The notes beneath the pieces were generated by a model, which saw nothing but the letters and a program-made list of their open reading frames with translations, had not been told where the DNA came from and ran no database searches. A DNA stretch of 64,000 nt from NCBI RefSeq assembly GCF_000211855.2, contig NC_015638.1, positions 1,054,001 to 1,118,000 of the forward strand. Reading direction: 5' to 3'. Every line of letters begins with the position of its first letter. Position 1 is the stretch's first letter. The translations under genes were made by a program, and so were the position numbers. This document shows positions 1 to 64,000 of the stretch, piece by piece. Origin of the DNA: Lacinutrix sp. 5H-3-7-4. GTDB lineage: Bacteria; Bacteroidota; Bacteroidia; Flavobacteriales; Flavobacteriaceae.

Positions 1-3000
1 TTTCTTTCGAGGAAGTAAAGCCTCAGGTTCGCTTAGTTAACAGCGGTGTTATTCTTCCTAATTCTCAAGAATTAAAATTCAATTTTGAAGCGGTAAACCT
101 AAAAAAAGTAGACCTAAAAATTATTAAAATATACGAAGACAATGTACTTCAATTTTTACAAGACAATAATCTTCAAGGAGGCAATGATAATAGTATTAGA
201 CAAGTAGGAAGACGCATTGCAAAACAAACCATAACCTTAGTAAATGATGGTATAGAAAATGACGGAAAATGGAAAACCTACAGTGCAGATTTATCTAAAT
301 TCTTAACCGTAGATCCTGGCGCTATCTATCGTGTAGAAGTAAGTTTTAAGAAAGAGTATTCACTTTACGATTGTTCTGTAAATAGAAATATTACAAATTC
401 TGAAAACAACGAAGACTATTACGAAGATGAATATTATGAAGACGATTATTACTACGATAATTATAACGAAAGTACCACCGAAGACGAAGACCGAAGAGAA
501 GAAGAATATTGGGACAATGTAACGTACAGATACAGAAATTACAACTATAACTGGAGAGAACGCGACAACCCTTGTCACGATGCATATTACAATCAAGATC
601 GTGAAATTTCACAAAACCTATTGGCTTCAAATCTTGGTGTAATTGTAAAAAAAGGCGCGAATAACAATTACTATTTTGCAGTGACAAACATATTAAATAC
701 AAATGTTGAAGCTGCTGCTAAAGTAACGCTATACAATTATCAACAACAAGAAATTTCTAGCACTAGAACAGACCAAGAAGGTTTAGCAAAAATTGAAACA
801 AACAATCACGCTTCTTTTGCAATAGTTAGCAAAGGTAAAAGCAAAACCTATATAAAATTACGAGATGGCCAAGCTTTATCACTAAGTAAATTTGATGTTT
901 CTGGAAACCATTTACAACGTGGTTTAAAAGGCTATATTTATGGAGAACGTGGCGTTTGGCGACCTGGAGACTCACTACATCTTACTTTTATTTTAGACGA
1001 TAATGGCAATAAACTACCAAAAGGTCATCCAGTAAAAATGGAAGTTACAGATCCTAACGGAAAATTGGCTTACAAGAAAATTACAGCCAAAAACATTAAT
1101 AACTTTTACTCATTTAAAGTGCCTACTTCAACCGAAAATAAAACAGGAAACTGGAATGCAAAAGTTAGTGTTGGTGGCGCCACTTTTTACAAAGGCTTAA
1201 AAATTGAAACTGTAAAACCAAACCGCTTAAAAATAAAAGTAGATTTTAAAAATGAAGTGCTTTCTGGTAGCGAAGCATTAAACGGAACACTAAACGTAAA
1301 TTGGTTACATGGAGCACCAGCAAAAAATGTAAAAACTGAAATTAAAGCTAAATTTAGTAACGCATACACACCATTTAAAAAATTTAAAAACTATACGTTT
1401 AGAGATCCATCACGCTCTTTTTCTCAAGAAGAATTAAATGTTTTTGAAGGCAATGTAAACCAAGACGGTTTTACCGAAATTAAAAACAAATTAAGTGTTG
1501 GGCAAAATGCTCCTGGAATGTTAAACGTGCAATTTTTAGTACGTGCTTTCGAAAATGGTGGCGATTTTTCAATGGATGCTTTTACCAAACAATATGCACC
1601 TTACAAATCGTTTGTTGGTTTGCGTTCTCCTAAAGGAAAAGCTCATGGTTCGTTTTATACAGACGAGAATCAAACCTTTGATATTGTGGTTGTAGACGAC
1701 CAAGGAAAACCTATAAAACGAAACGGATTAGAAGTAAAAGTTTATAAGGTTGAATGGCGTTGGTGGTGGAATTCATCGTACGATAATTTATCAAAATACA
1801 CCTCAAGTTCTTTTCATAAACCATATATGAATAGTAAAATTAATACTAATGCTAAAGGCAAAGCCAGCTTCAATATTAATGTTCCAGAAAAAGATGGTGG
1901 ACGCTATTTAATTCGTGTTTACGATCCTGAAAGTGGTCACGCCACTGGTCGCACAGCTTATTTCTACAAAAATTGGTGGAAAAAGCAACCAAGCGGAGAC
2001 AAAGAAGCGGCTAAAATGTTAGTTTTTTCAGCAGATAAAGAAAATTATAATGTTGGTGAAACAGCAAAAATCACGTTTCCTTCTGGTACCGAAGGTCGTG
2101 CTTTAATTTCTATAGAAAACGGTACAGAAGTTATCGAGCATAAATGGCTAAAAACAAAAGCTGGTGAAACGGTTGTAGATGTTCCTATTACTAAAGCAAT
2201 GGCTCCAAATGTGTTTGTAAATATTTCATTATTACAACCGCATGCTACAACTGCTAACGATTTACCGTTAAGACTTTATGGCGTAATTCCAATTTTGGTT
2301 GAAGATCCAAACACAAAATTAGAACCTGAAATCAGGATGCCTAGCGTTTTAAAACCTGAAGAAGAATTTACTGTTATTGTTTCAGAAAAAAACAATAAAC
2401 CTATGACCTATACTGTGGCAATGGTTGAAGAAGGTTTACTAGATTTAACTCGATTTAAAACACCAAATGCCTGGTCTTCATTTTATGCTCGCGAAGCTTT
2501 AGGCGTAAAAACTTGGGATGTTTTCGACGATGTCGTTGGTGCTTACTCAGGAAGTATAGATCAAATATTTGCAATTGGTGGAGATGGAAATGCTGCCGAA
2601 GGAAAAAATAAAAAAGCAAACCGATTTAAGCCTGTTGTTAAAGTTTTAGGTCCGTTTACATTACAACCTGGCGGAAGAACAGAACATAAAATTAAAATGC
2701 CAAATTATATTGGTGCTGTGCGAACTATGGTAGTTGCAGGAAACACAGAGACTGAAGCTTATGGTAGCACAGACAAATCGGTTGAAGTTAAAAAACCACT
2801 TATGGTTCTTGCTACTTTACCAAGAAAATTAAGTCCTGGTGAAAAAGTTACACTTCCTGTTACTGTTTTTGCTATGGAACCTAAGGTTAAAAATGTAAAT
2901 ATTAAATTAAAATTAAGCAACGGCATTACAATTATTGGTGAGCAATCTAAAACATTAGCATTCGCAAAACCAGACGAGCAAATGGCTTATTTTGAGTTAG

Positions 3001-4616
3001 ACGTTAGCAAAGCAAATGGTATAAATACAGTAGAAGTTATTGCAACTGGAAATGGTGAAAAATCAATCTACAAAGTAGAACTTGATGTTGAGAATGTAAA
3101 CCCAATAACCTCTAAAGCGCTAGATCAAACGCTAGAAAAATCGGCTTCAGCTAGTCTCGATTTTACAACTTTTGGTGTAACAAATTCTAATAGCGCAACG
3201 GTTGAATTTTCAACAATGCCACCAATGGATTTTTCTAAAAGACTGCAATACCTTGTACAATATCCTCATGGTTGTGTAGAGCAAACGACGTCAGGAGTGT
3301 TTCCGCAGTTATATTTAAATGAAATTTTTGATATTCCGTTAAAGAAAAAACAAGAAATTCAAACCAATATAGAAAATGGCATCAAACGTCTTGGAAATTT
3401 CCAAAGACCAAACGGTGGTTTAAGTTATTGGATGGGAGAAAACACTGCTAATGATTGGGGAACTAGTTACGCAGGACATTTTATGCTTGAAGCCGAAAAA
3501 CTAGGATTTGTACTTCCGCTTACATTTAAAAGTAATTGGATTAAATATCAAAAAGAAGCTGCTAGAAGTTGGAGACCAAGCTATAAAACATACAATAGTG
3601 ATTTAGCACAAGCTTACAGATTGTACACTTTAGCCTTAGCAGGAAGTCCAGATTTAGGCGCTATGAATAGACTAAAAGAGTTTAGTGAAATCTCTAACGA
3701 AGCCAAATGGAGATTGGCTGCCGCTTACGCTTTAGCAGGACAAAATGAAGCTAGTAATGCCATTTCTAAAACAGCAAATATAGAATTTAAAGCACCTAAA
3801 TATAACTATTACACTTATGGTTCTATAGACAGAAATCGCGCAATGGCATTAGAAACAATGGTACTTACCAAAGATTCTAGAATGCAAGAATTAGCAAAAA
3901 CATTGGCTAAAGATCTATCGAGTAACCGTTGGATGAGTACACAAACAACAGCTTACAGTTTATTAGCAATGGCTAAAATGGTTAAAGCAAATGGTGGAAA
4001 ATCTCTTGATTTAGAATATACAATTAATGGTAAAACCGAAACCATAAACACCAAAAGCGCCATTGCGCAACGTGAATTAAAAGTTATAGATGGAAAAAAC
4101 ACTTTAAACTTTAAAAACAAACAAGGCAATGTTGTTTACGTTCGTGTTTTAAATTCTGGAAAACTGCCTTTAGGTGAAGAATTAACCGAACAAAGAGGTT
4201 TAAGCACAAGTGTAGTTTATAAAGATTTAAAAGGAAATACAATCGATATTAAAAATCTAAAACAAGGTCAAGATTTTGTGGCAACTGTTACAGTGTCTAA
4301 CCTAAAAAACGAACGTGTTACAGATGTTGCTTTAACACAAATATTTCCATCTGGTTGGGAAATTGTAAATACGCGTTTTACTGCCTTTGGAAGTAATACA
4401 ACAAGCCAAGCACGCTTTACAGATATTAGAGATGATCGCGTAAACTTTTATTTCGATTTAAATAAAAAAGGAAAATACGGTACTAATACTTTTAATGTTA
4501 TGCTTAACGCATCGTATTTAGGAACCTATTACCTACCAGGTATTCAAGCAGAAGCCATGTACGATAATGAGTTTTTAGTACGCACAAAAGGACAATGGGT
4601 AACCGTAGAAAAATAA
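1..4616 (+). CDS. Alpha-2-macroglobulin family protein, 5' partial
   Basis: The reading frame is open from base 3, so the start lies upstream and about 1538 residues are visible. Bacterial alpha-2-macroglobulins are periplasmic or lipid-anchored protease traps. The sequence shows macroglobulin-type beta domains (for example the GERGVWRPGDSLHLTF region near 950), then the thioester motif CVEQ inside YPHGCVEQTTSG at 3273-3284, then a helical thioester domain (RPNGGLSYW, about 3400-3990) and a C-terminal receptor-like domain. The intact CxEQ suggests covalent trapping is retained. Oddity: bases 400-590 encode a stretch extremely rich in Asp, Glu, Tyr and Asn between macroglobulin domains. A PBP1C gene follows three genes downstream, matching the known yfhM-pbpC pairing in enterobacteria (murein defence or repair). 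Codons at 621 and later that could act as starts are internal. Confidence 0.93.
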   Translation, partial: SFEEVKPQVRLVNSGVILPNSQELKFNFEAVNLKKVDLKIIKIYEDNVLQFLQDNNLQGGNDNSIRQVGRRIAKQTITLVNDGIENDGKWKTYSADLSKFLTVDPGAIYRVEVSFKKEYSLYDCSVNRNITNSENNEDYYEDEYYEDDYYYDNYNESTTEDEDRREEEYWDNVTYRYRNYNYNWRERDNPCHDAYYNQDREISQNLLASNLGVIVKKGANNNYYFAVTNILNTNVEAAAKVTLYNYQQQEISSTRTDQEGLAKIETNNHASFAIVSKGKSKTYIKLRDGQALSLSKFDVSGNHLQRGLKGYIYGERGVWRPGDSLHLTFILDDNGNKLPKGHPVKMEVTDPNGKLAYKKITAKNINNFYSFKVPTSTENKTGNWNAKVSVGGATFYKGLKIETVKPNRLKIKVDFKNEVLSGSEALNGTLNVNWLHGAPAKNVKTEIKAKFSNAYTPFKKFKNYTFRDPSRSFSQEELNVFEGNVNQDGFTEIKNKLSVGQNAPGMLNVQFLVRAFENGGDFSMDAFTKQYAPYKSFVGLRSPKGKAHGSFYTDENQTFDIVVVDDQGKPIKRNGLEVKVYKVEWRWWWNSSYDNLSKYTSSSFHKPYMNSKINTNAKGKASFNINVPEKDGGRYLIRVYDPESGHATGRTAYFYKNWWKKQPSGDKEAAKMLVFSADKENYNVGETAKITFPSGTEGRALISIENGTEVIEHKWLKTKAGETVVDVPITKAMAPNVFVNISLLQPHATTANDLPLRLYGVIPILVEDPNTKLEPEIRMPSVLKPEEEFTVIVSEKNNKPMTYTVAMVEEGLLDLTRFKTPNAWSSFYAREALGVKTWDVFDDVVGAYSGSIDQIFAIGGDGNAAEGKNKKANRFKPVVKVLGPFTLQPGGRTEHKIKMPNYIGAVRTMVVAGNTETEAYGSTDKSVEVKKPLMVLATLPRKLSPGEKVTLPVTVFAMEPKVKNVNIKLKLSNGITIIGEQSKTLAFAKPDEQMAYFELDVSKANGINTVEVIATGNGEKSIYKVELDVENVNPITSKALDQTLEKSASASLDFTTFGVTNSNSATVEFSTMPPMDFSKRLQYLVQYPHGCVEQTTSGVFPQLYLNEIFDIPLKKKQEIQTNIENGIKRLGNFQRPNGGLSYWMGENTANDWGTSYAGHFMLEAEKLGFVLPLTFKSNWIKYQKEAARSWRPSYKTYNSDLAQAYRLYTLALAGSPDLGAMNRLKEFSEISNEAKWRLAAAYALAGQNEASNAISKTANIEFKAPKYNYYTYGSIDRNRAMALETMVLTKDSRMQELAKTLAKDLSSNRWMSTQTTAYSLLAMAKMVKANGGKSLDLEYTINGKTETINTKSAIAQRELKVIDGKNTLNFKNKQGNVVYVRVLNSGKLPLGEELTEQRGLSTSVVYKDLKGNTIDIKNLKQGQDFVATVTVSNLKNERVTDVALTQIFPSGWEIVNTRFTAFGSNTTSQARFTDIRDDRVNFYFDLNKKGKYGTNTFNVMLNASYLGTYYLPGIQAEAMYDNEFLVRTKGQWVTVEK

Positions 4617-4771
4617 CTAATTCTTGCGCAAGTAGGAATCTAAAAAACAAAAAAAAGACCACTATGATTTGAAATTGAAGACGATAAAGGACGCTTTATT
4701 CAACACGCTTTCAGGTGATAACAAACCAACTAAAATGTTTAACTGTCATATTAATTTAAAAACAAAACATT

Positions 4772-5635
4772 ATGAAAACGACAAAACATTTTATCACAAC
4801 AATTGTATTATTAATCGTAGCATTTGGTTACAGTCAAAACTATGCTTACGTAACAGCAGATAGCGGATTAACGGTTAGAGAGCTTCCAGATATTGGCGCT
4901 TCAAAACTAGGTAAACTTATGTATAATGAAGCCGTTGAGGTTGTTGAGAAAACTGATAAAAAACTGGTAATTCTAGACCAAGGCAAAAAAGTTGAAGGCG
5001 AATGGGTGAAAATAAAAATGAATGGCTACCAAGACCTAAAAGGTTATGTTTTTAACGGCTTTTTATCTAAAAATAAAATGGCTAAAATTGTAAATATTAA
5101 ACTCACCGAAGCAGATATTCATATTAAAAATTTAGCTATTTATAACGATGATGAATTACAGGATTTAACAACAAAAAATAATCTTAATATTGGAATTCAT
5201 GTTAAAAACACACCTGGCAAAAAAACTATTGAAGTTAAAAACAACAATTATAAAAGTGTAAAGATTTTACAGCGTTATCAAAACACAATACATATTTTAG
5301 ACGAACAAACACTTTGTGATTTAAGCGAATGGAAACAATTTCAATCGGACTGGAAACCAATTAAAAAAATAAACAAAACAAGGTTTGAAACATTAACTTA
5401 TACTGATGCAGATACAAAACAATTTGTTCCTTTTGCTATTGAAGATTTAAAAACTATAGTTTCAGAAAAATGTGGAGAAAGTTGGATGAAAAACATCGAA
5501 AATATAAGTAACACGAATCAGTTTCCTATTAATGTTTCAACAAACCAAGTGTTTTTAAAATTTGTACTTACAGATTTTGAAGATAATGTTTCAGAAAAAA
5601 CAATAACATTTACAGTACCGAAACACGAAAATTAA
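4772..5635 (+). CDS. Secreted SH3-like domain protein
   Basis: A 287-residue protein with an N-terminal signal peptide (hydrophobic IVLLIVAFGYS, cleavage likely after YSQ near residue 22). Residues 25-100 look like a bacterial SH3 (SH3b) domain: AYVTADSGLTVRELPDIGAS, then GEWVKIKMNGYQDLKGYVFNGFL. Such domains usually bind peptidoglycan peptides or act as periplasmic ligand modules. The remaining about 185 residues have no motif I recognise. It lies between the alpha-2-macroglobulin and pbpC on the same strand, which suggests an envelope role. The start ATG at 4772 gives a complete signal peptide; an overlapping frame beginning at 4669 lacks one and is rejected. Function is inferred from domain and context only. 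Confidence 0.8.
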   Translation: MKTTKHFITTIVLLIVAFGYSQNYAYVTADSGLTVRELPDIGASKLGKLMYNEAVEVVEKTDKKLVILDQGKKVEGEWVKIKMNGYQDLKGYVFNGFLSKNKMAKIVNIKLTEADIHIKNLAIYNDDELQDLTTKNNLNIGIHVKNTPGKKTIEVKNNNYKSVKILQRYQNTIHILDEQTLCDLSEWKQFQSDWKPIKKINKTRFETLTYTDADTKQFVPFAIEDLKTIVSEKCGESWMKNIENISNTNQFPINVSTNQVFLKFVLTDFEDNVSEKTITFTVPKHEN

Positions 5636-5669
5636 TTAAAAAAGATTTCCGCTTTCTCGGAAACTAAAG

Positions 5670-5987
5670 ATGAAAAACTTTAAACCATACTACGCAGTGA
5701 TTTTTACTTCTACCAGGACCGAAGGCGACAACGGCTACCTTGAAATGGCAGAATTAATGGAAACTTTAGCTAAAAAACAAAATGGCTTTATTAGCATAGA
5801 TTCTGCAAGAAACGAAGTAGGAATCACTGTTAGTTATTGGGAAAACTTAGAAGCAATACAACTTTGGAAACAGCAAACAGATCATGTAATTGCACAACAA
5901 AAAGGTATTAAAGATTGGTATTCGTGGTATAATGTAAAAATTTGTAAAGTGGAACGCGAATATACTTTTCAGCGAATGCAAGAATAA
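5670..5987 (+). CDS. Antibiotic biosynthesis monooxygenase (ABM)-like protein
   Basis: A 105-residue cytoplasmic protein with the pattern of a dimeric alpha/beta-barrel ABM-like fold: a first strand YYAVIFTSTR, a helix with MAELMETLAKKQNGFISIDSAR, and a strand plus helix GITVSYWENLEAIQLWKQQTDH. ABM-like proteins include small monooxygenases and heme-degrading enzymes, but many have no known substrate and no specific catalytic residue can be read here. The stop is 2 nt before the pbpC start, so the two are probably co-transcribed. Its place among envelope genes does not explain its role. Confidence 0.75.
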   Translation: MKNFKPYYAVIFTSTRTEGDNGYLEMAELMETLAKKQNGFISIDSARNEVGITVSYWENLEAIQLWKQQTDHVIAQQKGIKDWYSWYNVKICKVEREYTFQRMQE

Positions 5988-5989
5988 AA

Positions 5990-8341
5990 ATGAATAAAGC
6001 ATTTGCCTACATAAAAAAGCACAAAATCAAGTCGGTAAGTATCGTTATCGTTTTGCTTGCCTATTATTTTTGTTTACCAAAACAACTTTTTAAAGATCCA
6101 ACAGCAACTGTAATTACAAGTAGCAACAACACATTATTAGGCGCACAAATTGCAAAAGATGGACAATGGCGATTTCCTAAAAACGATAGTGTTCCAGAAA
6201 AATTTAAAACCTGTATTATTAATTTTGAAGATGAATATTTTTATAAGCATCCTGGTTTTAATCCTATTTCAATATTTAAAGCACTAAAACAAAATATTAA
6301 TTCCGGAGCAATAAAACGAGGCGGAAGCACATTAACACAGCAAGTTATTCGTTTATCGCGAAAAGGACAACCGCGAACATATTTAGAAAAAATTAAAGAA
6401 ATTATTCTTGCTACGCGTTTAGAAATTCGCGAAAGCAAAGATGAGATTTTAGCATACTATTCCAGTTACGCTCCTTTTGGTGGTAATGTGGTTGGTATTG
6501 ATGCTGCATCTTGGCGCTATTTTAATAGAAACCCACACGAATTATCGTGGGCAGAAAGCGCAACATTAGCTGTTTTACCCAATGCACCAAGCTTAATATA
6601 TCCTGGAAAAAATCAAACTAAATTATTAAAAAAAAGAGATCGATTACTAAAAAAACTACTTCAAAATAAAATAATAGACTCACTAACTTATAATTTATCT
6701 ATAGCAGAAGGTTTACCACAAAAACCGTATCCACTACCTCAAATCGCACCACATTTACTACAAAAAGTAGTTAAATCTAATCCTGGAGAACGTGTTAAAA
6801 CAACAGTAAATTACAAATTACAGCAACAAGCAAACACTGTTGTTTACAACCATTATAACTTATTAAAACAGAATGAAATTCATAATATTTCAGTTCTAGT
6901 TTTAGATGTAAAAACACGTGAAGTTTTAACTTATATTGGCAACGCACCTACAAATAATAAAAACCAAAAAGATGTTGATGTCATTAATAAACCAAGAAGT
7001 ACAGGTAGCATTTTAAAACCATTTCTTTATGCTGCCATGCTAGATGCAGGCGATTTATTACCAAACACGCTTGTGGCAGATGTTCCTACTCAATTTGGAA
7101 ATTATGTGCCAGAAAACTATAATAAAGAATTTGATGGCGCAGTTCCTGCAAGTCGCGCATTGTCTCGCTCATTAAATGTTCCTGCCGTTAGAATGCTTAA
7201 AGATTTTGGACTAGATAGATTTCATCATTATTTAAAAGATTTAAAACTGAAAGACATAAAATACAATGCAAACCACTACGGTTTATCTTTAATTTTAGGT
7301 GGAGCTGAAAGTAATTTATGGGATTTATGTAAAAGTTATGCTAGTTTTTCTTCAACTTTAAATCATTTTAACGAAACATCAAGCGAGTATTTTTCAAATG
7401 AATTTTGCGAACCCACTTTTTTAGCTTCAGAAAAAATTGACTTCGGAAAAAAATCAACAGAAAAAACACTATTTGATGCAGCCTCAATATATCTTACCTA
7501 CGAAAGTTTAAAACAAGTAAACAGACCAGAAGGTAATGAAAACTGGGAGTTTTTTGATGATTCAAAGCAAATTGCATGGAAAACCGGAACCAGTTTTGGT
7601 TTTCGTGATGCTTGGGCTATTGGCACCACAAAAGATTATGTTGTTGGTGTTTGGGTTGGTAATGCAGATGGAGAAGGTAGACCTGGCTTAGTTGGTGTAG
7701 AAGCCGCAGCTCCTATTTTATTTGATGTATTTGATTTATTACCAAATAGCGAATGGTTTGCTAAGCCTTTTGATGAAATGAGCGAAATTAATGTATGTAA
7801 AGAAAGTGGTTTTAGAGCAGGACAATATTGCAATCACAGTTTAAAAACTTTTGTTCAAAAAAGCGGACTTAAAACAAAACCTTGTCCTTACCATAAATTA
7901 GTACATTTGGATAATTCTGGAAACTTTCAAGTAAACACATCCTGCGAAGCAATAAGTAATATTAAAAATACGTCTTGGTTCGTGCTTCCCCCTTTAATGG
8001 AATACTATTACAAAAGTAAAAACCCATTTTATAAATCACTTCCTACATATAGAAATGATTGTATAGGAAATGAAGATGAAAAAATGCAATTTATCTACCC
8101 AAAAAACAATGCAAAAATTTTCCTTCCTAAAGATTTTAACGAAGAGACCAATGAGCTTATTTTAAAGATTGCACATTCGAAAAAAATGAGTGCTATTTTT
8201 TGGTATATCGACAACAAATACATAGGAAAAACCACTGAAATTCACGATTTAGCAATTAAACCACTCGAAGGCGTTCATATCCTTATAGCAGTAGACGAAT
8301 TTGGCAATGAACTCAAGAAAACCATAGAAATTTCTAGATAA
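5990..8341 (+). CDS. pbpC: Penicillin-binding protein 1C
   Basis: A bifunctional peptidoglycan synthase of 783 residues, anchored by one N-terminal membrane helix (about 15-30). The GT51 glycosyltransferase domain has the catalytic Glu in NFEDEYFYKHPGFNP and the conserved KRGGSTLTQQVIRL. The transpeptidase domain has all three motifs: SILK (active-site Ser about 340), SLN in SRSLNVPAVR, and KTGTSFGFRDAW. A C-terminal domain of about 170 residues with Cys pairs corresponds to the PBP1C-specific BiPBP_C region. The gene follows an ABM-like gene by 2 nt and sits downstream of an alpha-2-macroglobulin, the partner usually found with pbpC. No key residue is missing. Confidence 0.95.
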   Translation: MNKAFAYIKKHKIKSVSIVIVLLAYYFCLPKQLFKDPTATVITSSNNTLLGAQIAKDGQWRFPKNDSVPEKFKTCIINFEDEYFYKHPGFNPISIFKALKQNINSGAIKRGGSTLTQQVIRLSRKGQPRTYLEKIKEIILATRLEIRESKDEILAYYSSYAPFGGNVVGIDAASWRYFNRNPHELSWAESATLAVLPNAPSLIYPGKNQTKLLKKRDRLLKKLLQNKIIDSLTYNLSIAEGLPQKPYPLPQIAPHLLQKVVKSNPGERVKTTVNYKLQQQANTVVYNHYNLLKQNEIHNISVLVLDVKTREVLTYIGNAPTNNKNQKDVDVINKPRSTGSILKPFLYAAMLDAGDLLPNTLVADVPTQFGNYVPENYNKEFDGAVPASRALSRSLNVPAVRMLKDFGLDRFHHYLKDLKLKDIKYNANHYGLSLILGGAESNLWDLCKSYASFSSTLNHFNETSSEYFSNEFCEPTFLASEKIDFGKKSTEKTLFDAASIYLTYESLKQVNRPEGNENWEFFDDSKQIAWKTGTSFGFRDAWAIGTTKDYVVGVWVGNADGEGRPGLVGVEAAAPILFDVFDLLPNSEWFAKPFDEMSEINVCKESGFRAGQYCNHSLKTFVQKSGLKTKPCPYHKLVHLDNSGNFQVNTSCEAISNIKNTSWFVLPPLMEYYYKSKNPFYKSLPTYRNDCIGNEDEKMQFIYPKNNAKIFLPKDFNEETNELILKIAHSKKMSAIFWYIDNKYIGKTTEIHDLAIKPLEGVHILIAVDEFGNELKKTIEISR

Positions 8342-8500
8342 TTTTGTTAAAATAGTTAGAATACATCTTCAATAATAAAATAATCATCCACTTCATCGAA
8401 AAAGGGTGCATTACGTCTATATGTCGCAATTTAGTAATTCAATTAACATATATTTAAGATTCAATTTTTGTAAACATAACATTCTAACACTAATCATAAA

Positions 8501-11500
8501 ATGAAAAAGACTACTTTATTATTGGTTTTACTTCTAATAAGTTTATCCATAAGTGCACAAACTTATTTGAGTGAAAATTTCGACACAAACATACCTGCAA
8601 CATGGACAGTTGATGATGCAGGAGCAGCTACTGGAGATTCATGGATTTCTGGACAAGTTGGAGGTGTTAACAATCTTGATGGCACTAATGCTGCTTTTGT
8701 AGATAGTGATGCTAACGGAAATGGAACATTACTTATTGAAACCCTTACCTCTCCTACTTTTGATACTACCGGAGCAACCGCAATATTTCTTGATTTTGAT
8801 CAATACTATAGAAATATTGGAGCAGACACAGCCGTTGTTGAAGTTTGGGATGGTACTGCATGGGTTCCTGTTTTAACTCAAACAACAACAGCAGGAGCAT
8901 TTAGTAATCCAGATCAACAACATATAGATCTTACAGCATATTCTAATAATGCAATGCAAATTCGCTTTGTTTACGACGATGCAGATTCTTGGGCTTGGTA
9001 TTGGTTAGTAGATAATGTTATTGTTTACAATGCAACTTGTCCAAATCCAGATAGTTTCACTTTTTTAAGTGCAACATCAACAACAGCAGATATTTCATGG
9101 ACAGCCGGAGGAACTGAAACAGCTTGGGAGGTTGCAATACAAACTCCTGGAACTGGAATGCCAACAGGTTCTGGTACAGCAACTACTTCTAATAATCCTT
9201 ATGTTGCAACAGGATTAACACCTGCAACTAATTATGAAGCTTATGTTCGTGCAGATTGTGGTGGTGATTTTAGTATTTGGGTTGGACCAATAAATTTTGC
9301 TACAGAGTGCACAACGTTTGTAGCGCCATATACAGAAGGTTTTGAAAATGGTGGAGATATTCCATTATGTTGGACAATGGATGGTGGTGAAGATTGGCAG
9401 TTTGATAATGACCCTGGTTTTAATCACATTGGAGACAATGGTACAATTACTGGAACAACAGCAACTAACGATTACTTTGCATGGGTAGACTCTTCAGGAG
9501 ATGATGGGCCAACAACTTTAACCACGCCATTAGTTGACGTATCTACATTAGCAACACCAGCTTTATCTTTTTATGAATTAAGTGATAACGAAGATAATGA
9601 CAACTCTCAATTAGATGTTGAGGTTTGGGATGGTGCTGCATGGAATTTAATGGCTACTTATAACACCAATACAAATGGTTGGGAAGAAAAAACAATAAAC
9701 TTAAGTACACTAACAATAACTGGAGACGTTCAAGCACGATTTATTTTCTCTGAAACATCAACAGGATTCTATGATGATATCGCAATAGACGATGTTACTT
9801 TTGATGAGTTACCATCATGTGTAAACCCAGGAAATTTAGCTGTTGATAGTGCAACAGATACTACAGCTACTTTATCTTGGATGGTAAATGGAACAGAAAC
9901 AGCATGGGAAGTTGCAGTACAGGCACCAGGAACAGGAATTCCTACTGGAGCAGGAATGGCTGCAACAACTAATCCATACACAGCAACAGGTTTAACTGCT
10001 GCTACAACTTATGAATATTATGTAAGAGCAAATTGTGGTACAGAATTTAGTGATTGGATTGGTCCCTTAGTATTCGATACAGAATGTGCCGTATTTATCG
10101 CTCCTTATACTGAAGGATTTGAAAACGGAGGAATTATACCATTATGCTGGACGATGGATGGTGGAGAAGATTGGGAATTTGCTAATGATCCTGGATTTGA
10201 TCACATTGGAAACAATGGTGTAATTACAGGCACAACTGCTACTAATGATTATTTTGCCTGGGTAGACTCTTCTGGAACTGATGCTCCAGCAACATTAACA
10301 ACGCCTCTTATAGACGTATCTGGTTTAGCCGTACCTGCATTATCATTTTATGAATTAAGTGATAATGAAGGAAATGACAACTCACAATTAGATGTAGAAG
10401 TTTGGGATGGTGCTGCTTGGAATTTAATGGCAACTTACAATACAAACACTAATGGTTGGGAAGAAAAAACAATAAACTTAAGTACACTTACAATTACAGG
10501 AAATGTACAAGCGAGATTTATTTTTTCAGAAGTAATTACACCAGGAGACTTTTATGATGATATCGCAATAGACGATGTGACTTTCGATGAATTACCAAGT
10601 TGTGTAAACCCAGCTAATTTAGGTGTTGACAGTACAACAGACACTACTGCTACTTTATCTTGGATGGTAAATGGAACAGAAACAGCGTGGGAAGTTGTTG
10701 TTCAATCTCCAGGAACAGGAATGCCTACTGGAGCTGGAGATCCTGCAGCAACTAATCCATACACAGCAACAGGTTTAACAGCTATTACAGACTATGAATA
10801 TTTTGTAAGAGCAGACTGTGGGAATGGTGATTTTAGTGATTGGGTTGGACCATTTACTTTTACAACAGAATGTTCAACATTTGCAGCTCCTTACACAGAA
10901 GGCTTTGAAAATGGCGGAACAATACCAGATTGTTGGACCATGAATGGTGGTGGAATTTGGGAATTTGCTAATGACCCTGGATTCGACCATATTGGTAACA
11001 ATGGTACTATAACAGGAAACACTGCTACAAACGATTATTTTGCTTGGGTAGATTCTTCAGGAGACAATGGACCTACATCATTATTTTCTCCCTTAATAGA
11101 TACAACTCCTTTAGCAGAGCCAGCACTATCATTCTACTTATTAAGTGATAATGAAGGAAATGCAAATTCTCAGTTAGACGTTGAAGTTTGGGATGGTGCG
11201 GCATGGAATCCAGTTGGAACATATAATACAAATACTGGCGGATGGGAATATATTATTATTAATATAAGTACATTAAATATAACTGGACCTGTACAAGTTC
11301 AATTTATATTCTCTGAAGTTATTGACCCAAGTGATTTCTATGACGATATTGCAATTGATGATGTTACTATAGATGAGTTACCTCCTTGTTTATTCCCTAA
11401 CACAATTACAACATCGAATACCACAGAAACTTCTGTAGACATTTCATGGATACCAGGAGCATCTGAAACAGCTTGGGAATATGTTGTACAGCCAGTAGGA

Positions 11501-14179
11501 ACTGGAACACCAACAACAAACGGAACACCAGCAACAAATACAACTGTTACAGAAACAATGTTATCTCCTGGAACAGCATACGAAATATATGTAAGGTCTG
11601 ATTGTAACTCTACAGGAGACGGGTTTAGTGATTGGACAGGACCTGTAATATTTTACACATTACCAGAAAATGATGACTGCGAAGGCGCTATAAACTTCCT
11701 TGCTAATGCAGATGGTAACTGTACTAATTTTACTAGCGGATCTCTTTCTGGTGCAACACAATCACCACAAGCAAACCCTTGTAGTGGAACTCCTAACGAT
11801 GATGTTTGGTTTTCATTTACTGCTGTATCTACAGATCACGCCATAAGCCTTAGTAATATTGTAGGATCTACAACATTTTTATCTCATGGATTATATGAAG
11901 GTCCAGATTGCAACAACTTAACAAATTTAACTTGTAGTACTGCAGATAATAGTACAGCAAATGGTCTTACCATAGGTAACACCTATTATATTAGAGTATT
12001 TTCAAATGGCTCAACACCAGCAACCACTACCTTTGATTTATGTGTGTTTTCTATTCCTCCACCAATTACTACAGATATAACACAATACACTGTTCCAGAA
12101 TTAGTCGAAGACATTTTAGTAAACTCACCATGTTCTACTATATCTAATGTTACATCATCAACAGGAACAAATTTTGGATCTGATAATGGAATTGGATATT
12201 TTGAAGCTAATGGTTCAGGATTTCCTTTTGAAAGTGGAATAATAATGACAACAGGAAACGCTGTAAATGCACCAGGACCTGAAACCGGAACTTTAAGTGA
12301 TGGTGGTGGAGCTGGATGGCCTGGAGATCCTGATTTAGAAGCGGAAATAATGGAAGGCCCAACAAACAATGCTTCAATTATTGAATTTGACTTTGTCCCT
12401 TTTATAGAAGACATGTCTTTTGAGTTCATTTTTGCTGCTGAAGAATATGGAACTTTCCAATGTGGATTCTCAGATGCTTTTGCTTTCCTTCTTACAGATA
12501 CCGTTACAGGTGTAACTACTAATATTGCTGTTATTCCTGGAACAACAACTCCAGTATCTGTATTTACTATTAGGGATATGGCATTTAATGGTAGTTGCCC
12601 TTCTTCAAATGCAGCATTATTTGATGCATACTATGGTCCAGGTGGTCAACCTGCATTAACAAACCCAACAAACTTTATTGGTAGAACTGTACCTTTAACA
12701 GCATCATCAACAGTAGTTCCAAATAGAACATACCATATTAAATTAGTTATTGCCGATGATGGAGATACAGCTTATGATTCTGCCGTATTCTTAAAAGCTG
12801 GTAGTTTTGAGATTGGTGAAGTAGATTTAGGTGAAGACATTTTACTTTCAAGCGGAAATGCAAACTGTGAAGGAGATGAAGTTATATTAGATATTGGTGT
12901 TCCTGTAGGAGATAATGCTACTATTACATGGTATACTATTAATGATAACATTCAAGAAGCAATTCTTGATGAAAATGGAGCACCAGAAAGCGGCACTACT
13001 TTAGCTGTTACAGAAACAAATAATTACATAGTAGAAATTGTACTTAACGCTAACGCTTCTTGTTTTGTTATAGATGATATTTTAGTAGAGTTTTTCCCTA
13101 ATCCGGTTTTACCAGATAATTTACCTGATATTCTGGGTTGTGATGTAGATAATACTAATCAAGCTATTTTTGATTTAACAGAAAATGAAAACCTTATTAC
13201 AGGTACACAAACTGGTTTAATAATTACTTATTATTTAACTGAACAAGACGCTATAGACCAAACAAATGCTATAACTAATACAACAACATATAGTTCTACA
13301 CCAACAACTATTTATTATAATGCTGCAGATGGAACAACAAGTTGTGATGCTGTAGGTTCTTTTAATATAGCTCTAGCTCCAAAACCACAATTAGCTCAAG
13401 CAGATAATATATTAGGTTGTGATGATGACGAAGACGGTATTTCAAATTATGATTTAACATCAAACGAAACTGTTATTGCAAATGGAAACACTGGACTTAC
13501 ATTTAGCTACCATAATAATTTAGCAGATGCTGAAGCGAGTACAAACGCAATAGCAGTGCCAACAGATTACGATGGAGGTACACAAACAATTTATGTAAGA
13601 GCAGAAAGTAACGATGGTTGTTTTGAAACAGCTACATTTGATTTAGACTTTGGTATTTCACCAAGTATAAGTTTCGATACAGATGTATTATATGAAGTAT
13701 GTCCAAATGCTACATCCCCAATTTCGGTAACAGCAATAGGAGATAATTTTGTTGAGAGTGATGTAACAATCACTTGGTATAACGAAGGCGTATTAGTACC
13801 AGGTCAAACAAGTTTAACTATTAATAATGTATTAACATCAGGTACTTACACGATAGAGGTTATGTTTAACCAAAGTGGTTGTACATCTAGCGAAAGTATA
13901 TTTGTAGATGAGTTAGAAACTTGTGTTATACCACAAGGAATCTCACCAGATGGCGATGGTTTAAATGATAATTTTGATTTAAGCAGTTTCGATGTTCAAA
14001 GTTTACAAATATTTAATAGAAATGGTCGTATGGTTTACGAGAAGACAAACTATAAAGATGAATGGCACGGTCAATCTTTAGATGGCGATGAGCTACCAGT
14101 AGGAACCTATTATTACGTAATGAACTACCAAGGCAATAAAACAAAAGCCGCATGGGTATATATTAATAGAGCAAACTAA
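8501..14179 (+). CDS. Giant T9SS type B cell-surface repeat protein
   Basis: A 1892-residue secreted protein. The signal peptide is residues 1-19 (LLLVLLLISLSISAQ). Then come four jelly-roll or MAM-like choice-of-anchor-J modules (each containing NFDTN.PATW or TEGFENGG..P.CWT) alternating with fibronectin type III-like segments (TATLSWMVNGTETAWEV), a PPC-like domain around 1065-1160, and a choice-of-anchor-L domain around 1170-1400 (ESGIIMTTGNAVNAPG, FIFAAEEYG). Ig-like segments follow, and residues about 1800-1892 form the gliding-motility type C-terminal domain (ISPDGDGLNDNFDL ... LQIFNRNGRMVYEK), the T9SS type B sorting signal. The next gene, PorP/SprF, is the usual partner of such substrates. 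Role inferred: adhesin or gliding-associated surface protein. The repeats are highly similar at DNA level. Confidence 0.93.
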   Translation: MKKTTLLLVLLLISLSISAQTYLSENFDTNIPATWTVDDAGAATGDSWISGQVGGVNNLDGTNAAFVDSDANGNGTLLIETLTSPTFDTTGATAIFLDFDQYYRNIGADTAVVEVWDGTAWVPVLTQTTTAGAFSNPDQQHIDLTAYSNNAMQIRFVYDDADSWAWYWLVDNVIVYNATCPNPDSFTFLSATSTTADISWTAGGTETAWEVAIQTPGTGMPTGSGTATTSNNPYVATGLTPATNYEAYVRADCGGDFSIWVGPINFATECTTFVAPYTEGFENGGDIPLCWTMDGGEDWQFDNDPGFNHIGDNGTITGTTATNDYFAWVDSSGDDGPTTLTTPLVDVSTLATPALSFYELSDNEDNDNSQLDVEVWDGAAWNLMATYNTNTNGWEEKTINLSTLTITGDVQARFIFSETSTGFYDDIAIDDVTFDELPSCVNPGNLAVDSATDTTATLSWMVNGTETAWEVAVQAPGTGIPTGAGMAATTNPYTATGLTAATTYEYYVRANCGTEFSDWIGPLVFDTECAVFIAPYTEGFENGGIIPLCWTMDGGEDWEFANDPGFDHIGNNGVITGTTATNDYFAWVDSSGTDAPATLTTPLIDVSGLAVPALSFYELSDNEGNDNSQLDVEVWDGAAWNLMATYNTNTNGWEEKTINLSTLTITGNVQARFIFSEVITPGDFYDDIAIDDVTFDELPSCVNPANLGVDSTTDTTATLSWMVNGTETAWEVVVQSPGTGMPTGAGDPAATNPYTATGLTAITDYEYFVRADCGNGDFSDWVGPFTFTTECSTFAAPYTEGFENGGTIPDCWTMNGGGIWEFANDPGFDHIGNNGTITGNTATNDYFAWVDSSGDNGPTSLFSPLIDTTPLAEPALSFYLLSDNEGNANSQLDVEVWDGAAWNPVGTYNTNTGGWEYIIINISTLNITGPVQVQFIFSEVIDPSDFYDDIAIDDVTIDELPPCLFPNTITTSNTTETSVDISWIPGASETAWEYVVQPVGTGTPTTNGTPATNTTVTETMLSPGTAYEIYVRSDCNSTGDGFSDWTGPVIFYTLPENDDCEGAINFLANADGNCTNFTSGSLSGATQSPQANPCSGTPNDDVWFSFTAVSTDHAISLSNIVGSTTFLSHGLYEGPDCNNLTNLTCSTADNSTANGLTIGNTYYIRVFSNGSTPATTTFDLCVFSIPPPITTDITQYTVPELVEDILVNSPCSTISNVTSSTGTNFGSDNGIGYFEANGSGFPFESGIIMTTGNAVNAPGPETGTLSDGGGAGWPGDPDLEAEIMEGPTNNASIIEFDFVPFIEDMSFEFIFAAEEYGTFQCGFSDAFAFLLTDTVTGVTTNIAVIPGTTTPVSVFTIRDMAFNGSCPSSNAALFDAYYGPGGQPALTNPTNFIGRTVPLTASSTVVPNRTYHIKLVIADDGDTAYDSAVFLKAGSFEIGEVDLGEDILLSSGNANCEGDEVILDIGVPVGDNATITWYTINDNIQEAILDENGAPESGTTLAVTETNNYIVEIVLNANASCFVIDDILVEFFPNPVLPDNLPDILGCDVDNTNQAIFDLTENENLITGTQTGLIITYYLTEQDAIDQTNAITNTTTYSSTPTTIYYNAADGTTSCDAVGSFNIALAPKPQLAQADNILGCDDDEDGISNYDLTSNETVIANGNTGLTFSYHNNLADAEASTNAIAVPTDYDGGTQTIYVRAESNDGCFETATFDLDFGISPSISFDTDVLYEVCPNATSPISVTAIGDNFVESDVTITWYNEGVLVPGQTSLTINNVLTSGTYTIEVMFNQSGCTSSESIFVDELETCVIPQGISPDGDGLNDNFDLSSFDVQSLQIFNRNGRMVYEKTNYKDEWHGQSLDGDELPVGTYYYVMNYQGNKTKAAWVYINRAN
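9308..11650 (+). repeat. Three tandem intragenic modules of about 780 bp
   Basis: Inside the adhesin gene, a module beginning with the Cys codon before TF(V/A)APYTEGFENGG recurs at 9308, 10085 and 10871, a spacing of 777 and 786 nt (259 and 262 codons). Long blocks are identical or nearly so between copies, for example the codons for NGWEEKTINLSTLTITG at about 9676 and 10450. A more diverged fourth relative precedes them (about 8561-9307). The pattern indicates duplication within the gene and gives substrate for recombination that could change repeat number. Confidence 0.85.
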
Positions 14180-14203
14180 TAAAAAAACCAACAATTAAAT
14201 CCA

Positions 14204-15109
14204 ATGAAGAAATTAGTATATATCGTACTACTTATTGTAATAGGAGTACAAGCACAACAAGATCCACAGTACACACAGTACATGTATAACATGAACGTGG
14301 TCAATCCAGCTTATGCTGGGTCGACCGAGAGTGTATCTATAGGCGCACTTTACCGTAGCCAATGGGTCGGTTTAGAAGGCGCACCAAGCACAGGAACCTT
14401 ATCTATACATTCACCAGTAGGTAATCGTGTAGGATTAGGGTTATCGCTTATAAGTGATGAAGTAGGACCAGTAAGCGAGACTAACGCTTATGTAGATTTC
14501 TCTTACTCATTACCAGTAGGAAATGTAACAAAGTTAGCCTTCGGTTTAAAAGCCGGAGGTACTTTTCATGACATTGGTACAGGAAGCGTAACAACATTAG
14601 ATGCAGGAGATCCATTTTTCTCACAAGATGTAAATACAACAACCTTTAATGTAGGAGCGGGATTATACTTATACCAACCAAATAAGTATTACATTTCAGC
14701 CTCAATGCCAAACATATTAAATGGAACACATTTAGATTTTGATGGTAGAAAAATAGGCTCAGAAACAGAGCATATTTTTGCAGCAGCAGGTTATGTATTC
14801 GATCTTTCAGAGAACTTTAAGTTAAAGCCACACGCTTTATTAAAATTTGCTTTTGATGCACCATTGAGTTACGATTTAAACCTAAACCTATTTATGTACG
14901 ATGTAGTAGAAGTAGGAGCAGGTTACCGTATAGACGATTCTTTTAGTGGTATGGTAAACTTTAGAGTTTCACCAGCATTAAGAATAGGTTATGCTTACGA
15001 CGCAATACAATCAGAGTTGGATGTTGTAACCAATGCCTCACATGAGATTTTTGTTAATTTCGATATTAATCTACCAAGAAAAGTCTCACGTTCACCACGT
15101 TATTTCTAA
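14204..15109 (+). CDS. T9SS outer-membrane protein, PorP/SprF family
   Basis: A 301-residue outer-membrane beta-barrel of the PorP/SprF family. The signal peptide ends at about IGVQAQ, and the mature N-terminus QDPQYTQYMYNMNVVNPAYAGS is the family hallmark. Members are needed for export or surface attachment of a cognate type B substrate, usually the large protein encoded just upstream. Here the gene starts 24 nt after the adhesin stop, so the pair is almost certainly one transcript. Length matches the family (about 300). The gene ends 25 nt before the next ATG. Confidence 0.95.
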   Translation: MKKLVYIVLLIVIGVQAQQDPQYTQYMYNMNVVNPAYAGSTESVSIGALYRSQWVGLEGAPSTGTLSIHSPVGNRVGLGLSLISDEVGPVSETNAYVDFSYSLPVGNVTKLAFGLKAGGTFHDIGTGSVTTLDAGDPFFSQDVNTTTFNVGAGLYLYQPNKYYISASMPNILNGTHLDFDGRKIGSETEHIFAAAGYVFDLSENFKLKPHALLKFAFDAPLSYDLNLNLFMYDVVEVGAGYRIDDSFSGMVNFRVSPALRIGYAYDAIQSELDVVTNASHEIFVNFDINLPRKVSRSPRYF

Positions 15110-15134
15110 TCACATAAGCCAAAAGACACCAAAG

Positions 15135-17045
15135 ATGAAACACATAAAACTAATAATAACACTAGTCATCCTAAGTTGCTTTAGTGTGACAGCACAAACC
15201 AAGGCAACCAAATCAGCCGACAAGCATTTTTCAAAATTAGAATTCGTAGAAGCCATAGAAGACTACGAAAAACTAATAGAAAAAGGCGAAGGTGATGCAT
15301 ACATTTATGGACAATTAGCCATTGCTAATTATAACATATTTAATACTGTTGAAGCCGAGAAATGGTTTGCAAAAGCATTAGAAACCAATCAGGAACCAGA
15401 AATGGTTTTCAAGTATTCTGAAATGCTAAAAGCTAACGGTAAGTACGAAGCCTCAAATGCACAAATGAAAACATTTGCCTCTATGCGTCCAGGAGACGAT
15501 AGATCTGTAATGTTTATGGCTAACCCAGATTACCTTCCAAAGATTTTAGACAGAGGTAAGAAATTTAATGTTCAAAACATGGATATTAACTCTGCTGTAT
15601 CAGATTTTGGAGGTACTATGCAAGACGGTAAACTATACATTACAACAGCAAGAAATGGAGCTAGAAAAAAGTATGGTTGGAACGAGCAACCATTTTTAGA
15701 TATTTACGAATTTACTTTAGCCGAAGATGGTACTTACCAAGGTGAGACTATGGTAGAAGATAAAATTAACACTAAATATCACGAAGGCGTTGTTTCTTTT
15801 TCGCCAAACGGAAAAACAATGTATTTTTCAAGAGAAAGTTTCTTTGAAAACATTTACGAAAAAGACTCACTATCAAACACAAAATACAGTGTATTACACT
15901 TATTTAAAGCCACAAAAGGAAGTGATGGATTCTCTAACATAGAAGCCTTACCAATAAACAGCCGTAACTACTCAATAAAAAACCCAAGTGTAAGTCCAGA
16001 CGGAAGTACAATATACTTTGCCAGCGATATGCCAGGAGGATTTGGAAAGTTTGATATCTATAAAGCAAGTATAGATGAAAACGGTCAAGTAGGAGCTCCA
16101 GTAAATATGGGACAAAAAGTAAACACAGAAGGACATGAAATGTTCCCGTTTATTAGTGATAACAACACACTTTACTTCTCTTCAATAGGACACTTAGGAC
16201 TTGGAGGAATGGATGTATTTTACACCAAAGAAATAGACGGTAAAATGGCACCAGTACGTAATGTAGGTATACCAGTAAACTCAAATGGAGATGATTTTGC
16301 TTTCCACATTAACGAAGAAACAGGAGAAGGTTTTGTCTCTTCAAACAGAGAAGGCGGAAAAGGAGATGATGACATCTACCAAATTAAAAAAATACAACCA
16401 TTATGTGATGTATTAATAGTAGCAACAATAGTAGACAACAAAACCAAAGCACCAATAGCAGGAGCAAGCGCAAGCTTAGTAGATAGTAAGGGCAATGTAT
16501 TATCTACAAAAACTACAAATGCCGAAGGTAAAGTAGAATACATTGTAGAATGTGATACAGATACAGAGCTACAAGTAACAATGCAAGACTACGAAAGTAA
16601 TAAATTAGCCATTGCTGGAGACGATGTAGAAGAAGTAGCAGTAGAATTAGCTTTAGACCCAATAGAGAAAATAATAGAAGTAGAAGAAGTAGTATTACGC
16701 CCAATTTACTTTGATTACGATAAATCTAACATCACAGCAAAAGCAGCATTTGAATTAGATAACTTAGTACAGGTAATGAATAAATATCCAGATATGGTTA
16801 TTTACGCGACATCTCACACAGATATAAGAGCATCAAACAAATATAATGATGCATTATCAGACCGAAGAGCTAAAACAACAGTACAATACATTATATCAAA
16901 AGGTATAGACGCTACAAGAATCTCTGGAGCAGGAAAAGGAGAAAGAGAATTAGCAGTAGACTGTGGTACTAATTGTACAGAAGAGCAACACCAATTAAAC
17001 CGTAGAAGTGAGTTTAAAATTTTAAGTGGTGGACCTAAAAAATAA
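15135..17045 (+). CDS. PorE-like OmpA family protein (TPR, beta-propeller, OmpA)
   Basis: The ATG at 15135 gives a signal peptide (LIITLVILSCFSVTAQ) and a 636-residue protein; upstream in-frame codons overlap the previous gene and lack a signal. In order: TPR-like helices (about 20-120), a PD40/WD40-like propeller (about 150-400, with VSFSPNGKTMYFSR and PSVSPDGSTIYFASD), a CnaB-like regulatory domain (about 420-500), and a C-terminal OmpA peptidoglycan-binding domain (IYFDYDKSNI ... GAGKGERE). This is the architecture of PorE, a T9SS protein linking secretion components to the cell wall. With the adhesin and PorP/SprF it forms a three-gene cluster closed by a terminator at 17112. Confidence 0.92.
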   Translation: MKHIKLIITLVILSCFSVTAQTKATKSADKHFSKLEFVEAIEDYEKLIEKGEGDAYIYGQLAIANYNIFNTVEAEKWFAKALETNQEPEMVFKYSEMLKANGKYEASNAQMKTFASMRPGDDRSVMFMANPDYLPKILDRGKKFNVQNMDINSAVSDFGGTMQDGKLYITTARNGARKKYGWNEQPFLDIYEFTLAEDGTYQGETMVEDKINTKYHEGVVSFSPNGKTMYFSRESFFENIYEKDSLSNTKYSVLHLFKATKGSDGFSNIEALPINSRNYSIKNPSVSPDGSTIYFASDMPGGFGKFDIYKASIDENGQVGAPVNMGQKVNTEGHEMFPFISDNNTLYFSSIGHLGLGGMDVFYTKEIDGKMAPVRNVGIPVNSNGDDFAFHINEETGEGFVSSNREGGKGDDDIYQIKKIQPLCDVLIVATIVDNKTKAPIAGASASLVDSKGNVLSTKTTNAEGKVEYIVECDTDTELQVTMQDYESNKLAIAGDDVEEVAVELALDPIEKIIEVEEVVLRPIYFDYDKSNITAKAAFELDNLVQVMNKYPDMVIYATSHTDIRASNKYNDALSDRRAKTTVQYIISKGIDATRISGAGKGERELAVDCGTNCTEEQHQLNRRSEFKILSGGPKK

Positions 17046-17111
17046 CAATATAAACCACTAGAAAAAACATGCAATAACTAACTAAACTTGCAATAATTAC
17101 CTAGTAAAAAC

Positions 17112-17143
17112 AAAAAAGCCGCAACTTACGTTGCGGCTTTTTT
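17112..17143 (+). terminator. Rho-independent terminator after the T9SS cluster
   Basis: An 8-bp perfect GC-rich stem (gccgcaac / gttgcggc, loop ttac) lies at 17118-17137, preceded by an A run and followed by a T run. It is 67 nt after the stop of the OmpA gene. The A and T flanks make it potentially bidirectional, but no minus-strand gene converges on it. Confidence 0.9.
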
Positions 17144-17181
17144 AATATATAAACTAACACATAATATAGTAACTTAGCAAT

Positions 17182-18294
17182 ATGAATTTATCGTACTGGG
17201 AAATAAAAACATGGTTAACTAACATAGATTACACAATAGTTGGAAGTGGAATTGTAGGTATAAACTGTGCTTTACAATTAAGAAACCGTTTTCCAAAAGC
17301 TAAAATTTTAATTTTAGAAAAAGGCATTTTACCACAAGGAGCAAGTACAAAAAATGCTGGATTTGCTTGTTTTGGAAGTTTAAGCGAAATTATAGACGAC
17401 CTTAACTCTCATACTAAAATTGAAGTAATAAATTTAATAAAGAAAAGAATTAAAGGTCTTAATTTATTAAGGGAGACACTTAGTGACAAAGCTATTGACT
17501 ATCAAAACAATGGTGGCTTTGAATTGTTTAGTAAGCAAGACAATAAATTATTACAAGATTGCTTGGATAGAAGAAATGAAATAAACACACTATTAAACCC
17601 AATATTTAATCAAGACATATTTAAAATTCAAAAAAATAGTTTTGGTTTTAAAAATATTGAAGAGCATTATATTTTCAATGCTTTTGAAGGTCAAATAGAT
17701 ACTGGTAAAATGATGAATGCTTTGTTAAAAAAAGCACAGATAAACGATATTAAAATTTTAAATAATATTCAAATTGAAGAATATGTGACAGCCAATTCTT
17801 CAGTTAAAATAAAAACAAACCAAGTAGACTTTAATACTTCAAAACTATTGATAGCTACAAACGGTTTTGCTTCAAGACTAATTAATGAGAAAGTTGAGCC
17901 AGCAAGAGCACAAGTTTTAATTACAAAACCAATAAAGAATTTAAAAATAAAAGGTACTTTTCATTTAGATAAAGGATATTATTATTTTAGAAATATAGAA
18001 AACAGAATACTATTTGGCGGCGGAAGAAATTTAGATTTTAAAACTGAAAACACAAGTGTATTTGGACAAACAGAAGTTATTCAAAACAAACTAGAAACAC
18101 TTTTAAAAACTACTATTCTACCAAATACACCTTTCGAAATAGCACATCGCTGGAGTGGTATAATGGGTATTGGCAAACAAAAAAAACCCATTGTAAAGCA
18201 AATAGAGAATAATGTTTACTGTGGCATAAGATTAGGAGGCATGGGAGTTGCAATAGGTAGCTTGGTTGGTAAAGAATTAGCAGATTTAGTTTAA
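17182..18294 (+). CDS. FAD-dependent oxidoreductase (DAO family)
   Basis: A 370-residue flavoenzyme of the D-amino-acid/glycine oxidase (DAO) family. The dinucleotide-binding motif GSGIVG is at residues 21-26 (YTIVGSGIVGINCALQL), followed by a Glu that would hold the FAD ribose (ILILEKG) and the typical GASTKNAGFACFGS loop. The C-terminal part carries GGGRNLDF and IAHRWSGIMGIG, then GIRLGGMGVAIG at the FAD C-terminal motif. Substrate cannot be read from the sequence. The stop abuts the ATG of the next gene with no spacer, so the two form an operon. Confidence 0.85.
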   Translation: MNLSYWEIKTWLTNIDYTIVGSGIVGINCALQLRNRFPKAKILILEKGILPQGASTKNAGFACFGSLSEIIDDLNSHTKIEVINLIKKRIKGLNLLRETLSDKAIDYQNNGGFELFSKQDNKLLQDCLDRRNEINTLLNPIFNQDIFKIQKNSFGFKNIEEHYIFNAFEGQIDTGKMMNALLKKAQINDIKILNNIQIEEYVTANSSVKIKTNQVDFNTSKLLIATNGFASRLINEKVEPARAQVLITKPIKNLKIKGTFHLDKGYYYFRNIENRILFGGGRNLDFKTENTSVFGQTEVIQNKLETLLKTTILPNTPFEIAHRWSGIMGIGKQKKPIVKQIENNVYCGIRLGGMGVAIGSLVGKELADLV

Positions 18295-18744
18295 ATGAAA
18301 ATAAAAGAACAGCTCTATAAACAATGTAAAAGTTTTATTGAAAACCGCTTAAAAACAGTACAAGAAACTATAGCCAGTATTCAAGAATCACTACTATCTG
18401 AAACTAAAAGTAGTGCAGGAGACAAACATGAAACTGGTAGAGCAATGCTACAATTAGAGCGTGAAAAAGCGGGTCAGCAATTAGCCCAAATTCAAAAAAC
18501 AAATTTAATTTTAAGTAAAATAGATTACCAAAAAAGCGCTAATAAAGTTAGCCTAGGTAGCATAATTTACACAAATAAAGTAAACTATTTTATAGCAATT
18601 AGTGCCGGTGTTATTGAGTATAATAATGAGAGCTTTTATGCCATATCTGCAAATACACCAATTGCACAACTCTTAATGTCTAAAGTTGAAGGTGACACTG
18701 TTGCTTTTAGAGATAATACTTTTACAATCACCAAAGTACTATAG
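18295..18744 (+). CDS. GreA/GreB-like C-terminal domain protein
   Basis: A 149-residue protein with an N-terminal coiled coil (residues about 5-80, including SLLSETKSSAGDKHETGRAM and LQLEREKAGQQLAQIQK) and a C-terminal beta domain (LGSIIYTNKVNYFIAIS, IAQLLMSKVEGDTV) resembling the FKBP-like half of GreA/GreB or Rnk. I recall close homologues in flavobacteria carrying the unsupported name 3-oxoacyl-ACP synthase; nothing in this sequence looks like a ketosynthase. Probable role: an RNA-polymerase secondary-channel factor, inferred from the fold only. It starts immediately after the FAD oxidoreductase stop and converges with an ABC ATPase 5 nt away. Confidence 0.65.
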   Translation: MKIKEQLYKQCKSFIENRLKTVQETIASIQESLLSETKSSAGDKHETGRAMLQLEREKAGQQLAQIQKTNLILSKIDYQKSANKVSLGSIIYTNKVNYFIAISAGVIEYNNESFYAISANTPIAQLLMSKVEGDTVAFRDNTFTITKVL

Positions 18745-18749
18745 TTTAT

Positions 18750-19658
18750 TTACTCTGTTTTTAAGCAAACCTCCTTTTGAATTTCAAGTGCTGTATCATG
18801 TTCAAAAAAAATAGTTTCATCATTTAAAACAGCTTCAATTAAATAGTGATTTCCTTTAAAATAGTTTTTTAAAACCAAAGCTCTAATGTTTGAAACCTCA
18901 ACAACTTTTATTTGGTGCGCATAAATAATTTTTTTATTTATAACATTAAACTCTCCAAAAAATGAAGCTATTAAAGGTGTTTTAGGGTTTTCAAATAAAG
19001 CTTTTGGTGTACTATTTTCTTCAATGCTTTTATTGTTTAACACTAGCAACCTATCTGCAAAACCAAGCACATCTTCTTTATCGTGAGTTGCCATAACACA
19101 AGCTATATTATTTTCTTTTAAATATTTAAAAACATTACGCCTAAGACTTTGCTTTTTAAAGTTATCTATATGACTAAAAGGCTCATCTAACAAAAGTATT
19201 TCTGGCTTTTTAGCTAATGCTCTAGCTAAAGCCACACGTTGTTTTTGCCCGCCACTTAATAGTTTTACTTTAGTATTTGCAAACGCATTTAACTCTACAA
19301 CATTTATTAACTGGTCAACCCTTTCTTTTTTTTCCTTTTTATAAAAATTAGAAAGGTGTTTACCTATATTTTCTGCAACAGAAATAAATGGCATTAACTC
19401 AAACTCTTGAGCAACATATTTTATAAAATCGTAACCAATTACAAGATTAAATTTTGGACCTAAAATTTGAGTGTTGTTCCAAAATATTTCACCATTATTT
19501 AAATCGTATTCTCCACGAAGTGTTTTTAGTAAAGTACTTTTACCAGAACCACTTTCTCCAATAACAGCAATACACTCTCCAGCATTAACTGTGAATGAGA
19601 GATTATTTAAAACAGTGTTTTTATTATATGAAAAAGAAAGGTTTTTTACGTCTAGCAT
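18750..19658 (-). CDS. ABC transporter ATP-binding protein
   Basis: A 302-residue ATPase with Walker A GESGSGKST (34-42), Q-loop YVAQEFEL, signature LSGGQKQR, Walker B EILLLDEPFSHID and the H-loop His in MATHDKED. About 70 residues after the ATPase core resemble the regulatory extension of PotA/FbpC-type import ATPases. No permease or binding protein is nearby, so the substrate is unknown. The ATG at 19658 is chosen because the protein then begins MLDVKNLSFSY, as ABC domains usually do; a GTG at 19682 would add eight residues encoded inside a hairpin. Confidence 0.88.
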   Translation of the reverse strand: MLDVKNLSFSYNKNTVLNNLSFTVNAGECIAVIGESGSGKSTLLKTLRGEYDLNNGEIFWNNTQILGPKFNLVIGYDFIKYVAQEFELMPFISVAENIGKHLSNFYKKEKKERVDQLINVVELNAFANTKVKLLSGGQKQRVALARALAKKPEILLLDEPFSHIDNFKKQSLRRNVFKYLKENNIACVMATHDKEDVLGFADRLLVLNNKSIEENSTPKALFENPKTPLIASFFGEFNVINKKIIYAHQIKVVEVSNIRALVLKNYFKGNHYLIEAVLNDETIFFEHDTALEIQKEVCLKTE

Positions 19659-19676
19659 ATTGTAAATATAACAAGA

Positions 19677-19702
19677 CCTCACAGGTAATAAAACTTGTGA
19701 GG
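19677..19702 (-). terminator. Weak terminator-like hairpin after prolyl oligopeptidase
   Basis: Inverted repeat cctcacagg / cttgtgagg (7 perfect pairs plus wobble, loop of 8 nt), 24 nt after the stop of the minus-strand prolyl oligopeptidase gene. There is only a short T-rich tail, so it may be a processing or weak termination site between the two minus-strand genes. Confidence 0.45.
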
Positions 19703-19725
19703 CCTAAATATAATATTAAGTGTTT

Positions 19726-21891
19726 TTAATCTTTAAATTCTTCTTTCATTTTACTAGGTAGTACATCAAATCCCATATTATATAATGTAAAGCCATAAAT
19801 ATCTGCATATTGTTCTATGGTTTTACTAACAGGAGTTCCTGCACCATGTCCTGCATCTGTTTCTATGCGAATAAGTGTTGGATTATTTCCTGCTTGTTTG
19901 CTTTGTAATTCTGCCGCAAATTTAAAACTATGTGCTGGCACTACTCTATCGTCATGATCACCTGTAGTTACAAGTGTTGCTGGATATTGAATACCTTCTT
20001 TTATGTTGTGCAACGGCGAATATCCTTTTAAATAATCAAACATTCCTTTGTTGTCTTCTGCAGTGCCATAATCGTACGCCCAACCTGCTCCAGCTGTAAA
20101 TGTGTGGTAACGTAACATGTCTAACACACCAACTGCTGGCAATGCTACTTTCATTAAATCTGGACGTTGTGTCATTGTCGCTCCAACTAATAAACCACCG
20201 TTAGAACCACCACGAATTGCTAAATAATTAGATGATGTATAATTGTTATCGATTAGGTATTCCGCGGCAGCGATAAAATCATCAAATACATTTTGCTTTT
20301 TTAATTGTGTACCTGCATCATGCCATTCTTTTCCATATTCTCCACCACCACGAAGATTAGGAACAGCATAAACACCACCTTGCTCCATCCAAACAGCATT
20401 TGTAATACTAAAGCTTGGTGTTAAGCTTATGTTGAAACCTCCATAACCATATAAAATTGTTGGGTTCTTTCCGTTTAATTCTAATCCTTTTTTATGTGTT
20501 ATAATCATAGGTACTTTTGTTCCATCTTTAGATGTATAAAATACTTGATTACTTTCATAATCTTCTGGATTAAAGTCTATTGTTGGTTTTCTAAACAACT
20601 CTGATGTTCCTGCTTCTATATTATATTTATATATACTTCCAGGTGTAACATAGTTTGTAAAAGAATAGTATAGTTCTTTTTCTTCTTTTTTAGCACCAAA
20701 GCCTCCTGCACTACCAACGCCTGGTAATTTTACTTCTCTTACTATTTTACCGTTATAATCGTATTGCATAACTTTTGAAACAGCATCTACCATGTATTCT
20801 GCAAAAAAGTAACCACCAGCAGTAGATGGGCTTAAAACATTTTCTGTTTCTGGAATAAAATCTTTCCAGTTTTCTGGTGTTGGGTTTGCAGCGTCTACAG
20901 TAACTATTTTTTTATTTGGTGCATTTAAATTAGTTACTAGAAACAACTTACTGCCTTCGTTTTCTATTAAATAGGTATCGCTATTTGTATTTCCTAAAAT
21001 TTCCACTAATGGCTTATTTGGGTTTTCTAAATCTTTTATATAAAGTTTATTTCCAGATGTTGATGTTTTTGGACTTATTAATAAATAACGGTCGTCTTCT
21101 GTTACGCCTCCGTAAACGTATCTATGTTTTTCTTCTGGTGTATTACCAAAAACTAATTTATCTTCTTTTTGAGGCGTCCCTAACTTATGGTAATACATTT
21201 TATGTTGGTCTGTTTTTGCAGACAATTCACTACCTTTTGGTTTATCGTAACTTGAGTAATAAAACCCTTCGTTTTTATACCAAGACATACCGCTAAACTT
21301 AACATCTACTATAGTGTCTTCTATTATTTCTTTTGTTTCGGTATTCATTACCAAAATTTTTCTCCAGTCGCTTCCTCCTTCAGAAATAGCGTAAGCCAAA
21401 ATTTTCCCGTTCTTAGAGAAACTTGTACCTCCTAAAGAAATAGTACCATCGTCTTTAAATGTATTTGGATCTAAAAATACAGTTGCAGTTTTTGGGTCTT
21501 CACCAGTTTTATAACGGTAAATTACATATTGGTTTTGCAGGCCGTTATTTTTATAAAAATAAGTGTAATCACCTTCTTTAAATGGTGCTCCAACTTTTTC
21601 GTAGTTCCATAGTTTTTCTAGTCGTGATTTTAATTCTTCACGAAAAGGTATATTATCTAAGTAACCAAATGTAGCTTTGTTTTGACTTTGTACCCATGAT
21701 TTTGTTTCTTCACTTCTGTCGTCTTCTAGCCAGCGGTATGGATCTTTTACCTCTGTGCCAAAGTAATTATTTACAGTATCTACTGTTTTTGTTTCTGGAT
21801 AGTTTACAGTAATTTCTTTTCTAGATTTTTCTTCTTCTTTACAAGACATTATTACTAATAGTATTATTAAGCTAAATGCTACTTTTTTCAT
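19726..21891 (-). CDS. Prolyl oligopeptidase family serine peptidase (S9), lipoprotein
   Basis: A 721-residue S9A-type peptidase cleaving after proline in short peptides. The N-terminus [17 protein letters not shown] is a lipoprotein signal with the lipobox Cys at 17, so it is probably anchored in the envelope. An N-terminal beta-propeller (about 70-440) precedes the alpha/beta-hydrolase domain. The catalytic Ser563 is in [10 protein letters not shown], the Asp near 647 in GDHDDRVVP and His682 in DAGHGAG. Length is normal for the family. The gene is transcribed alone, between the asd terminator and a hairpin after its stop. Confidence 0.95.
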
Positions 21892-21925
21892 AGGTATTTG
21901 TTTTTATATTCTATAAAAATAAACA

Positions 21926-21958
21926 AAAAAGCGTTTACTTATATAGTAAACGCTTTTT
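21926..21958 (-). terminator. Rho-independent terminator after asd
   Basis: A 9-bp perfect stem (gcgtttact / agtaaacgc, loop tatat) at 21931-21953 with A and T runs on both sides. It lies 27 nt downstream of the asd stop on the minus strand and upstream of the prolyl oligopeptidase gene. Confidence 0.88.
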
Positions 21959-21984
21959 GTATGCATAAGCTTTAAGATTAAAAG

Positions 21985-22974
21985 CTATATAAGATTATTT
22001 TTTACTAAGTATTCTGCAATTTGTACTGTGTTTGTTGCAGCTCCTTTTCTTAAATTATCACTAACAACCCACATATTTAATGTGTTTGGCAATGATCCAT
22101 CACGACGCAAACGTCCAACAAAAACATCATCTTTCCCGTTTGCATATAATGGCATTGGGTAGGTATTAACATCTACATTATCTTGTAATGTTACACCATC
22201 TGTAGCATTTAATATTTCTCTTACCTCGGTTAAATTAAAATCGTTTTCAAACTCTACATTTATAGCTTCACTATGTCCACCAGAAGTTGGAATTCTTACT
22301 GCTGTAGCTGTTACAGCTATTGATTTATCGTCAAGAATTTTTTGTGTTTCACGCACTAGTTTCATTTCTTCTTTTGTGTACCCATTTTCTTCGAAAACAT
22401 CACAATGTGGAATTGCATTTTTATGAATTGGATAAGGATAGGCCATTTCACCTTTAACTCCTGCCATTTCATTTTCTAATTGTTTAACAGCTTTAACTCC
22501 TGTTCCTGAAATAGATTGGTATGTAGAAACAACAATACGTTTTATTTTATATTTTTTATGAAGCGGCGCTAATGCCATTACCATTTGTATAGTAGAGCAA
22601 TTAGGGTTTGCTATAATTTTATCGGTTTCTGAAAGGTTTGTAGCATTTATTTCTGGTACTACTAATTTTTTATCTTGATCCATTCTCCATGCTGAAGAAT
22701 TATCTATAACTGTTGTACCTACAGCTGCAAACTTTGGCGCCCATTCTAGAGATGTGTTTCCGCCTGCTGAAAATAAAGCTACATCTGGTTTTTTTGCTAC
22801 AGCGTCTTCCATACTAATAATAGTATGTTCTTGATTTTTAAAAGTGATTTTTTTACCTACAGATCTTTCTGATGCTACAGGTATAAACTCTGTAATTTCA
22901 AAATTGCGTTCTTCCAGAACTTTACGCATCACTTCTCCTACCATTCCAGTGACTCCTACTACGGCTAATTTCAT
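21985..22974 (-). CDS. asd: Aspartate-semialdehyde dehydrogenase
   Basis: A 329-residue cytoplasmic enzyme that reduces aspartyl phosphate to aspartate semialdehyde with NADPH, the branch point to lysine/diaminopimelate, threonine and methionine. The NADP motif GVTGMVG is at 7-13, the catalytic Cys126 in NPNCSTIQ, and the conserved SGTGVKAV, the basic KNAIPHCD segment and RIPTSGGHSE are present. Full length. A TAnnTTTG box at 23032-23039 and a short hairpin in the leader precede it, and a strong terminator follows, so it is probably monocistronic. Confidence 0.96.
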   Translation of the reverse strand: MKLAVVGVTGMVGEVMRKVLEERNFEITEFIPVASERSVGKKITFKNQEHTIISMEDAVAKKPDVALFSAGGNTSLEWAPKFAAVGTTVIDNSSAWRMDQDKKLVVPEINATNLSETDKIIANPNCSTIQMVMALAPLHKKYKIKRIVVSTYQSISGTGVKAVKQLENEMAGVKGEMAYPYPIHKNAIPHCDVFEENGYTKEEMKLVRETQKILDDKSIAVTATAVRIPTSGGHSEAINVEFENDFNLTEVREILNATDGVTLQDNVDVNTYPMPLYANGKDDVFVGRLRRDGSLPNTLNMWVVSDNLRKGAATNTVQIAEYLVKNNLI

Positions 22975-23031
22975 AAAAATTTAATTTTTTCAATTTCTGT
23001 TGACTCAGAAATTCTTACTTATTATTATTTA

Positions 23032-23039
23032 CAAAGCTA
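23032..23039 (-). promoter_or_regulatory. Predicted promoter -7 box for asd
   Basis: TAGCTTTG on the minus strand matches the Bacteroidota -7 consensus TAnnTTTG, 57 nt upstream of the asd ATG. I see no clear TTG at -33. An 8-bp hairpin (aatttctg / cagaaatt, 22992-23013) lies between box and ATG. Confidence 0.5.
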
Positions 23040-23097
23040 TTGTATTTCTTATTGTTAGTGTTGAAAATTGCATTAATTTTTTCATAAAAAAGAGCAT

Positions 23098-23133
23098 AAA
23101 AAAAATCGATTTTGATAGTCAAAACCGATTTTT
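23098..23133 (-). terminator. Rho-independent terminator after mscL
   Basis: A stem of about 12 bp at 23104-23130 with loop tag. The one imperfect position (a23109 / c23125) is a G-U wobble in minus-strand RNA but a mismatch in plus-strand RNA, which supports termination of the minus-strand mscL transcript. A and T runs flank the stem. Confidence 0.82.
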
Positions 23134-23159
23134 AGAATAATTTTTTTAAAAAAAGTAGA

Positions 23160-23561
23160 TTACTTCTTTAAAGCGTCTCTAATTTCTTTTAATATATCTA
23201 ACTCTGATGGTCCTGCAGGTGCAGCAGGTGCTGGAGGAGTTTTTGTTTTATTGTATGCTTTAACAATCATGAATAACACAAAACCAACTATTATTAAATT
23301 TATTATTGAGTTAATCCATTTACCATACATTATAGCGTTTTCTGGTTTTGTAACTGCTCCATCTGCTCCTACAGTAGCTGGAGATAATACATATTTTAAA
23401 TCGGCAAAATCTACACCACCGGCAAAGTTACCAATTATTGGCATCATAATATCAGATACAAAGCCATTTACTACCATTCCTACTGCTCCAGCAAGAATAA
23501 CTGCTACAGCTAAATCTATGACATTTCCTGTCATAATAAAATCCTTAAATTCTTTAAGCAT
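23160..23561 (-). CDS. mscL: Large-conductance mechanosensitive channel MscL
   Basis: A 133-residue inner-membrane channel that opens on hypo-osmotic shock. It has the conserved N-terminal helix MLKEFKDFIMTGNVIDLAVA, the glycine-rich pore helix AGAVGMVVNGFVSDIMMP, a second membrane helix (NSIINLIIVGFVLFMIV, about 86-102) and a charged C-terminal coiled coil (SELDILKEIRDAL). The Pro/Ala linker before the coiled coil is a common variation. It lies 96 nt downstream of alr on the same strand. Confidence 0.96.
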   Translation of the reverse strand: MLKEFKDFIMTGNVIDLAVAVILAGAVGMVVNGFVSDIMMPIIGNFAGGVDFADLKYVLSPATVGADGAVTKPENAIMYGKWINSIINLIIVGFVLFMIVKAYNKTKTPPAPAAPAGPSELDILKEIRDALKK

Positions 23562-23657
23562 AATTTTTCAAATTTTTAAGTTAGTTGAAATTAATTTGTT
23601 TCAAGGTAGCTAAAATTTTAACACCTTTTAACAAGAGTTGTAGGCTAAAAAACGTAA

Positions 23658-24764
23658 TTATCGATAAAAAGCTCTTTTTATTCGTTGAGATACCGCTGTA
23701 AGTAATTCGTAAGGTATGGTATCAACTGTTTTAGTAAGGCTGTTAATTTTATGTTTTGGACCAAAAATTATGACTTCGTCACCTTCTTTACAGTCAATAT
23801 CTGTAACGTCTACCATAATCATGTCCATACAAACATTTCCTACAATGTATGCTTTTTGTTCATTTACGTAAACAAATCCTTTTCCGTTTCCATATTGCCT
23901 TCCAATACCATCGGCATGACCTATTGGTAAAGTTGCTGTTTTTGTAATTTTACTTGCTTTAAACGCACGGTTATAACCTAAACTTTCTCCTACATTTAAC
24001 GTGTGTATTTGAGAAATTATAGTTTTTAAGGTTGCAATAGGTATTAAATTTTTATTGTATGCATTATCATTAGCAAAACCATAGAGACCAATACCACATC
24101 TAACCATACTAAAATGTGCTTCGGGATAATTTAAAATCCCAGAGGTATTGCTTTGGTGTAATAATACTTTATAATTTAATGCTTTGGTTAAAGTATTGGC
24201 AAAGGTTTTAAAGTTATGTATTTGATTTAAAGTAAACTCTCTTTCATTAAGATCTTCGCTTGCTGCTAAATGTGAAAAAAGTGATTTTACTTTTATAGCA
24301 GCTGTTTGTTTTAATGTTTTGTTTATTGCTTCAATGTCGTTAACATTAAAACCAAGCCTGTTTAACCCACTATTGTATTTTATATGTATTGGGTAATTGT
24401 TTTGTTTTAAATTTTCCGCTACAGCGATAAAACTTTTTAATACTCTTTGAGAATAAATATTAGGTTCTAAACAACGCTCTATAATAGTTTTAAAGTTTTC
24501 TGGCTGTGGATGTAAAACTAAAATTGGCGTCTCTATTCCTGCATCTCTTAAAGCAACACCTTCATTTGTGTAAGCGACTGCAAAATAATCTACATTTAAA
24601 TTTTCTAAATATTTTGCGATTTCTAAAGCATCACTACCGTATGCAAAAGCTTTTATTACAGCTAAAAATTTAGTGTCTTTAGAAAGTTTAGATTTTATAT
24701 AGCCTACATTATGTTTTAATGCTTTTAAATCTATTTCTAGTGTAGTTTCGTGCGCTTTAGGCAT
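23658..24764 (-). CDS. alr: Alanine racemase
   Basis: A PLP enzyme making D-alanine for peptidoglycan. The ATG at 24764 gives [16 protein letters not shown] and 368 residues, the usual form; a start at 24803 would add 13 residues inside tdk. The PLP Lys38 is in VIKAFAYG (most alanine racemases have KANAYG, so the Asn is Phe here), and the second catalytic base is the Tyr in [19 protein letters not shown] and [12 protein letters not shown] are also conserved. The start codon overlaps the last codons and stop of tdk by 8 nt, so translation is probably coupled. Confidence 0.94.
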
Positions 24765-25404
24765 TAGGTTTATCTTGATTTTCTTTAAGTTCTTCTGCAT
24801 CATTCACCTTCAATGTTTTTATTTTTTCTCTTAATGTAGCTTTATAATAAGCTGCACGACTTAAAGGTTCGTATTCTTCTGTTTCACCAAGTAAAACAAG
24901 GTCTTCGCTTTTATTTTTTCTATAACTAAATTGCGCAAGGTTTCCTGTACGTGTACAAACAGCATGTACTTTTGTTACATACTCTGCTGTTGCCATTAGG
25001 TTAGGCATTGGTCCAAATGGGTTGCCTTTAAAATCCATATCTAAACCTGCAACAATTACTCGTATGCCTTTATTTGCAAGATCGTTACAAACACGTACAA
25101 TCTCGTCATCAAAAAACTGAGCTTCGTCTATACCTACTACATCACAACCATCGGCTAAAATTGGAATATTTGCAGCTGCAGGAACTGGAGTTGAGCGTAT
25201 TTCGTTAGAGTCATGAGAAACCACCATTTCATCATCATATCTTACATCTATTGCTGGTTTAAAAATTTCAACTTTTTGCTTTGCAAATTGGGCACGTTTA
25301 AGTCTGCGAATTAATTCTTCGGTTTTACCAGAGAACATAGATCCACATATAACTTCAATCCAACCAAATTGTTCTTTTTGATTTACTGTATTTTCGAGAA
25401 ACAT
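24757..25404 (-). CDS. tdk: Thymidine kinase
   Basis: A type II thymidine kinase of 215 residues that phosphorylates thymidine in salvage. The P-loop GSMFSGKT is at 21-28, and DEAQFF is the catalytic Glu region. The lasso segment near residue 150 reads [17 protein letters not shown], where most homologues have a CxxC pair for structural zinc; only one Cys remains here. The last 8 nt overlap alr. It is transcribed divergently from the 244-residue gene at 25525. Confidence 0.95.
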
Positions 25405-25524
25405 TTTGTAATTTTAACACACTAACGAAAATTATATTCGTTAACTATAAAGGTGGCGTAAATTTAATTAAAAACAAAAGCCTAAATTGCATTAAATTCA
25501 AAAAAAAATAAAAAACATTGAGTC

Positions 25525-26259
25525 ATGAAGAAGAAGTTAGAATCAGAATTAATGAGCATTGCCCACAAGATTCTTAAACTTAAAGGTAAAGATGATGTAA
25601 ATAAAATGCATGCAGAAGTTGCTGCACTTTACGAGAAACTTACAGTTTTAAAATTTGCACAAGAAAATTTTGAAGACAGTTTACCAACCATTGGAAATGA
25701 CTCTTCTTTTTTTGATATGCTGGATGTGGCTTTTAACAACAGAATAAGCGATAATATAGAAGTAGATAACAAAACCTATGTTAATGTTGATGAGCGAGAA
25801 GATGATGGTATTATGGAGCCTGTAATGGAAAAAATTAAAAACATTGTTGCACAAATGCCTGAAGAAACACAGGATGTAGATGCAATTTTTAATAAAGTTA
25901 ACACCCAAAATAAATACCAGAAAAACGACTTAGAAGATATTACTGCCGACTATAATAACATTCCTGTTTTTGATAAAGTTAGCGACATTAAAGCCAATGA
26001 AAAAAAATCTTTAAATGACAAACTAAAATCTGGCGGATTTAATATTGGATTAAATGATAAAATTGCTTTTATAAAACACCTTTTTAATGGTGAAGCCGAA
26101 GATTACAACCGTGTAATTTCTCAATTAAACACTATAACAAGCTATGACGAAGCAACCCTTTTAATAGAAAACCAAGTAAAACCAGATTATAATTTTTGGG
26201 TAAATAAAGAAGAGTATGCTGAAAGATTTATGCAAATAATTGAAGCTAAATACAACTAA
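25525..26259 (+). CDS. Conserved hypothetical protein (unrecognised)
   Basis: A 244-residue soluble, acidic protein I cannot assign. No signal peptide or membrane segment. Residues 1-45 form a predicted coiled coil (SELMSIAHKILKLKGKDDV, HAEVAALYEKLTVLKFAQEN). The middle (50-150) is acidic and probably disordered. The C-terminal about 85 residues look like a compact helical domain (LNDKLKSGGFNIGLNDKIAF, then KHLFNGEAEDYNRVISQLN), ending NKEEYAERFMQIIEAKYN. The layout, with a coiled coil tethered to a helical domain, recalls flavobacterial lineage-specific proteins. It is followed after 5 nt by a DoxX gene, so the two are probably co-transcribed. Confidence 0.8.
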   Translation: MKKKLESELMSIAHKILKLKGKDDVNKMHAEVAALYEKLTVLKFAQENFEDSLPTIGNDSSFFDMLDVAFNNRISDNIEVDNKTYVNVDEREDDGIMEPVMEKIKNIVAQMPEETQDVDAIFNKVNTQNKYQKNDLEDITADYNNIPVFDKVSDIKANEKKSLNDKLKSGGFNIGLNDKIAFIKHLFNGEAEDYNRVISQLNTITSYDEATLLIENQVKPDYNFWVNKEEYAERFMQIIEAKYN

Positions 26260-26264
26260 ACTAC

Positions 26265-26624
26265 ATGAGAATTCAAAAAACAATTTATTGGGTTGCAACA
26301 ATTCTATTATGCATAATAATGCTCTACTCTGCATCAATGTATTTTACTAAACCCGAAATGATAAAAGGTTTTTTTGAGCATTTTAATTATCCAACATATT
26401 TAGTATACCCATTAGCTACTTTAAAAATTCTTGGTGTAATCATGGTTTTATGGCGTAAAAGCATGTGGCTTACAGAGTGGGCTTACGCCGGTTTCTTTTT
26501 TGATGTTATTTTAGCCTTTTTTGCTCATTATTTTGCAGGAGACTCTACTATTTTAACTTTAAGTGCATTAAACCTAATTTTATTATCTTATTTCTTTGGC
26601 AAAGTTGTAAGAAACGCCCAATAG
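26265..26624 (+). CDS. DoxX family membrane protein
   Basis: A 119-residue protein with four predicted membrane helices (about 7-27, 43-60, 68-88, 95-113). It contains the DoxX-like features YSASMYFTKPEMIKGFFEHF and the YPLATLKILGVIMVLW helix, then EWAYAGFFFDVILAFFAHYFAGD. DoxX-like proteins are linked to quinone or thiosulfate metabolism in some organisms, but the function of this short flavobacterial type is not established. It starts 5 nt after the preceding gene. Confidence 0.8.
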   Translation: MRIQKTIYWVATILLCIIMLYSASMYFTKPEMIKGFFEHFNYPTYLVYPLATLKILGVIMVLWRKSMWLTEWAYAGFFFDVILAFFAHYFAGDSTILTLSALNLILLSYFFGKVVRNAQ

Positions 26625-26649
26625 CTTAATATAAAACTTCAAAACATTG

Positions 26650-26657
26650 TAAATTTG
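26650..26657 (+). promoter_or_regulatory. Predicted promoter -7 box for rsmI
   Basis: TAAATTTG matches TAnnTTTG, ending 17 nt before the rsmI ATG, so the leader would be only about 10 nt. No clear -33 TTG is visible. Confidence 0.45.
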
Positions 26658-26674
26658 TAATAAATTTTACTTTA

Positions 26675-27349
26675 ATGGGAAAACTCTATATCGTTCCAAC
26701 TCCTATTGGAAATCTCGAAGACATGACGTTTAGAGCTATTTCTGTGTTAGAATCTGCAGATTATATTTTAGCTGAAGACACTAGAACTTCAGGAAAACTA
26801 CTTAAACATTTTAAAATTACTACACCTATGCAAAGCCACCATATGCACAATGAGCATAAAATGGTTGACCGTTTGGTAGAACGTATTAAAAATGGAGAAA
26901 CCATAGCACTTATTAGCGATGCTGGAACTCCTGCAATTAGCGACCCTGGTTTTTTATTAACCAGAGCCTGTGTAGAAAACAATATTAATGTAGACTGTTT
27001 ACCAGGAGCAACAGCTTTTGTTCCTGCCTTAGTAAATTCTGGTTTACCCAACGACAAATTTATTTTTGAGGGCTTTTTACCTGTTAAGAAAGGAAGACAA
27101 ACACGTTTAAAACTTTTAGCCGAAGATACCAGAACACTTATTTTTTACGAAAGTCCTCACAAGCTAATTAAAACACTTGGTCATTTTTGCGAATACTTTG
27201 GCGAAGATAGACCTGTATCTGTTTCTAGAGAGCTTACTAAACTTTACGAAGAAACCATTCGTGGTACAGCAAAACAAGTTTTAGAACACTATACTAATAA
27301 GCCTCCAAAAGGAGAAATAGTTATAGTTGTTGGTGGTAAAGCAAAATAA
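26675..27349 (+). CDS. rsmI: 16S rRNA (cytidine1402-2'-O)-methyltransferase
   Basis: A 224-residue SAM-dependent methyltransferase of the tetrapyrrole-methylase fold that modifies C1402 in the ribosomal P site. Family motifs are complete: LYIVPTPIGNLEDMTFRA at the N-terminus, EDTRTSGKLLKHF, ALISDAGTPAISDPGF, CLPGATAFVPALVNSG, FIFEGFLPVKKGR and LIFYESPHK. It lacks the extra C-terminal domain of the E. coli protein (286 residues); 220-240 residues is usual in Bacteroidota. Confidence 0.95.
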   Translation: MGKLYIVPTPIGNLEDMTFRAISVLESADYILAEDTRTSGKLLKHFKITTPMQSHHMHNEHKMVDRLVERIKNGETIALISDAGTPAISDPGFLLTRACVENNINVDCLPGATAFVPALVNSGLPNDKFIFEGFLPVKKGRQTRLKLLAEDTRTLIFYESPHKLIKTLGHFCEYFGEDRPVSVSRELTKLYEETIRGTAKQVLEHYTNKPPKGEIVIVVGGKAK

Positions 27350-27426
27350 TTTCACGACAAAACTTTAAGCTTTAATTAATAAAAAACAAGGTTTACTTTT
27401 TTAACTTCAGTTTTAAAACTAAAGCT

Positions 27427-28788
27427 ATGAAAGTTAAACATTATAATGTTTTTATTATAGGTTCTGGAATCGCTGGACAAACCGTTGCAGAAATTTGTGC
27501 CAAAAACAAATTAAAAGTAGCAATTGCAGATAATAGAGAATATGGAGGCACTTGTGCCAATAGAGGTTGTGACCCTAAAAAAATTCTTGTTCAGTTTTCT
27601 TCTTTACTTCAACGCTGTAAACAGCTAGAACATTCTGGTATTATTAAACCGCCAAAAATTAGCTGGAGCGATGTGCAAAAATTTAAAAATAAATTTGTTC
27701 AAAGTATCCCAATCGAAACCGAAAAAGATCTTCAGAATTTAGATGTAGATTTATATCACCAATCTCCAGAATTTATTAGTGAAAATAAAGTTTTAGTAGA
27801 AGGTAAAACCATCTCTGCAGACTATTTTGTAATTGCCACAGGTAGAGTACCCAGAAAATTAAAGATAAAAGGAAACAAGCATATTGAGACTAGTGACTCA
27901 ATTTTAAACTTAACTAAAATTCCTAAAACTGCAAGTTTTATTGGATCTGGATATGTAGGAATGGAGTTTGCCACTATGCTTGCTATTTTAGGCTCTAAAG
28001 TAACTGTTTTTGAACACGGCTCGACTGCCTTAAAAAATTTCGATCCATTTTTAGTTGAAGCTTTAATAAGTAAAATGAAAACCTTAGGTGTTACATTTGT
28101 TTTTAATGCTAAAATTGAAAAAATAGAAGCCTTAAATAAAAACAAACGTATAAATTATACATTAAAAGGAAAAAAGAAAAAACTCAAATCTAGAAAAGTA
28201 TTTAATACTGCCGGCCGTGTACCATCTATAACAAATTTAAAACTTGAAAATGCTAATGTAGAAGCAAACTGTAGTGGTGTTTTAGTTAACGATTATCTTC
28301 AAAGTAAAACCAACTCTAAAGTTTATGCCTGTGGTGATGTTTCTAGTTTATCACTACCCTTAACACCTCTATCTGGTTTACAAGGTTATATTACTGGAGA
28401 AAATATATTAAATAATAATGCAAATAAATTTCAATTTCCTTTAGTACCATCTACAGTTTTTACACAACCTAATTTATCTATGGTAGGTTTACAAGAAGAA
28501 GAAGCAAAAAAACGATATAAACATATTAATGTGTATAAAGGAAAAATTCCTGGTTGGTTTAATGCTAAAAAAGCAAATGAAGATACTTATGCCTTTAAAA
28601 TTATTTCAAATAAAAGAACAGATATAATTGTTGGTGCTCACCTTTTAAGTGAAAAGGCAAATGAAAATATTAATATCTTTACAATGGCTATAAGTAAAGG
28701 CATGACAGTTTCAGAGTTTAAAAAACTAATTTTCACTTACCCATCTTATACTAACGATTTAAAATCTATGCTTGCAGACAGCAACTAA
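27427..28788 (+). CDS. Flavin disulfide reductase-like NAD(P)/FAD oxidoreductase
   Basis: A 453-residue homologue of glutathione reductase, lipoamide dehydrogenase and mercuric reductase. The FAD motif GSGIAG (12-17) and redox Cys pair C43/C48 in GTCANRGCDPKKIL are intact, as are the NAD(P) motif GSGYVGMEFA and the second FAD motif VYACGDV. The C-terminal dimer interface, normally HPT..E with the catalytic His-Glu pair, reads FTYPSYTNDLK, so both residues are replaced. Activity on a small disulfide may differ from the classical enzymes. The stop is 2 nt before the TTG start of the uracil-DNA glycosylase gene. Confidence 0.87.
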   Translation: MKVKHYNVFIIGSGIAGQTVAEICAKNKLKVAIADNREYGGTCANRGCDPKKILVQFSSLLQRCKQLEHSGIIKPPKISWSDVQKFKNKFVQSIPIETEKDLQNLDVDLYHQSPEFISENKVLVEGKTISADYFVIATGRVPRKLKIKGNKHIETSDSILNLTKIPKTASFIGSGYVGMEFATMLAILGSKVTVFEHGSTALKNFDPFLVEALISKMKTLGVTFVFNAKIEKIEALNKNKRINYTLKGKKKKLKSRKVFNTAGRVPSITNLKLENANVEANCSGVLVNDYLQSKTNSKVYACGDVSSLSLPLTPLSGLQGYITGENILNNNANKFQFPLVPSTVFTQPNLSMVGLQEEEAKKRYKHINVYKGKIPGWFNAKKANEDTYAFKIISNKRTDIIVGAHLLSEKANENINIFTMAISKGMTVSEFKKLIFTYPSYTNDLKSMLADSN

Positions 28789-28790
28789 TT

Positions 28791-29363
28791 TTGGAATTAC
28801 TTTTAAAAAACATAAAACAGTGTGACATATGTAAAAGTCATTTACCTTTAGGACCAAGACCTGTAGTAACCGCTAATAAAAGTTCTAAAATTGTAATTAT
28901 TGGTCAAGCTCCAGGTACTAAAGTTCATGCTTCTGGTATTCCATGGGATGACCAAAGTGGCAAAAAACTTAGACAATGGTTAAATGTAAGTAATAAAGAG
29001 TTTTACAATACTAAAAACTTTGCTATTGTACCAATGGGTTTTTGTTATCCTGGAAAAGGTAAAACTGGAGACTTACCACCAAGACCAGAATGTGCTAAAC
29101 AATGGCATGAAAAAATATTAGAGACTATGCCAAATGTAAAATTAATAATACTTATAGGTGCATATGCACAAAAATATTATTTAAAAGATAAGGCAAAAAA
29201 AACACTTACAGATACTGTAAGTGATTATAAAAATTACTTACCCAAATACTTCCCTATTCCACATCCATCACCAACAAATAGATTTTGGAGAAGTAAAAAC
29301 CCATGGTTTGAAGATACAATTGTTCCAGAATTACAAGATTATATTAAAATTATTATTAAATAA
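28791..29363 (+). CDS. Uracil-DNA glycosylase family protein (family 4-like, Fe-S)
   Basis: A 190-residue uracil-DNA glycosylase superfamily protein. Motif A is IIGQAPGTKVHASGIPWDD and motif B is PHPSPTNRFW. Four Cys at 11, 14, 85 and 101 (C-x2-C-x70-C-x15-C) match the spacing of the [4Fe-4S] ligands of family 4 enzymes, so a cluster is likely. No ATG or GTG is available; the TTG at 28791 gives MELLLKNIKQCDIC, placing the first Cys as expected. It lies 2 nt after the oxidoreductase. Substrate range is uncertain, since this subgroup is often annotated only as family member. Confidence 0.87.
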   Translation: MELLLKNIKQCDICKSHLPLGPRPVVTANKSSKIVIIGQAPGTKVHASGIPWDDQSGKKLRQWLNVSNKEFYNTKNFAIVPMGFCYPGKGKTGDLPPRPECAKQWHEKILETMPNVKLIILIGAYAQKYYLKDKAKKTLTDTVSDYKNYLPKYFPIPHPSPTNRFWRSKNPWFEDTIVPELQDYIKIIIK

Positions 29364-29365
29364 TA

Positions 29366-29390
29366 AAGCCAGTGCTGGCAGCACTGGCTT
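29366..29390. terminator. Perfect 11-bp hairpin, possible bidirectional terminator
   Basis: Stem aagccagtgct / agcactggctt with loop ggc, starting 3 nt after the glycosylase stop. On the plus strand it is followed by ataagtaaaa (no T run). On the minus strand it is followed by a T-rich tail, so it could also end a minus-strand RNA from the gene-free block beyond. Confidence 0.7.
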
Positions 29391-29903
29391 ATAAGTAAAA
29401 AACCTACTAAAATTAATTACTTAGAAATATGTCTTTAAAATTATCACTCTCGTACTACTAGTTTCTCTACATCACTATAAAACTACAGCAGCAAGTGCAA
29501 TTTGTTTAAAAAAATTTATTAGTGCAAAATTAAATTATTAACATCCAAATTGTGTTAATTATATTATAACCTCATCAAGGTTTTACATTATTACTCCAGT
29601 ATTTTTTTTACACTTAGCCATAAGTGTCTATAAACAACTTTTATTAATTTTTTATTGATATTATGCTTTGCAAAAAAAAGTTGCAAAAGTAATAACAAAT
29701 ACTATAAATATTATGGATTTTTAAGAATAAATAAAATTATTTGGGCAGTACAAAAATAGAGCAGTATGTGTGTTAACAGAAAAATTTTAGATTATTTTCT
29801 GTAATAAATCGTTTAAAGGTAATTTTAAAGTTAAATAGTAATTTTAATGCGACAAAATACGTTTGTACAATTTACTAAAATCCTGAAATAAAGACTTTAA
29901 AAT
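29391..29903. other. Gene-free AT-rich block of about 510 bp
   Basis: No reading frame longer than about 15 codons with a plausible start. It holds a hairpin at 29610-29627 (acactta / taagtgt, loop gcca), a less AT-rich patch around 29448-29500, and a minus-strand TATTTTTG box at 29751-29758. Together with the hairpin at 29366-29390 this would fit an unassigned minus-strand RNA of about 375 nt, but I do not recognise it as tmRNA, RNase P RNA, SRP RNA or 6S RNA. Confidence 0.5.
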
Positions 29904-29942
29904 AAAAAAGCCTCATCTTTTCTTTTAGATGAGGCTTTTTTT
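29904..29942 (-). terminator. Rho-independent terminator after the AhpD-like gene
   Basis: Stem agcctcatct / agatgaggct (10 bp) with a T-rich loop and A and T runs of six or more on both sides. It lies 17 nt after the stop of the minus-strand gene at 29959. Confidence 0.88.
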
Positions 29943-29958
29943 ATAAATGTTAAAAGTA

Positions 29959-30549
29959 TTAAATATGTTTTCCTACTTCAAAACCATGTTTCCCTAAAAA
30001 TTGATTTCCGCTTTCAATAGCATCACCTTCAAGTGTTGTACCCATAGAGTCATTCCATCGGTTTAGGTAACCAAATAAAGAAATAACACCAAGCATTTCT
30101 ACAATTTCTCCTTCATTCCAATGCTCGTGCAATCTTACTTTAATAGTTTCATCAACAGCATTAGGAACCTGAGAAGCTGCTAAAGAAAAATCTAATGCTG
30201 CACGTTCAGCTTCACTAAAAGCTTCATGCGTTCTATATTCCCAAATATTATCTAACTGTTCTTGTTCTGCACCATATCTTTCGGCAGCACGAATAGCGTG
30301 AGCTTGACAATAACGGCAACCAGTAGCATTACTACTTACCCAAGCAATCATTCGTTTTAAAGCAGAAGTTACTCGACCTTCATTTGCCATTACAGCTTTA
30401 TTTAAATTAATAAATGCTTTACTAATTGCTGGTCGTCTTTGCATGGTTAGTACCGAGTTTGGGCAAAACCCAAGTGTTTCATTAAAAAACTCGGCAAGTT
30501 TTTTTGTTTCTAAATCGTGTTCTGCTTCTAAAGGCGTAACTAAAGGCAT
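29959..30549 (-). CDS. Carboxymuconolactone decarboxylase / AhpD-like peroxidase-related protein
   Basis: A 196-residue all-helical AhpD-like protein. The redox motif is C78-R-Y-C81 with His84 (ATGCRYCQAHAIRAAERYG), the same CxxC..H as AhpD alkylhydroperoxidases. The C-terminal segment GVISLFGYLNRWNDSMGT is typical of the peroxidase-related subgroup. Inferred role: thiol-dependent peroxide detoxification. It is divergent from an OsmC-like peroxidase gene 57 nt away, which supports a shared oxidative-stress context. Confidence 0.88.
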   Translation of the reverse strand: MPLVTPLEAEHDLETKKLAEFFNETLGFCPNSVLTMQRRPAISKAFINLNKAVMANEGRVTSALKRMIAWVSSNATGCRYCQAHAIRAAERYGAEQEQLDNIWEYRTHEAFSEAERAALDFSLAASQVPNAVDETIKVRLHEHWNEGEIVEMLGVISLFGYLNRWNDSMGTTLEGDAIESGNQFLGKHGFEVGKHI

Positions 30550-30568
30550 ATGTTTGTTTTTTTAATAG

Positions 30569-30576
30569 TATTTTTG
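30569..30576 (+). promoter_or_regulatory. Predicted promoter -7 box for the OsmC gene
   Basis: TATTTTTG matches TAnnTTTG, ending 30 nt before the OsmC ATG, in the 57-bp divergent region. Confidence 0.5.
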
Positions 30577-30606
30577 ATTCTAACAATTAACGAAAAAATC
30601 CTTAAA

Positions 30607-31029
30607 ATGTCTCACAAAATAACAACTGTTTGGAAAGAAAATTTAATTTTCGAAAGTGATAATCCTAACGGCTATTCTTTTAATTTAGGTCAGTCTCAAG
30701 ATAACAACAACCCTTACAAACCAATGGGACCAAAAGCGGTGATGTTATCATCTTTAGCCGCTTGTTCTGGTTTAGATGTTGTTTCAGTAGTAGAAAAAAT
30801 GAAAACTTCTTTTTCCGATTTTAAAATTGAAGTTGAAGGCCAACTTACAGAAGAACACCCAAGAACATACCATACTGTAAACGTAGATTACCATTTTTAC
30901 GGTAACAATTTAGACGAGAAAAAAATAAAAAAGGCTGTAGATTTATCTATTGAAAAATATTGTGGCGTTATGGAAATGTTTAGACAATTTGCAACAGTAA
31001 ATACTAAAATTCATTACCATTCAATATAA
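30607..31029 (+). CDS. OsmC family protein
   Basis: A 140-residue OsmC/Ohr-like protein. The ATG at 30607 gives MSHKITTVWKENLIF, the normal family N-terminus; codons from 30550 would add 19 hydrophobic residues and are rejected. The two redox Cys are C53 in SLAACSGLDVVSV and one near residue 119 in IEKYCGVMEMF. Family members reduce organic hydroperoxides using the Cys pair. It is divergent from the AhpD-like gene and upstream of recJ, with its own predicted promoter. Confidence 0.88.
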   Translation: MSHKITTVWKENLIFESDNPNGYSFNLGQSQDNNNPYKPMGPKAVMLSSLAACSGLDVVSVVEKMKTSFSDFKIEVEGQLTEEHPRTYHTVNVDYHFYGNNLDEKKIKKAVDLSIEKYCGVMEMFRQFATVNTKIHYHSI

Positions 31030-31062
31030 TAAATAGTTTATTACTAAAACACTACACTTTTA

Positions 31063-32754
31063 ATGCGTTGGACTTTAAAACCTAAACCAAATCTAGAAAC
31101 CGTACAATTTTTACAACATGCTTTACAAGTAGAAGAGCCTGTTGCAACACTTTTAGCACAACGCGGTATTGAAACCTACGAGCAAGCAAAAGACTTTTTT
31201 AGACCAAATTTAAAACATTTGCACGATCCTTTTTTAATGAAGGATATGCTAAAAGCAGTAAAACGAATTGAGGTAGCAATAGCAAACAACGAAAATATTT
31301 TAGTGTATGGCGATTACGATGTAGATGGCACAACTGCCGTATCGTTAATGTCATCGTATTTAAAAAGTGAATATCCAAACGTTGCCACTTACATTCCAGA
31401 CCGTTATGGAGAAGGTTACGGCATCTCTTTTCAGGGTATTGATTTTGCCGAAGACAATAATTTTACACTAATTATTGCATTAGATTGTGGTATAAAAGCT
31501 ATTGATAAAATCGCTTACGCGGAAGAAAAAAACATCGATTTTATAATTTGCGACCACCACAGACCTGGAGACAAAGTCCCAAATGCAGTAGCCGTTTTAG
31601 ACCCAAAACAAAGTGATTGTAATTACCCTTATAAAGAATTATGTGGTTGTGGTGTAGGTTTTAAATTAATACAAGCTTTAGCTTCAAAAAAAGGAAAAAC
31701 CGTTGAAGATTTGCAAGAATATCTAGACTTGGTGGCTACAGCAATTGGAGCAGATATTGTTCCAATAACTGGAGAAAATAGAATATTAGCTTATTTTGGT
31801 TTACAAGTAATAAATAGTGCGCCAAGAGCAGGATTTAAGGCGATAATAAATCAAATTAAAAAAGAAACACTTACCATTACAGATGTTGTGTTTGTTATTG
31901 CACCAAGAATAAATGCCGCAGGTAGAATGAAACACGGCCAATATGCCGTAGATTTATTAACCGAAACTAATGTGCAAACGGCTCAAGTTTACGCTCAAGA
32001 AATTGAAAATTTTAATACAGATAGACGTGAAGCCGATAAACAAATTACTATAGAAGCTTTACAACAAATTGAAAATAATAACGAAAAAGACCGCTTAACC
32101 TCAGTCGTTTATCAACAAGATTGGCATAAAGGCGTTATTGGCATTGTAGCAAGTAGATTAATAGAAACCTATTATAGACCAACATTAGTATTTACAAAAA
32201 GTGGAAATAAGTTAGCAGCTTCGGCACGCTCTGTAAAAGGTTTCGATGTTTATAATGCTTTAGAAGCTTGTGCTGAACACATAGAGCAATTTGGTGGCCA
32301 TAAATATGCTGCTGGCTTAACACTTAAAGAAGAAAACTACGAAGCTTTTAAACAAAAGTTTGAAGAAGTAGTACAAGCTACAATAGATAAAAAACTACTA
32401 ACTCCAGAAATTACAATAGATAGGCAAATAGAACTTAATGATATTTCAGATAAATTCTACAGAATATTAAGCCAATTTGCACCATTTGGTCCAGGAAATA
32501 TGTCTCCTGTTTTTATGACTAACAATTTACAAGATACTGGTTATGGTAAATGCGTAGGTGAAGACGATAAACATTTACGAATAACAGTAAAACAACCTGG
32601 TAGTAATGCAATTGTTTGCATTGGTTTTGGACTTGGCGATAAGCTTAACTTAATTAAAAATAACAAGCGTTTTAAAGCCGTTTATTCTATAGATGAAAAT
32701 GAATGGCAAGGCAATGTGTCTTTACAACTAAAGTTAAGAGATTTAAAAGAATAA
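31063..32754 (+). CDS. recJ: Single-stranded-DNA-specific exonuclease RecJ
   Basis: A 563-residue 5'-3' single-strand exonuclease used in recombination and mismatch or base-excision repair. DHH-family motifs are present: DYDVDGTT (84-91), the Asp in IALDCG, DHH at 164-166 (ICDHHRPGD), a conserved APRINAAGRMKHG, and in the DHHA1 domain GGHKYAAGLTL. A C-terminal OB-like domain follows (about 460-560). Full length for the family. It begins 33 nt after the OsmC gene, and an OmpA gene begins 27 nt after its stop. Confidence 0.96.
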   Translation: MRWTLKPKPNLETVQFLQHALQVEEPVATLLAQRGIETYEQAKDFFRPNLKHLHDPFLMKDMLKAVKRIEVAIANNENILVYGDYDVDGTTAVSLMSSYLKSEYPNVATYIPDRYGEGYGISFQGIDFAEDNNFTLIIALDCGIKAIDKIAYAEEKNIDFIICDHHRPGDKVPNAVAVLDPKQSDCNYPYKELCGCGVGFKLIQALASKKGKTVEDLQEYLDLVATAIGADIVPITGENRILAYFGLQVINSAPRAGFKAIINQIKKETLTITDVVFVIAPRINAAGRMKHGQYAVDLLTETNVQTAQVYAQEIENFNTDRREADKQITIEALQQIENNNEKDRLTSVVYQQDWHKGVIGIVASRLIETYYRPTLVFTKSGNKLAASARSVKGFDVYNALEACAEHIEQFGGHKYAAGLTLKEENYEAFKQKFEEVVQATIDKKLLTPEITIDRQIELNDISDKFYRILSQFAPFGPGNMSPVFMTNNLQDTGYGKCVGEDDKHLRITVKQPGSNAIVCIGFGLGDKLNLIKNNKRFKAVYSIDENEWQGNVSLQLKLRDLKE

Positions 32755-32781
32755 TTAATGTGTTATTTCGTTTTAACACAT

Positions 32782-33870
32782 ATGAAATTAAAAATTACAA
32801 CGCTTTTATTTTTTGCCTTTGGACACAGTATTGCTCAAAACCTAGTATTAAATTCTAGTTTTGAAGCATTTAAAAACTGTCCTAAAAACAAAGGAGCTTT
32901 TCATGAAAATGTTATTAATTGGTCTTGCTCAAATTATGGTTCTACAGACTATTTTAATAATTGCAGTAAAGATTTAGGCTTTGAAAATTATGTTGGGTTT
33001 CAAGAACCAAAAACAGGTAATGCTTACTCTGGTATTTACACCTTTGCTCCTGCAAGTTACAGAGAATACATACAAACCAAATTAGTTTCACAACTTGCAA
33101 AAGGAACAAAATATTTAATTACATTTCAAATCAGTCTTTCAGACTGTTCTTCTCATAGCAATAACAATTTTGGAGTGCTATTTACTTCAGAAGAATTAGA
33201 TAGTAAAAGCAAAAATTTTATTCATTTTAAATACTTAAAAAAAGATAATATAAAATACAAATATTCGAAAATTGAGAATAAAAGCTTTTATTCTAACACT
33301 CAAGAATGGACTAAAGTTACATTAGAATATACTGCAAATGGTTTTGAAAAATTTATGACTATTGGAAATTTTGAAACAAATAGAGTAATTAAAATACAGG
33401 AGGTTTGGAGTACAGCAGAAAGACAATTTACTTATTACTATATAGATGATGTAAGTGTAACAACTCTTAAACTATCAAAAAAAACGTTAAGTAAAGTTGA
33501 TAAAGCAAAACCCTTAGAAACAAAAACCATTTATACTTTTAAAAATATATTATTCGAATTCGATAAAGCCATATTAGTAAACACTTCTATAGAAGAATTA
33601 GATAAATTAAACCTTCATTTAAAAGAAAATAAAAACCTTAATATTGAAATATATGGACACACAGATAATATTGGTTTAGCTAAAAGAAACCAGGAATTAT
33701 CTTTACAACGTGCAAAATCTGTTTCAGAATATTTAATCTCAAAAGGCTTAAAAAAAGAAAGAATACAGTGGTTTGGTTTTGGTAGTTCTAAACCATTAGT
33801 AAAAAATTCTTCTGAAGATAACAGAGCAAAAAACAGACGCGTTGAGTTTAAACTAATTGATAAAAATTAA
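32782..33870 (+). CDS. OmpA family protein with N-terminal jelly-roll-like domain
   Basis: The ATG at 32782 gives a signal peptide (LKITTLLFFAFGHSIAQ) and 362 residues; codons from 32758 lack this. The mature N-terminal half starts NLVLNSSFEAFKNCP, a pattern common in secreted Bacteroidota proteins with a carbohydrate-binding-like beta-sandwich, and ends with YYIDDVSVTTL. The C-terminal about 110 residues are an OmpA peptidoglycan-binding domain (ILFEFDKAIL, IYGHTDNIGLAKRNQELS, RAKNRRVEFKL). Inferred role: envelope protein tethered to the cell wall. Ligand unknown. Confidence 0.87.
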   Translation: MKLKITTLLFFAFGHSIAQNLVLNSSFEAFKNCPKNKGAFHENVINWSCSNYGSTDYFNNCSKDLGFENYVGFQEPKTGNAYSGIYTFAPASYREYIQTKLVSQLAKGTKYLITFQISLSDCSSHSNNNFGVLFTSEELDSKSKNFIHFKYLKKDNIKYKYSKIENKSFYSNTQEWTKVTLEYTANGFEKFMTIGNFETNRVIKIQEVWSTAERQFTYYYIDDVSVTTLKLSKKTLSKVDKAKPLETKTIYTFKNILFEFDKAILVNTSIEELDKLNLHLKENKNLNIEIYGHTDNIGLAKRNQELSLQRAKSVSEYLISKGLKKERIQWFGFGSSKPLVKNSSEDNRAKNRRVEFKLIDKN

Positions 33871-33890
33871 AATATAAACCTGCGTTACTT

Positions 33891-33898
33891 TACTTTTG
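33891..33898 (+). promoter_or_regulatory. Predicted promoter -7 box for the MFS gene
   Basis: TACTTTTG matches TAnnTTTG, 25 nt before the MFS ATG. No clear TTG at -33. Confidence 0.45.
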
Positions 33899-33923
33899 TG
33901 TTTCTATAAAATTATAACGTTTA

Positions 33924-35189
33924 ATGTCTAAAAACGACCCATACGCAGCACTACGGTTTAAAGAATTTAATCTTTTTTTAATCATGCGATTTTTACTGGT
34001 TTTTGCCTGGTCTATGCAATTTATTGTTATAGAATGGCAAGTTTATGCTTTAACAAAAGATCCTCTATCGCTTGGTATTATAGGCTTAATGGAAATTATA
34101 CCTGCTTTTACTATGGCTTTGTTTGCGGGACATATAGTAGACCAACGCGAAAAACGAAACTTACTTGCTATATGTTTAGCAGCATTTTCTATTATTAGTT
34201 TTGCTTTATTCTGGTTAACATCAGATAGTGTTTCTCAAACTTGGTCTAAAGACAGTTTATTGTATTCTATTTACGCTTTAGTGTTTTTTGGTGGTTTTTT
34301 ACGTTCCTTTTTTGGGCCAACTATTTTTTCTTTAGTAGCTTTAATAGTACCAAAAAAAATCTATCCTAATGCCGCGACATGGAATAGTTCTACTTGGCAA
34401 ATGTCTCGTGTTTTAGGTGTTGCTTTCGCTGGTTTTTCTATAGGTTGGATTGGTGTTCATTTTTCATTATGTATTGTTTTTGCTTTAGTAATGGCAGCAC
34501 TATTTATGGTGTTTCAAATTTCTAAAAAACCAATACTTAATCCTAAAATTGGAGAACCTGTAATGCAAAGTTTAAAAGAAGGCGTAAGTTTTGTGTTTAA
34601 AACAAAGGCCATTTTAGGCGCTATAACATTAGATATGGTTTCGGTTTTATTTGGTGGTGCTGTAGCACTTTTAGCTGTTTTTGCCGAAGATATTTTAAAA
34701 GTTGGCCCGCAAGGTTTTGGGATTTTAGTTGCAGCTCCATCGGTTGGTGCTTTTTTAACCATGTTAGTTACTGCGTATATTCCTATAAGTAAAAATGCAG
34801 GAATGAAATTACTTATTGCTATTTTTGGTTTTGGAGTTTGTATTGTCGTTTTTGGTCTATCTTCAACGTTTTGGATATCTGTAGTCGCACTCTTTTTTAG
34901 TGGTGTTACAGATGGTGTTTCTATGGTTATAAGGCAAACTATTCTTCAGCTTAAAACACCAGATAATATGCGTGGTCGTGTATCATCTGTAAATTCAATG
35001 TTTGTTGGTAGCTCTAACGAGTTAGGTGCTTTTGAAAGCGGATTAACCGCAAAACTTATGGGCACAGCAACAGCTGTTGTTTTTGGTGGAAGTATGACAT
35101 TAATTACTGTTATTACAACAGCTATTGTATCTCCAAGTTTTAGAAAATTAGATTTAACTAAAGATTTTGAAGTGAATAATAACACTTAA
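33924..35189 (+). CDS. MFS transporter (enterobactin exporter EntS-like group)
   Basis: A 421-residue inner-membrane carrier with about 12 predicted helices. The N-terminal half has FLIMRFLLVFAWSMQF and the loop GHIVDQREKRNLL (the MFS motif A region is G...D...R.R/K). The central loop KKPILNPKIGEPVMQSLKEG precedes the second half. DNMRGRVSSVNSMFVGSSNELG resembles the late loop of MFS_3/EntS-like exporters. Substrate unknown. The last 4 nt overlap the end of the convergent hydrolase gene. Confidence 0.87.
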   Translation: MSKNDPYAALRFKEFNLFLIMRFLLVFAWSMQFIVIEWQVYALTKDPLSLGIIGLMEIIPAFTMALFAGHIVDQREKRNLLAICLAAFSIISFALFWLTSDSVSQTWSKDSLLYSIYALVFFGGFLRSFFGPTIFSLVALIVPKKIYPNAATWNSSTWQMSRVLGVAFAGFSIGWIGVHFSLCIVFALVMAALFMVFQISKKPILNPKIGEPVMQSLKEGVSFVFKTKAILGAITLDMVSVLFGGAVALLAVFAEDILKVGPQGFGILVAAPSVGAFLTMLVTAYIPISKNAGMKLLIAIFGFGVCIVVFGLSSTFWISVVALFFSGVTDGVSMVIRQTILQLKTPDNMRGRVSSVNSMFVGSSNELGAFESGLTAKLMGTATAVVFGGSMTLITVITTAIVSPSFRKLDLTKDFEVNNNT

Positions 35190-36133
35190 TTACTTCTAGC
35201 ATTTTTAGCTAAAAAATCGAAAATAAAACCGTTTATTTTTTCGGGTTTCTCTTCTTGAAGAAAATGTTTCGCATCAATTAAATGAATATTATTATCGTAT
35301 AGGTTTAAATCGTTAATAATACGTTCCTTTTGTGGTTCCCATAGTAAAAGTTCATCTTTTTCACCCCAAATAACTAAAACTGGAATATCTACAGAAAGCA
35401 GAGTGCTTTCATAATCTGGCAATGTATTGCTTGTTTTAGTAAAAAAGTAATACATACCGTTTGTTTTACCTTCTTTTAGTGGCCTTTTATAACCTTCAAC
35501 ATCTGCTTTATTTAAATTATTATTGTTTAAACCAGAATTAAAAAGTGTTTTTAGTATGCTGTTTGTAGCTATTCCATTTTTATATGACCACATTGTTGTT
35601 TTTGCTTTAAATCCATCCTGAAGCTCAATTATTGGCTTATAACCTTCTTGGTATACTATAGCATTTAACATTACTAAACTTGATATTCTATTGGGTTGTT
35701 TTTTTATAAGTTCCCATGTCCATAATGCTCCTGCATCATGCATTACATGTGTCCAATTTTCTACTTCTAATTCATCCATTAAACCCAAAAGCCTATCGGC
35801 ATGTTTTTCTTCAGTATATAAATTTAAATCTTTAGGAGATTCGCTACTACCAAACCCAAGCATATCTGGCACAATTACACGGTAGTTTTGCGAAAGTTCA
35901 TCTATCATTTTTCTATAAATCCAACCAGATGTTGGTATACCATGTAAGAGAACTATAACATCACCATAACCTTTATCTATATATTTTAAAGCTCCGTCGT
36001 TAGAAAAAAATGTTTTCTGTCTTTCTCTGTAAATATGATAAGTCATTTGGTTATCTCTAATAACCGTAGATTGGTATGGTTTACATGAATAAAAAGTAAC
36101 TACTAGAAATAGAAAAATAAACAGTTTCTTCAT
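35186..36133 (-). CDS. Alpha/beta hydrolase with predicted Asp nucleophile, lipoprotein
   Basis: A 315-residue hydrolase. MKKLFIFLFLVVTFYSC is a lipoprotein-type signal with Cys17, so an envelope location is expected. The oxyanion segment is LLHGIPTSGWIYRKM, and the nucleophile elbow reads VMHDAGALWTW with Asp133 where esterases have Ser; this is the pattern of haloalkane dehalogenases and epoxide hydrolases. A C-terminal His is in DAKHFLQEEKP. Substrate unknown; halide-binding residues cannot be confirmed. Its stop overlaps the convergent MFS gene by 4 nt. Confidence 0.85.
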   Translation of the reverse strand: MKKLFIFLFLVVTFYSCKPYQSTVIRDNQMTYHIYRERQKTFFSNDGALKYIDKGYGDVIVLLHGIPTSGWIYRKMIDELSQNYRVIVPDMLGFGSSESPKDLNLYTEEKHADRLLGLMDELEVENWTHVMHDAGALWTWELIKKQPNRISSLVMLNAIVYQEGYKPIIELQDGFKAKTTMWSYKNGIATNSILKTLFNSGLNNNNLNKADVEGYKRPLKEGKTNGMYYFFTKTSNTLPDYESTLLSVDIPVLVIWGEKDELLLWEPQKERIINDLNLYDNNIHLIDAKHFLQEEKPEKINGFIFDFLAKNARSN

Positions 36134-36195
36134 TATAAAAAATTTTAATTAAAGGTAGCTAATTAATATGGATTAGTTAAAAGACAAATTTGATT

Positions 36196-36203
36196 TATAT
36201 TTG
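36196..36203 (+). promoter_or_regulatory. Predicted promoter -7 box for the PG-binding protein gene
   Basis: TATATTTG, a full TAnnTTTG match, 26 nt before the ATG at 36230 in the divergent region. Confidence 0.5.
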
Positions 36204-36229
36204 CCAACAAGCTATTTACAAAATCTTTT

Positions 36230-36889
36230 ATGAAAAAAATTCTCATTTTTATTACCATACTTATAGTATTACTTTTCTCTTATTCACAATATAAAGACTA
36301 CCAAAGGTTTACACCTCTAAATGCAGATATTAAGCCAGATAATACTATAGATATAAACTACCATAATCCTGCTGTTTTATACAATTATTATGATGCTTTA
36401 GAAAAAGCAAATAGTTATATGCATTTACAATGGAGTGCAAATAATATAGATGTAAGAAATCCTGAAAATGAAGACAGAGAAACAGTTTTAGCTGTTAATA
36501 ATTATGCCGAAAAATTAGCAAAAGTAAATTACTTTGAGGCGATATTAAAACAGTCTAAAAAACTAAAAAACGAAGGACTTACAAATAAAGCTATTAAAGA
36601 TCTAGAAAATAAAGGCATATCTATTAAAGAACATAACAAAAGAGAAAAAACTGAAAAGCACAAACAATTATTAGTAAGCATGCTACCTCAAAAAGCGCTA
36701 TATTTTGGTGAAAAAAGTGCTTTTATATTTGAAATGCAAAAATTACTATTAGCAAAAGGGTATAATATACCTGTTGATGGTGTTTACGAGAAAAAAACAT
36801 CTAATGCACTACAAGCTTTTGAAACAAAAAATAATCTTTATCCAGATGGAAAAATAGATAAAATGAGTTTAAATTTATTACTCCAATAA
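36230..36889 (+). CDS. Membrane-anchored peptidoglycan-binding domain protein
   Basis: A 219-residue protein with an N-terminal membrane helix (ILIFITILIVLLFSYS, 4-19) that may act as an anchor. Residues about 30-155 are helical and charged and not recognised (NPAVLYNYYDALEKANSYM). The C-terminal about 60 residues form a PG_binding_1 repeat: SAFIFEMQKLLLAKGYNIP, then VDGVYEKKTSNALQAFETK and a closing KIDKMSLNLLLQ. Predicted to sit in the periplasm and contact peptidoglycan. No catalytic domain is visible. Confidence 0.8.
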   Translation: MKKILIFITILIVLLFSYSQYKDYQRFTPLNADIKPDNTIDINYHNPAVLYNYYDALEKANSYMHLQWSANNIDVRNPENEDRETVLAVNNYAEKLAKVNYFEAILKQSKKLKNEGLTNKAIKDLENKGISIKEHNKREKTEKHKQLLVSMLPQKALYFGEKSAFIFEMQKLLLAKGYNIPVDGVYEKKTSNALQAFETKNNLYPDGKIDKMSLNLLLQ

Positions 36890-36898
36890 GTTAATTTC

Positions 36899-36906
36899 TA
36901 TTTTTG
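36899..36906 (+). promoter_or_regulatory. Predicted promoter -7 box for the membrane-protein gene
   Basis: TATTTTTG, a full TAnnTTTG match, 50 nt upstream of the proposed CTG start at 36957. Its position favours a start upstream of the TTG at 37137. Confidence 0.4.
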
Positions 36907-36956
36907 GGTTTTAAGTTGTAACTTTATAAGGCCCAATTTTATAAAAACTATTTACA

Positions 36957-37676
36957 CTGTTAACCAAAAAAGTTTTAAACCTAGTCACACTATTTCTTGC
37001 TCTTTTTAGTGTATTTATTTCTATAACTTCTTATAGTTTTTTAGAGTTTTACACTAAACCTCTTTTTCATGCTATTATATTAATTAGCTACAGTATTTAC
37101 GCTAAAAATATAAAACCGCTCTTTTATGTTTTTTATTTGAGTGCAATGGCTGTAGAGTTTATGGACAGCTCTAAAACCTATTATTTTAGCTTTATATGGG
37201 TTTTACTAGGTTATACGTCTTGTTTTGCTAGTGGTATTTTATTATTGCAGCCTTTATTAAAAAAAGGAAGAATTAAACTTATAGGTATAAATTTGTTATT
37301 TGTTTTAATTGTTATTTGTGCTTTAGGCTATATTATTTTTTCGCTTTATTTAACTTTTTTAAGCGAGTTAAATTTAAATTGGCGTTTATATTTTACAATT
37401 TCTACACTACTTTTTTCTGCTTTTATCTTTTCTTGCTTTTATGCAACCTCTGTAAATAACCATCCAAAAATTATATTTTTATTTTTAACAGCCATTGGTT
37501 ATTTATTAACTTGTACAGTAGGATTAGTGGTATATTTATTTCAAATAAAAAATGTAATACTTGCTTTAACGGTAAATTTTAGTGAAACTTTAGTACAGTT
37601 TTGTTTTGCCTTTTTTATGATGCATTTTTATGAAGTTATGAATACAGAAAATAATATTGACGAGCTAGAAGTTTAA
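36957..37676 (+). CDS. Multi-pass membrane protein, possibly YhhN-like, CTG start proposed
   Basis: The frame is open from 36945, and hydrophobic, gene-like sequence begins at about 36957 (LTKKVLNLVTLFLALFSVF), yet no ATG, GTG or TTG occurs before 37137. The TTG at 37137 would drop two membrane helices. A CTG at 36957 gives 239 residues with about 7-8 helices. The layout (a TKPLF segment near residue 30, then several helices) resembles YhhN/TMEM86 lysoplasmalogenase-like proteins, but the diagnostic residues are not clear and I would not assign function. The last 4 nt overlap the convergent lpxH end. Confidence 0.6.
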   Translation: MLTKKVLNLVTLFLALFSVFISITSYSFLEFYTKPLFHAIILISYSIYAKNIKPLFYVFYLSAMAVEFMDSSKTYYFSFIWVLLGYTSCFASGILLLQPLLKKGRIKLIGINLLFVLIVICALGYIIFSLYLTFLSELNLNWRLYFTISTLLFSAFIFSCFYATSVNNHPKIIFLFLTAIGYLLTCTVGLVVYLFQIKNVILALTVNFSETLVQFCFAFFMMHFYEVMNTENNIDELEV

Positions 37677-38425
37677 TACTCTTTAAGCTCTAATGTTTCA
37701 CCATTAAAAACACCGTAAGTATAATATTTAATCCAATCTCCTAGATTAATATATTTAGAATTACCATTTAAATCTATGTTTAAAGGCAAATGTCTATGCC
37801 CAAAAACAAAATAATCGCGATGTTTATCTTCAAGTTTTCGTTTGCAGTACTGCACTAGCCACTCCTCATTTTCCCCCAAAAACTTGGCGTCATCGTCTCC
37901 CGAAATTAATTTATTTTTTACTGATAGGTATTGTGCCAATCGCACACCTAAATCTGGATGTAACCATCTAAAAAACCATTTTGCAACTGGATTAGTAAAT
38001 ACTTTTTTCATGCGCTTATAACCTTTATCTCCTGGGCCTAAACCATCGCCATGACCAATTAAAAATGTTTTATTATTAAAAGTAAATTCTTGAGGTTTAT
38101 GGTAAACCGGTATGTTAAGTTCTTCTTCAAAATAGCCATTCATCCATAAATCATGATTACCTACAAAGTAATAAACCGGAATACCAGAATCGCTAATTTC
38201 TGCTAATTTTCCTAATGTTCGAGTAAATCCCTTAGGAACAACAGTTTTATATTCTGCCCAAAAGTCGAATAAATCACCCAACAAAAATATTGCAGCAGCA
38301 TCTTCTTTAATCTCATCTAGCCAGGCAACAAACTTTTTTTCTCTTGGAAAAGAGTGTTTTTGGGTTGGTGCTCCTAAATGATTATCTGAAGCAAAGTATA
38401 TTTTCTTTCCTTTTGGAATTTGCAT
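37673..38425 (-). CDS. lpxH: UDP-2,3-diacylglucosamine diphosphatase
   Basis: A 250-residue calcineurin-like metallophosphatase acting in lipid A synthesis, where it removes UMP from UDP-2,3-diacylglucosamine. Metal-binding motifs are present in order: ASDNHLG (Asp14, His16), LLGDLFDFWAEY, FVGNHDLWM, a His in LIGHGDGLGPGD, and FGHRHLPL. The DxH is DNH here. Length is normal for the Bacteroidota enzyme. It starts 2 nt after the queD stop, so the two are co-transcribed with the small upstream gene. Confidence 0.93.
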   Translation of the reverse strand: MQIPKGKKIYFASDNHLGAPTQKHSFPREKKFVAWLDEIKEDAAAIFLLGDLFDFWAEYKTVVPKGFTRTLGKLAEISDSGIPVYYFVGNHDLWMNGYFEEELNIPVYHKPQEFTFNNKTFLIGHGDGLGPGDKGYKRMKKVFTNPVAKWFFRWLHPDLGVRLAQYLSVKNKLISGDDDAKFLGENEEWLVQYCKRKLEDKHRDYFVFGHRHLPLNIDLNGNSKYINLGDWIKYYTYGVFNGETLELKEY

Positions 38426-38427
38426 GC

Positions 38428-38880
38428 TTAATTATTTTCGGTTGCGTACCATTCTGCATACGAACTTTCTGTTTCCTGAAGTTTTAAAGAATGTAACTGG
38501 ATATTATCTGGCAATCGTTTTTTAATTTTTTTAGCAAAATCTACTACCATCATCTCGCTTGTTGGCTGGTAATCTACCAGTAATACGTTATGACCTCTAT
38601 CGCTAAGTTCTTTAGCTAACTCTACATGTGGTGTGTTTTTATTAAAAACGGTTGCATGATCAAACACATCAACAACTTCTTCTTTCACAATTTTTTTTAA
38701 ATCTGAAAAATCTATAACCATTCCAAATTTTACATTTGCTGTATCTGTTATAGGTTGTCCAAAAACGGTTACAGAAAGTTTGTAACTGTGTCCATGCACG
38801 TTTTTACATTTACCATCGTAACCATAAAGTGCGTGCCCAGTTTCGAAAGAAAAAAGTTTAGTAATACGAATATTTGCCAT
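38428..38880 (-). CDS. queD: 6-carboxytetrahydropterin synthase
   Basis: A 150-residue QueD/PTPS-family enzyme converting dihydroneopterin triphosphate to 6-carboxytetrahydropterin on the queuosine path. Zinc ligands are His16 (FETGHALYG), His29 and His31 (CKNVHGHSY), with catalytic Cys25, and there is a conserved FDHATVF and C-terminal Glu in LKLQETESSYAEW. No other queuosine gene is in the window. The ATG overlaps the stop codon of a 33-residue membrane protein gene as TAATG. Confidence 0.93.
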   Translation of the reverse strand: MANIRITKLFSFETGHALYGYDGKCKNVHGHSYKLSVTVFGQPITDTANVKFGMVIDFSDLKKIVKEEVVDVFDHATVFNKNTPHVELAKELSDRGHNVLLVDYQPTSEMMVVDFAKKIKKRLPDNIQLHSLKLQETESSYAEWYATENN

Positions 38881-38981
38881 TATCTACGGTTTCTGTATCT
38901 ATTAAAGACATAGATAATAATGATTACTAAGGCTAAAATGGCAAAAAAACCACTACCGCCTAAAAAGTTTAATATTTCCAT
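38880..38981 (-). CDS. Small single-pass membrane protein (33 aa), overlaps queD
   Basis: A 33-codon gene on the minus strand, ATG at 38981, stop TAA at 38880-38882. The stop shares a base with the queD ATG (TAATG), suggesting translational coupling. The product starts MEILNFLGGSGFFAILALV, has one strong membrane helix (about residues 12-26, rich in Ile) and ends with a basic tail (RYRNRR), predicting an N-out/C-in topology. I do not recognise it. Evidence is the overlap, the clean membrane-protein pattern and the lack of any other gene in the 150-bp gap to the MATE gene. Confidence 0.6.
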   Translation of the reverse strand: MEILNFLGGSGFFAILALVIIIIYVFNRYRNRR

Positions 38982-39030
38982 TTTTCTTAAGTTTCTGTTT
39001 AGTAATTTAAAAAGGATATTTTTTTCAAAG

Positions 39031-40365
39031 TTAATCCTTTTGTGATAGTGGTAAAAATTCTTGTCTAAATTTTATAATTAAAGGTATACCACGAGCTATA
39101 ATCCATAGCGTAAAAGCTATAAAAACACCTGTTAATTTTAAGTTGTATTTATCTAAAATATATAAAGAAGGAATAAATATTAAAAAGGTCGCTATTAGTA
39201 ATAGGTTTCTAAGGTCTTTCATTTTTCCCAACCCTTTAAACATCCCATCAAAAATAAATGCTAATGCACATAATGGCTGCATTGCTAAAACTAGCCAGAA
39301 CACGTTATAAAATTCTTTTAAAACTTTTGGCTCTTTAGTAAAAATCTGACCTATTGAAAAATAAAACAAACTGCCTAAACATGCCATAATTACGCCTACA
39401 ATTATTCCGTATTTAATTAATATATTGCTTAAATTTATTAGTTTTCCAAACTCTCTTCCGCCTAATAATTTTCCAGATAAAATATTTCCAGCACTTGCAT
39501 AACCATCTATTAAAAAAGCACCTAAAAACCATAAATTTATTGCAATTGTATATGCTGCAATGTATTCTTTACCATAGTTTGTAGCATAACTGGTCGCTAA
39601 GTATAATGTGACATTTAAAGCTATTGTTCTAACAATTAAATTACCAATCATAATTAAAAATCTTTTAATTTCTTTATTAAAAGGAAACGTTACAAATAGC
39701 GGAATACTTGTTTTTTTTAATAAGTAAAAAGCCGATAATACTGCCATTAAAAACTGTGATGCAACGCTCGCAAAAGCAGCGCCTTTTATATGCATTGCAG
39801 GAATTAAATTTGCCATACCATAAACTAAAACATAATCTAATATAATATTTGTTATAGCACCAATAATTGCAATAACCATAGGATAATAAGTGTTTTGTAA
39901 ACCTCTAAAAGCACCAAACACAGCAATAGTAAATAATGTAAACGGAAAACCAAATACTCTAATTTTATAATAGTCTATAGCATAATCTAAAATTAGATTC
40001 TTGGCATTATACAGTTTAAAAATTGATTCGGCAAAAGGGTATGTTACTATAATTATTAAAATGCTTAACGAAGTAATAATAACTATTGCTTGTGCAGGCA
40101 AGTTTTTAATTTCGTCAAGTTTATTAGCGCCCAAATATTGGGACACGATTGATGATAATGCGCTTCTAGTTTGCCCAAACACCCAAATAAGCATAGATAA
40201 AAATGTAGATACAATACCTACTGCTGCTAAAGCTTCTGTTGCATTTAAATTAACATTTCCAATTATTGCAGCATCTGTTAAAGACAAAATAGGCTCAGCA
40301 ACTCCTGCTATTAATGCTGGTATAGCTAGTTTGTTTATATGTTTTAGACTAATGTTTGTAATCAA
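39031..40365 (-). CDS. MATE family efflux transporter
   Basis: A 444-residue antiporter with 12 predicted membrane helices, of the MatE/DinF-like group that exports drugs or organic cations. Family features include AGVAEPILSLTDAAIIGNV near the N-terminus, FGAFRGLQNTYYPM, and GAFLIDGYASAGNILSGKLLG in the second half. The initiating codon appears to be TTG at 40365, since no in-frame ATG precedes the first helix and a stop lies close upstream. Substrate unknown. Confidence 0.9.
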   Translation of the reverse strand: MITNISLKHINKLAIPALIAGVAEPILSLTDAAIIGNVNLNATEALAAVGIVSTFLSMLIWVFGQTRSALSSIVSQYLGANKLDEIKNLPAQAIVIITSLSILIIIVTYPFAESIFKLYNAKNLILDYAIDYYKIRVFGFPFTLFTIAVFGAFRGLQNTYYPMVIAIIGAITNIILDYVLVYGMANLIPAMHIKGAAFASVASQFLMAVLSAFYLLKKTSIPLFVTFPFNKEIKRFLIMIGNLIVRTIALNVTLYLATSYATNYGKEYIAAYTIAINLWFLGAFLIDGYASAGNILSGKLLGGREFGKLINLSNILIKYGIIVGVIMACLGSLFYFSIGQIFTKEPKVLKEFYNVFWLVLAMQPLCALAFIFDGMFKGLGKMKDLRNLLLIATFLIFIPSLYILDKYNLKLTGVFIAFTLWIIARGIPLIIKFRQEFLPLSQKD

Positions 40366-40636
40366 AATTTTTAATCTTTAATAAGAACAGCTAAGGTCGT
40401 TAGTTTTTATATTTAATAATATTTTTAATGCAAAAAAGTGTTTTCAAGTATATATTAATTAGCCTAAAAAACCACAAAAAGTGCTTTAAAAATAATTTTA
40501 ACATACTGAAAAACAGATAAAATTATTATAAAAACCTTTTTTTACTATATTGCGTAGGTAGAATATCCAGCTATTAATCCCTCTACATATAGTTGTATTT
40601 GATTTTTTTTAAATAAAAACCCAAATCAACCAAAAA

Positions 40637-42994
40637 GTGCGCTACTTAATTTTATTTCTATTTTGTGTTTTACACAGTGTTTTATTTTCTCAAAATACAG
40701 CATATAACCCTATAAAAAGTAAAGGAAAACTTTATGAGTATGCCGAATTTGCAAAAGCATCAAATTCTAATTTATCTATAAATGATATCCTTAATGGAGA
40801 AAGCAACCTTGATTTTAACCCATTAACCTCTGAAAACCAAAGCTTAGGTTTTACCAGCGATAATTATTGGCTAAATTTTAAATTAGAAAACACAACAAAT
40901 CAAGCCCAGACTTACTACCTACAAACCGCTAGACCAATAACAGATATTGCTAATTTATATCAAATATCTAATAACAATTACATAGAATATAATAGTGGAG
41001 ATGCTATAGCTTTTAACGACAGACAGGTACAGCACCGTAAAACAGTATTTAAATTAGAATTACCTAAAAATAGTGTTCAAAAATTCTATATACATTTAAA
41101 AAGTGATGGCGAAACTTTAAACCTGCCTTTACTAATTCAAACTGAAAATGAATTTTGGAAATCTAATTATAATGAACATCTATTTTTAGGGTTCTTTTAT
41201 GGCTTATTATTTTTAGCCGCTATAGTATATTTATTTTTCTTCACCAGCTTATCTAATAAAACATTCTTGTACTATAGTATTTATGTATTATCTATAGCTT
41301 TACTACAATCTGCGTTAGATGGTATAATATTTCAATACATTTTACCATCTGGTGGTTATTTAAATAATAGAACTGTTTTAATTACTGCGCTATTTTCAAA
41401 TTTCTTTTTATTAAAATATTGCGAAAGATTTTTAAAAGTTTCTCAAAGAGCAAAACATATTAGTATAGCATTTAAAGTACTTTATATTACTATAATTATA
41501 TTAGGTGTTTTATTATTTGTAAATGAAAAAACAAAAGAATTTGTTTATCCAATTAGCAACGTAAATGGCCTTTTAAGTTTAATATTAATTTTAGTAACAT
41601 TATTTTACCTACGCTATAAAAGTTATAAAATTGATGTATTCTTTTCGGTTGGTATTTTCTTTTTAGTTATTGGTTTATTAGGTTTTGTAATGAATAATTT
41701 AAGTCTATTACCAAATAACTTTATAACACTTAATAGTGCCAAATTTGGGATTACTTTCGAGGTTATATTTCTATCGCTTTCTATGTCTAATTTAATTAGA
41801 GATTTACGTTTAGAAAAAGAAAAATCTCAAATTATAGCTTTAAATAAATCTGAAGAAATTAGTGAACTTAAAAGTTATTTTATGTCTAACATTAGCCATG
41901 AATTAAGAACACCAATAAATGCTATAATGGGTATTGCAGATGATGAGTTGAGCAAAAACCCTAAAGGTGAAATGCTAAAAAACTTTGAAGTAATAAAGCA
42001 CGCCTCGTTAAATTTACTTAGTAATATTAATGATATTTTAGATTTTGAGAAAATTGAAAAAGGAGAATTAAAATTAAGAACAGAGCATTTTAACCCTAAA
42101 ACGGCGGTCATTCAAATAAGTGATAATTGGAAACGAATGGCAGAAAAAAAAGATTTAAAATACAGTTTTGAAATTGATTCTACTGTTCCAGAAGTTCTAG
42201 AAGGTGATCCAGAACGTTTTACACAAATTATAAATAATGTACTTAGTAATGCAGTAAAGTTTACACACTTTGGTAAGATAGATTGCAATATAAAAAGTAC
42301 TACGCTAGAAAATAATATTGCAGAAATAGCTATTATTATAAAAGATACTGGAATAGGTATAAAAGACTCTCAAATAAATAATTTATTTAATAGTTTTGGG
42401 CAAATGCGCTTAAATGATAAGCGTAGCTTTGGAGGTGTTGGTTTAGGTTTAAGTATAACTAAGCACCTTATAGATTTATTTAAAGGCTCTATAGAAATTG
42501 ATAGTGAAGAAAACAGAGGAACATCTGTTACTGTAAGCTTACCTTTAAAGGTTATACAACAAAATAAAATAGAAGTAGAAAATCCAGATATTTCTAAAGC
42601 CGAAATTAAAGTTTTAGTTGTTGAGGATAATACTATGAATCAATTAATAATGAAAAAGATTCTTAAAACATTATCAATTAATAATTTTCAAATAGCTTCA
42701 AATGGTGTTGAAGCTATAAAACTATTAGAAAACAATACATTTGATGTTATTTTAATGGATTTACAAATGCCAGAAATGGATGGTTATGAAACGACCACAA
42801 TAATTAGAAATGATATTACAATGCATAGTATAAAAAACATTCCTATTATTGCTGTTACTGCAGATGCTACAGATACTGCACGAGAAAAAGTAATAGATGT
42901 AGGAATGAATGATTACATAACAAAACCTGTTAATAGAGACTTACTTTATAGAAAAATATTAACTCACAGAAAAAATGAATTAAAAATAGCTTAA
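40637..42994 (+). CDS. 7TMR-DISM hybrid sensor histidine kinase/response regulator
   Basis: A 785-residue inner-membrane sensor. A signal peptide precedes an extracellular DISMED2-like domain (about 25-175), then seven membrane helices (about 180-395), a HisKA domain with His421 in SNISHELRTPINAIM, a HATPase (NNVLSNAVKFT, KDTGIGI, GGVGLGLSI) and a C-terminal receiver with acidic VVEDN and phospho-acceptor Asp708 in VILMDLQMPEMDG, plus Lys in DYITKPVN. All catalytic residues are intact. The start is GTG at 40637. The 271-bp upstream gap is AT-rich; I see no perfect TAnnTTTG box there. The ligand and the output partner are not encoded nearby. Confidence 0.94.
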   Translation: MRYLILFLFCVLHSVLFSQNTAYNPIKSKGKLYEYAEFAKASNSNLSINDILNGESNLDFNPLTSENQSLGFTSDNYWLNFKLENTTNQAQTYYLQTARPITDIANLYQISNNNYIEYNSGDAIAFNDRQVQHRKTVFKLELPKNSVQKFYIHLKSDGETLNLPLLIQTENEFWKSNYNEHLFLGFFYGLLFLAAIVYLFFFTSLSNKTFLYYSIYVLSIALLQSALDGIIFQYILPSGGYLNNRTVLITALFSNFFLLKYCERFLKVSQRAKHISIAFKVLYITIIILGVLLFVNEKTKEFVYPISNVNGLLSLILILVTLFYLRYKSYKIDVFFSVGIFFLVIGLLGFVMNNLSLLPNNFITLNSAKFGITFEVIFLSLSMSNLIRDLRLEKEKSQIIALNKSEEISELKSYFMSNISHELRTPINAIMGIADDELSKNPKGEMLKNFEVIKHASLNLLSNINDILDFEKIEKGELKLRTEHFNPKTAVIQISDNWKRMAEKKDLKYSFEIDSTVPEVLEGDPERFTQIINNVLSNAVKFTHFGKIDCNIKSTTLENNIAEIAIIIKDTGIGIKDSQINNLFNSFGQMRLNDKRSFGGVGLGLSITKHLIDLFKGSIEIDSEENRGTSVTVSLPLKVIQQNKIEVENPDISKAEIKVLVVEDNTMNQLIMKKILKTLSINNFQIASNGVEAIKLLENNTFDVILMDLQMPEMDGYETTTIIRNDITMHSIKNIPIIAVTADATDTAREKVIDVGMNDYITKPVNRDLLYRKILTHRKNELKIA

Positions 42995-43837
42995 TTACTT
43001 TTCTATAAACAAAATACTTTTTTCTACAACTATTTTTAGTGCATTAGGCATATAACTATATAGCCATGGCTGTTTTGCTCCAAACACATGATCGCTATCC
43101 TTTATTGAAATTAGTTCACTATTTTTATTCCAAAGATGAAGTGACTTTGCTTCGTTATATTTTACTGATGGATCATCTTTAGCATGAATAATTAAAAAAG
43201 GTATTTTAATTTTTTTTGCTGCTTTTTTAATATTTAACCGGTTTTCATTAGCCTTAAAATCTTCATAAAACTGAAAGTTATGAGGCATTTTTTGGTTTGT
43301 TCTTCCATTTAAAACATATTTTACACCAGTTTTTCTCCAGTTTTCTAAATCTCCTATGGTTGACGTTCTTTTTGAAAAATCGCATACGCTAGCCCAAGTA
43401 ATAAGTTTTTTTATTCTTGAATCTTCTCCTGCTTTAATTATAGAAATACCTCCACCGCGAGAATGACCTATTACTATAATATTATTTGTGTTTATCTCAT
43501 TTTTATATTTAAAATCTACAGCAGTTAAATGAGAAATAACTGCATCTAAATCATCAAGCTCTTTAGTATAATTATTTTCGGCAAAAGCTTCTAAATTTGG
43601 AAAATCTATTGGATTTGAAACTGTGCCTCCATTATGCGAAAAATTAAATTTCACAAAAAACATATTAGCCTCCATAAAGGCATTTGCAACTAAATTCCAG
43701 CTTCCCCAATCTTTAAAACCTTTATAGCCATGACAGAAGACAACTATTGGTTTTTGTATTGCGTTCTCTTTAAAAAAAAAATCAAATAGTATTGGTTTTT
43801 TGTTAGCTTGGTTTAAAATGTTATTTCTAGCAATCAT
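42995..43837 (-). CDS. Alpha/beta hydrolase
   Basis: A 280-residue cytoplasmic alpha/beta hydrolase. The oxyanion loop is VVFCHGYKGFKDWGSW, the nucleophile Ser126 is in VIGHSRGGGISI, an acidic residue is in IIHAKDDPSVKY, and the His is in KDSDHVFGAKQPW. Related to the dienelactone hydrolase/prolyl oligopeptidase-like group; substrate unknown. The ATG overlaps the stop of the AddB-like gene by one base (TAATG), so the two are translationally coupled. It converges with the histidine kinase, the stop codons being adjacent. Confidence 0.88.
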   Translation of the reverse strand: MIARNNILNQANKKPILFDFFFKENAIQKPIVVFCHGYKGFKDWGSWNLVANAFMEANMFFVKFNFSHNGGTVSNPIDFPNLEAFAENNYTKELDDLDAVISHLTAVDFKYKNEINTNNIIVIGHSRGGGISIIKAGEDSRIKKLITWASVCDFSKRTSTIGDLENWRKTGVKYVLNGRTNQKMPHNFQFYEDFKANENRLNIKKAAKKIKIPFLIIHAKDDPSVKYNEAKSLHLWNKNSELISIKDSDHVFGAKQPWLYSYMPNALKIVVEKSILFIEK

Positions 43838-46590
43838 TACACTTCCTTTTCAATAAAATTAATATCAGGATTACAAATTTCAATTATTAGTTTCTTTAGT
43901 TCTTCAAAAAAACTATTTAAGGTTTCTATTGTAATTAAAGTGTCTTTAACTTTAGCTCTTATTGTTTCTTTTTTTGCAAATTTAATAAAGCCACCATTCA
44001 AATTTTTAAAAGATATAATTCCTGCTTCTATTGGAAAATTTAAAGGCTTTTCTTTGTTCATCATATAGGCATATGCTAATATTTGAAAGCTTTTACTATA
44101 TTTTTTATAATCGGTAGTTAAATCTTCCCAATCTATAACAGCAACTTGATTACTCTCTACTTTTCCTGTTTTATAATCTATTATTCTGGTTAAGCCATTA
44201 TATTCATCTACACGATCTACTGTACCTCTTAACTGTACTTTAAAGTTTAATTCTGGTATGTTTAAAGCAATTTCGCTACGGTTTTCTAAAGCAAGTATTT
44301 TTATAGTATTTCCTTTCTTTAAATCTTTTATCTCAAGGCTTAAAAAATTTTCAACATAGCGTTTTGCTATTTCAAAAATAATTAAGTTTTTACCTTTAGT
44401 CATATCTCCATCTGCATAAATACGTGAAAAATTATGCGTAATAGTAACATCAACTAATGGTTTCATTCTCTCAATATCTTCAACTTTTATATATTTTTCT
44501 AAAAAAGGTTTATATAAAGTCTCTAAAGTATCATGAACTACTGTTCCCATTGTGTTTGCTGCAACAGTCTCTTCTACATCCTCTAACTCCTTAACTCCTA
44601 ATAAACTTTGATAATAAAAATCTATAGGGTTACGTATATAATTTGTTAGTGATGATGGCGAAAAACCCCTATTAGCAACTGTTTTTATTTGGTTTAATAC
44701 AGCTTGTGTTTTCTCAATTTCTTTTAATTTAGAATTAATTTTAGGTACTTTAGGAGCAATAATATTATGTTTTATTTGGTGTATATTTTCTAATTCTAAT
44801 TGATTTATAAATCTACTTTTCTCTCCTCCAGTTAAAATATCTGCTTCTGTATTGTATAATATATATATGTTTTTAGCACGCTGTAATAAGCGATAAAAGT
44901 GGTACGTATAAACAGCATCTTTTTCTTTATAAGTTGGCAAATTGTTTTCTAATTTAACATCAAAAGGTATAAAAGAGTTATTAGTTTTACCTGATGGTAA
45001 AACACCTTCGTTAACACTAGAAATGATAACATTTTCAAAATCTAAAACTCTAGATTCTAACATTCCCATAACTTGTAAACCTTGTAAGGGTTCACCTTGA
45101 AAATCTAAAGTCTCAGAAGATAATAATTCATTATAAATGCTAAATAATGCAGAAATATCATTTACATGACTATATGTGCCATTAAGTCTATAAAGCTCAT
45201 TAAACAAGCTATTAAACCTGTACAAGTACTCTAATGATATTAAGTTACTGTCTTTATTTAAAGATAGAAAGTCTTTAATTTTATTAATAATTTTAAAAAC
45301 TATTTCTATAGCAATAGTTGCTTTGTTATCCCAATTAGAAAATAATAAATCAAGAACATCATGTACTTGTGTGTTATCTTTTTTTAAATCTGAAAGAGAA
45401 AGGTAAACCAGGTTGTTTTTCTTTATTTTTTCGATAAGATCTAAAGCATAATTAACCTCATTTATTACAAATAAAGAACTAATAAATTGATGTGATAATA
45501 AACTAATTACATCTTTATAATAAAATTTTTCGGTATGTTTTTTATGAATAGAAAATAACTGTTCAAAAAGGGAAGCTAAAGGAATAGACTTTAAAGGAAA
45601 TCCCATTGTTACATTAAGCTTATCTACTGCTATAGGAATTGAGTTTAGTACTGGTACTAATAAGTTTTCATCACCAAGCACTACGGCAGTACTTTTAAAA
45701 GAAGGATTATTAACTGCTATTTCGCTTAAAATATTCCCTATAGCTTTAGCTTGGCCTATATTTTTTGGAACACCATAAACTTCAATGTTTTTTGGAATGG
45801 AATAAGATGTGGACACCCAATTAAATGGATTATTTGCGAAATATTTCCATGAATTTTTGTGTTGTCTAGTAAACAAACCGGCATCATGTATTTTATTTTC
45901 TATAAATACTTTATCTATATCCCAATATATAGATGCTAAATCATTTTTTAATAATTCTTGAATAATAGTTTCTTCGGCAGTGTTTAATGCATTAAAACCT
46001 AAAAAAACGTGCTTATTAGACGTTGTATTACTATAATGCTGTATATTCTCTACTGCTTCACGATATATAAGGCCTTGATATCCTATTTTTTGTTTAATTA
46101 AAGATGTTGAGTAATCTTTATAATATAGTTTTAATTTATCCCAAAATTTTAAATAGTTTTTTACAACATCTGTTTTATTATCATCTAAAGACCAATGGTC
46201 TAAAGTTTTAATAGCACTTAAATAATCGAATATTTTATCTTGTGGAATAAGGTACCTGTCAATTTCATTAAAATCTTGAAGTAAAATTTGTGCCCATTTT
46301 GAAAAACTTTCAAACTGTTCTTGTTCCTTTTTTGGTGTGAGTTGTAAATATGTATTATAAAACTCAAAAAGCAACTCTGTATTTGTTACAGATTTTAGCT
46401 GTGCTAAATCTTCAACAAACTCCTCTATACTTAATATATAGGGTGAAAATATTGTTTTGTTAACTACACGAGATAATTCTTGTCTTAAAAAAACTCCTGC
46501 TCGTTTACTTGGTAAAATAAAGTGAATATTTGATAGATCTTCTTCTTTATTTTTTAAATCAATTAATACATCGAAAATAAAACTCTTCAT
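43837..46590 (-). CDS. PD-(D/E)XK nuclease family protein (AddB-like)
   Basis: A 917-residue protein resembling the AddB subunit of helicase-nuclease complexes that process double-strand breaks for recombination. The N-terminal part is a degenerate helicase-like region (FILPSKRAGVFLRQELSR replaces a true Walker A). The C-terminal nuclease has LRGTVDRVDEYNGLTRIIDY followed by KTGK, the PD-(D/E)XK signature, preceded by GFSPSSLTNYIRNP. An AddA-like helicase is encoded about 3 kb further on, separated by ompA and kbl on the same strand; they probably form one complex. Family membership is clear, exact partner inferred. Confidence 0.88.
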   Translation of the reverse strand: MKSFIFDVLIDLKNKEEDLSNIHFILPSKRAGVFLRQELSRVVNKTIFSPYILSIEEFVEDLAQLKSVTNTELLFEFYNTYLQLTPKKEQEQFESFSKWAQILLQDFNEIDRYLIPQDKIFDYLSAIKTLDHWSLDDNKTDVVKNYLKFWDKLKLYYKDYSTSLIKQKIGYQGLIYREAVENIQHYSNTTSNKHVFLGFNALNTAEETIIQELLKNDLASIYWDIDKVFIENKIHDAGLFTRQHKNSWKYFANNPFNWVSTSYSIPKNIEVYGVPKNIGQAKAIGNILSEIAVNNPSFKSTAVVLGDENLLVPVLNSIPIAVDKLNVTMGFPLKSIPLASLFEQLFSIHKKHTEKFYYKDVISLLSHQFISSLFVINEVNYALDLIEKIKKNNLVYLSLSDLKKDNTQVHDVLDLLFSNWDNKATIAIEIVFKIINKIKDFLSLNKDSNLISLEYLYRFNSLFNELYRLNGTYSHVNDISALFSIYNELLSSETLDFQGEPLQGLQVMGMLESRVLDFENVIISSVNEGVLPSGKTNNSFIPFDVKLENNLPTYKEKDAVYTYHFYRLLQRAKNIYILYNTEADILTGGEKSRFINQLELENIHQIKHNIIAPKVPKINSKLKEIEKTQAVLNQIKTVANRGFSPSSLTNYIRNPIDFYYQSLLGVKELEDVEETVAANTMGTVVHDTLETLYKPFLEKYIKVEDIERMKPLVDVTITHNFSRIYADGDMTKGKNLIIFEIAKRYVENFLSLEIKDLKKGNTIKILALENRSEIALNIPELNFKVQLRGTVDRVDEYNGLTRIIDYKTGKVESNQVAVIDWEDLTTDYKKYSKSFQILAYAYMMNKEKPLNFPIEAGIISFKNLNGGFIKFAKKETIRAKVKDTLITIETLNSFFEELKKLIIEICNPDINFIEKEV

Positions 46591-46601
46591 TGTATAAAAA
46601 T

Positions 46602-46635
46602 AAAAAACGCTTCGGTAAACCGAAGCGTTTTTTTT
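46602..46635 (-). terminator. Rho-independent terminator after ompA
   Basis: Stem acgcttcgg / ccgaagcgt with loop taaa, A and T runs on both sides, 28 nt after the ompA stop on the minus strand and just before the AddB-like gene. Confidence 0.9.
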
Positions 46636-46662
46636 AAAACTTATTTAAAAGTATTGAGAAAC

Positions 46663-48093
46663 TTATTTTTTAAGTTTAATCTCAGTACGTCTGTTGTTTT
46701 TTCTACCGTTTCTAGTAGCATTAGAATCTACTGGGTAATCTTCACCAAATCCGTAAGCAGATAATCTTGAAGCGCTAATACCATTAGCAATTAAGTAATC
46801 TCTTACTGCGTTAGCTCTTCTTTCAGATAATTTTTGGTTAGAAGATTTAGAACCTACACTATCAGTATGACCTTCAATTGTGAAGTTAGAATCTGGGTAT
46901 TCTTTTAAAATAGCTGTAATATTCTTTAATACTTCTTTAGTTTGCTCTTTGAAAGATGATTTTCCTGTATCAAATAATATTGTTCTAGCGTAGCTGTTTA
47001 ATTGATCAATAACTTCTTGAGTTGGTTGAGCAACTACTTCAGGACAACCATTGTTTGCAACAGTTCCAACTTCGTTAGGACATTTATCATCTTTATCTAC
47101 AACACCATCACCATCTGTATCTGGCCAAGGACATCCACTGTTAGCAGCTGGTCCAGCTTCGTTAGGACAGTTATCTTTATCATCAGCAACACCATCACCA
47201 TCAGCATCTGGGCAACCGTTTAAAGCCTTAAGACCTTTTACTGTAGGACAGTCATCTTTACCATCTACAACACCATCACCATCTGTATCAGGACATCCAT
47301 TGTATTCAGCTAAACCTGCAACATTTGGACAATCATCTTTAGCATCTTCGATACCATCACCATCGCTATCTGGACAACCGTTGAAAGCTTCTAAACCTGC
47401 AACTTCTGGACAAGCATCGTTTTTATCGTAGATACCATCACCATCTGTATCTTTACCACCAAACTTAACAGCAATACCTGCAGAATGTTGGAAATGTTTA
47501 GTTAAGTAATCTTCGAAAGAGTGCTTGTATTTAGACTCTACAAATAAACCTACATTTTCTGTAAACCAGTAAGTAAGACCTAAAGATCCATTTAATGTAG
47601 CAGAACCAATGTTATTGTTTCCTCCTTGGTTGTTGTTGTTATATAAACCTTCTTCGATCCATGTGTAACCACCACCAACACCAATCATTGGCTCAAATTT
47701 TTTGCTACCAATAAGGTTAGCTAAACTATATCTTACGTTTGCATCTACTGCATAGTAACTTAAATCTGCAACTCTTACACTTGGCGTAGCAGGAGCTAAT
47801 TCTCCCCACTTAGTAATTCTGTTAATAGAACCTCCAAGTTGTACGTTAAAGTTTTCTCCTACATATTTAGATACAGAAACTGTAGATAAAGATGGAAGAA
47901 TATTCCAGTGATCTTTAACATTAAAGTATTCATCAAAGTAATCTCCTTGTGGTGCGTTTTCTCCTACTGGATAAACGTCAACCGCGTTTACACCAAAGTT
48001 AACAGCCCATGGGTTGTCTTGGTCTTGTGCATTCGCAGTATTGAAACTTACAATAAGTACTAATGCGAATAATAATCTGCTAAGATTTTTCAT
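46663..48093 (-). CDS. OmpA/OprF-type porin with thrombospondin type 3 repeats
   Basis: A 476-residue outer-membrane protein. The ATG at 48093 gives the signal peptide [16 protein letters not shown]. Residues about 25-215 form a beta-barrel. Residues about 220-355 hold calcium-binding TSP type 3 repeats ([19 protein letters not shown] and similar, at least five). The C-terminal OmpA domain ([32 protein letters not shown]) binds peptidoglycan. This is the major OmpA-like protein of flavobacteria; a strong promoter with both boxes precedes it (48130-48160) and a strong terminator follows, consistent with high expression. Confidence 0.95.
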
Positions 48094-48129
48094 ATTCAAA
48101 AATTTTAATTTTTAAGTGTTAATTAGAAG

Positions 48130-48160
48130 CAAAAATAAGTTGTTAAATAATATTAACAAA
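48130..48160 (-). promoter_or_regulatory. Promoter for ompA, both Bacteroidota boxes
   Basis: On the minus strand TTTG (48157-48160), a 19-nt spacer, and TATTTTTG (48130-48137). This is a full match to the Bacteroidota consensus TTTG-N19-TAnnTTTG. The start site would give a leader of about 30 nt before the ATG at 48093. Confidence 0.8.
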
Positions 48161-48214
48161 GACAAATATATAAAAATATTGGTTATTGCTACAAAATGAT
48201 AAAATTTAAAGTGT

Positions 48215-49411
48215 TTATTTAATGACTTCTAGCGCCTTTCCAACTTTTACAAAGCCTTTAACAGCTTTATCTAAGTGTTCTTTTTTATGAGCCGCAGAAA
48301 GCTGAACTCTTATTCTCGCTTTTTCTTTTGGCACTACTGGAAAAAAGAACCCTATAACGTATATTCCTTCTTTTAATAGCATATTTGCCATTTTTTGAGA
48401 TAATTTTGCATCATATAACATTACTGGTACAATTGCAGAATCTCCATCTATAATATCGAATCCTGCTGCTTTCATCTCTTTTTTAAAGTAATTAGTATTA
48501 CTTTCTAATTTATCTCTTAAAGTTGTATCGTTTTTTAACATATCGAAAACTTTAATTGAAGCACCTACAATTGCAGGTGCCAATGAGTTAGAAAATAAAT
48601 AGGGTCTTGAACGCTGGCGTAAAAGATCTATAATTTCTTTTTTTGCGGTAGTATATCCTCCCATAGCACCACCCATGGCTTTACCTAATGTTCCTGTTAT
48701 AATATCTATTCTTCCTAATACGCCTTTTTCTTCTAAGGTACCAATTCCTGTTTCACCAATAAAACCTGTGGCATGACACTCATCTATCATTACAAGTGCA
48801 TCATATTTATCTGCTAAGTCACAAATCTCGTCTAAAGGAGCAACTAAGCCATCCATTGAAAACACGCCATCTGTTACTATAATTTTATGTCTTGCTCCGT
48901 TTTCGTTTGCTGCTATAAGTTGTTTTTCTAAATCTGCCATATCATTATTTTGGTAACGATAACGTGCGGCTTTACATAATCTCACACCATCAATTATTGA
49001 GGCATGGTTTAAAGAATCTGAAATTATAGCGTCTTCTTTTCCTAATAATGGCTCAAAAACACCTCCATTTGCATCAAATGCCGCAGCATATAATATTGTG
49101 TCTTCTGTACCGTAAAAGTCTGCTATTTTTTGTTCAAGTTCTTTGTGTATGTCTTGTGTTCCACAAATGAAACGAACAGAACTCATGCCAAATCCATGAG
49201 TATCCATAGCGTCTTTTGCTGCTTGAATTACTTCTGGATGAGATGATAAGCCTAAATAGTTGTTTGCACAAAAGTTTAATACTTTCTCTCCTGTATTTAA
49301 TGTTATTTCTGCTCCCTGTGGAGAGGTTATTATACGCTCTTCTTTATAGAGTCCGTTTTCTTTTATCTCTTGTATTTCTTGTTGTAAGTGTTGTTTAATT
49401 TTACCGTACAT
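48215..49411 (-). CDS. kbl: Glycine C-acetyltransferase (2-amino-3-ketobutyrate CoA ligase)
   Basis: A 398-residue PLP enzyme of the alpha-oxoamine synthase family that interconverts 2-amino-3-ketobutyrate plus CoA and glycine plus acetyl-CoA in threonine breakdown. PLP Lys244 is in [14 protein letters not shown], the Asp and His of [10 protein letters not shown] bind the cofactor, and [11 protein letters not shown] is conserved. The start [13 protein letters not shown] and length match KBL rather than BioF. No tdh gene is in the window. A TAnnTTTG box at 49434-49441 precedes it, so it can be transcribed independently of addA upstream. Confidence 0.94.
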
Positions 49412-49433
49412 ACTTTTGTTTTGATTTATAATG

Positions 49434-49441
49434 CAAATTTA
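49434..49441 (-). promoter_or_regulatory. Predicted promoter -7 box for kbl
   Basis: TAAATTTG on the minus strand, a full TAnnTTTG match 22 nt before the kbl ATG, inside the 37-bp gap after the AddA-like gene. Confidence 0.5.
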
Positions 49442-49448
49442 AAAACAA

Positions 49449-52400
49449 TTAATTATAACTTGTAATTGTAATTTCTTTATTAATATATATTAGTATCTTT
49501 TTTAATATTTTAAAATTCATTTCTTCTAAAATATCTTGATAATCCTGGAGTTGATGTTGGTATTTGGGATTATGTAATCCTGTTTTATAATCTATAATTA
49601 CAACTTCATTTTTTTCGTTAATTACTAAACGATCTGGCCTATATAGTTTTCCTGTTTTAGAAATAATATCTCGTTCATTATATATTGTATAGTTTGAGGT
49701 AAAATAATCTAAAAGCTCTTTGTGGTTAACAATTTCTAATATTGTGTTTTTTAAAACTGCGGCCTGAGTACTATTTATAATACCATTAGACTCAAAATCT
49801 TTTACTGCGAAATCTATATCACTTTCGGTTTTAATATGTTCCATTAAGTCGTGAACCAGGTTCCCTTTTTCTAAGGCGTTTTCTTGTTTTGTATCCCATA
49901 AATAGCCAGAGTTTGTTATTACTTTAATATCATGGTCTTCTTTTGCTGTTGATATAAACTCTTCTTGTTTTAGCGTTTGAATTTTTTGTTGCTTGGGTTC
50001 ACTTTTTGGTTTTTCTGCTTTGCCAAAACTGTAAGTTGTTTTTTCATTATCCCAAATAGAAATACTCATTAAATAGTTAATTAATAAACCCGAATATGAT
50101 TTTAAATTTACATCTCCTTTTTTATTAATATCTCTTTTTCCTATTACGTGCAACTGCTCTACTGGCCTTGTTAAAGCAACGTATAATAAATTTAAACTAT
50201 CAAGCTCTAACGCTCCTTGATGCTTAATATGTATTTGATTTCCTTGTTCTCCATATGTTTCGAATGCTTTACTATAATTTAGCAATGCGTAATTAAATCC
50301 GTTAAATTGTTCTGGATTTAAATTAAACCATTCTTTAGGTTCTATGTCTTCGTATATATTTATTTCGGCATAAGGAAAAATTACAACAGGAAACTCTAAA
50401 CCTTTTGATTTATGAATTGTCATTATTTGAATGGCATCTTGCTCTTGTGGTGAAACAATACTAAGCTTCTCTTTTTTTGAATTAAAATAATCTAAAAATG
50501 CAGATAAGTCTGAAATATTTTTTTGTGAATATTCTAAAACAACATCAAGATAATATTGAATATATGCGTTTGATACGTTTACCAAGTTAAATCGCCTTAC
50601 TATTGTTTCGGCCAAATCAAACAAGCCTAACTGTATTAAATTATTTGGATTTACATAAATATTAAATCGCTCAAAACTTTGAAAATAGGCTTCAAGTGAC
50701 AAATTCATATTGGTTATAAAATATGTGTGTTTATCTTCTATATTATACTTTTCTGCTATAAAATTTAAGATATCTACTTTACATTCTATATTATTTGGGT
50801 TGAGCAAAAGCGTGAGTATATTATTAATAAAGCGTACTTCGGGAGCACTATTAATTAACATTGTCTCACTAGATGTAATTTGTATACCTTTACTATTTAA
50901 ATATTCTGCAATTGCAATACCATGTTTCTTTTTTCTTACTAAAATTGATATGTCTTTTAAATTGTACCCTTGCTCTTGACAGCTAATTATAGTATTTAAA
51001 ACATGTTCTGTATAAACTTTATCTTTATCTTCTTCCTCATCAAAATCTATAAAGTTTAAACTCACAAAACCAGTTGTATTATTTGAAGGTTTTTGATGAG
51101 ATTGCTGGTATAAGTTGCTATAGTCTTCATTTATAAACGCCATAGAGGCAACATGTTTAAAAAATGAATTATTAAAATTTACAATAGTTTCTAAACTTCT
51201 AAAATTTGACTCTAAGTTTTTTACTTCTTGGTCTATAAAAAACGGTGAGTTTTGTTTATTAAAAAGCGCCATAAATTGCTCTGCTTTTCCACCACGCCAT
51301 CTGTATATTGCTTGTTTGGCATCACCAACAATCATTGCAGAACCTTTTTCGGCTTTCATGTTTTCACCAGATAATGTATTATCTATTAATGGTATTAAGT
51401 TTTCCCATTGCATTTGCGAGGTATCCTGAAACTCGTCTATAAAATAATGCTTAAACTTTTCTCCCATTCGTTCATAGATAAAAGGTGTTGGCTGCCCTTT
51501 TATTTCTTTACTAATTATAGCATTAAATTCACTTATTAGCATTTTACTTTCTTCTGCCTTAATTGCTAAAAGTTCTTTGTTTATTGCAGATAAAACAGAT
51601 AATGGTGTGAGATTTTTATAAATTGCTTTTGGTAATAAGTAACGTTCTGGCAAAAGTTTTGAAGCATAAAAAAGTGTCTTCAATTCATCTATAATATTAT
51701 CTATACTCTGCTTAGTTTCTTTAGTAGCTTTACCACCATAGTAACTTTCCTTTTCTAGGTTTTTTACCAATCTACCCTCAAAAAGCAAATCTTTAATTTT
51801 AAGATTTTTCATTTTTATAAAATGATTTGGTAAATCAGTATTATTAAAATGGTTATGAGGTATATTATTAGTTTCAATCAAATTAAGAGCTTTTTCTGCA
51901 ATAGCTAAACAATTGTCTTCTACCTCTTGAATGATTTTCTTTAAGTTAAACTTTAAAGCCTTAAAATCTTCTAATGTTTTATTTTCTAAACTCTTTACAA
52001 ATTCTAAGTCACTTTCTTTAATAAGAAGTTTCGCAATTTTGTTAAAATCTAATGCGACATCCCAACTTTTATCATCATCTGCCTTTTCAATCGCAAAATC
52101 AACCAATACTTTAGTAAGCGCTTTATTGGCTCCTGCTTTAGCAATTAAACGGTCTACAGCTTCACTTAAAATAGAATCTGTATCTAATTCTACTTCAAAA
52201 TTTAGAGGTAATTTTAAATCATGAGCAAAGGTTCTAATTAACCTGTGATTAAAACCATCTATAGTAGAAATATCGAAAGCAGCATAATTATGCATTATGG
52301 TTTGTAAAATTATCTCTGCTTTTTTTTGAAGCGCCTTGTGCTCCATTTCTAATTCTTGTGCAATATCAAAAAACATTGCGTGCGGCTCGTTTAAATTATG

Positions 52401-52607
52401 TGTAGATGAAAAAACATTTAGCATCTCTAAAATTCTAGCTTTCATTTCTCCAACAGCCTTATTGGTAAAAGTAATTGCCAAAATATTTTTAAACTGATAA
52501 TTGCTTGAGGTTGAGAATAAAATTTTAAGATACTCTTTAACTAATGTATAGGTTTTTCCACTACCAGCAGATGCATTATAAACTTGAAAAGAAGACTTGT
52601 AAGACAT
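49449..52607 (-). CDS. UvrD-family helicase-nuclease (AddA/RecB-like)
   Basis: A 1052-residue superfamily 1 helicase with a C-terminal nuclease. Walker A NASAGSGKTYTL begins at residue 11, followed by ILAITFTNKAVGEMKARI (motif Ia), DEFQDTS (Walker B), GDAKQAIYRWRGG (motif III region), IMTIHKSKGLEFPVVIFPYA (motif V) and LNLLYVALTRPVEQLHVIG (motif VI). The nuclease signature is VVIIDYKTGLHNPKYQHQL. It resembles AddA/exonuclease V beta and likely pairs with the AddB-like protein at 43837. Inferred role: double-strand break end processing. Confidence 0.92.
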   Translation of the reverse strand: MSYKSSFQVYNASAGSGKTYTLVKEYLKILFSTSSNYQFKNILAITFTNKAVGEMKARILEMLNVFSSTHNLNEPHAMFFDIAQELEMEHKALQKKAEIILQTIMHNYAAFDISTIDGFNHRLIRTFAHDLKLPLNFEVELDTDSILSEAVDRLIAKAGANKALTKVLVDFAIEKADDDKSWDVALDFNKIAKLLIKESDLEFVKSLENKTLEDFKALKFNLKKIIQEVEDNCLAIAEKALNLIETNNIPHNHFNNTDLPNHFIKMKNLKIKDLLFEGRLVKNLEKESYYGGKATKETKQSIDNIIDELKTLFYASKLLPERYLLPKAIYKNLTPLSVLSAINKELLAIKAEESKMLISEFNAIISKEIKGQPTPFIYERMGEKFKHYFIDEFQDTSQMQWENLIPLIDNTLSGENMKAEKGSAMIVGDAKQAIYRWRGGKAEQFMALFNKQNSPFFIDQEVKNLESNFRSLETIVNFNNSFFKHVASMAFINEDYSNLYQQSHQKPSNNTTGFVSLNFIDFDEEEDKDKVYTEHVLNTIISCQEQGYNLKDISILVRKKKHGIAIAEYLNSKGIQITSSETMLINSAPEVRFINNILTLLLNPNNIECKVDILNFIAEKYNIEDKHTYFITNMNLSLEAYFQSFERFNIYVNPNNLIQLGLFDLAETIVRRFNLVNVSNAYIQYYLDVVLEYSQKNISDLSAFLDYFNSKKEKLSIVSPQEQDAIQIMTIHKSKGLEFPVVIFPYAEINIYEDIEPKEWFNLNPEQFNGFNYALLNYSKAFETYGEQGNQIHIKHQGALELDSLNLLYVALTRPVEQLHVIGKRDINKKGDVNLKSYSGLLINYLMSISIWDNEKTTYSFGKAEKPKSEPKQQKIQTLKQEEFISTAKEDHDIKVITNSGYLWDTKQENALEKGNLVHDLMEHIKTESDIDFAVKDFESNGIINSTQAAVLKNTILEIVNHKELLDYFTSNYTIYNERDIISKTGKLYRPDRLVINEKNEVVIIDYKTGLHNPKYQHQLQDYQDILEEMNFKILKKILIYINKEITITSYN

Positions 52608-52812
52608 TAATTAAATTTTAGTACAAGATAAAAACAAATCACGTGACAAAAGTCTATTTTGAAATTTTTAAATCGAAAATTAAAACATTTCAATATCACG
52701 ATGTTAAAGTATTATTAAAAGGAAAAACTTAGCCCGATTATAATTTTTAATTGAAATGTTAAAGTATTAAATTTACGTTCAAAGAATTATTAACCAAAAA
52801 ACATAAAAAATT

Positions 52813-53421
52813 ATGGCTTTCGAATTACCGAAATTAAAATATGCATACGACGCATTAGAACCAAATATTGATGCGCGTACAATGGAAATACATCATACTA
52901 AACACCACAATGGTTATACAACAAAATTAAATAACGCTATTGAGGGTACAGAGTTAGAAGGAAAAACTATAGAGAATATTCTTTTAAACTTGGACATGGA
53001 AAACAAAGCTGTTAGAAATAATGGTGGTGGTTTTTATAATCACTCTTTATTTTGGGATGTAATGAATCCTGAAGATAAAGGACGTTTATCTGGCGAATTA
53101 AAAGATGCTATTGAAGCAGAGTTTGAATCTGTAGATGCTTTTAAAGATGCTTTTAGTAAAGCTGCAGCAACACAGTTTGGTTCTGGTTGGGCTTGGTTGT
53201 GCGTGCACAAAGGAGGAAAAGTAGAAGTTTGTTCTACACCAAACCAAGATAACCCATTAATGCCTGGCGTAACTTGTGGAGGAACACCAATTTTAGGTTT
53301 AGATGTTTGGGAACATGCCTACTATTTAAATTACCAAAACAGAAGACCAGATTATATTGATGCTTTTTTTAAAGTAATTAACTGGAACGAAGTTGAAAGA
53401 CGCTACGCAGAAGCTAAATAA
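52813..53421 (+). CDS. sodA: Superoxide dismutase (Mn/Fe family)
   Basis: A 202-residue cytoplasmic superoxide dismutase. Metal ligands are His27 (MEIHHTKHH), His77 (NHSLFW), Asp164 and His168 ([10 protein letters not shown]). The [11 protein letters not shown] segment and the Gln in [11 protein letters not shown] match the Mn-type pattern rather than Fe-type, so Mn or cambialistic use is likely. A near-consensus TAAATTTA box lies about 38 nt upstream. A strong terminator follows at 53439. It is divergent from the AddA-like gene and converges with purF across the region holding the two small-RNA-like elements. Confidence 0.95.
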
Positions 53422-53438
53422 TTTATTTCAACAAAATC

Positions 53439-53477
53439 AAAAAAAGCAGATTCTAATAATTAGAATCTGCTTTTTTT
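53439..53477 (+). terminator. Rho-independent terminator after sodA
   Basis: A 10-bp perfect stem gcagattcta / tagaatctgc with loop ataat (53446-53470), A run before and seven T after. It can also stop transcripts coming from the minus strand. Confidence 0.9.
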
Positions 53478-53511
53478 ATACTTATAATTCTCTTTTATAC
53501 TCAGTTTATAA

Positions 53512-53586
53512 AATAAAAAAGCCGGACGAGAGTCCAGCTTTTTTGCCCCAAATCTACCATGAACTTAACCTACTTATGTTATGGTA
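53512..53586 (-). ncRNA. Small-RNA-like element, copy 1 of 2
   Basis: A 75-bp element repeated at 53749-53823 with one base changed. Minus-strand RNA reads: 5' hairpin (UACCAU ... AUGGUA, inner AAC/GUU and UAA/UUA, loop GUAGG), linker GAUUUGGGGCAAAAAA, then the terminator stem GCUGGAC / GUCCGGC with loop UCUC and a U run. In this copy the terminator has a U-G pair at the position that is U-A in copy 2; the plus-strand RNA would have a C-A mismatch, so the minus strand is the sense strand. A TATATTTG box lies 4 nt upstream. Possibly a member of the Flavo-1 motif; not verified. Confidence 0.7.
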
Positions 53587-53748
53587 AGCTCAAATATAAC
53601 GAGAACAAATTTGATTTATTGTTTTTTTTAGATAAATGGTAAAAATATCTGATAAAGTGCATTTTATCGATGCTACTGAATGTATTAATTTTCAATTAGT
53701 TAAAGTGTTGCGTATATACTATCACTTATAAAAAATTAACTATAAAGC
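53587..53748. other. Spacer between the two small-RNA elements
   Basis: A 162-bp AT-rich spacer with no gene. It begins with the predicted -7 box for copy 1. The rest shows no reading frame with a plausible start and no further hairpin I would report. With the flanking elements it makes up most of the 485-bp gene-free region between sodA and purF. Confidence 0.6.
53591..53598 (-). promoter_or_regulatory. Predicted -7 box for small-RNA element copy 1
   Basis: TATATTTG (full TAnnTTTG match), exactly 4 nt before the first base of the element on the minus strand. No TTG at -33. Confidence 0.55.
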
Positions 53749-53823
53749 AATAAAAAAGCTGGACGAGAGTCCAGCTTTTTTGCCCCAAATCTACCATGAA
53801 CTTAACCTACTTATGTTATGGTA
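53749..53823 (-). ncRNA. Small-RNA-like element, copy 2 of 2
   Basis: Identical to copy 1 over 75 bp except t53760 (c53523 in copy 1). The terminator stem here is a perfect 7 bp (GCUGGAC / GUCCAGC) followed by a U run. The predicted promoter is better than that of copy 1: TTG, 18-nt spacer, TACATTTA, then 4 nt to the element. It lies 83 nt after the purF stop on the same strand, so it might alternatively act as a purF 3' end, but the promoter and duplicate argue for separate transcription. Confidence 0.72.
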
Positions 53824-53827
53824 TATT

Positions 53828-53856
53828 TAAATGTATGGCTATTTTAGATTATGCAA
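53828..53856 (-). promoter_or_regulatory. Predicted promoter for small-RNA element copy 2
   Basis: On the minus strand TTG (53854-53856), an 18-nt spacer and TACATTTA (53828-53835; TAnnTTTG with the last base A), ending 4 nt before the element, the same distance as in copy 1. Confidence 0.6.
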
Positions 53857-53906
53857 AAATGTTTTAGATTAAAATCATTATTCATGGTTTAAGTGATTAA
53901 CATTGG

Positions 53907-55805
53907 TTAATATGCACGCTCTTTATTTCCTTCAAAAAAGTTAATAAATGCTCGGTTTACAACTCTATTTCCTCCAACGGTTGGATAATTTCCTGTAAAG
54001 TACCAATCGCCTAAATTTTTAGGACAAGCTTTATGTAAATTTTCTACTGGTTGGAATATTATTTCTACTTCTGCATTTACAGTTTCATCACTTAACAATT
54101 GTGAGATTTTAGCCGAAATTTCTTCGGTTGTAAATTGATCGTAAATTTCATTTACAAAGTTCTTTACATCTTTATCTTCTAAATGTTCTTGAGCTTTACA
54201 TTTATGGTATACAGTTTCTACTAAATCATATTTTCCCGCTTCTTTTAACAATTCTAAAGCAGCATTAAAAGCTACTAATGTTTCTAAATTTGCCATATCA
54301 ATACCATAGCAATCAGGAAAACGAATTTGTGGAGCAGATGATACAACTACTATTTTTTTAGGATGTAGCCTATCCATCATTTTAATAATACTCTTTTTTA
54401 GTGTTGTGCCACGAACAATACTATCGTCAATAATTACTAAATTATCTGTAGGTTTAATTACACCGTATGTAACATCATAAACGTGAGCAACCAAATCATC
54501 TCGGCTACTATCTTCAGTAATAAACGTTCTTAATTTTACGTCTTTTATTGCTATTTTTTCTATACGAGGTCTTTCTTCTAAAATATCTATAACCTGTTGT
54601 TTGCTTAATTTACCGTCACCATCTAAAATAGCTTGAGTTTTACGTTCATTTAAATGCTCTTCTACAGTTTCTATCATACCATAAAAAGAGGTTTCGGCTG
54701 TATTTGGAATGTAAGAAAAAACAGAGTTTGCTGTATCGTTATTAATAGCTTTTAAAACTTTTGGCATTAAAAGTCTACCTAACATTTTACGTTCTTGATA
54801 AATTTCAGCATCACTACCTCTAGAAAAATAAATACGTTCAAACGAGCATGCTTTACGTTCTAAAGGCTCTAGAATTTCTTCAATAGATACTTCTCCAGAT
54901 TTTTTAGTAATAATAGCGTGACCTGGATCTAACTCTTTAACATCGTTAAAATCTACATTAAAAACAGTTTGTATCACTGGTCTTTCTGATGCTACAACAA
55001 CGACTTCATCATCTTTATAATAATATGCTGGACGAATTCCTGCCGGATCTCTTAATACAAAAGAATCTCCATGACCAAGCAATCCTGCCATTGCATAACC
55101 ACCATCCCAATTTTTAGCAGCTCTACGTAATATTTTTGCTACGTTTAAACGCTCTGCTATTAATGGTGAGCATTCATTTTTTTTATATCCTTCTTTTTTT
55201 AATTTTTTGTAAATTTTACTAACAGCATCATCAAGAAAATGTCCAATTTTCTCCATTATAGTAATGGTGTCTGTATATTCTTTTGGGTGTTGACCAAGCT
55301 CTACTAGATTAGCAAATAATTCTTTAACATTAGTCATATTAAAGTTACCTGCTAAAATTAGGTTTCTATGCTGCCAATTATTTTGGCGTAAAAAAGGATG
55401 TACACTTTCTACACTATTTTTACCAAATGTACCATAACGCACATGACCTAAAAGTACTTCTCCTATATATGGTATTTTACTTTTTTGCAGTGCTACACTT
55501 TCATTATACTCTGGATGTGCAACAAGTTCATTATTTATACGCTCATTAATTTGGGCAAAAATATCTTGAATAGGTTGCTGTTGTATAGATCTAACGCGAC
55601 TTATATAACGTTCTCCTGGTTTAGTGTCTAATTTTATACTAGCAAATCCTGCACCATCCTGACCTCGATTATGCTGCTTTTCCATCATTAAATACATTTT
55701 ATTTACTCCGTAAAATGCACTTCCATATTTTTCTTTATAGAATTCTAATGGTTTTAAAAGTCTAATATGTGCAATACCGCACTCGTGTTTTAAAGCATCA
55801 CTCAT
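53907..55805 (-). CDS. PurF-type amidophosphoribosyltransferase, long form
   Basis: A 632-residue class II glutamine amidotransferase fused to a PRTase domain, the arrangement of PurF, which makes phosphoribosylamine in purine synthesis. The nucleophile Cys9 follows eight residues (MSDALKHE) that would have to be removed. The N-terminal domain has NRGQDGAGFASI and GHVRYGTFGKNS; the PRPP motif is VIIDDSIVRGTTLKKS. It is over 100 residues longer than classical PurF (about 470-510), with extra sequence mostly after the PRTase core. It may be a second paralogue, so I leave the symbol empty. Its leader is CA-rich and preceded by two palindromes. Confidence 0.85.
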   Translation of the reverse strand: MSDALKHECGIAHIRLLKPLEFYKEKYGSAFYGVNKMYLMMEKQHNRGQDGAGFASIKLDTKPGERYISRVRSIQQQPIQDIFAQINERINNELVAHPEYNESVALQKSKIPYIGEVLLGHVRYGTFGKNSVESVHPFLRQNNWQHRNLILAGNFNMTNVKELFANLVELGQHPKEYTDTITIMEKIGHFLDDAVSKIYKKLKKEGYKKNECSPLIAERLNVAKILRRAAKNWDGGYAMAGLLGHGDSFVLRDPAGIRPAYYYKDDEVVVVASERPVIQTVFNVDFNDVKELDPGHAIITKKSGEVSIEEILEPLERKACSFERIYFSRGSDAEIYQERKMLGRLLMPKVLKAINNDTANSVFSYIPNTAETSFYGMIETVEEHLNERKTQAILDGDGKLSKQQVIDILEERPRIEKIAIKDVKLRTFITEDSSRDDLVAHVYDVTYGVIKPTDNLVIIDDSIVRGTTLKKSIIKMMDRLHPKKIVVVSSAPQIRFPDCYGIDMANLETLVAFNAALELLKEAGKYDLVETVYHKCKAQEHLEDKDVKNFVNEIYDQFTTEEISAKISQLLSDETVNAEVEIIFQPVENLHKACPKNLGDWYFTGNYPTVGGNRVVNRAFINFFEGNKERAY

Positions 55806-55833
55806 TGTTGTTGTGTTGTGAGTTGTTGTTAAT

Positions 55834-55860
55834 TATAGCTATAAAATTTAGTCGCTAAAT
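55834..55860 (-). promoter_or_regulatory. Two palindromes in the purF upstream region
   Basis: tatagctata (55834-55843) and atttag-tcg-ctaaat (55846-55860) lie back to back, 29-55 nt before the purF ATG and over the most likely -7 region (TAAATTTT on the minus strand). They could form an operator, but no regulator is known to me for this site. Confidence 0.35.
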
Positions 55861-55897
55861 TTATTTATTAATTTCTAAATTATAATTCTGGTGAAAT

Positions 55898-55926
55898 AAA
55901 AAACGCGCTCAATATCGAGCGCGTAA
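55898..55926 (-). terminator. Rho-independent terminator after the PfkB kinase gene
   Basis: An 8-bp stem acgcgctc / gagcgcgt (55903-55924) with a 6-nt loop, beginning 4 nt after the stop and followed by a T run on the minus strand. Confidence 0.85.
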
Positions 55927-55928
55927 AT

Positions 55929-56858
55929 TTATTTTAATTCTATTTCGAATTGTGTTAAATCCTTGAATTGTTGTAGACGCTCAAATATTTCTTCGTCTGT
56001 TAGCGTTAGCATACGCTCGGTTCCAAATTTCTCGACACAAAACGATGCTAATGCAGACCCATAAATAACTGCATTTTTCATGTTTTCAAAAGAGATATTT
56101 CTTGTTTTTGCTATATATCCGGCAAAACCTCCTGCAAATGTGTCTCCTGCTCCAGTTGGATCAAAAACTTCTGCTAATGGTAAAGCTGGTGCATAAAACA
56201 TATTACCATCGTTAAAAAGTAATGCGCCATGTTCTCCTTTTTTAATTACAACGTATTGTGGTCCCATTTCATGAATTTTCTTAGCCGCATTGACTAAAGA
56301 ATATTCTCCAGATAACTGGCGAGCTTCCTCATCGTTAATTGTAATAACATCTACATTTTTTAATACTGCTTTTAAATCATCCATAGCAATATCCATCCAG
56401 AAATTCATGGTGTCTAAAATTGCTAGTTTTGGTTTTTTAGACATTTGGTCTAAAACACTTTGCTGCGTAAGTGGATGTAGATTTCCAAGCATCACAATTT
56501 CTGCATCCTTATAACTTTCTGGAACTACAGGTGTAAAATGTTCTAATACGTTTAACTCTGTTGCCAAAGTGTCCCTAGAATTCATATCGTTATGATATTT
56601 TCCACTCCAAAAGAAAGTTTTTCCATCTTTTACAATTTCTACTCCTTCTATATCAATATTTCTATTTGTTAATAGATCTAAATATTCCTGCGGAAAATCG
56701 CCTCCAACTACAGATACTGCTGCTGCATCTACATTATTAAAATTTGAAGCAGATAAACCTATATAAGTTGCTGCTCCTCCAAGAATTTTATCGGTTTTAC
56801 CAAAAGGTGTTTCTATAGCGTCAAAAGCTACCGTACCTACTATTACTAATTTGCTCAT
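55929..56858 (-). CDS. PfkB family carbohydrate/nucleoside kinase
   Basis: A 309-residue ribokinase-fold kinase. The PfkB signature 2 DPTGAGDTFAGGFAGY carries the catalytic base Asp239, and GGAATYIGLSASNFNNVDA is the N-terminal substrate segment. EEARQL and KKGEHGALLF are conserved. Substrate (sugar or nucleoside) cannot be fixed from sequence. Lying between the PurF-type gene and an RNase H/purN pair on the same strand, a nucleoside role is possible but only inferred. A TATATTTG box at 56881 and a terminator bracket it as a single-gene unit. Confidence 0.88.
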   Translation of the reverse strand: MSKLVIVGTVAFDAIETPFGKTDKILGGAATYIGLSASNFNNVDAAAVSVVGGDFPQEYLDLLTNRNIDIEGVEIVKDGKTFFWSGKYHNDMNSRDTLATELNVLEHFTPVVPESYKDAEIVMLGNLHPLTQQSVLDQMSKKPKLAILDTMNFWMDIAMDDLKAVLKNVDVITINDEEARQLSGEYSLVNAAKKIHEMGPQYVVIKKGEHGALLFNDGNMFYAPALPLAEVFDPTGAGDTFAGGFAGYIAKTRNISFENMKNAVIYGSALASFCVEKFGTERMLTLTDEEIFERLQQFKDLTQFEIELK

Positions 56859-56880
56859 AAAAGCGTTTTAATTTAAGCGG

Positions 56881-56888
56881 CAAATATA
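56881..56888 (-). promoter_or_regulatory. Predicted promoter -7 box for the PfkB kinase gene
   Basis: TATATTTG on the minus strand, a full TAnnTTTG match 22 nt before the ATG. Confidence 0.5.
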
Positions 56889-56925
56889 CGATTTTTATAC
56901 AGTTTTAAATTATTTAATATAATTC

Positions 56926-57567
56926 TTATTTTCTCCCAAAATCTGCAGGTATTTCTCCCCAAGCTTTAGTCTCCCATTTTACAATGGTTGTTTTATAATC
57001 GTTTTCTTTTAGCCATTTAACTGCACGGTCTACCAAATCGTAAACTGGTTTGTTTTTTGCATTACGTTCTAACTTGCTATTACATGTTTTTTTACGCACC
57101 CAACTCATAGCTGTTCTAGAGTCTGTATATATAATACGATCACTATTATGTTTTTTTAAAAAACTTAAACCATGAACTAATGCTAAAAATTCTCCTAAAT
57201 TATTTGTGCCTTGAGCAAAAGGTCCTTGTATAAAAAGTTGTTGTTTTGTTTTAGTGTCTACTCCACGATATTCCATGATTCCAGGATTTCCACTAGAAGC
57301 AGCGTCTACAGAAATAGAATTATAGTTTGGTTGTCCTATTTTTTTTAGTTGCTCTAGAGACAATTCACTTTTAAAACTTTTATTTTTTCCTATATAATCG
57401 AAATAATTTCCCTTTAGAGCTTCTTTTGCTGCATCAAACGTTGCAAAAGACTTGTACTGGGCACCTTCATAATCTTTAATTAAAGATTTACAAGTATTCC
57501 AAGAATCGAAAACTCCAGTTTTATGTCCTTTCCAAACGGTATAATATTTTTTCTTTTTTTTACTCAT
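56926..57567 (-). CDS. Ribonuclease H with N-terminal viroplasmin domain
   Basis: A 213-residue RNase H1-type enzyme. Residues 1-55 form a viroplasmin-like hybrid-binding domain (YYTVWKGHKTGVFDSWNTCK, YKSFATFDAAKEAL). The catalytic domain has Asp88 (SVDAASSGNPG), Glu126 (TNNLGEFLAL), Asp149 (IIYTDSRTAMSWV) and a C-terminal Asp near 210 (GEIPADFGRK). RNases H of this form remove RNA from RNA/DNA hybrids. The N-terminus is lysine-rich. A tight hairpin (57574-57590) sits 6 nt before the ATG, downstream of the purN stop. Confidence 0.9.
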   Translation of the reverse strand: MSKKKKKYYTVWKGHKTGVFDSWNTCKSLIKDYEGAQYKSFATFDAAKEALKGNYFDYIGKNKSFKSELSLEQLKKIGQPNYNSISVDAASSGNPGIMEYRGVDTKTKQQLFIQGPFAQGTNNLGEFLALVHGLSFLKKHNSDRIIYTDSRTAMSWVRKKTCNSKLERNAKNKPVYDLVDRAVKWLKENDYKTTIVKWETKAWGEIPADFGRK

Positions 57568-57573
57568 AGTAAC

Positions 57574-57590
57574 TTTCCGTGCAACGGAAA
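57574..57590 (-). promoter_or_regulatory. Hairpin in the leader of the RNase H gene
   Basis: A 7-bp perfect stem tttccgt / acggaaa with a 3-nt loop, 6 nt upstream of the RNase H ATG and 6 nt downstream of the purN stop. No T run follows on the minus strand, so it is more likely an mRNA structure than a terminator. Confidence 0.4.
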
Positions 57591-57596
57591 TCTATT

Positions 57597-58166
57597 TTAT
57601 TTCGAATTTAAAATATTTTCTACCACTACCGGAAAATGTTTCATTTCTAATTCATGAATTTTTGCTGCAACATCTTGAGCAGAATCTGACGTTTTCACCT
57701 CACATTTTGCTTGAAAAATGATGGCTCCTTCGTCATAATTTTCATTTACATAGTGAATTGTTATACCTGTTTCGGTTTCTTTTTTGTTAATAACCGCTTC
57801 ATGCACATGTATACCATACATGCCTTTTCCTCCAAATTTTGGCAATAAAGCGGGATGTACATTTATTACTTTATTAGGGAAGTGTTTTAATATGTTTTCT
57901 GGAAATTTCCATAAAAAGCCAGCCAATACTATTAGATCTGGATTATTACTTTTTAAAATATTAAGTACATGATCTGTCTCTGTAAAAGCAATTTTATTAA
58001 AAGACAAAGCACTAATCTTCAGTTTTTTACAACGATCCAACACTTTGGCATGCGGATTGTTAGTTAATACTTGAATTACAGACGCATTGTCCCTATTTTG
58101 AAAAAACCTTATTAAATTTTCAGCATTACTTCCGCTACCGGACGCAAAAATTACTACACGTTTCAT
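57597..58166 (-). CDS. purN: Phosphoribosylglycinamide formyltransferase
   Basis: A 189-residue enzyme transferring a formyl group from 10-formyl-tetrahydrofolate to GAR in purine synthesis. The phosphate loop SGSGSNAENLI is at 9-19, the catalytic Asn102 and His104 are in VINVHPALLPKFGG, and the Asp is in NYDEGAIIFQ. Full length. It is divergent from acpP across 182 bp and 29 nt upstream of the RNase H gene on the same strand. Confidence 0.95.
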   Translation of the reverse strand: MKRVVIFASGSGSNAENLIRFFQNRDNASVIQVLTNNPHAKVLDRCKKLKISALSFNKIAFTETDHVLNILKSNNPDLIVLAGFLWKFPENILKHFPNKVINVHPALLPKFGGKGMYGIHVHEAVINKKETETGITIHYVNENYDEGAIIFQAKCEVKTSDSAQDVAAKIHELEMKHFPVVVENILNSK

Positions 58167-58309
58167 TTTATAGTTTTCAGTGTTAAATCTTCAAACAAAA
58201 AAAAGAATAATTATTAACAATTACGGGCTAAAACAGAATTTCTTCAATTTAAATTATTAACTTTCGAAGTCTTTTTTAATAGAAAGATGTGTTTTAAAAT
58301 AAAGTTTTT

Positions 58310-58317
58310 TATTTTTG
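58310..58317 (+). promoter_or_regulatory. Predicted promoter -7 box for acpP
   Basis: TATTTTTG, a full TAnnTTTG match 31 nt before the acpP ATG. Likely the promoter of the acpP-fabF-rnc operon. Confidence 0.6.
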
Positions 58318-58348
58318 CCTCTTAATTAAAACTAAAAAAATTAAAATT

Positions 58349-58582
58349 ATGTCAGACATTGCATCAAGAGTAAAAGCGATAATCGTAGACAAATTAGGTG
58401 TTGATGAAAACGAAGTTGTAACTGAAGCTAGCTTCACAAACGACCTAGGAGCAGATTCATTAGACACTGTAGAATTAATCATGGAATTCGAAAAAGAATT
58501 CGATATCCAAATTCCAGATGACCAAGCAGAAAACATTGCAACAGTAGGTCAAGCTGTATCATACATTGAAGCTGCAAAATAA
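58349..58582 (+). CDS. acpP: Acyl carrier protein
   Basis: A 77-residue acidic carrier protein for fatty acid synthesis. Ser37 in [16 protein letters not shown] takes the phosphopantetheine arm. Family length and charge are normal. It is the first gene of acpP-fabF-rnc, 12 nt before fabF. Confidence 0.97.
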
Positions 58583-58594
58583 GCACTAATATTT

Positions 58595-59845
58595 ATGGAA
58601 CTTAAGCGAGTTGTAGTTACGGGTCTAGGAGCACTTACACCAATTGGAAATACCAAAGATGAATATTGGGATGCCCTAATTAACGGTAAAAGTGGTGCTG
58701 CGCCTATTACGTATTTTGATACTGAAAAGTTTAAAACAAAATTCGCGTGTGAGTTAAAAAACTTTGTCGCAACCGATTTTCTAGATAGAAAAGAGGCGCG
58801 AAAAATGGACAGGTTTACGCAGTACGCAATGGTCGCATCTGATGAGGCTATTGCGGACGCGAACCTAAATTTAGATACCGTTAACAAACTTAGAGTTGGC
58901 GTTATCTGGGGAGCAGGAATTGGAGGTCTAGAAACTTTTCAAAACGAGGTTTTAAACTTTGCGCAAGGTGATGGTTCACCTAGATTTAATCCTTTCTTTA
59001 TCCCTAAAATGATTGCAGATATTGCTCCAGGAAACATATCCATTAAAAATGGTTTTATGGGTCCTAATTACACAACTGTATCTGCGTGTGCTTCTTCTGC
59101 AAATGCTATGATAGATGCATTAAACTATATTCGTTTAGGACATTGCGATGTTATTGTTACTGGTGGCAGTGAAGCCGCTGTAACCATTGCAGGAATGGGC
59201 GGATTTAATGCAATGCATGCTTTATCAACCAGAAACGAAAGTCCAGAGACAGCTTCAAGACCGTTTGATGCTTCTAGAGATGGTTTTGTTTTAGGCGAAG
59301 GCGCTGGAGCGATTATTCTTGAAGAATATGAGCACGCTAAAGCTAGAGGTGCAAAAATTTATGCTGAAGTTGTTGGTGGTGGCATGTCTAGTGACGCACA
59401 CCATATGACAGCTCCACATCCAGATGGAATAGGTGTTATTGCAGTTATGAAAAATTGTCTAGAAAATGCAGGTTTAAAACCTGAAGATGTAGACCATATA
59501 AATACTCATGGTACCTCAACGCCATTAGGAGATGTTGCAGAACTTAAAGCAATATCTAAAGTTTTTGGAGACCATGCTAAAAATATTAATATAAATTCTA
59601 CTAAGTCAATGACTGGTCATTTACTTGGTGCCGCAGGTGCTGTAGAATCTATTGCTTCTATATTAGCAATGGAGCATGGCGTTGTACCACCAACTATTAA
59701 CCATGAAAATGTAGACGAAAACATAGATCCTAATTTAAACTTAACGCTAAACAAACCTCAAAAACGTGATATAAAGGTTGCAATGAGTAATACCTTTGGT
59801 TTTGGCGGACATAATGCTTGTGTATTATTTAAAAAGTTAGATTAG
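58595..59845 (+). CDS. fabF: Beta-ketoacyl-ACP synthase II
   Basis: A 416-residue elongating condensing enzyme. The catalytic triad is Cys165 in VSACASSANAM, a His in NTHGTSTPLGD (about 305) and a His in SMTGHLLGAAGA (about 342). The N-terminus RVVVTGLGALTPIGN is typical of FabF. It lies in the common order acpP-fabF-rnc, 5 nt before an alternative TTG and 8 nt before the rnc ATG. Confidence 0.97.
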   Translation: MELKRVVVTGLGALTPIGNTKDEYWDALINGKSGAAPITYFDTEKFKTKFACELKNFVATDFLDRKEARKMDRFTQYAMVASDEAIADANLNLDTVNKLRVGVIWGAGIGGLETFQNEVLNFAQGDGSPRFNPFFIPKMIADIAPGNISIKNGFMGPNYTTVSACASSANAMIDALNYIRLGHCDVIVTGGSEAAVTIAGMGGFNAMHALSTRNESPETASRPFDASRDGFVLGEGAGAIILEEYEHAKARGAKIYAEVVGGGMSSDAHHMTAPHPDGIGVIAVMKNCLENAGLKPEDVDHINTHGTSTPLGDVAELKAISKVFGDHAKNININSTKSMTGHLLGAAGAVESIASILAMEHGVVPPTINHENVDENIDPNLNLTLNKPQKRDIKVAMSNTFGFGGHNACVLFKKLD

Positions 59846-59853
59846 AATTTTTG

Positions 59854-60597
59854 ATGAAAAGATTTCGAAACATATTCTCAAAATCTAAAGAAGAAAAAGG
59901 AGAATTTTTCATCACAGTTTCACAAATTATAGGTTATAAACCTAAAACTATTAAACACTTTAAAACAGCGTTTACTCACCGTTCTATGAATATTAGAAAC
60001 AGTAAGGGTAATATTGTAAACTATGAGCGTTTAGAGTTTTTAGGCGATGCTATGTTGAGTGCAGTAATAGCACACCACTTATATGAAGAGGTTCCTAGTG
60101 GAGACGAAGGTTACCTAACAAAAATGCGCTCTAAAGTAGTTAGTAGAGAGCATTTAAATGAGCTTGGAAGAGACTTAAAACTAATAAATCTAGTAGAAAG
60201 TAAAATACCAAAAGGACAATTTGGTGATAATATACACGGGAATTTATTTGAGTCTTTAGTAGGTGCTATCTATTTAGATGGTGGTTTTAAAGCCTGCGAA
60301 AAATTTATTTACAAGCGTGTTATCACACCTTTTGTAGATATCGAACAATTAGAAGGTAAGGTAATTAGCTATAAGAGTTTACTTATAGAATGGTGCCAAA
60401 AAGAAAAGAAAACCTTCGATTATAATGTATATGAAGATACTGGAAATGATAATATTCGTCATTTCTCTGTAAAATTATCCATTGACAATAAAATTGTTTC
60501 AAAAGGACGAGCAACTTCCAAGAAAAAAGCCGAAGAAAAAGCATCTAAAAGAGCATTTTTTGTGTTTCAAAATCAAATTTCAAAAACTTTATCATAG
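59854..60597 (+). CDS. rnc: Ribonuclease III
   Basis: A 247-residue double-strand-specific ribonuclease used in rRNA and mRNA processing. The signature NYERLEFLGDAMLSAVIA contains the catalytic Glu61 and Asp65, with a second acidic site in NLFESLVGAIYLDGG. A C-terminal dsRNA-binding domain (about 170-245) ends SKKKAEEKASKRAFF. The ATG at 59854 is preferred over the TTG one codon earlier. Its presence means long duplex RNAs, including antisense pairs, can be processed in this organism. Confidence 0.96.
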   Translation: MKRFRNIFSKSKEEKGEFFITVSQIIGYKPKTIKHFKTAFTHRSMNIRNSKGNIVNYERLEFLGDAMLSAVIAHHLYEEVPSGDEGYLTKMRSKVVSREHLNELGRDLKLINLVESKIPKGQFGDNIHGNLFESLVGAIYLDGGFKACEKFIYKRVITPFVDIEQLEGKVISYKSLLIEWCQKEKKTFDYNVYEDTGNDNIRHFSVKLSIDNKIVSKGRATSKKKAEEKASKRAFFVFQNQISKTLS

Positions 60598-60732
60598 AAT
60601 TTCACCTTATTTTATTTAAAAAAAGGCAAATTCACTATAACGTTTTCGTGGCTAATTCTTGTTAAGATTCATCAAAAGCGAACCAAATAAACTATTTTTA
60701 ATGCTATATTTACAATTAATTCTTATGTGAAT

Positions 60733-61221
60733 ATGGCAATTAAAAAACTCGTTTTAAATGATTTTTTTGAAGAAGAAAATTTCTCCTTAATTGGTATTCA
60801 TTGTACAATTGAAGATTATCGCTTAGCCTTTCTACTTAACCAAGCCTTAAATCTAAAATTAACCAGACAAGATAAAGACATCGACAACAACAATCAAGAA
60901 ACAAACTTTTCGTTTTTTGAATGGGTAGACGACACGCAGTATACAACCTGGAATTTAGTTTCAAATACCTGTAAAGTAACATCTAATGAAATTAACAACA
61001 AAATAGGCTCTCTCTTTTCTAACAGTGAATCGTTTACAAAAACACACCACTTAGTATCAGAGTATAGTAAGGCTAATTATTTACTTAAAATAAATAATGA
61101 GTTTCAAGCTAAAAAAGAAAAAATTATATTAGAAAAAATACTAAAAATTAAACAAGTTATTACAGCTTATAGTATTGACTCTAACACATTAAAATCTAAA
61201 GACCAACTAATATTTAACTAA
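60733..61221 (+). CDS. IPExxxVDY family protein
   Basis: A 162-residue protein of a family restricted mainly to Flavobacteriia and usually found between rnc and pyk, as here. The name-giving motif is degenerate: HHLVSEYSKANYLLKI stands where homologues have a form of IPE...VDY. Other conserved parts are the start MAIKKLVLNDFFEE and the segment FSFFEWVDD. No function is known to me. The ATG at 60733 is chosen over a GTG at 60727. Its stop overlaps the pyk ATG by one base (TAATG), so translation is probably coupled with pyruvate kinase. Confidence 0.87.
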   Translation: MAIKKLVLNDFFEEENFSLIGIHCTIEDYRLAFLLNQALNLKLTRQDKDIDNNNQETNFSFFEWVDDTQYTTWNLVSNTCKVTSNEINNKIGSLFSNSESFTKTHHLVSEYSKANYLLKINNEFQAKKEKIILEKILKIKQVITAYSIDSNTLKSKDQLIFN

Positions 61222-62648
61222 TGCTGAAAAGAAAAAAAACTAAAATTGTTGCAACCTTAGGTCCTGCAACTGCAAATAAAGAAACATTAAAAGCAATGCT
61301 TGACGAAGGCGCAAACGTGTTTAGAATTAACTTTTCTCACGCAGCCTATGATGATGTTAAAGAACGTGTAAAAATGATTAGAGAACTAAACGATGAGTTT
61401 GGTTATAACGCTTCTATTCTAGCAGATTTACAAGGTCCTAAACTTCGTGTTGGTGTTATGCAAGGAGAAGTATTTGTGCATCCAGGAGACGAAATTATTT
61501 TTGCTACCGGAAAACGTTTTACTGGTACAAAAGAACGCGTTTATATGACGTACGATAATTTTCCTCAAGACGCTAAAAAAGGAGAACGCATATTATTAGA
61601 CGACGGTAAATTAATATTTGAAGTTGTTTCTACAGATAAAAAATCAGAAGTTAAAGCCAAAGTAATTCAAGGTGGTCCATTACGCTCTAAAAAAGGAGTA
61701 AATTTACCAAACACAAACATATCACAACCAGCGCTAACAGAAAAAGATATTGAAGATGCAAAATTTGCCTGCGAGTTAAAAGTAGACTGGATGGCATTAT
61801 CATTTGTGCGTCATGCAGAAGATTTAATGGTTTTACAAGAACTTATTAAAAAACATAGCGATCACAAAATACCAATTATAGCAAAAATTGAAAAACCAGA
61901 AGGCGTAGCAAACATAGACAAAATTGTAGCCTATTGCGATGGTTTAATGGTAGCGCGTGGAGATTTAGGTGTAGAAATACCTGCCGAAGAAGTACCATTA
62001 GTACAAAAACAATTAGTACTTAGAGCTAAAAAAGCAAGAATACCAGTAATTATTGCAACGCAAATGATGGAAACTATGATAGATAGTTTAACACCAACGC
62101 GTGCAGAAGTTAACGATGTTGCCAACTCTGTAATGGATGGTGCAGATGCTGTAATGCTATCTGGAGAAACAAGTGTTGGTAAATATCCAGTGCAAGTAAT
62201 CAAGCAAATGGCAAGTATAATAAAAAGCGTAGAAGACAGTGATTTAATTTCTGTACCTCACGAGCCACCAACAATACGTACAAAAAGATACATAACAAAA
62301 TCTATATGTTATCATGCTGCACATATGGCAAACGAGATAGATGCAAAAGGGATTTCCACACTAACAAATAGTGGTTATACAGCCTTCCAAATATCTGCGT
62401 GGCGACCAAAAGCACACATATTAGTTTTTACCTCAAACCATCGTATTCTAACACAGCTAAACCTTCTTTGGGGAGTAAAAGCATTCTTCTACGATAAATT
62501 TGTAAGTACAGACGAGACTATAGAAGATGTAAATAAAATGGCCCAAGATATGGGTTATTTAGAAAAAGGAGATATGTTAGTAAGCCTTGCAGCCATGCCA
62601 ATTCAAGAAAAAGGAATGGTAAATACACTTAGAGTTACAGAAATATAG
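61221..62648 (+). CDS. pyk: Pyruvate kinase
   Basis: A 475-residue glycolytic enzyme forming ATP and pyruvate from phosphoenolpyruvate. Conserved parts: KIVATLGPAT, FRINFSHA, ILADLQGPKLRVG, the active-site Lys in PIIAKIEKPEGV, the metal-binding MVARGDLGVEIP, and IIATQMMETM. A C-terminal domain with allosteric fold follows (about 345-475). The ATG overlaps the stop of the preceding gene. A palindromic repeat (62658) separates the stop from the terminator at 62754. Confidence 0.96.
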   Translation: MLKRKKTKIVATLGPATANKETLKAMLDEGANVFRINFSHAAYDDVKERVKMIRELNDEFGYNASILADLQGPKLRVGVMQGEVFVHPGDEIIFATGKRFTGTKERVYMTYDNFPQDAKKGERILLDDGKLIFEVVSTDKKSEVKAKVIQGGPLRSKKGVNLPNTNISQPALTEKDIEDAKFACELKVDWMALSFVRHAEDLMVLQELIKKHSDHKIPIIAKIEKPEGVANIDKIVAYCDGLMVARGDLGVEIPAEEVPLVQKQLVLRAKKARIPVIIATQMMETMIDSLTPTRAEVNDVANSVMDGADAVMLSGETSVGKYPVQVIKQMASIIKSVEDSDLISVPHEPPTIRTKRYITKSICYHAAHMANEIDAKGISTLTNSGYTAFQISAWRPKAHILVFTSNHRILTQLNLLWGVKAFFYDKFVSTDETIEDVNKMAQDMGYLEKGDMLVSLAAMPIQEKGMVNTLRVTEI

Positions 62649-62657
62649 TTGTTTTTT

Positions 62658-62733
62658 GGGCGTTACCTAAAGGTCGCGCTATTCACTATATCTTTTGTAA
62701 AACAAAAGGATGCCGTTACTATCGCTAACGCAA
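62658..62733. repeat. Palindromic dispersed-repeat-like element
   Basis: A 76-bp unit with inverted ends, GGGCGTTA at 62658-62665 and TAACGC at 62726-62731, an inner hairpin (atcttttgt / acaaaaggat, 62690-62711) and GGATGCCGTTACTATCGCTAACGC at its 3' part. I recall very similar units, ending in a form of GGATGCCG...CCTAACGC, scattered in many flavobacterial genomes (REP/MITE-like). Only one copy is in this window. It lies within the pyk 3' untranslated region, before the terminator. Confidence 0.7.
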
Positions 62734-62753
62734 ACTAAGGCAAGTAATAAACT

Positions 62754-62788
62754 AAAAAAACCAGCTACAAACCGTAGTTGGTTTTTTT
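62754..62788 (+). terminator. Rho-independent terminator after pyk
   Basis: Stem ccagctac / gtagttgg (62761-62768 with 62774-62781), loop aaacc, A and T runs around it. The g-t pair is a wobble on the plus strand but a mismatch on the minus strand, favouring the plus-strand pyk transcript; it may also stop dinB transcription. Confidence 0.85.
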
Positions 62789-62790
62789 AT

Positions 62791-63891
62791 TTAAAAGCCA
62801 AATTTTAATTGTACAGTAACACTTTTAGGCTCAACCTTTTTTACTTTCTTTTCTGTATTTAAATTAGATAACGAGATCCCAAGTAAACGTACAGAGTTAT
62901 TCATTTTTTCTTGATAAAGTAACTCTTTAGCTGTTTCTAAAACCACACTTTTATCACTTATAAAATAAGGCAAAGTTTTACTTCTTGTTTGCAATGTAAA
63001 ATCGCTATACTTTATTTTTAGAGTAACAGTTTTACCAGCAACTTTACTTCTTATTAAACGTTTAGAAACCTCTTCGGCAATATGCTCAAGCTTTTCAAGC
63101 ATAAATATTTCAGACGATAGGTTTTCGCTAAACGTACGTTCTGCAGCAAGGCTTTTTCTAATTCTATTTGGCTTTACTTCACTATTATGTATACCTCTAA
63201 CAATATAATAATAGTAGCTACCAGATTTACCAAAATTTTGCTCTAAAAACTCTAAAGATTTAGACTTTAAATCTGTACCAGTAAAAATACCTTTTTGGTA
63301 CATTTTTTCTGCAGTAACTTTACCAATGCCATAAAATTTTCTAATATCTAAAGCCTCTAAAAAGCCTAAAACCTCCTCAGGATTAACTGTTTTTTGTCCG
63401 TTAGGCTTATTATAATCACTAGCAACTTTAGCAATAAATTTATTAATTGAAATACCCGCAGAAGCTGTTAAACCAACCTCATTAAAAATTCGAGTTCTAA
63501 TCTCTTCAGCAATTAACGAAGCACTAGGATTTCCTTTTTTATTTTCAGTAACATCTAAATATGCTTCATCAAGCGATAAAGGTTCAACCAAATCTGTATA
63601 ATCATAAAAAATAGCTCGAATTTTAGAAGAAATTTCTTTATACCTATCAAATCTAGGCTTAACAAATATTAAATCCGGACACAAACGTCTAGCTTTAACA
63701 CCACTAATAGCACTTCGCACACCAAATTTTCTAGCCTCATAACTTGCTGCACTTACAACGCCACGGTTACCGCCACCGCCAACGGCAATGGCTTTGCCTT
63801 TTAATTCTGGATTATCCATTGCCTCAACAGATGCATAAAAGGCATCCATATCAACATGAATAATTTTTCTTAACGCAAAATCTAAAGACAT
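62791..63891 (-). CDS. dinB: DNA polymerase IV
   Basis: A 366-residue Y-family translesion polymerase. Catalytic acidic residues are in HVDMDAFYASVE (Asp14, Asp16) and SLDEAYLDVT; the palm and finger regions show GVVSAASYEARKFGV and AGISINKFIAKVASD, the thumb helix-hairpin-helix FYGIGKVTAEKM, and the C-terminal little-finger domain follows (about 245-345). It is long enough to be complete. A TAAATTTG box at 63896-63903 ends only 4 nt before the ATG, so the mRNA may be leaderless or start elsewhere. Confidence 0.95.
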   Translation of the reverse strand: MSLDFALRKIIHVDMDAFYASVEAMDNPELKGKAIAVGGGGNRGVVSAASYEARKFGVRSAISGVKARRLCPDLIFVKPRFDRYKEISSKIRAIFYDYTDLVEPLSLDEAYLDVTENKKGNPSASLIAEEIRTRIFNEVGLTASAGISINKFIAKVASDYNKPNGQKTVNPEEVLGFLEALDIRKFYGIGKVTAEKMYQKGIFTGTDLKSKSLEFLEQNFGKSGSYYYYIVRGIHNSEVKPNRIRKSLAAERTFSENLSSEIFMLEKLEHIAEEVSKRLIRSKVAGKTVTLKIKYSDFTLQTRSKTLPYFISDKSVVLETAKELLYQEKMNNSVRLLGISLSNLNTEKKVKKVEPKSVTVQLKFGF

Positions 63892-63929
63892 AGTGCAAAT
63901 TTATTAATTCCTCTCCAAGCAGAAATCTC

Positions 63930-63937
63930 TATTTTTG
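63930..63937 (+). promoter_or_regulatory. Predicted promoter -7 box for the gene at the window end
   Basis: TATTTTTG, a full TAnnTTTG match 48 nt before an ATG at 63986, in the divergent region after dinB. Confidence 0.4.
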
Positions 63938-63985
63938 TAATTTAGAACAAAATTAATAACAATATCTTGGTAAATAACCATAAAC

Positions 63986-64000
63986 ATGATTGAAATAGAA
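63986..64000 (+). CDS. Possible start of a gene running out of the window
   Basis: An ATG at 63986 begins M-I-E-I-E and runs to the end of the window. It lies 48 nt after a TAnnTTTG box and divergent from dinB. Five codons are too few to assign a product. Confidence 0.3.

Follow-up and report, generated by a model that had tools for sequence, protein, structure and literature searches.

Tandem genes for a predicted antisense small RNA between sodA and purF of Lacinutrix, with candidate mRNA targets in the Flavobacteriaceae

The window analyzed here, a stretch of 64,000 nt from Lacinutrix sp. 5H-3-7-4, contains two almost identical elements arranged in tandem between two genes that, following the preliminary description, we take to be sodA and purF. 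This locus raises the question of whether the elements are local signals that serve their neighbors or genes for an RNA that acts elsewhere and, if the latter, on which targets. As argued below, we suggest that each copy is very probably a gene for the same trans-acting antisense repressor sRNA of ~72 nt that is co-regulated with its targets. The features of the locus are the following:

52813..53421, plus strand: sodA, convergent neighbor (context)
53515..53586, minus strand: sRNA copy 1, predicted 5' end at ~53586 and U-run end at ~53515, in the 75-nt repeat unit 53512-53586
53543..53584, minus strand: predicted target-pairing segment of copy 1, sRNA nt 3-44 (hairpin, GUAGG loop, GAUUUGGGGC linker), nearly invariant in alignment A1
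53515..53544, minus strand: predicted intrinsic terminator of copy 1, from the fold, with a U run and a stem varying among relatives with two-sided changes
53752..53823, minus strand: sRNA copy 2, predicted 5' end at ~53823, in the 75-nt repeat unit 53749-53823
53780..53821, minus strand: predicted target-pairing segment of copy 2, sRNA nt 3-44, nearly invariant in A1
53752..53781, minus strand: predicted intrinsic terminator of copy 2, from the fold and two-sided changes in the alignment
53907..55805, minus strand: purF, upstream same-strand neighbor (context, not part of the RNA)

Sequence comparison of 53512-53586 with 53749-53823 bears out the 75-nt duplication with a single differing base that had been described, and the similarity extends to 87 nt at 93%. 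On the minus strand, both copies fold as had been proposed, i.e. into a 5' hairpin closed by a GUAGG loop, then a single-stranded stretch that contains GGGG, and finally a U-run terminator (MFE -24.8 and -25.5 kcal/mol; 0/200 shuffles equally stable for each copy). The proposed preference for the minus strand stands on the homologues and fails on the energy of copy 2, for which the plus-strand MFE of -26.1 is as good as that of the minus strand (that of copy 1, -21.4, is not). Because folding energy alone does not favor the minus strand for copy 2, the strand call rests on the homologues: Read on the minus strand, the 5' hairpins of 46 aligned copies contain 23 G-U cells and no A-C cell, together with three other mismatches and six gaps, and over all predicted pairs there are 49 G-U versus 13 A-C cells, all 13 of which lie within the loosely aligned terminator. 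In alignment A1, the 5' ~43 nt of the sRNA are nearly invariant and the terminator stem is variable, and two-sided changes are found at six of the 21 predicted pairs. A peptide encoded within the sRNA was considered and rejected, as the short internal ATG frame shifts in variants carrying an extra A. Directly after sodA, at 53439-53477 of the window, a perfect 19-bp inverted repeat with A and T runs resembles a two-way terminator that parts sodA from the sRNA array.

The upstream regions of the two copies contain the following predicted signals:

53591..53598, minus strand: -7 box of copy 1, TATATTTG, exactly 4 nt upstream of the copy (column profile of 129 upstreams)
53631..53636, minus strand: proximal regulator-like repeat TTnnnC of copy 1 (spacing statistics)
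53651..53656, minus strand: distal repeat of copy 1, 20 bp further upstream (spacing statistics)
53828..53835, minus strand: -7 box of copy 2, TACATTTA, exactly 4 nt upstream of the copy (column profile of 129 upstreams)
53867..53872, minus strand: proximal regulator-like repeat TTnnnC of copy 2
53887..53892, minus strand: distal repeat of copy 2, 20 bp further upstream

The two boxes confirm the TAnnTTTR element that had been reported 4 nt upstream of each copy, and in the first set of relatives TAnnTT is present at most 22 nt from the sRNA 5' end in 129/129 distinct upstreams. Copy 2 does have the TTG noted 18 nt ahead of its box, but this position is not conserved across these 129 upstreams. 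Conservation upstream is instead seen in two direct repeats, which are absent from the preliminary description: TTnnnC words are spaced by 20 in 240 of 383 sRNA upstreams versus 1.0 in mononucleotide shuffles, where the 383 upstreams comprise the first set plus further relatives, are not independent, and were seen before the word was chosen. A spacing of 21 occurs in 25 of the 383 (shuffles ~1). Lesser peaks are seen at spacings of 8 (40 upstreams) and 28 (30 upstreams). In several genomes of the many-species genus g133 of our sample, which is probably Flavobacterium, the repeats read GCATTTCATC...CCGTTCATC. The binding sites of LytTR regulators are imperfect direct repeats that measure 8-13 bp and lie ~12 bp apart, with CCGTTCGTC as the AlgR core (PMC4064291); a minority of sites have a spacing of 11 or 13 bp instead (PMC6193735). 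The period of 20 in the sRNA upstreams corresponds to an 11-bp spacer only if 9-mers are taken, compared to the 12 (in a minority 11 or 13) bp of LytTR sites, and no LytTR-type gene was recognized by eye among the ORF beginnings at eight loci. A LytTR-type regulator possibly acts on the direct repeats, which is a lead rather than proof.

Is this RNA known? In a scan of the window with Rfam 15, no family reached its gathering score on the element, and in a permissive scan of 53420-53910 all matches were far below their gathering scores, with Flavo-1 absent from the 40 matches at E <=10. Rfam has just one match in the window, a Flavo-1 RNA on the minus strand at 62668-62740 (53.9 bits). With membership defined as a covariance-model match of at least 42 bits, the Flavo-1 model (RF01705) served as positive control and found 23 dispersed above-cut-off copies in the Lacinutrix genome. 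Given that the same model leaves the element unmatched, the suggested identity with Flavo-1 is rejected, and the alternative raised alongside it, that the element is undescribed, agrees with the lack of a match to any Rfam family. A text search found the core sequence in no open-licence PMC paper, and this literature contained nothing linking an sRNA to the purF-sodA locus or to the small protein downstream of scoB that is described below. Judged by its sequences, the sRNA family is real, and it is apparently undescribed as far as Rfam and open-licence PMC searches reach.

Using BLASTN, the element was found in 30 of 60 genomes, Lacinutrix included, and all 30 belong to the Flavobacteriaceae. 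A covariance model built from alignment A1 (46 distinct sequences of 58 copies, with row L033:1010-1082 shortened at the 5' end) detected the sRNA at E <=0.001 in 213 of 249 sampled Flavobacteriaceae genomes, a count that includes two weak positives (G206 and G232, E 7e-5 and 7e-4) and some genomes that supplied model sequences. Among 296 genomes across the phylum, matches at E <1e-10 are restricted to the Flavobacteriaceae and all others have E >=5e-4. Copies 1 and 2, themselves among the model sequences, match at G000:C1:1107515-1107586 (E 4.4e-19) and G000:C1:1107752-1107823 (E 3.2e-19), and positive genomes have 1-7 matches each. The duplication with kept structure had been taken as a sign of function, and the conservation in 213/249 genomes well beyond the original strain is in line with this idea. 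Among the matches listed in a pattern scan, carriers include Zobellia, Maribacter, Winogradskyella, Aquimarina, Salegentibacter and others; of the 118 loci listed, 96 have purF on the same strand at a distance of up to 1 kb and 91 have sodA on the opposite strand at up to 3 kb, counting also the 38 loci that are no more than 900 nt from a stretch edge and in which a neighbor is possibly cut off. The number of exact-core copies at these 118 loci is one in 46, two in 33, three in 21, four in 12, five in 5 and six in 1. Where purF and sodA are separated, one copy is found beside sodA (L093, L094) and another beside purF (L022, L023), and in some genomes orphan copies occur at other places (L090, L092, L095, L096).

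Three arrays contain one variant copy with a GGGACGAAAAGGG linker (L025:770-841 in G030, L030:903-974 in G023 and L031:1696-1767 in G013). These variants share a different upstream sequence, TTTTATTTCCCACAATACCAGTA, in place of the direct repeats, which suggests that they may be under separate control. In G027, a divergent sRNA-like copy (L087, ~1898-1923) has the top of the hairpin replaced and retains the stem base and a GATTTGGGGCAAA linker.

Weak BLASTN matches in several genomes pointed to a region flanked by scoB and, in convergent orientation, a peptide ABC-transporter gene, as we presume these genes to be from their protein sequences. In this region, between one and three segments of the scoB strand complement the sRNA core, also in Lacinutrix. 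The best local complementarity score downstream of scoB is at least 31 in 32 of 55 sRNA-positive genomes versus 0 of 9 sRNA-lacking genomes, as counted by eye from the table; in one of the 32 (G033) the site is probably inside the neighboring gene, and among the nine, G043 is outside the family and was judged by BLASTN only and G152 and G184 have weak model matches (E 0.006 and 0.008). As controls at this locus, the reversed query scored at least 31 in 1/64 genomes and the other strand in 0/64, with 1.5-2.5 kb searched per genome and lengths unequal. A strong site is missing at this locus in 23 of the 55 sRNA-positive genomes, including 7/7 tested of g133.

The sites precede or overlap a conserved, unannotated small ORF of 29-57, mostly 33-44, codons (35 genomes), which in Lacinutrix reads MNSDLFLLTQFKKVKQTFKFIGSLVYLTKKVFML and is located at about G000:C1:1269835, i.e. 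outside the window. Given that pN is lower than pS in 15/15 and 45/45 pairs, we conclude that the small ORF is protein-coding. Searches of Pfam and NCBIfam placed five examples of the protein in no family and gave a single Pfam match below threshold (E 0.12). A profile of the protein (E <1e-3) matched 11 of 26 sRNA-positive genomes tested, seven of the 11 being outside the profile, compared to 0/13 sRNA-negative genomes of the family and 0/3 genomes outside the family; the 15/26 sRNA-positive genomes in which the protein went undetected were partly chosen for lacking it and include 7/7 of g133. Alignment A2 contains 34 of the 35 proteins (G116 was left out, G168 and G061 were trimmed, and G168 begins one residue before a later Met). 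Six examples have a hydrophobic moment of 0.33-0.62 and a net charge of -1 to +6, and the protein is predicted to be amphipathic, mostly cationic and no clear transmembrane toxin. In G017 (L082) and G131 (L134) the ORF is seemingly frameshifted or truncated and the complementary sites are retained. A stretch of L083 that had been considered as a terminator was rejected, as its translation reveals the conserved ORF.

Up to two sites lie in the leader of this ORF, and another extends over the AUG or the initial dozen codons. In the N-L-P/S motif inside the site, the Leu codon is CTA in 18/20 and CTG in 2/20 cases, compared to 10.1% CTA among 29,771 Leu codons, and this preference is a sign of constraint at the RNA level. 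In 29 of 35 start regions of small-protein genes, the predicted sRNA-leader duplex has an energy of at most -33 kcal/mol, and in 31 of 35 none of 100 shuffles was as low. By comparison, 930 natural start regions have a mean of -20.1 kcal/mol, with the lowest value (-69.5) being the antisense of an sRNA copy and the next -33.5. Weaker duplexes of -20.7 to -29.5 are found in six genomes (G116, G173, G013, G067, G061 and G227), two of which, G013 and G061, have the small protein and pair at background level with the Lacinutrix-type sRNA and at -25.2 and -28.6 with the Zobellia-type sRNA. In Lacinutrix itself, sRNA nt 3-41 are predicted to pair at -38.6 kcal/mol and nt 8-40 to pair across the AUG at -32.7, and the leader alone folds weakly (-10.6 kcal/mol).

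BLASTN with the g133 sRNA pointed to a second set of start regions, those of a CAP-domain protein and of proteins of 120 and 70 aa. The CAP proteins, which have a lipoprotein-like start, match PF00188 (E 3.5e-11 to 9.7e-14 in three), and a protein search gave 28 start regions from 23 of 29 genomes. Thirteen of the 17 g133 CAP start regions are predicted to pair with the sRNA at -36.8 to -52.7 kcal/mol, most as a complement of 40-odd nt ending at the AUG, and these 13 align at scores of at least 31 versus at most 22 for the reversed control. Exceptions within g133 are G475, with weak pairing (-27.2), and G491, G338 and the second gene of G557, in which no CAP site was found; in G365 and G561 the protein search gave no CAP match. 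The 11 CAP regions outside g133 have weaker, shorter sites, the best (-32.5) being that of the second CAP gene of Lacinutrix; those of G169, G036 and G063 contain CCAAATCTAAA..ACCT close to an AUG (-25.0 to -28.8 kcal/mol), and the remaining ones are near background, with -17.8 for the CAP gene of the sRNA-negative G369. Among seven non-sRNA BLAST matches in g133 at E <0.05, terminator self-matches excluded, five are antisense at an AUG and two (G349, G557) are inside long ORFs. The proteins of 120 and 70 aa (L334:1642-2004 and L335:1374-1586, both on the minus strand) have start regions complementary to the sRNA, and neither has a Pfam match above cut-off.

Net binding, with the cost of unfolding included, is -27.3 for the small-protein gene and -20.8 for the own CAP gene, compared to a mean of -6.0 and a minimum of -15.2 for 59 random pieces of the window (82 nt for CAP and 158 nt for the others). 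With two mismatches allowed, the pattern CCCCAAATCTACCAT has 10 matches in the Lacinutrix genome versus 11 for the control, the 10 including the two sRNA copies and one small-protein leader; as these matches do not exceed the control, short seeds alone cannot list the targets. Similarly, the gapped pattern CCCCA..ATCTA..ACCTA has 10 non-sRNA places in 35 genomes versus 10 for the backwards control, i.e. no excess, and five of the 10 are predicted targets (G146, G063, G417, and G529 twice). A BLAST match in gapA of Lacinutrix, 16 nt inside the gene, was taken as chance. In total, the RNA has a predicted promoter and terminator of its own, which are kept across the family as expected for the separately promoted elements originally proposed, and a conserved predicted complementarity to distant mRNAs beyond chance. 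The GUAGG loop and the GGGG linker, which had been put forward as the contact sites of a regulatory RNA, both complement conserved mRNA start regions. By these sequence properties, the kind of RNA predicted is a trans-acting antisense sRNA with an unusual architecture.

Several other explanations have to be weighed against this reading. The conserved place between purF and sodA could indicate a local element, i.e. a terminator or attenuator for either gene or a selfish repeat; given that each copy has its own predicted promoter, that orphan copies occur away from both genes, that conserved antisense targets are found elsewhere and that there are just 1-7 matches per genome, we regard this explanation as hardly credible. 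The nearly invariant hairpin could likewise point to an RNA that binds a protein. We consider this very improbable, because the targets complement nearly the whole core, which by itself explains the invariance, and the top of the hairpin is altered in G027 (L087) and in g133 copies. If pairing does occur, the locus downstream of scoB might be a sponge that titrates the sRNA, with an incidental ORF, and the presence of as many as three sites in tandem on a single short predicted transcript, which has a promoter-like region of its own, would fit this idea. The odds appear low, given that the ORF is under purifying selection, that the sites run on into its codons, that the profile recovers the protein in seven genomes outside the profile, and that the CAP targets carry one site at the AUG.

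Alternatively, the sRNA could activate its targets by opening the leader or stabilizing the mRNA instead of repressing them. Several sites within one leader are compatible with activation, and deletion of another sRNA, Rfp18, in Flavobacterium psychrophilum lowered two target mRNAs (PMC9723704). The sites discussed here overlap the AUG and early codons, and as the Lacinutrix leader is weakly structured when alone, there is little for the sRNA to open; accordingly, we find activation rather doubtful. Finally, the small protein is mostly basic and has an amphipathic segment, its leader and AUG are covered by several predicted pairing sites, and there are often several sRNA genes. These features would suit a module similar to type I toxin-antitoxin systems, in which the protein is toxic, the array is a trans-encoded antitoxin and the CAP targets came later. 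Such a module is unlikely on present evidence: the sRNA occurs in genomes with no detected protein (7/7 of g133), so that the two do not consistently co-occur, there is a second target with a lipoprotein-like start, and the small protein is no clear transmembrane toxin.

Returning to antisense repression, many of the target promoters carry a signal similar to that of the sRNA genes. Of 35 small-protein genes, 25 have two upstream TTnnnC words spaced by 19-21 before a loosely defined -7-like box, a raw count with no chance rate attached, and in 13 of those 25 the pair is at the same distance of 27-28 nt. By a strict test, 20-spaced pairs are found upstream of 10 of 28 CAP genes, also a raw count with no chance rate, and near-variants are visible in others. 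In the sRNA genes, the pair is ~37-38 nt from the -7 box, i.e. ~10 bp farther than in the target promoters, an offset of one helical turn, and automatic PSSM pairing of the repeats in the target promoters was noisy. One regulator common to the sRNA genes and the targets is likely; the position of the repeats, ~10 bp nearer to the -7 box in the target promoters, speaks against taking it as certain. In the mechanism that we suggest, this regulator, possibly of the LytTR type, would drive the sRNA genes as well as the targets. Pairing would begin at the loop and linker and then open the hairpin, and the sRNA would cover the start codon of the target and stop translation. Since the same regulator is inferred to drive both, the sRNA would act as a brake inside its own regulon in an incoherent feed-forward loop, and the tandem gene copies would set the strength of this brake. 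As a wider and more tentative model, we entertain a signaling regulon throughout the family, activated via LytTR-like repeats, in which a single regulator induces secreted CAP proteins and a membrane-active mini-protein along with 1-6 antisense sRNA genes, whose products mask the start codons of these targets at up to three sites; changes in the copy number of the array would adjust the circuit, and the mini-protein might be toxic to its own cell if left unrestrained.

To our knowledge, few sRNAs of Bacteroidota have known targets. The sRNA described here is present in most sampled Flavobacteriaceae, is outside Rfam and has two conserved predicted targets, one of which is a protein family absent from Pfam and NCBIfam. 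These bacteria hardly use Shine-Dalgarno pairing for initiation, and the sRNA thus offers a case of predicted antisense control where this mode of initiation is largely missing. Moreover, the locus is an example of tandem amplification of an sRNA gene, from one to six copies, at a fixed place.

Parallels to known systems can be drawn at the level of promoters, pairing and gene organization. As in the control of RNAIII by the LytTR regulator AgrA, imperfect direct repeats are found upstream of the putative regulatory RNA; the repeat period here is 20, corresponding to an 11-bp spacer if 9-mers are taken, in contrast to the usual 12-bp spacer (PMC4227749, PMC6193735, PMC4064291). Rfp18 of F. psychrophilum (PMC9723704) also belongs to the conserved flavobacterial sRNAs predicted to pair with mRNAs, and it has an experimental effect on targets: its third stem-loop pairs with metalloprotease mRNAs and it is able to change target mRNA levels; judged by this description, the RNA studied here, with its two predicted stem-loops and other predicted targets, would differ from it. 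Flavo-1 (RF01705) is likewise a small RNA of this bacterium, with dispersed copies and a model that does not match the element, in contrast to the tandem arrangement at purF-sodA. IstR-1 is the trans-encoded type I antitoxin for TisB, and here too an sRNA is predicted to act against the mRNA of a small amphipathic protein; unlike IstR-1, this sRNA has a second, CAP-domain target and is found in genomes that lack a detectable small protein, the toxicity of which is hypothetical. Qrr, OmrA/B and LhrC are each encoded by redundant, near-identical sRNA genes with their own promoters and terminators, and they use a shared core to pair with leaders and start codons. The predicted sRNA resembles them in all these respects; unlike them, it matches strongly only within one family among the genomes searched and has no Rfam match, its pairing core of ~40 nt covers a hairpin as well as a linker, it has up to three sites in one leader, and its targets carry promoter repeats like its own.
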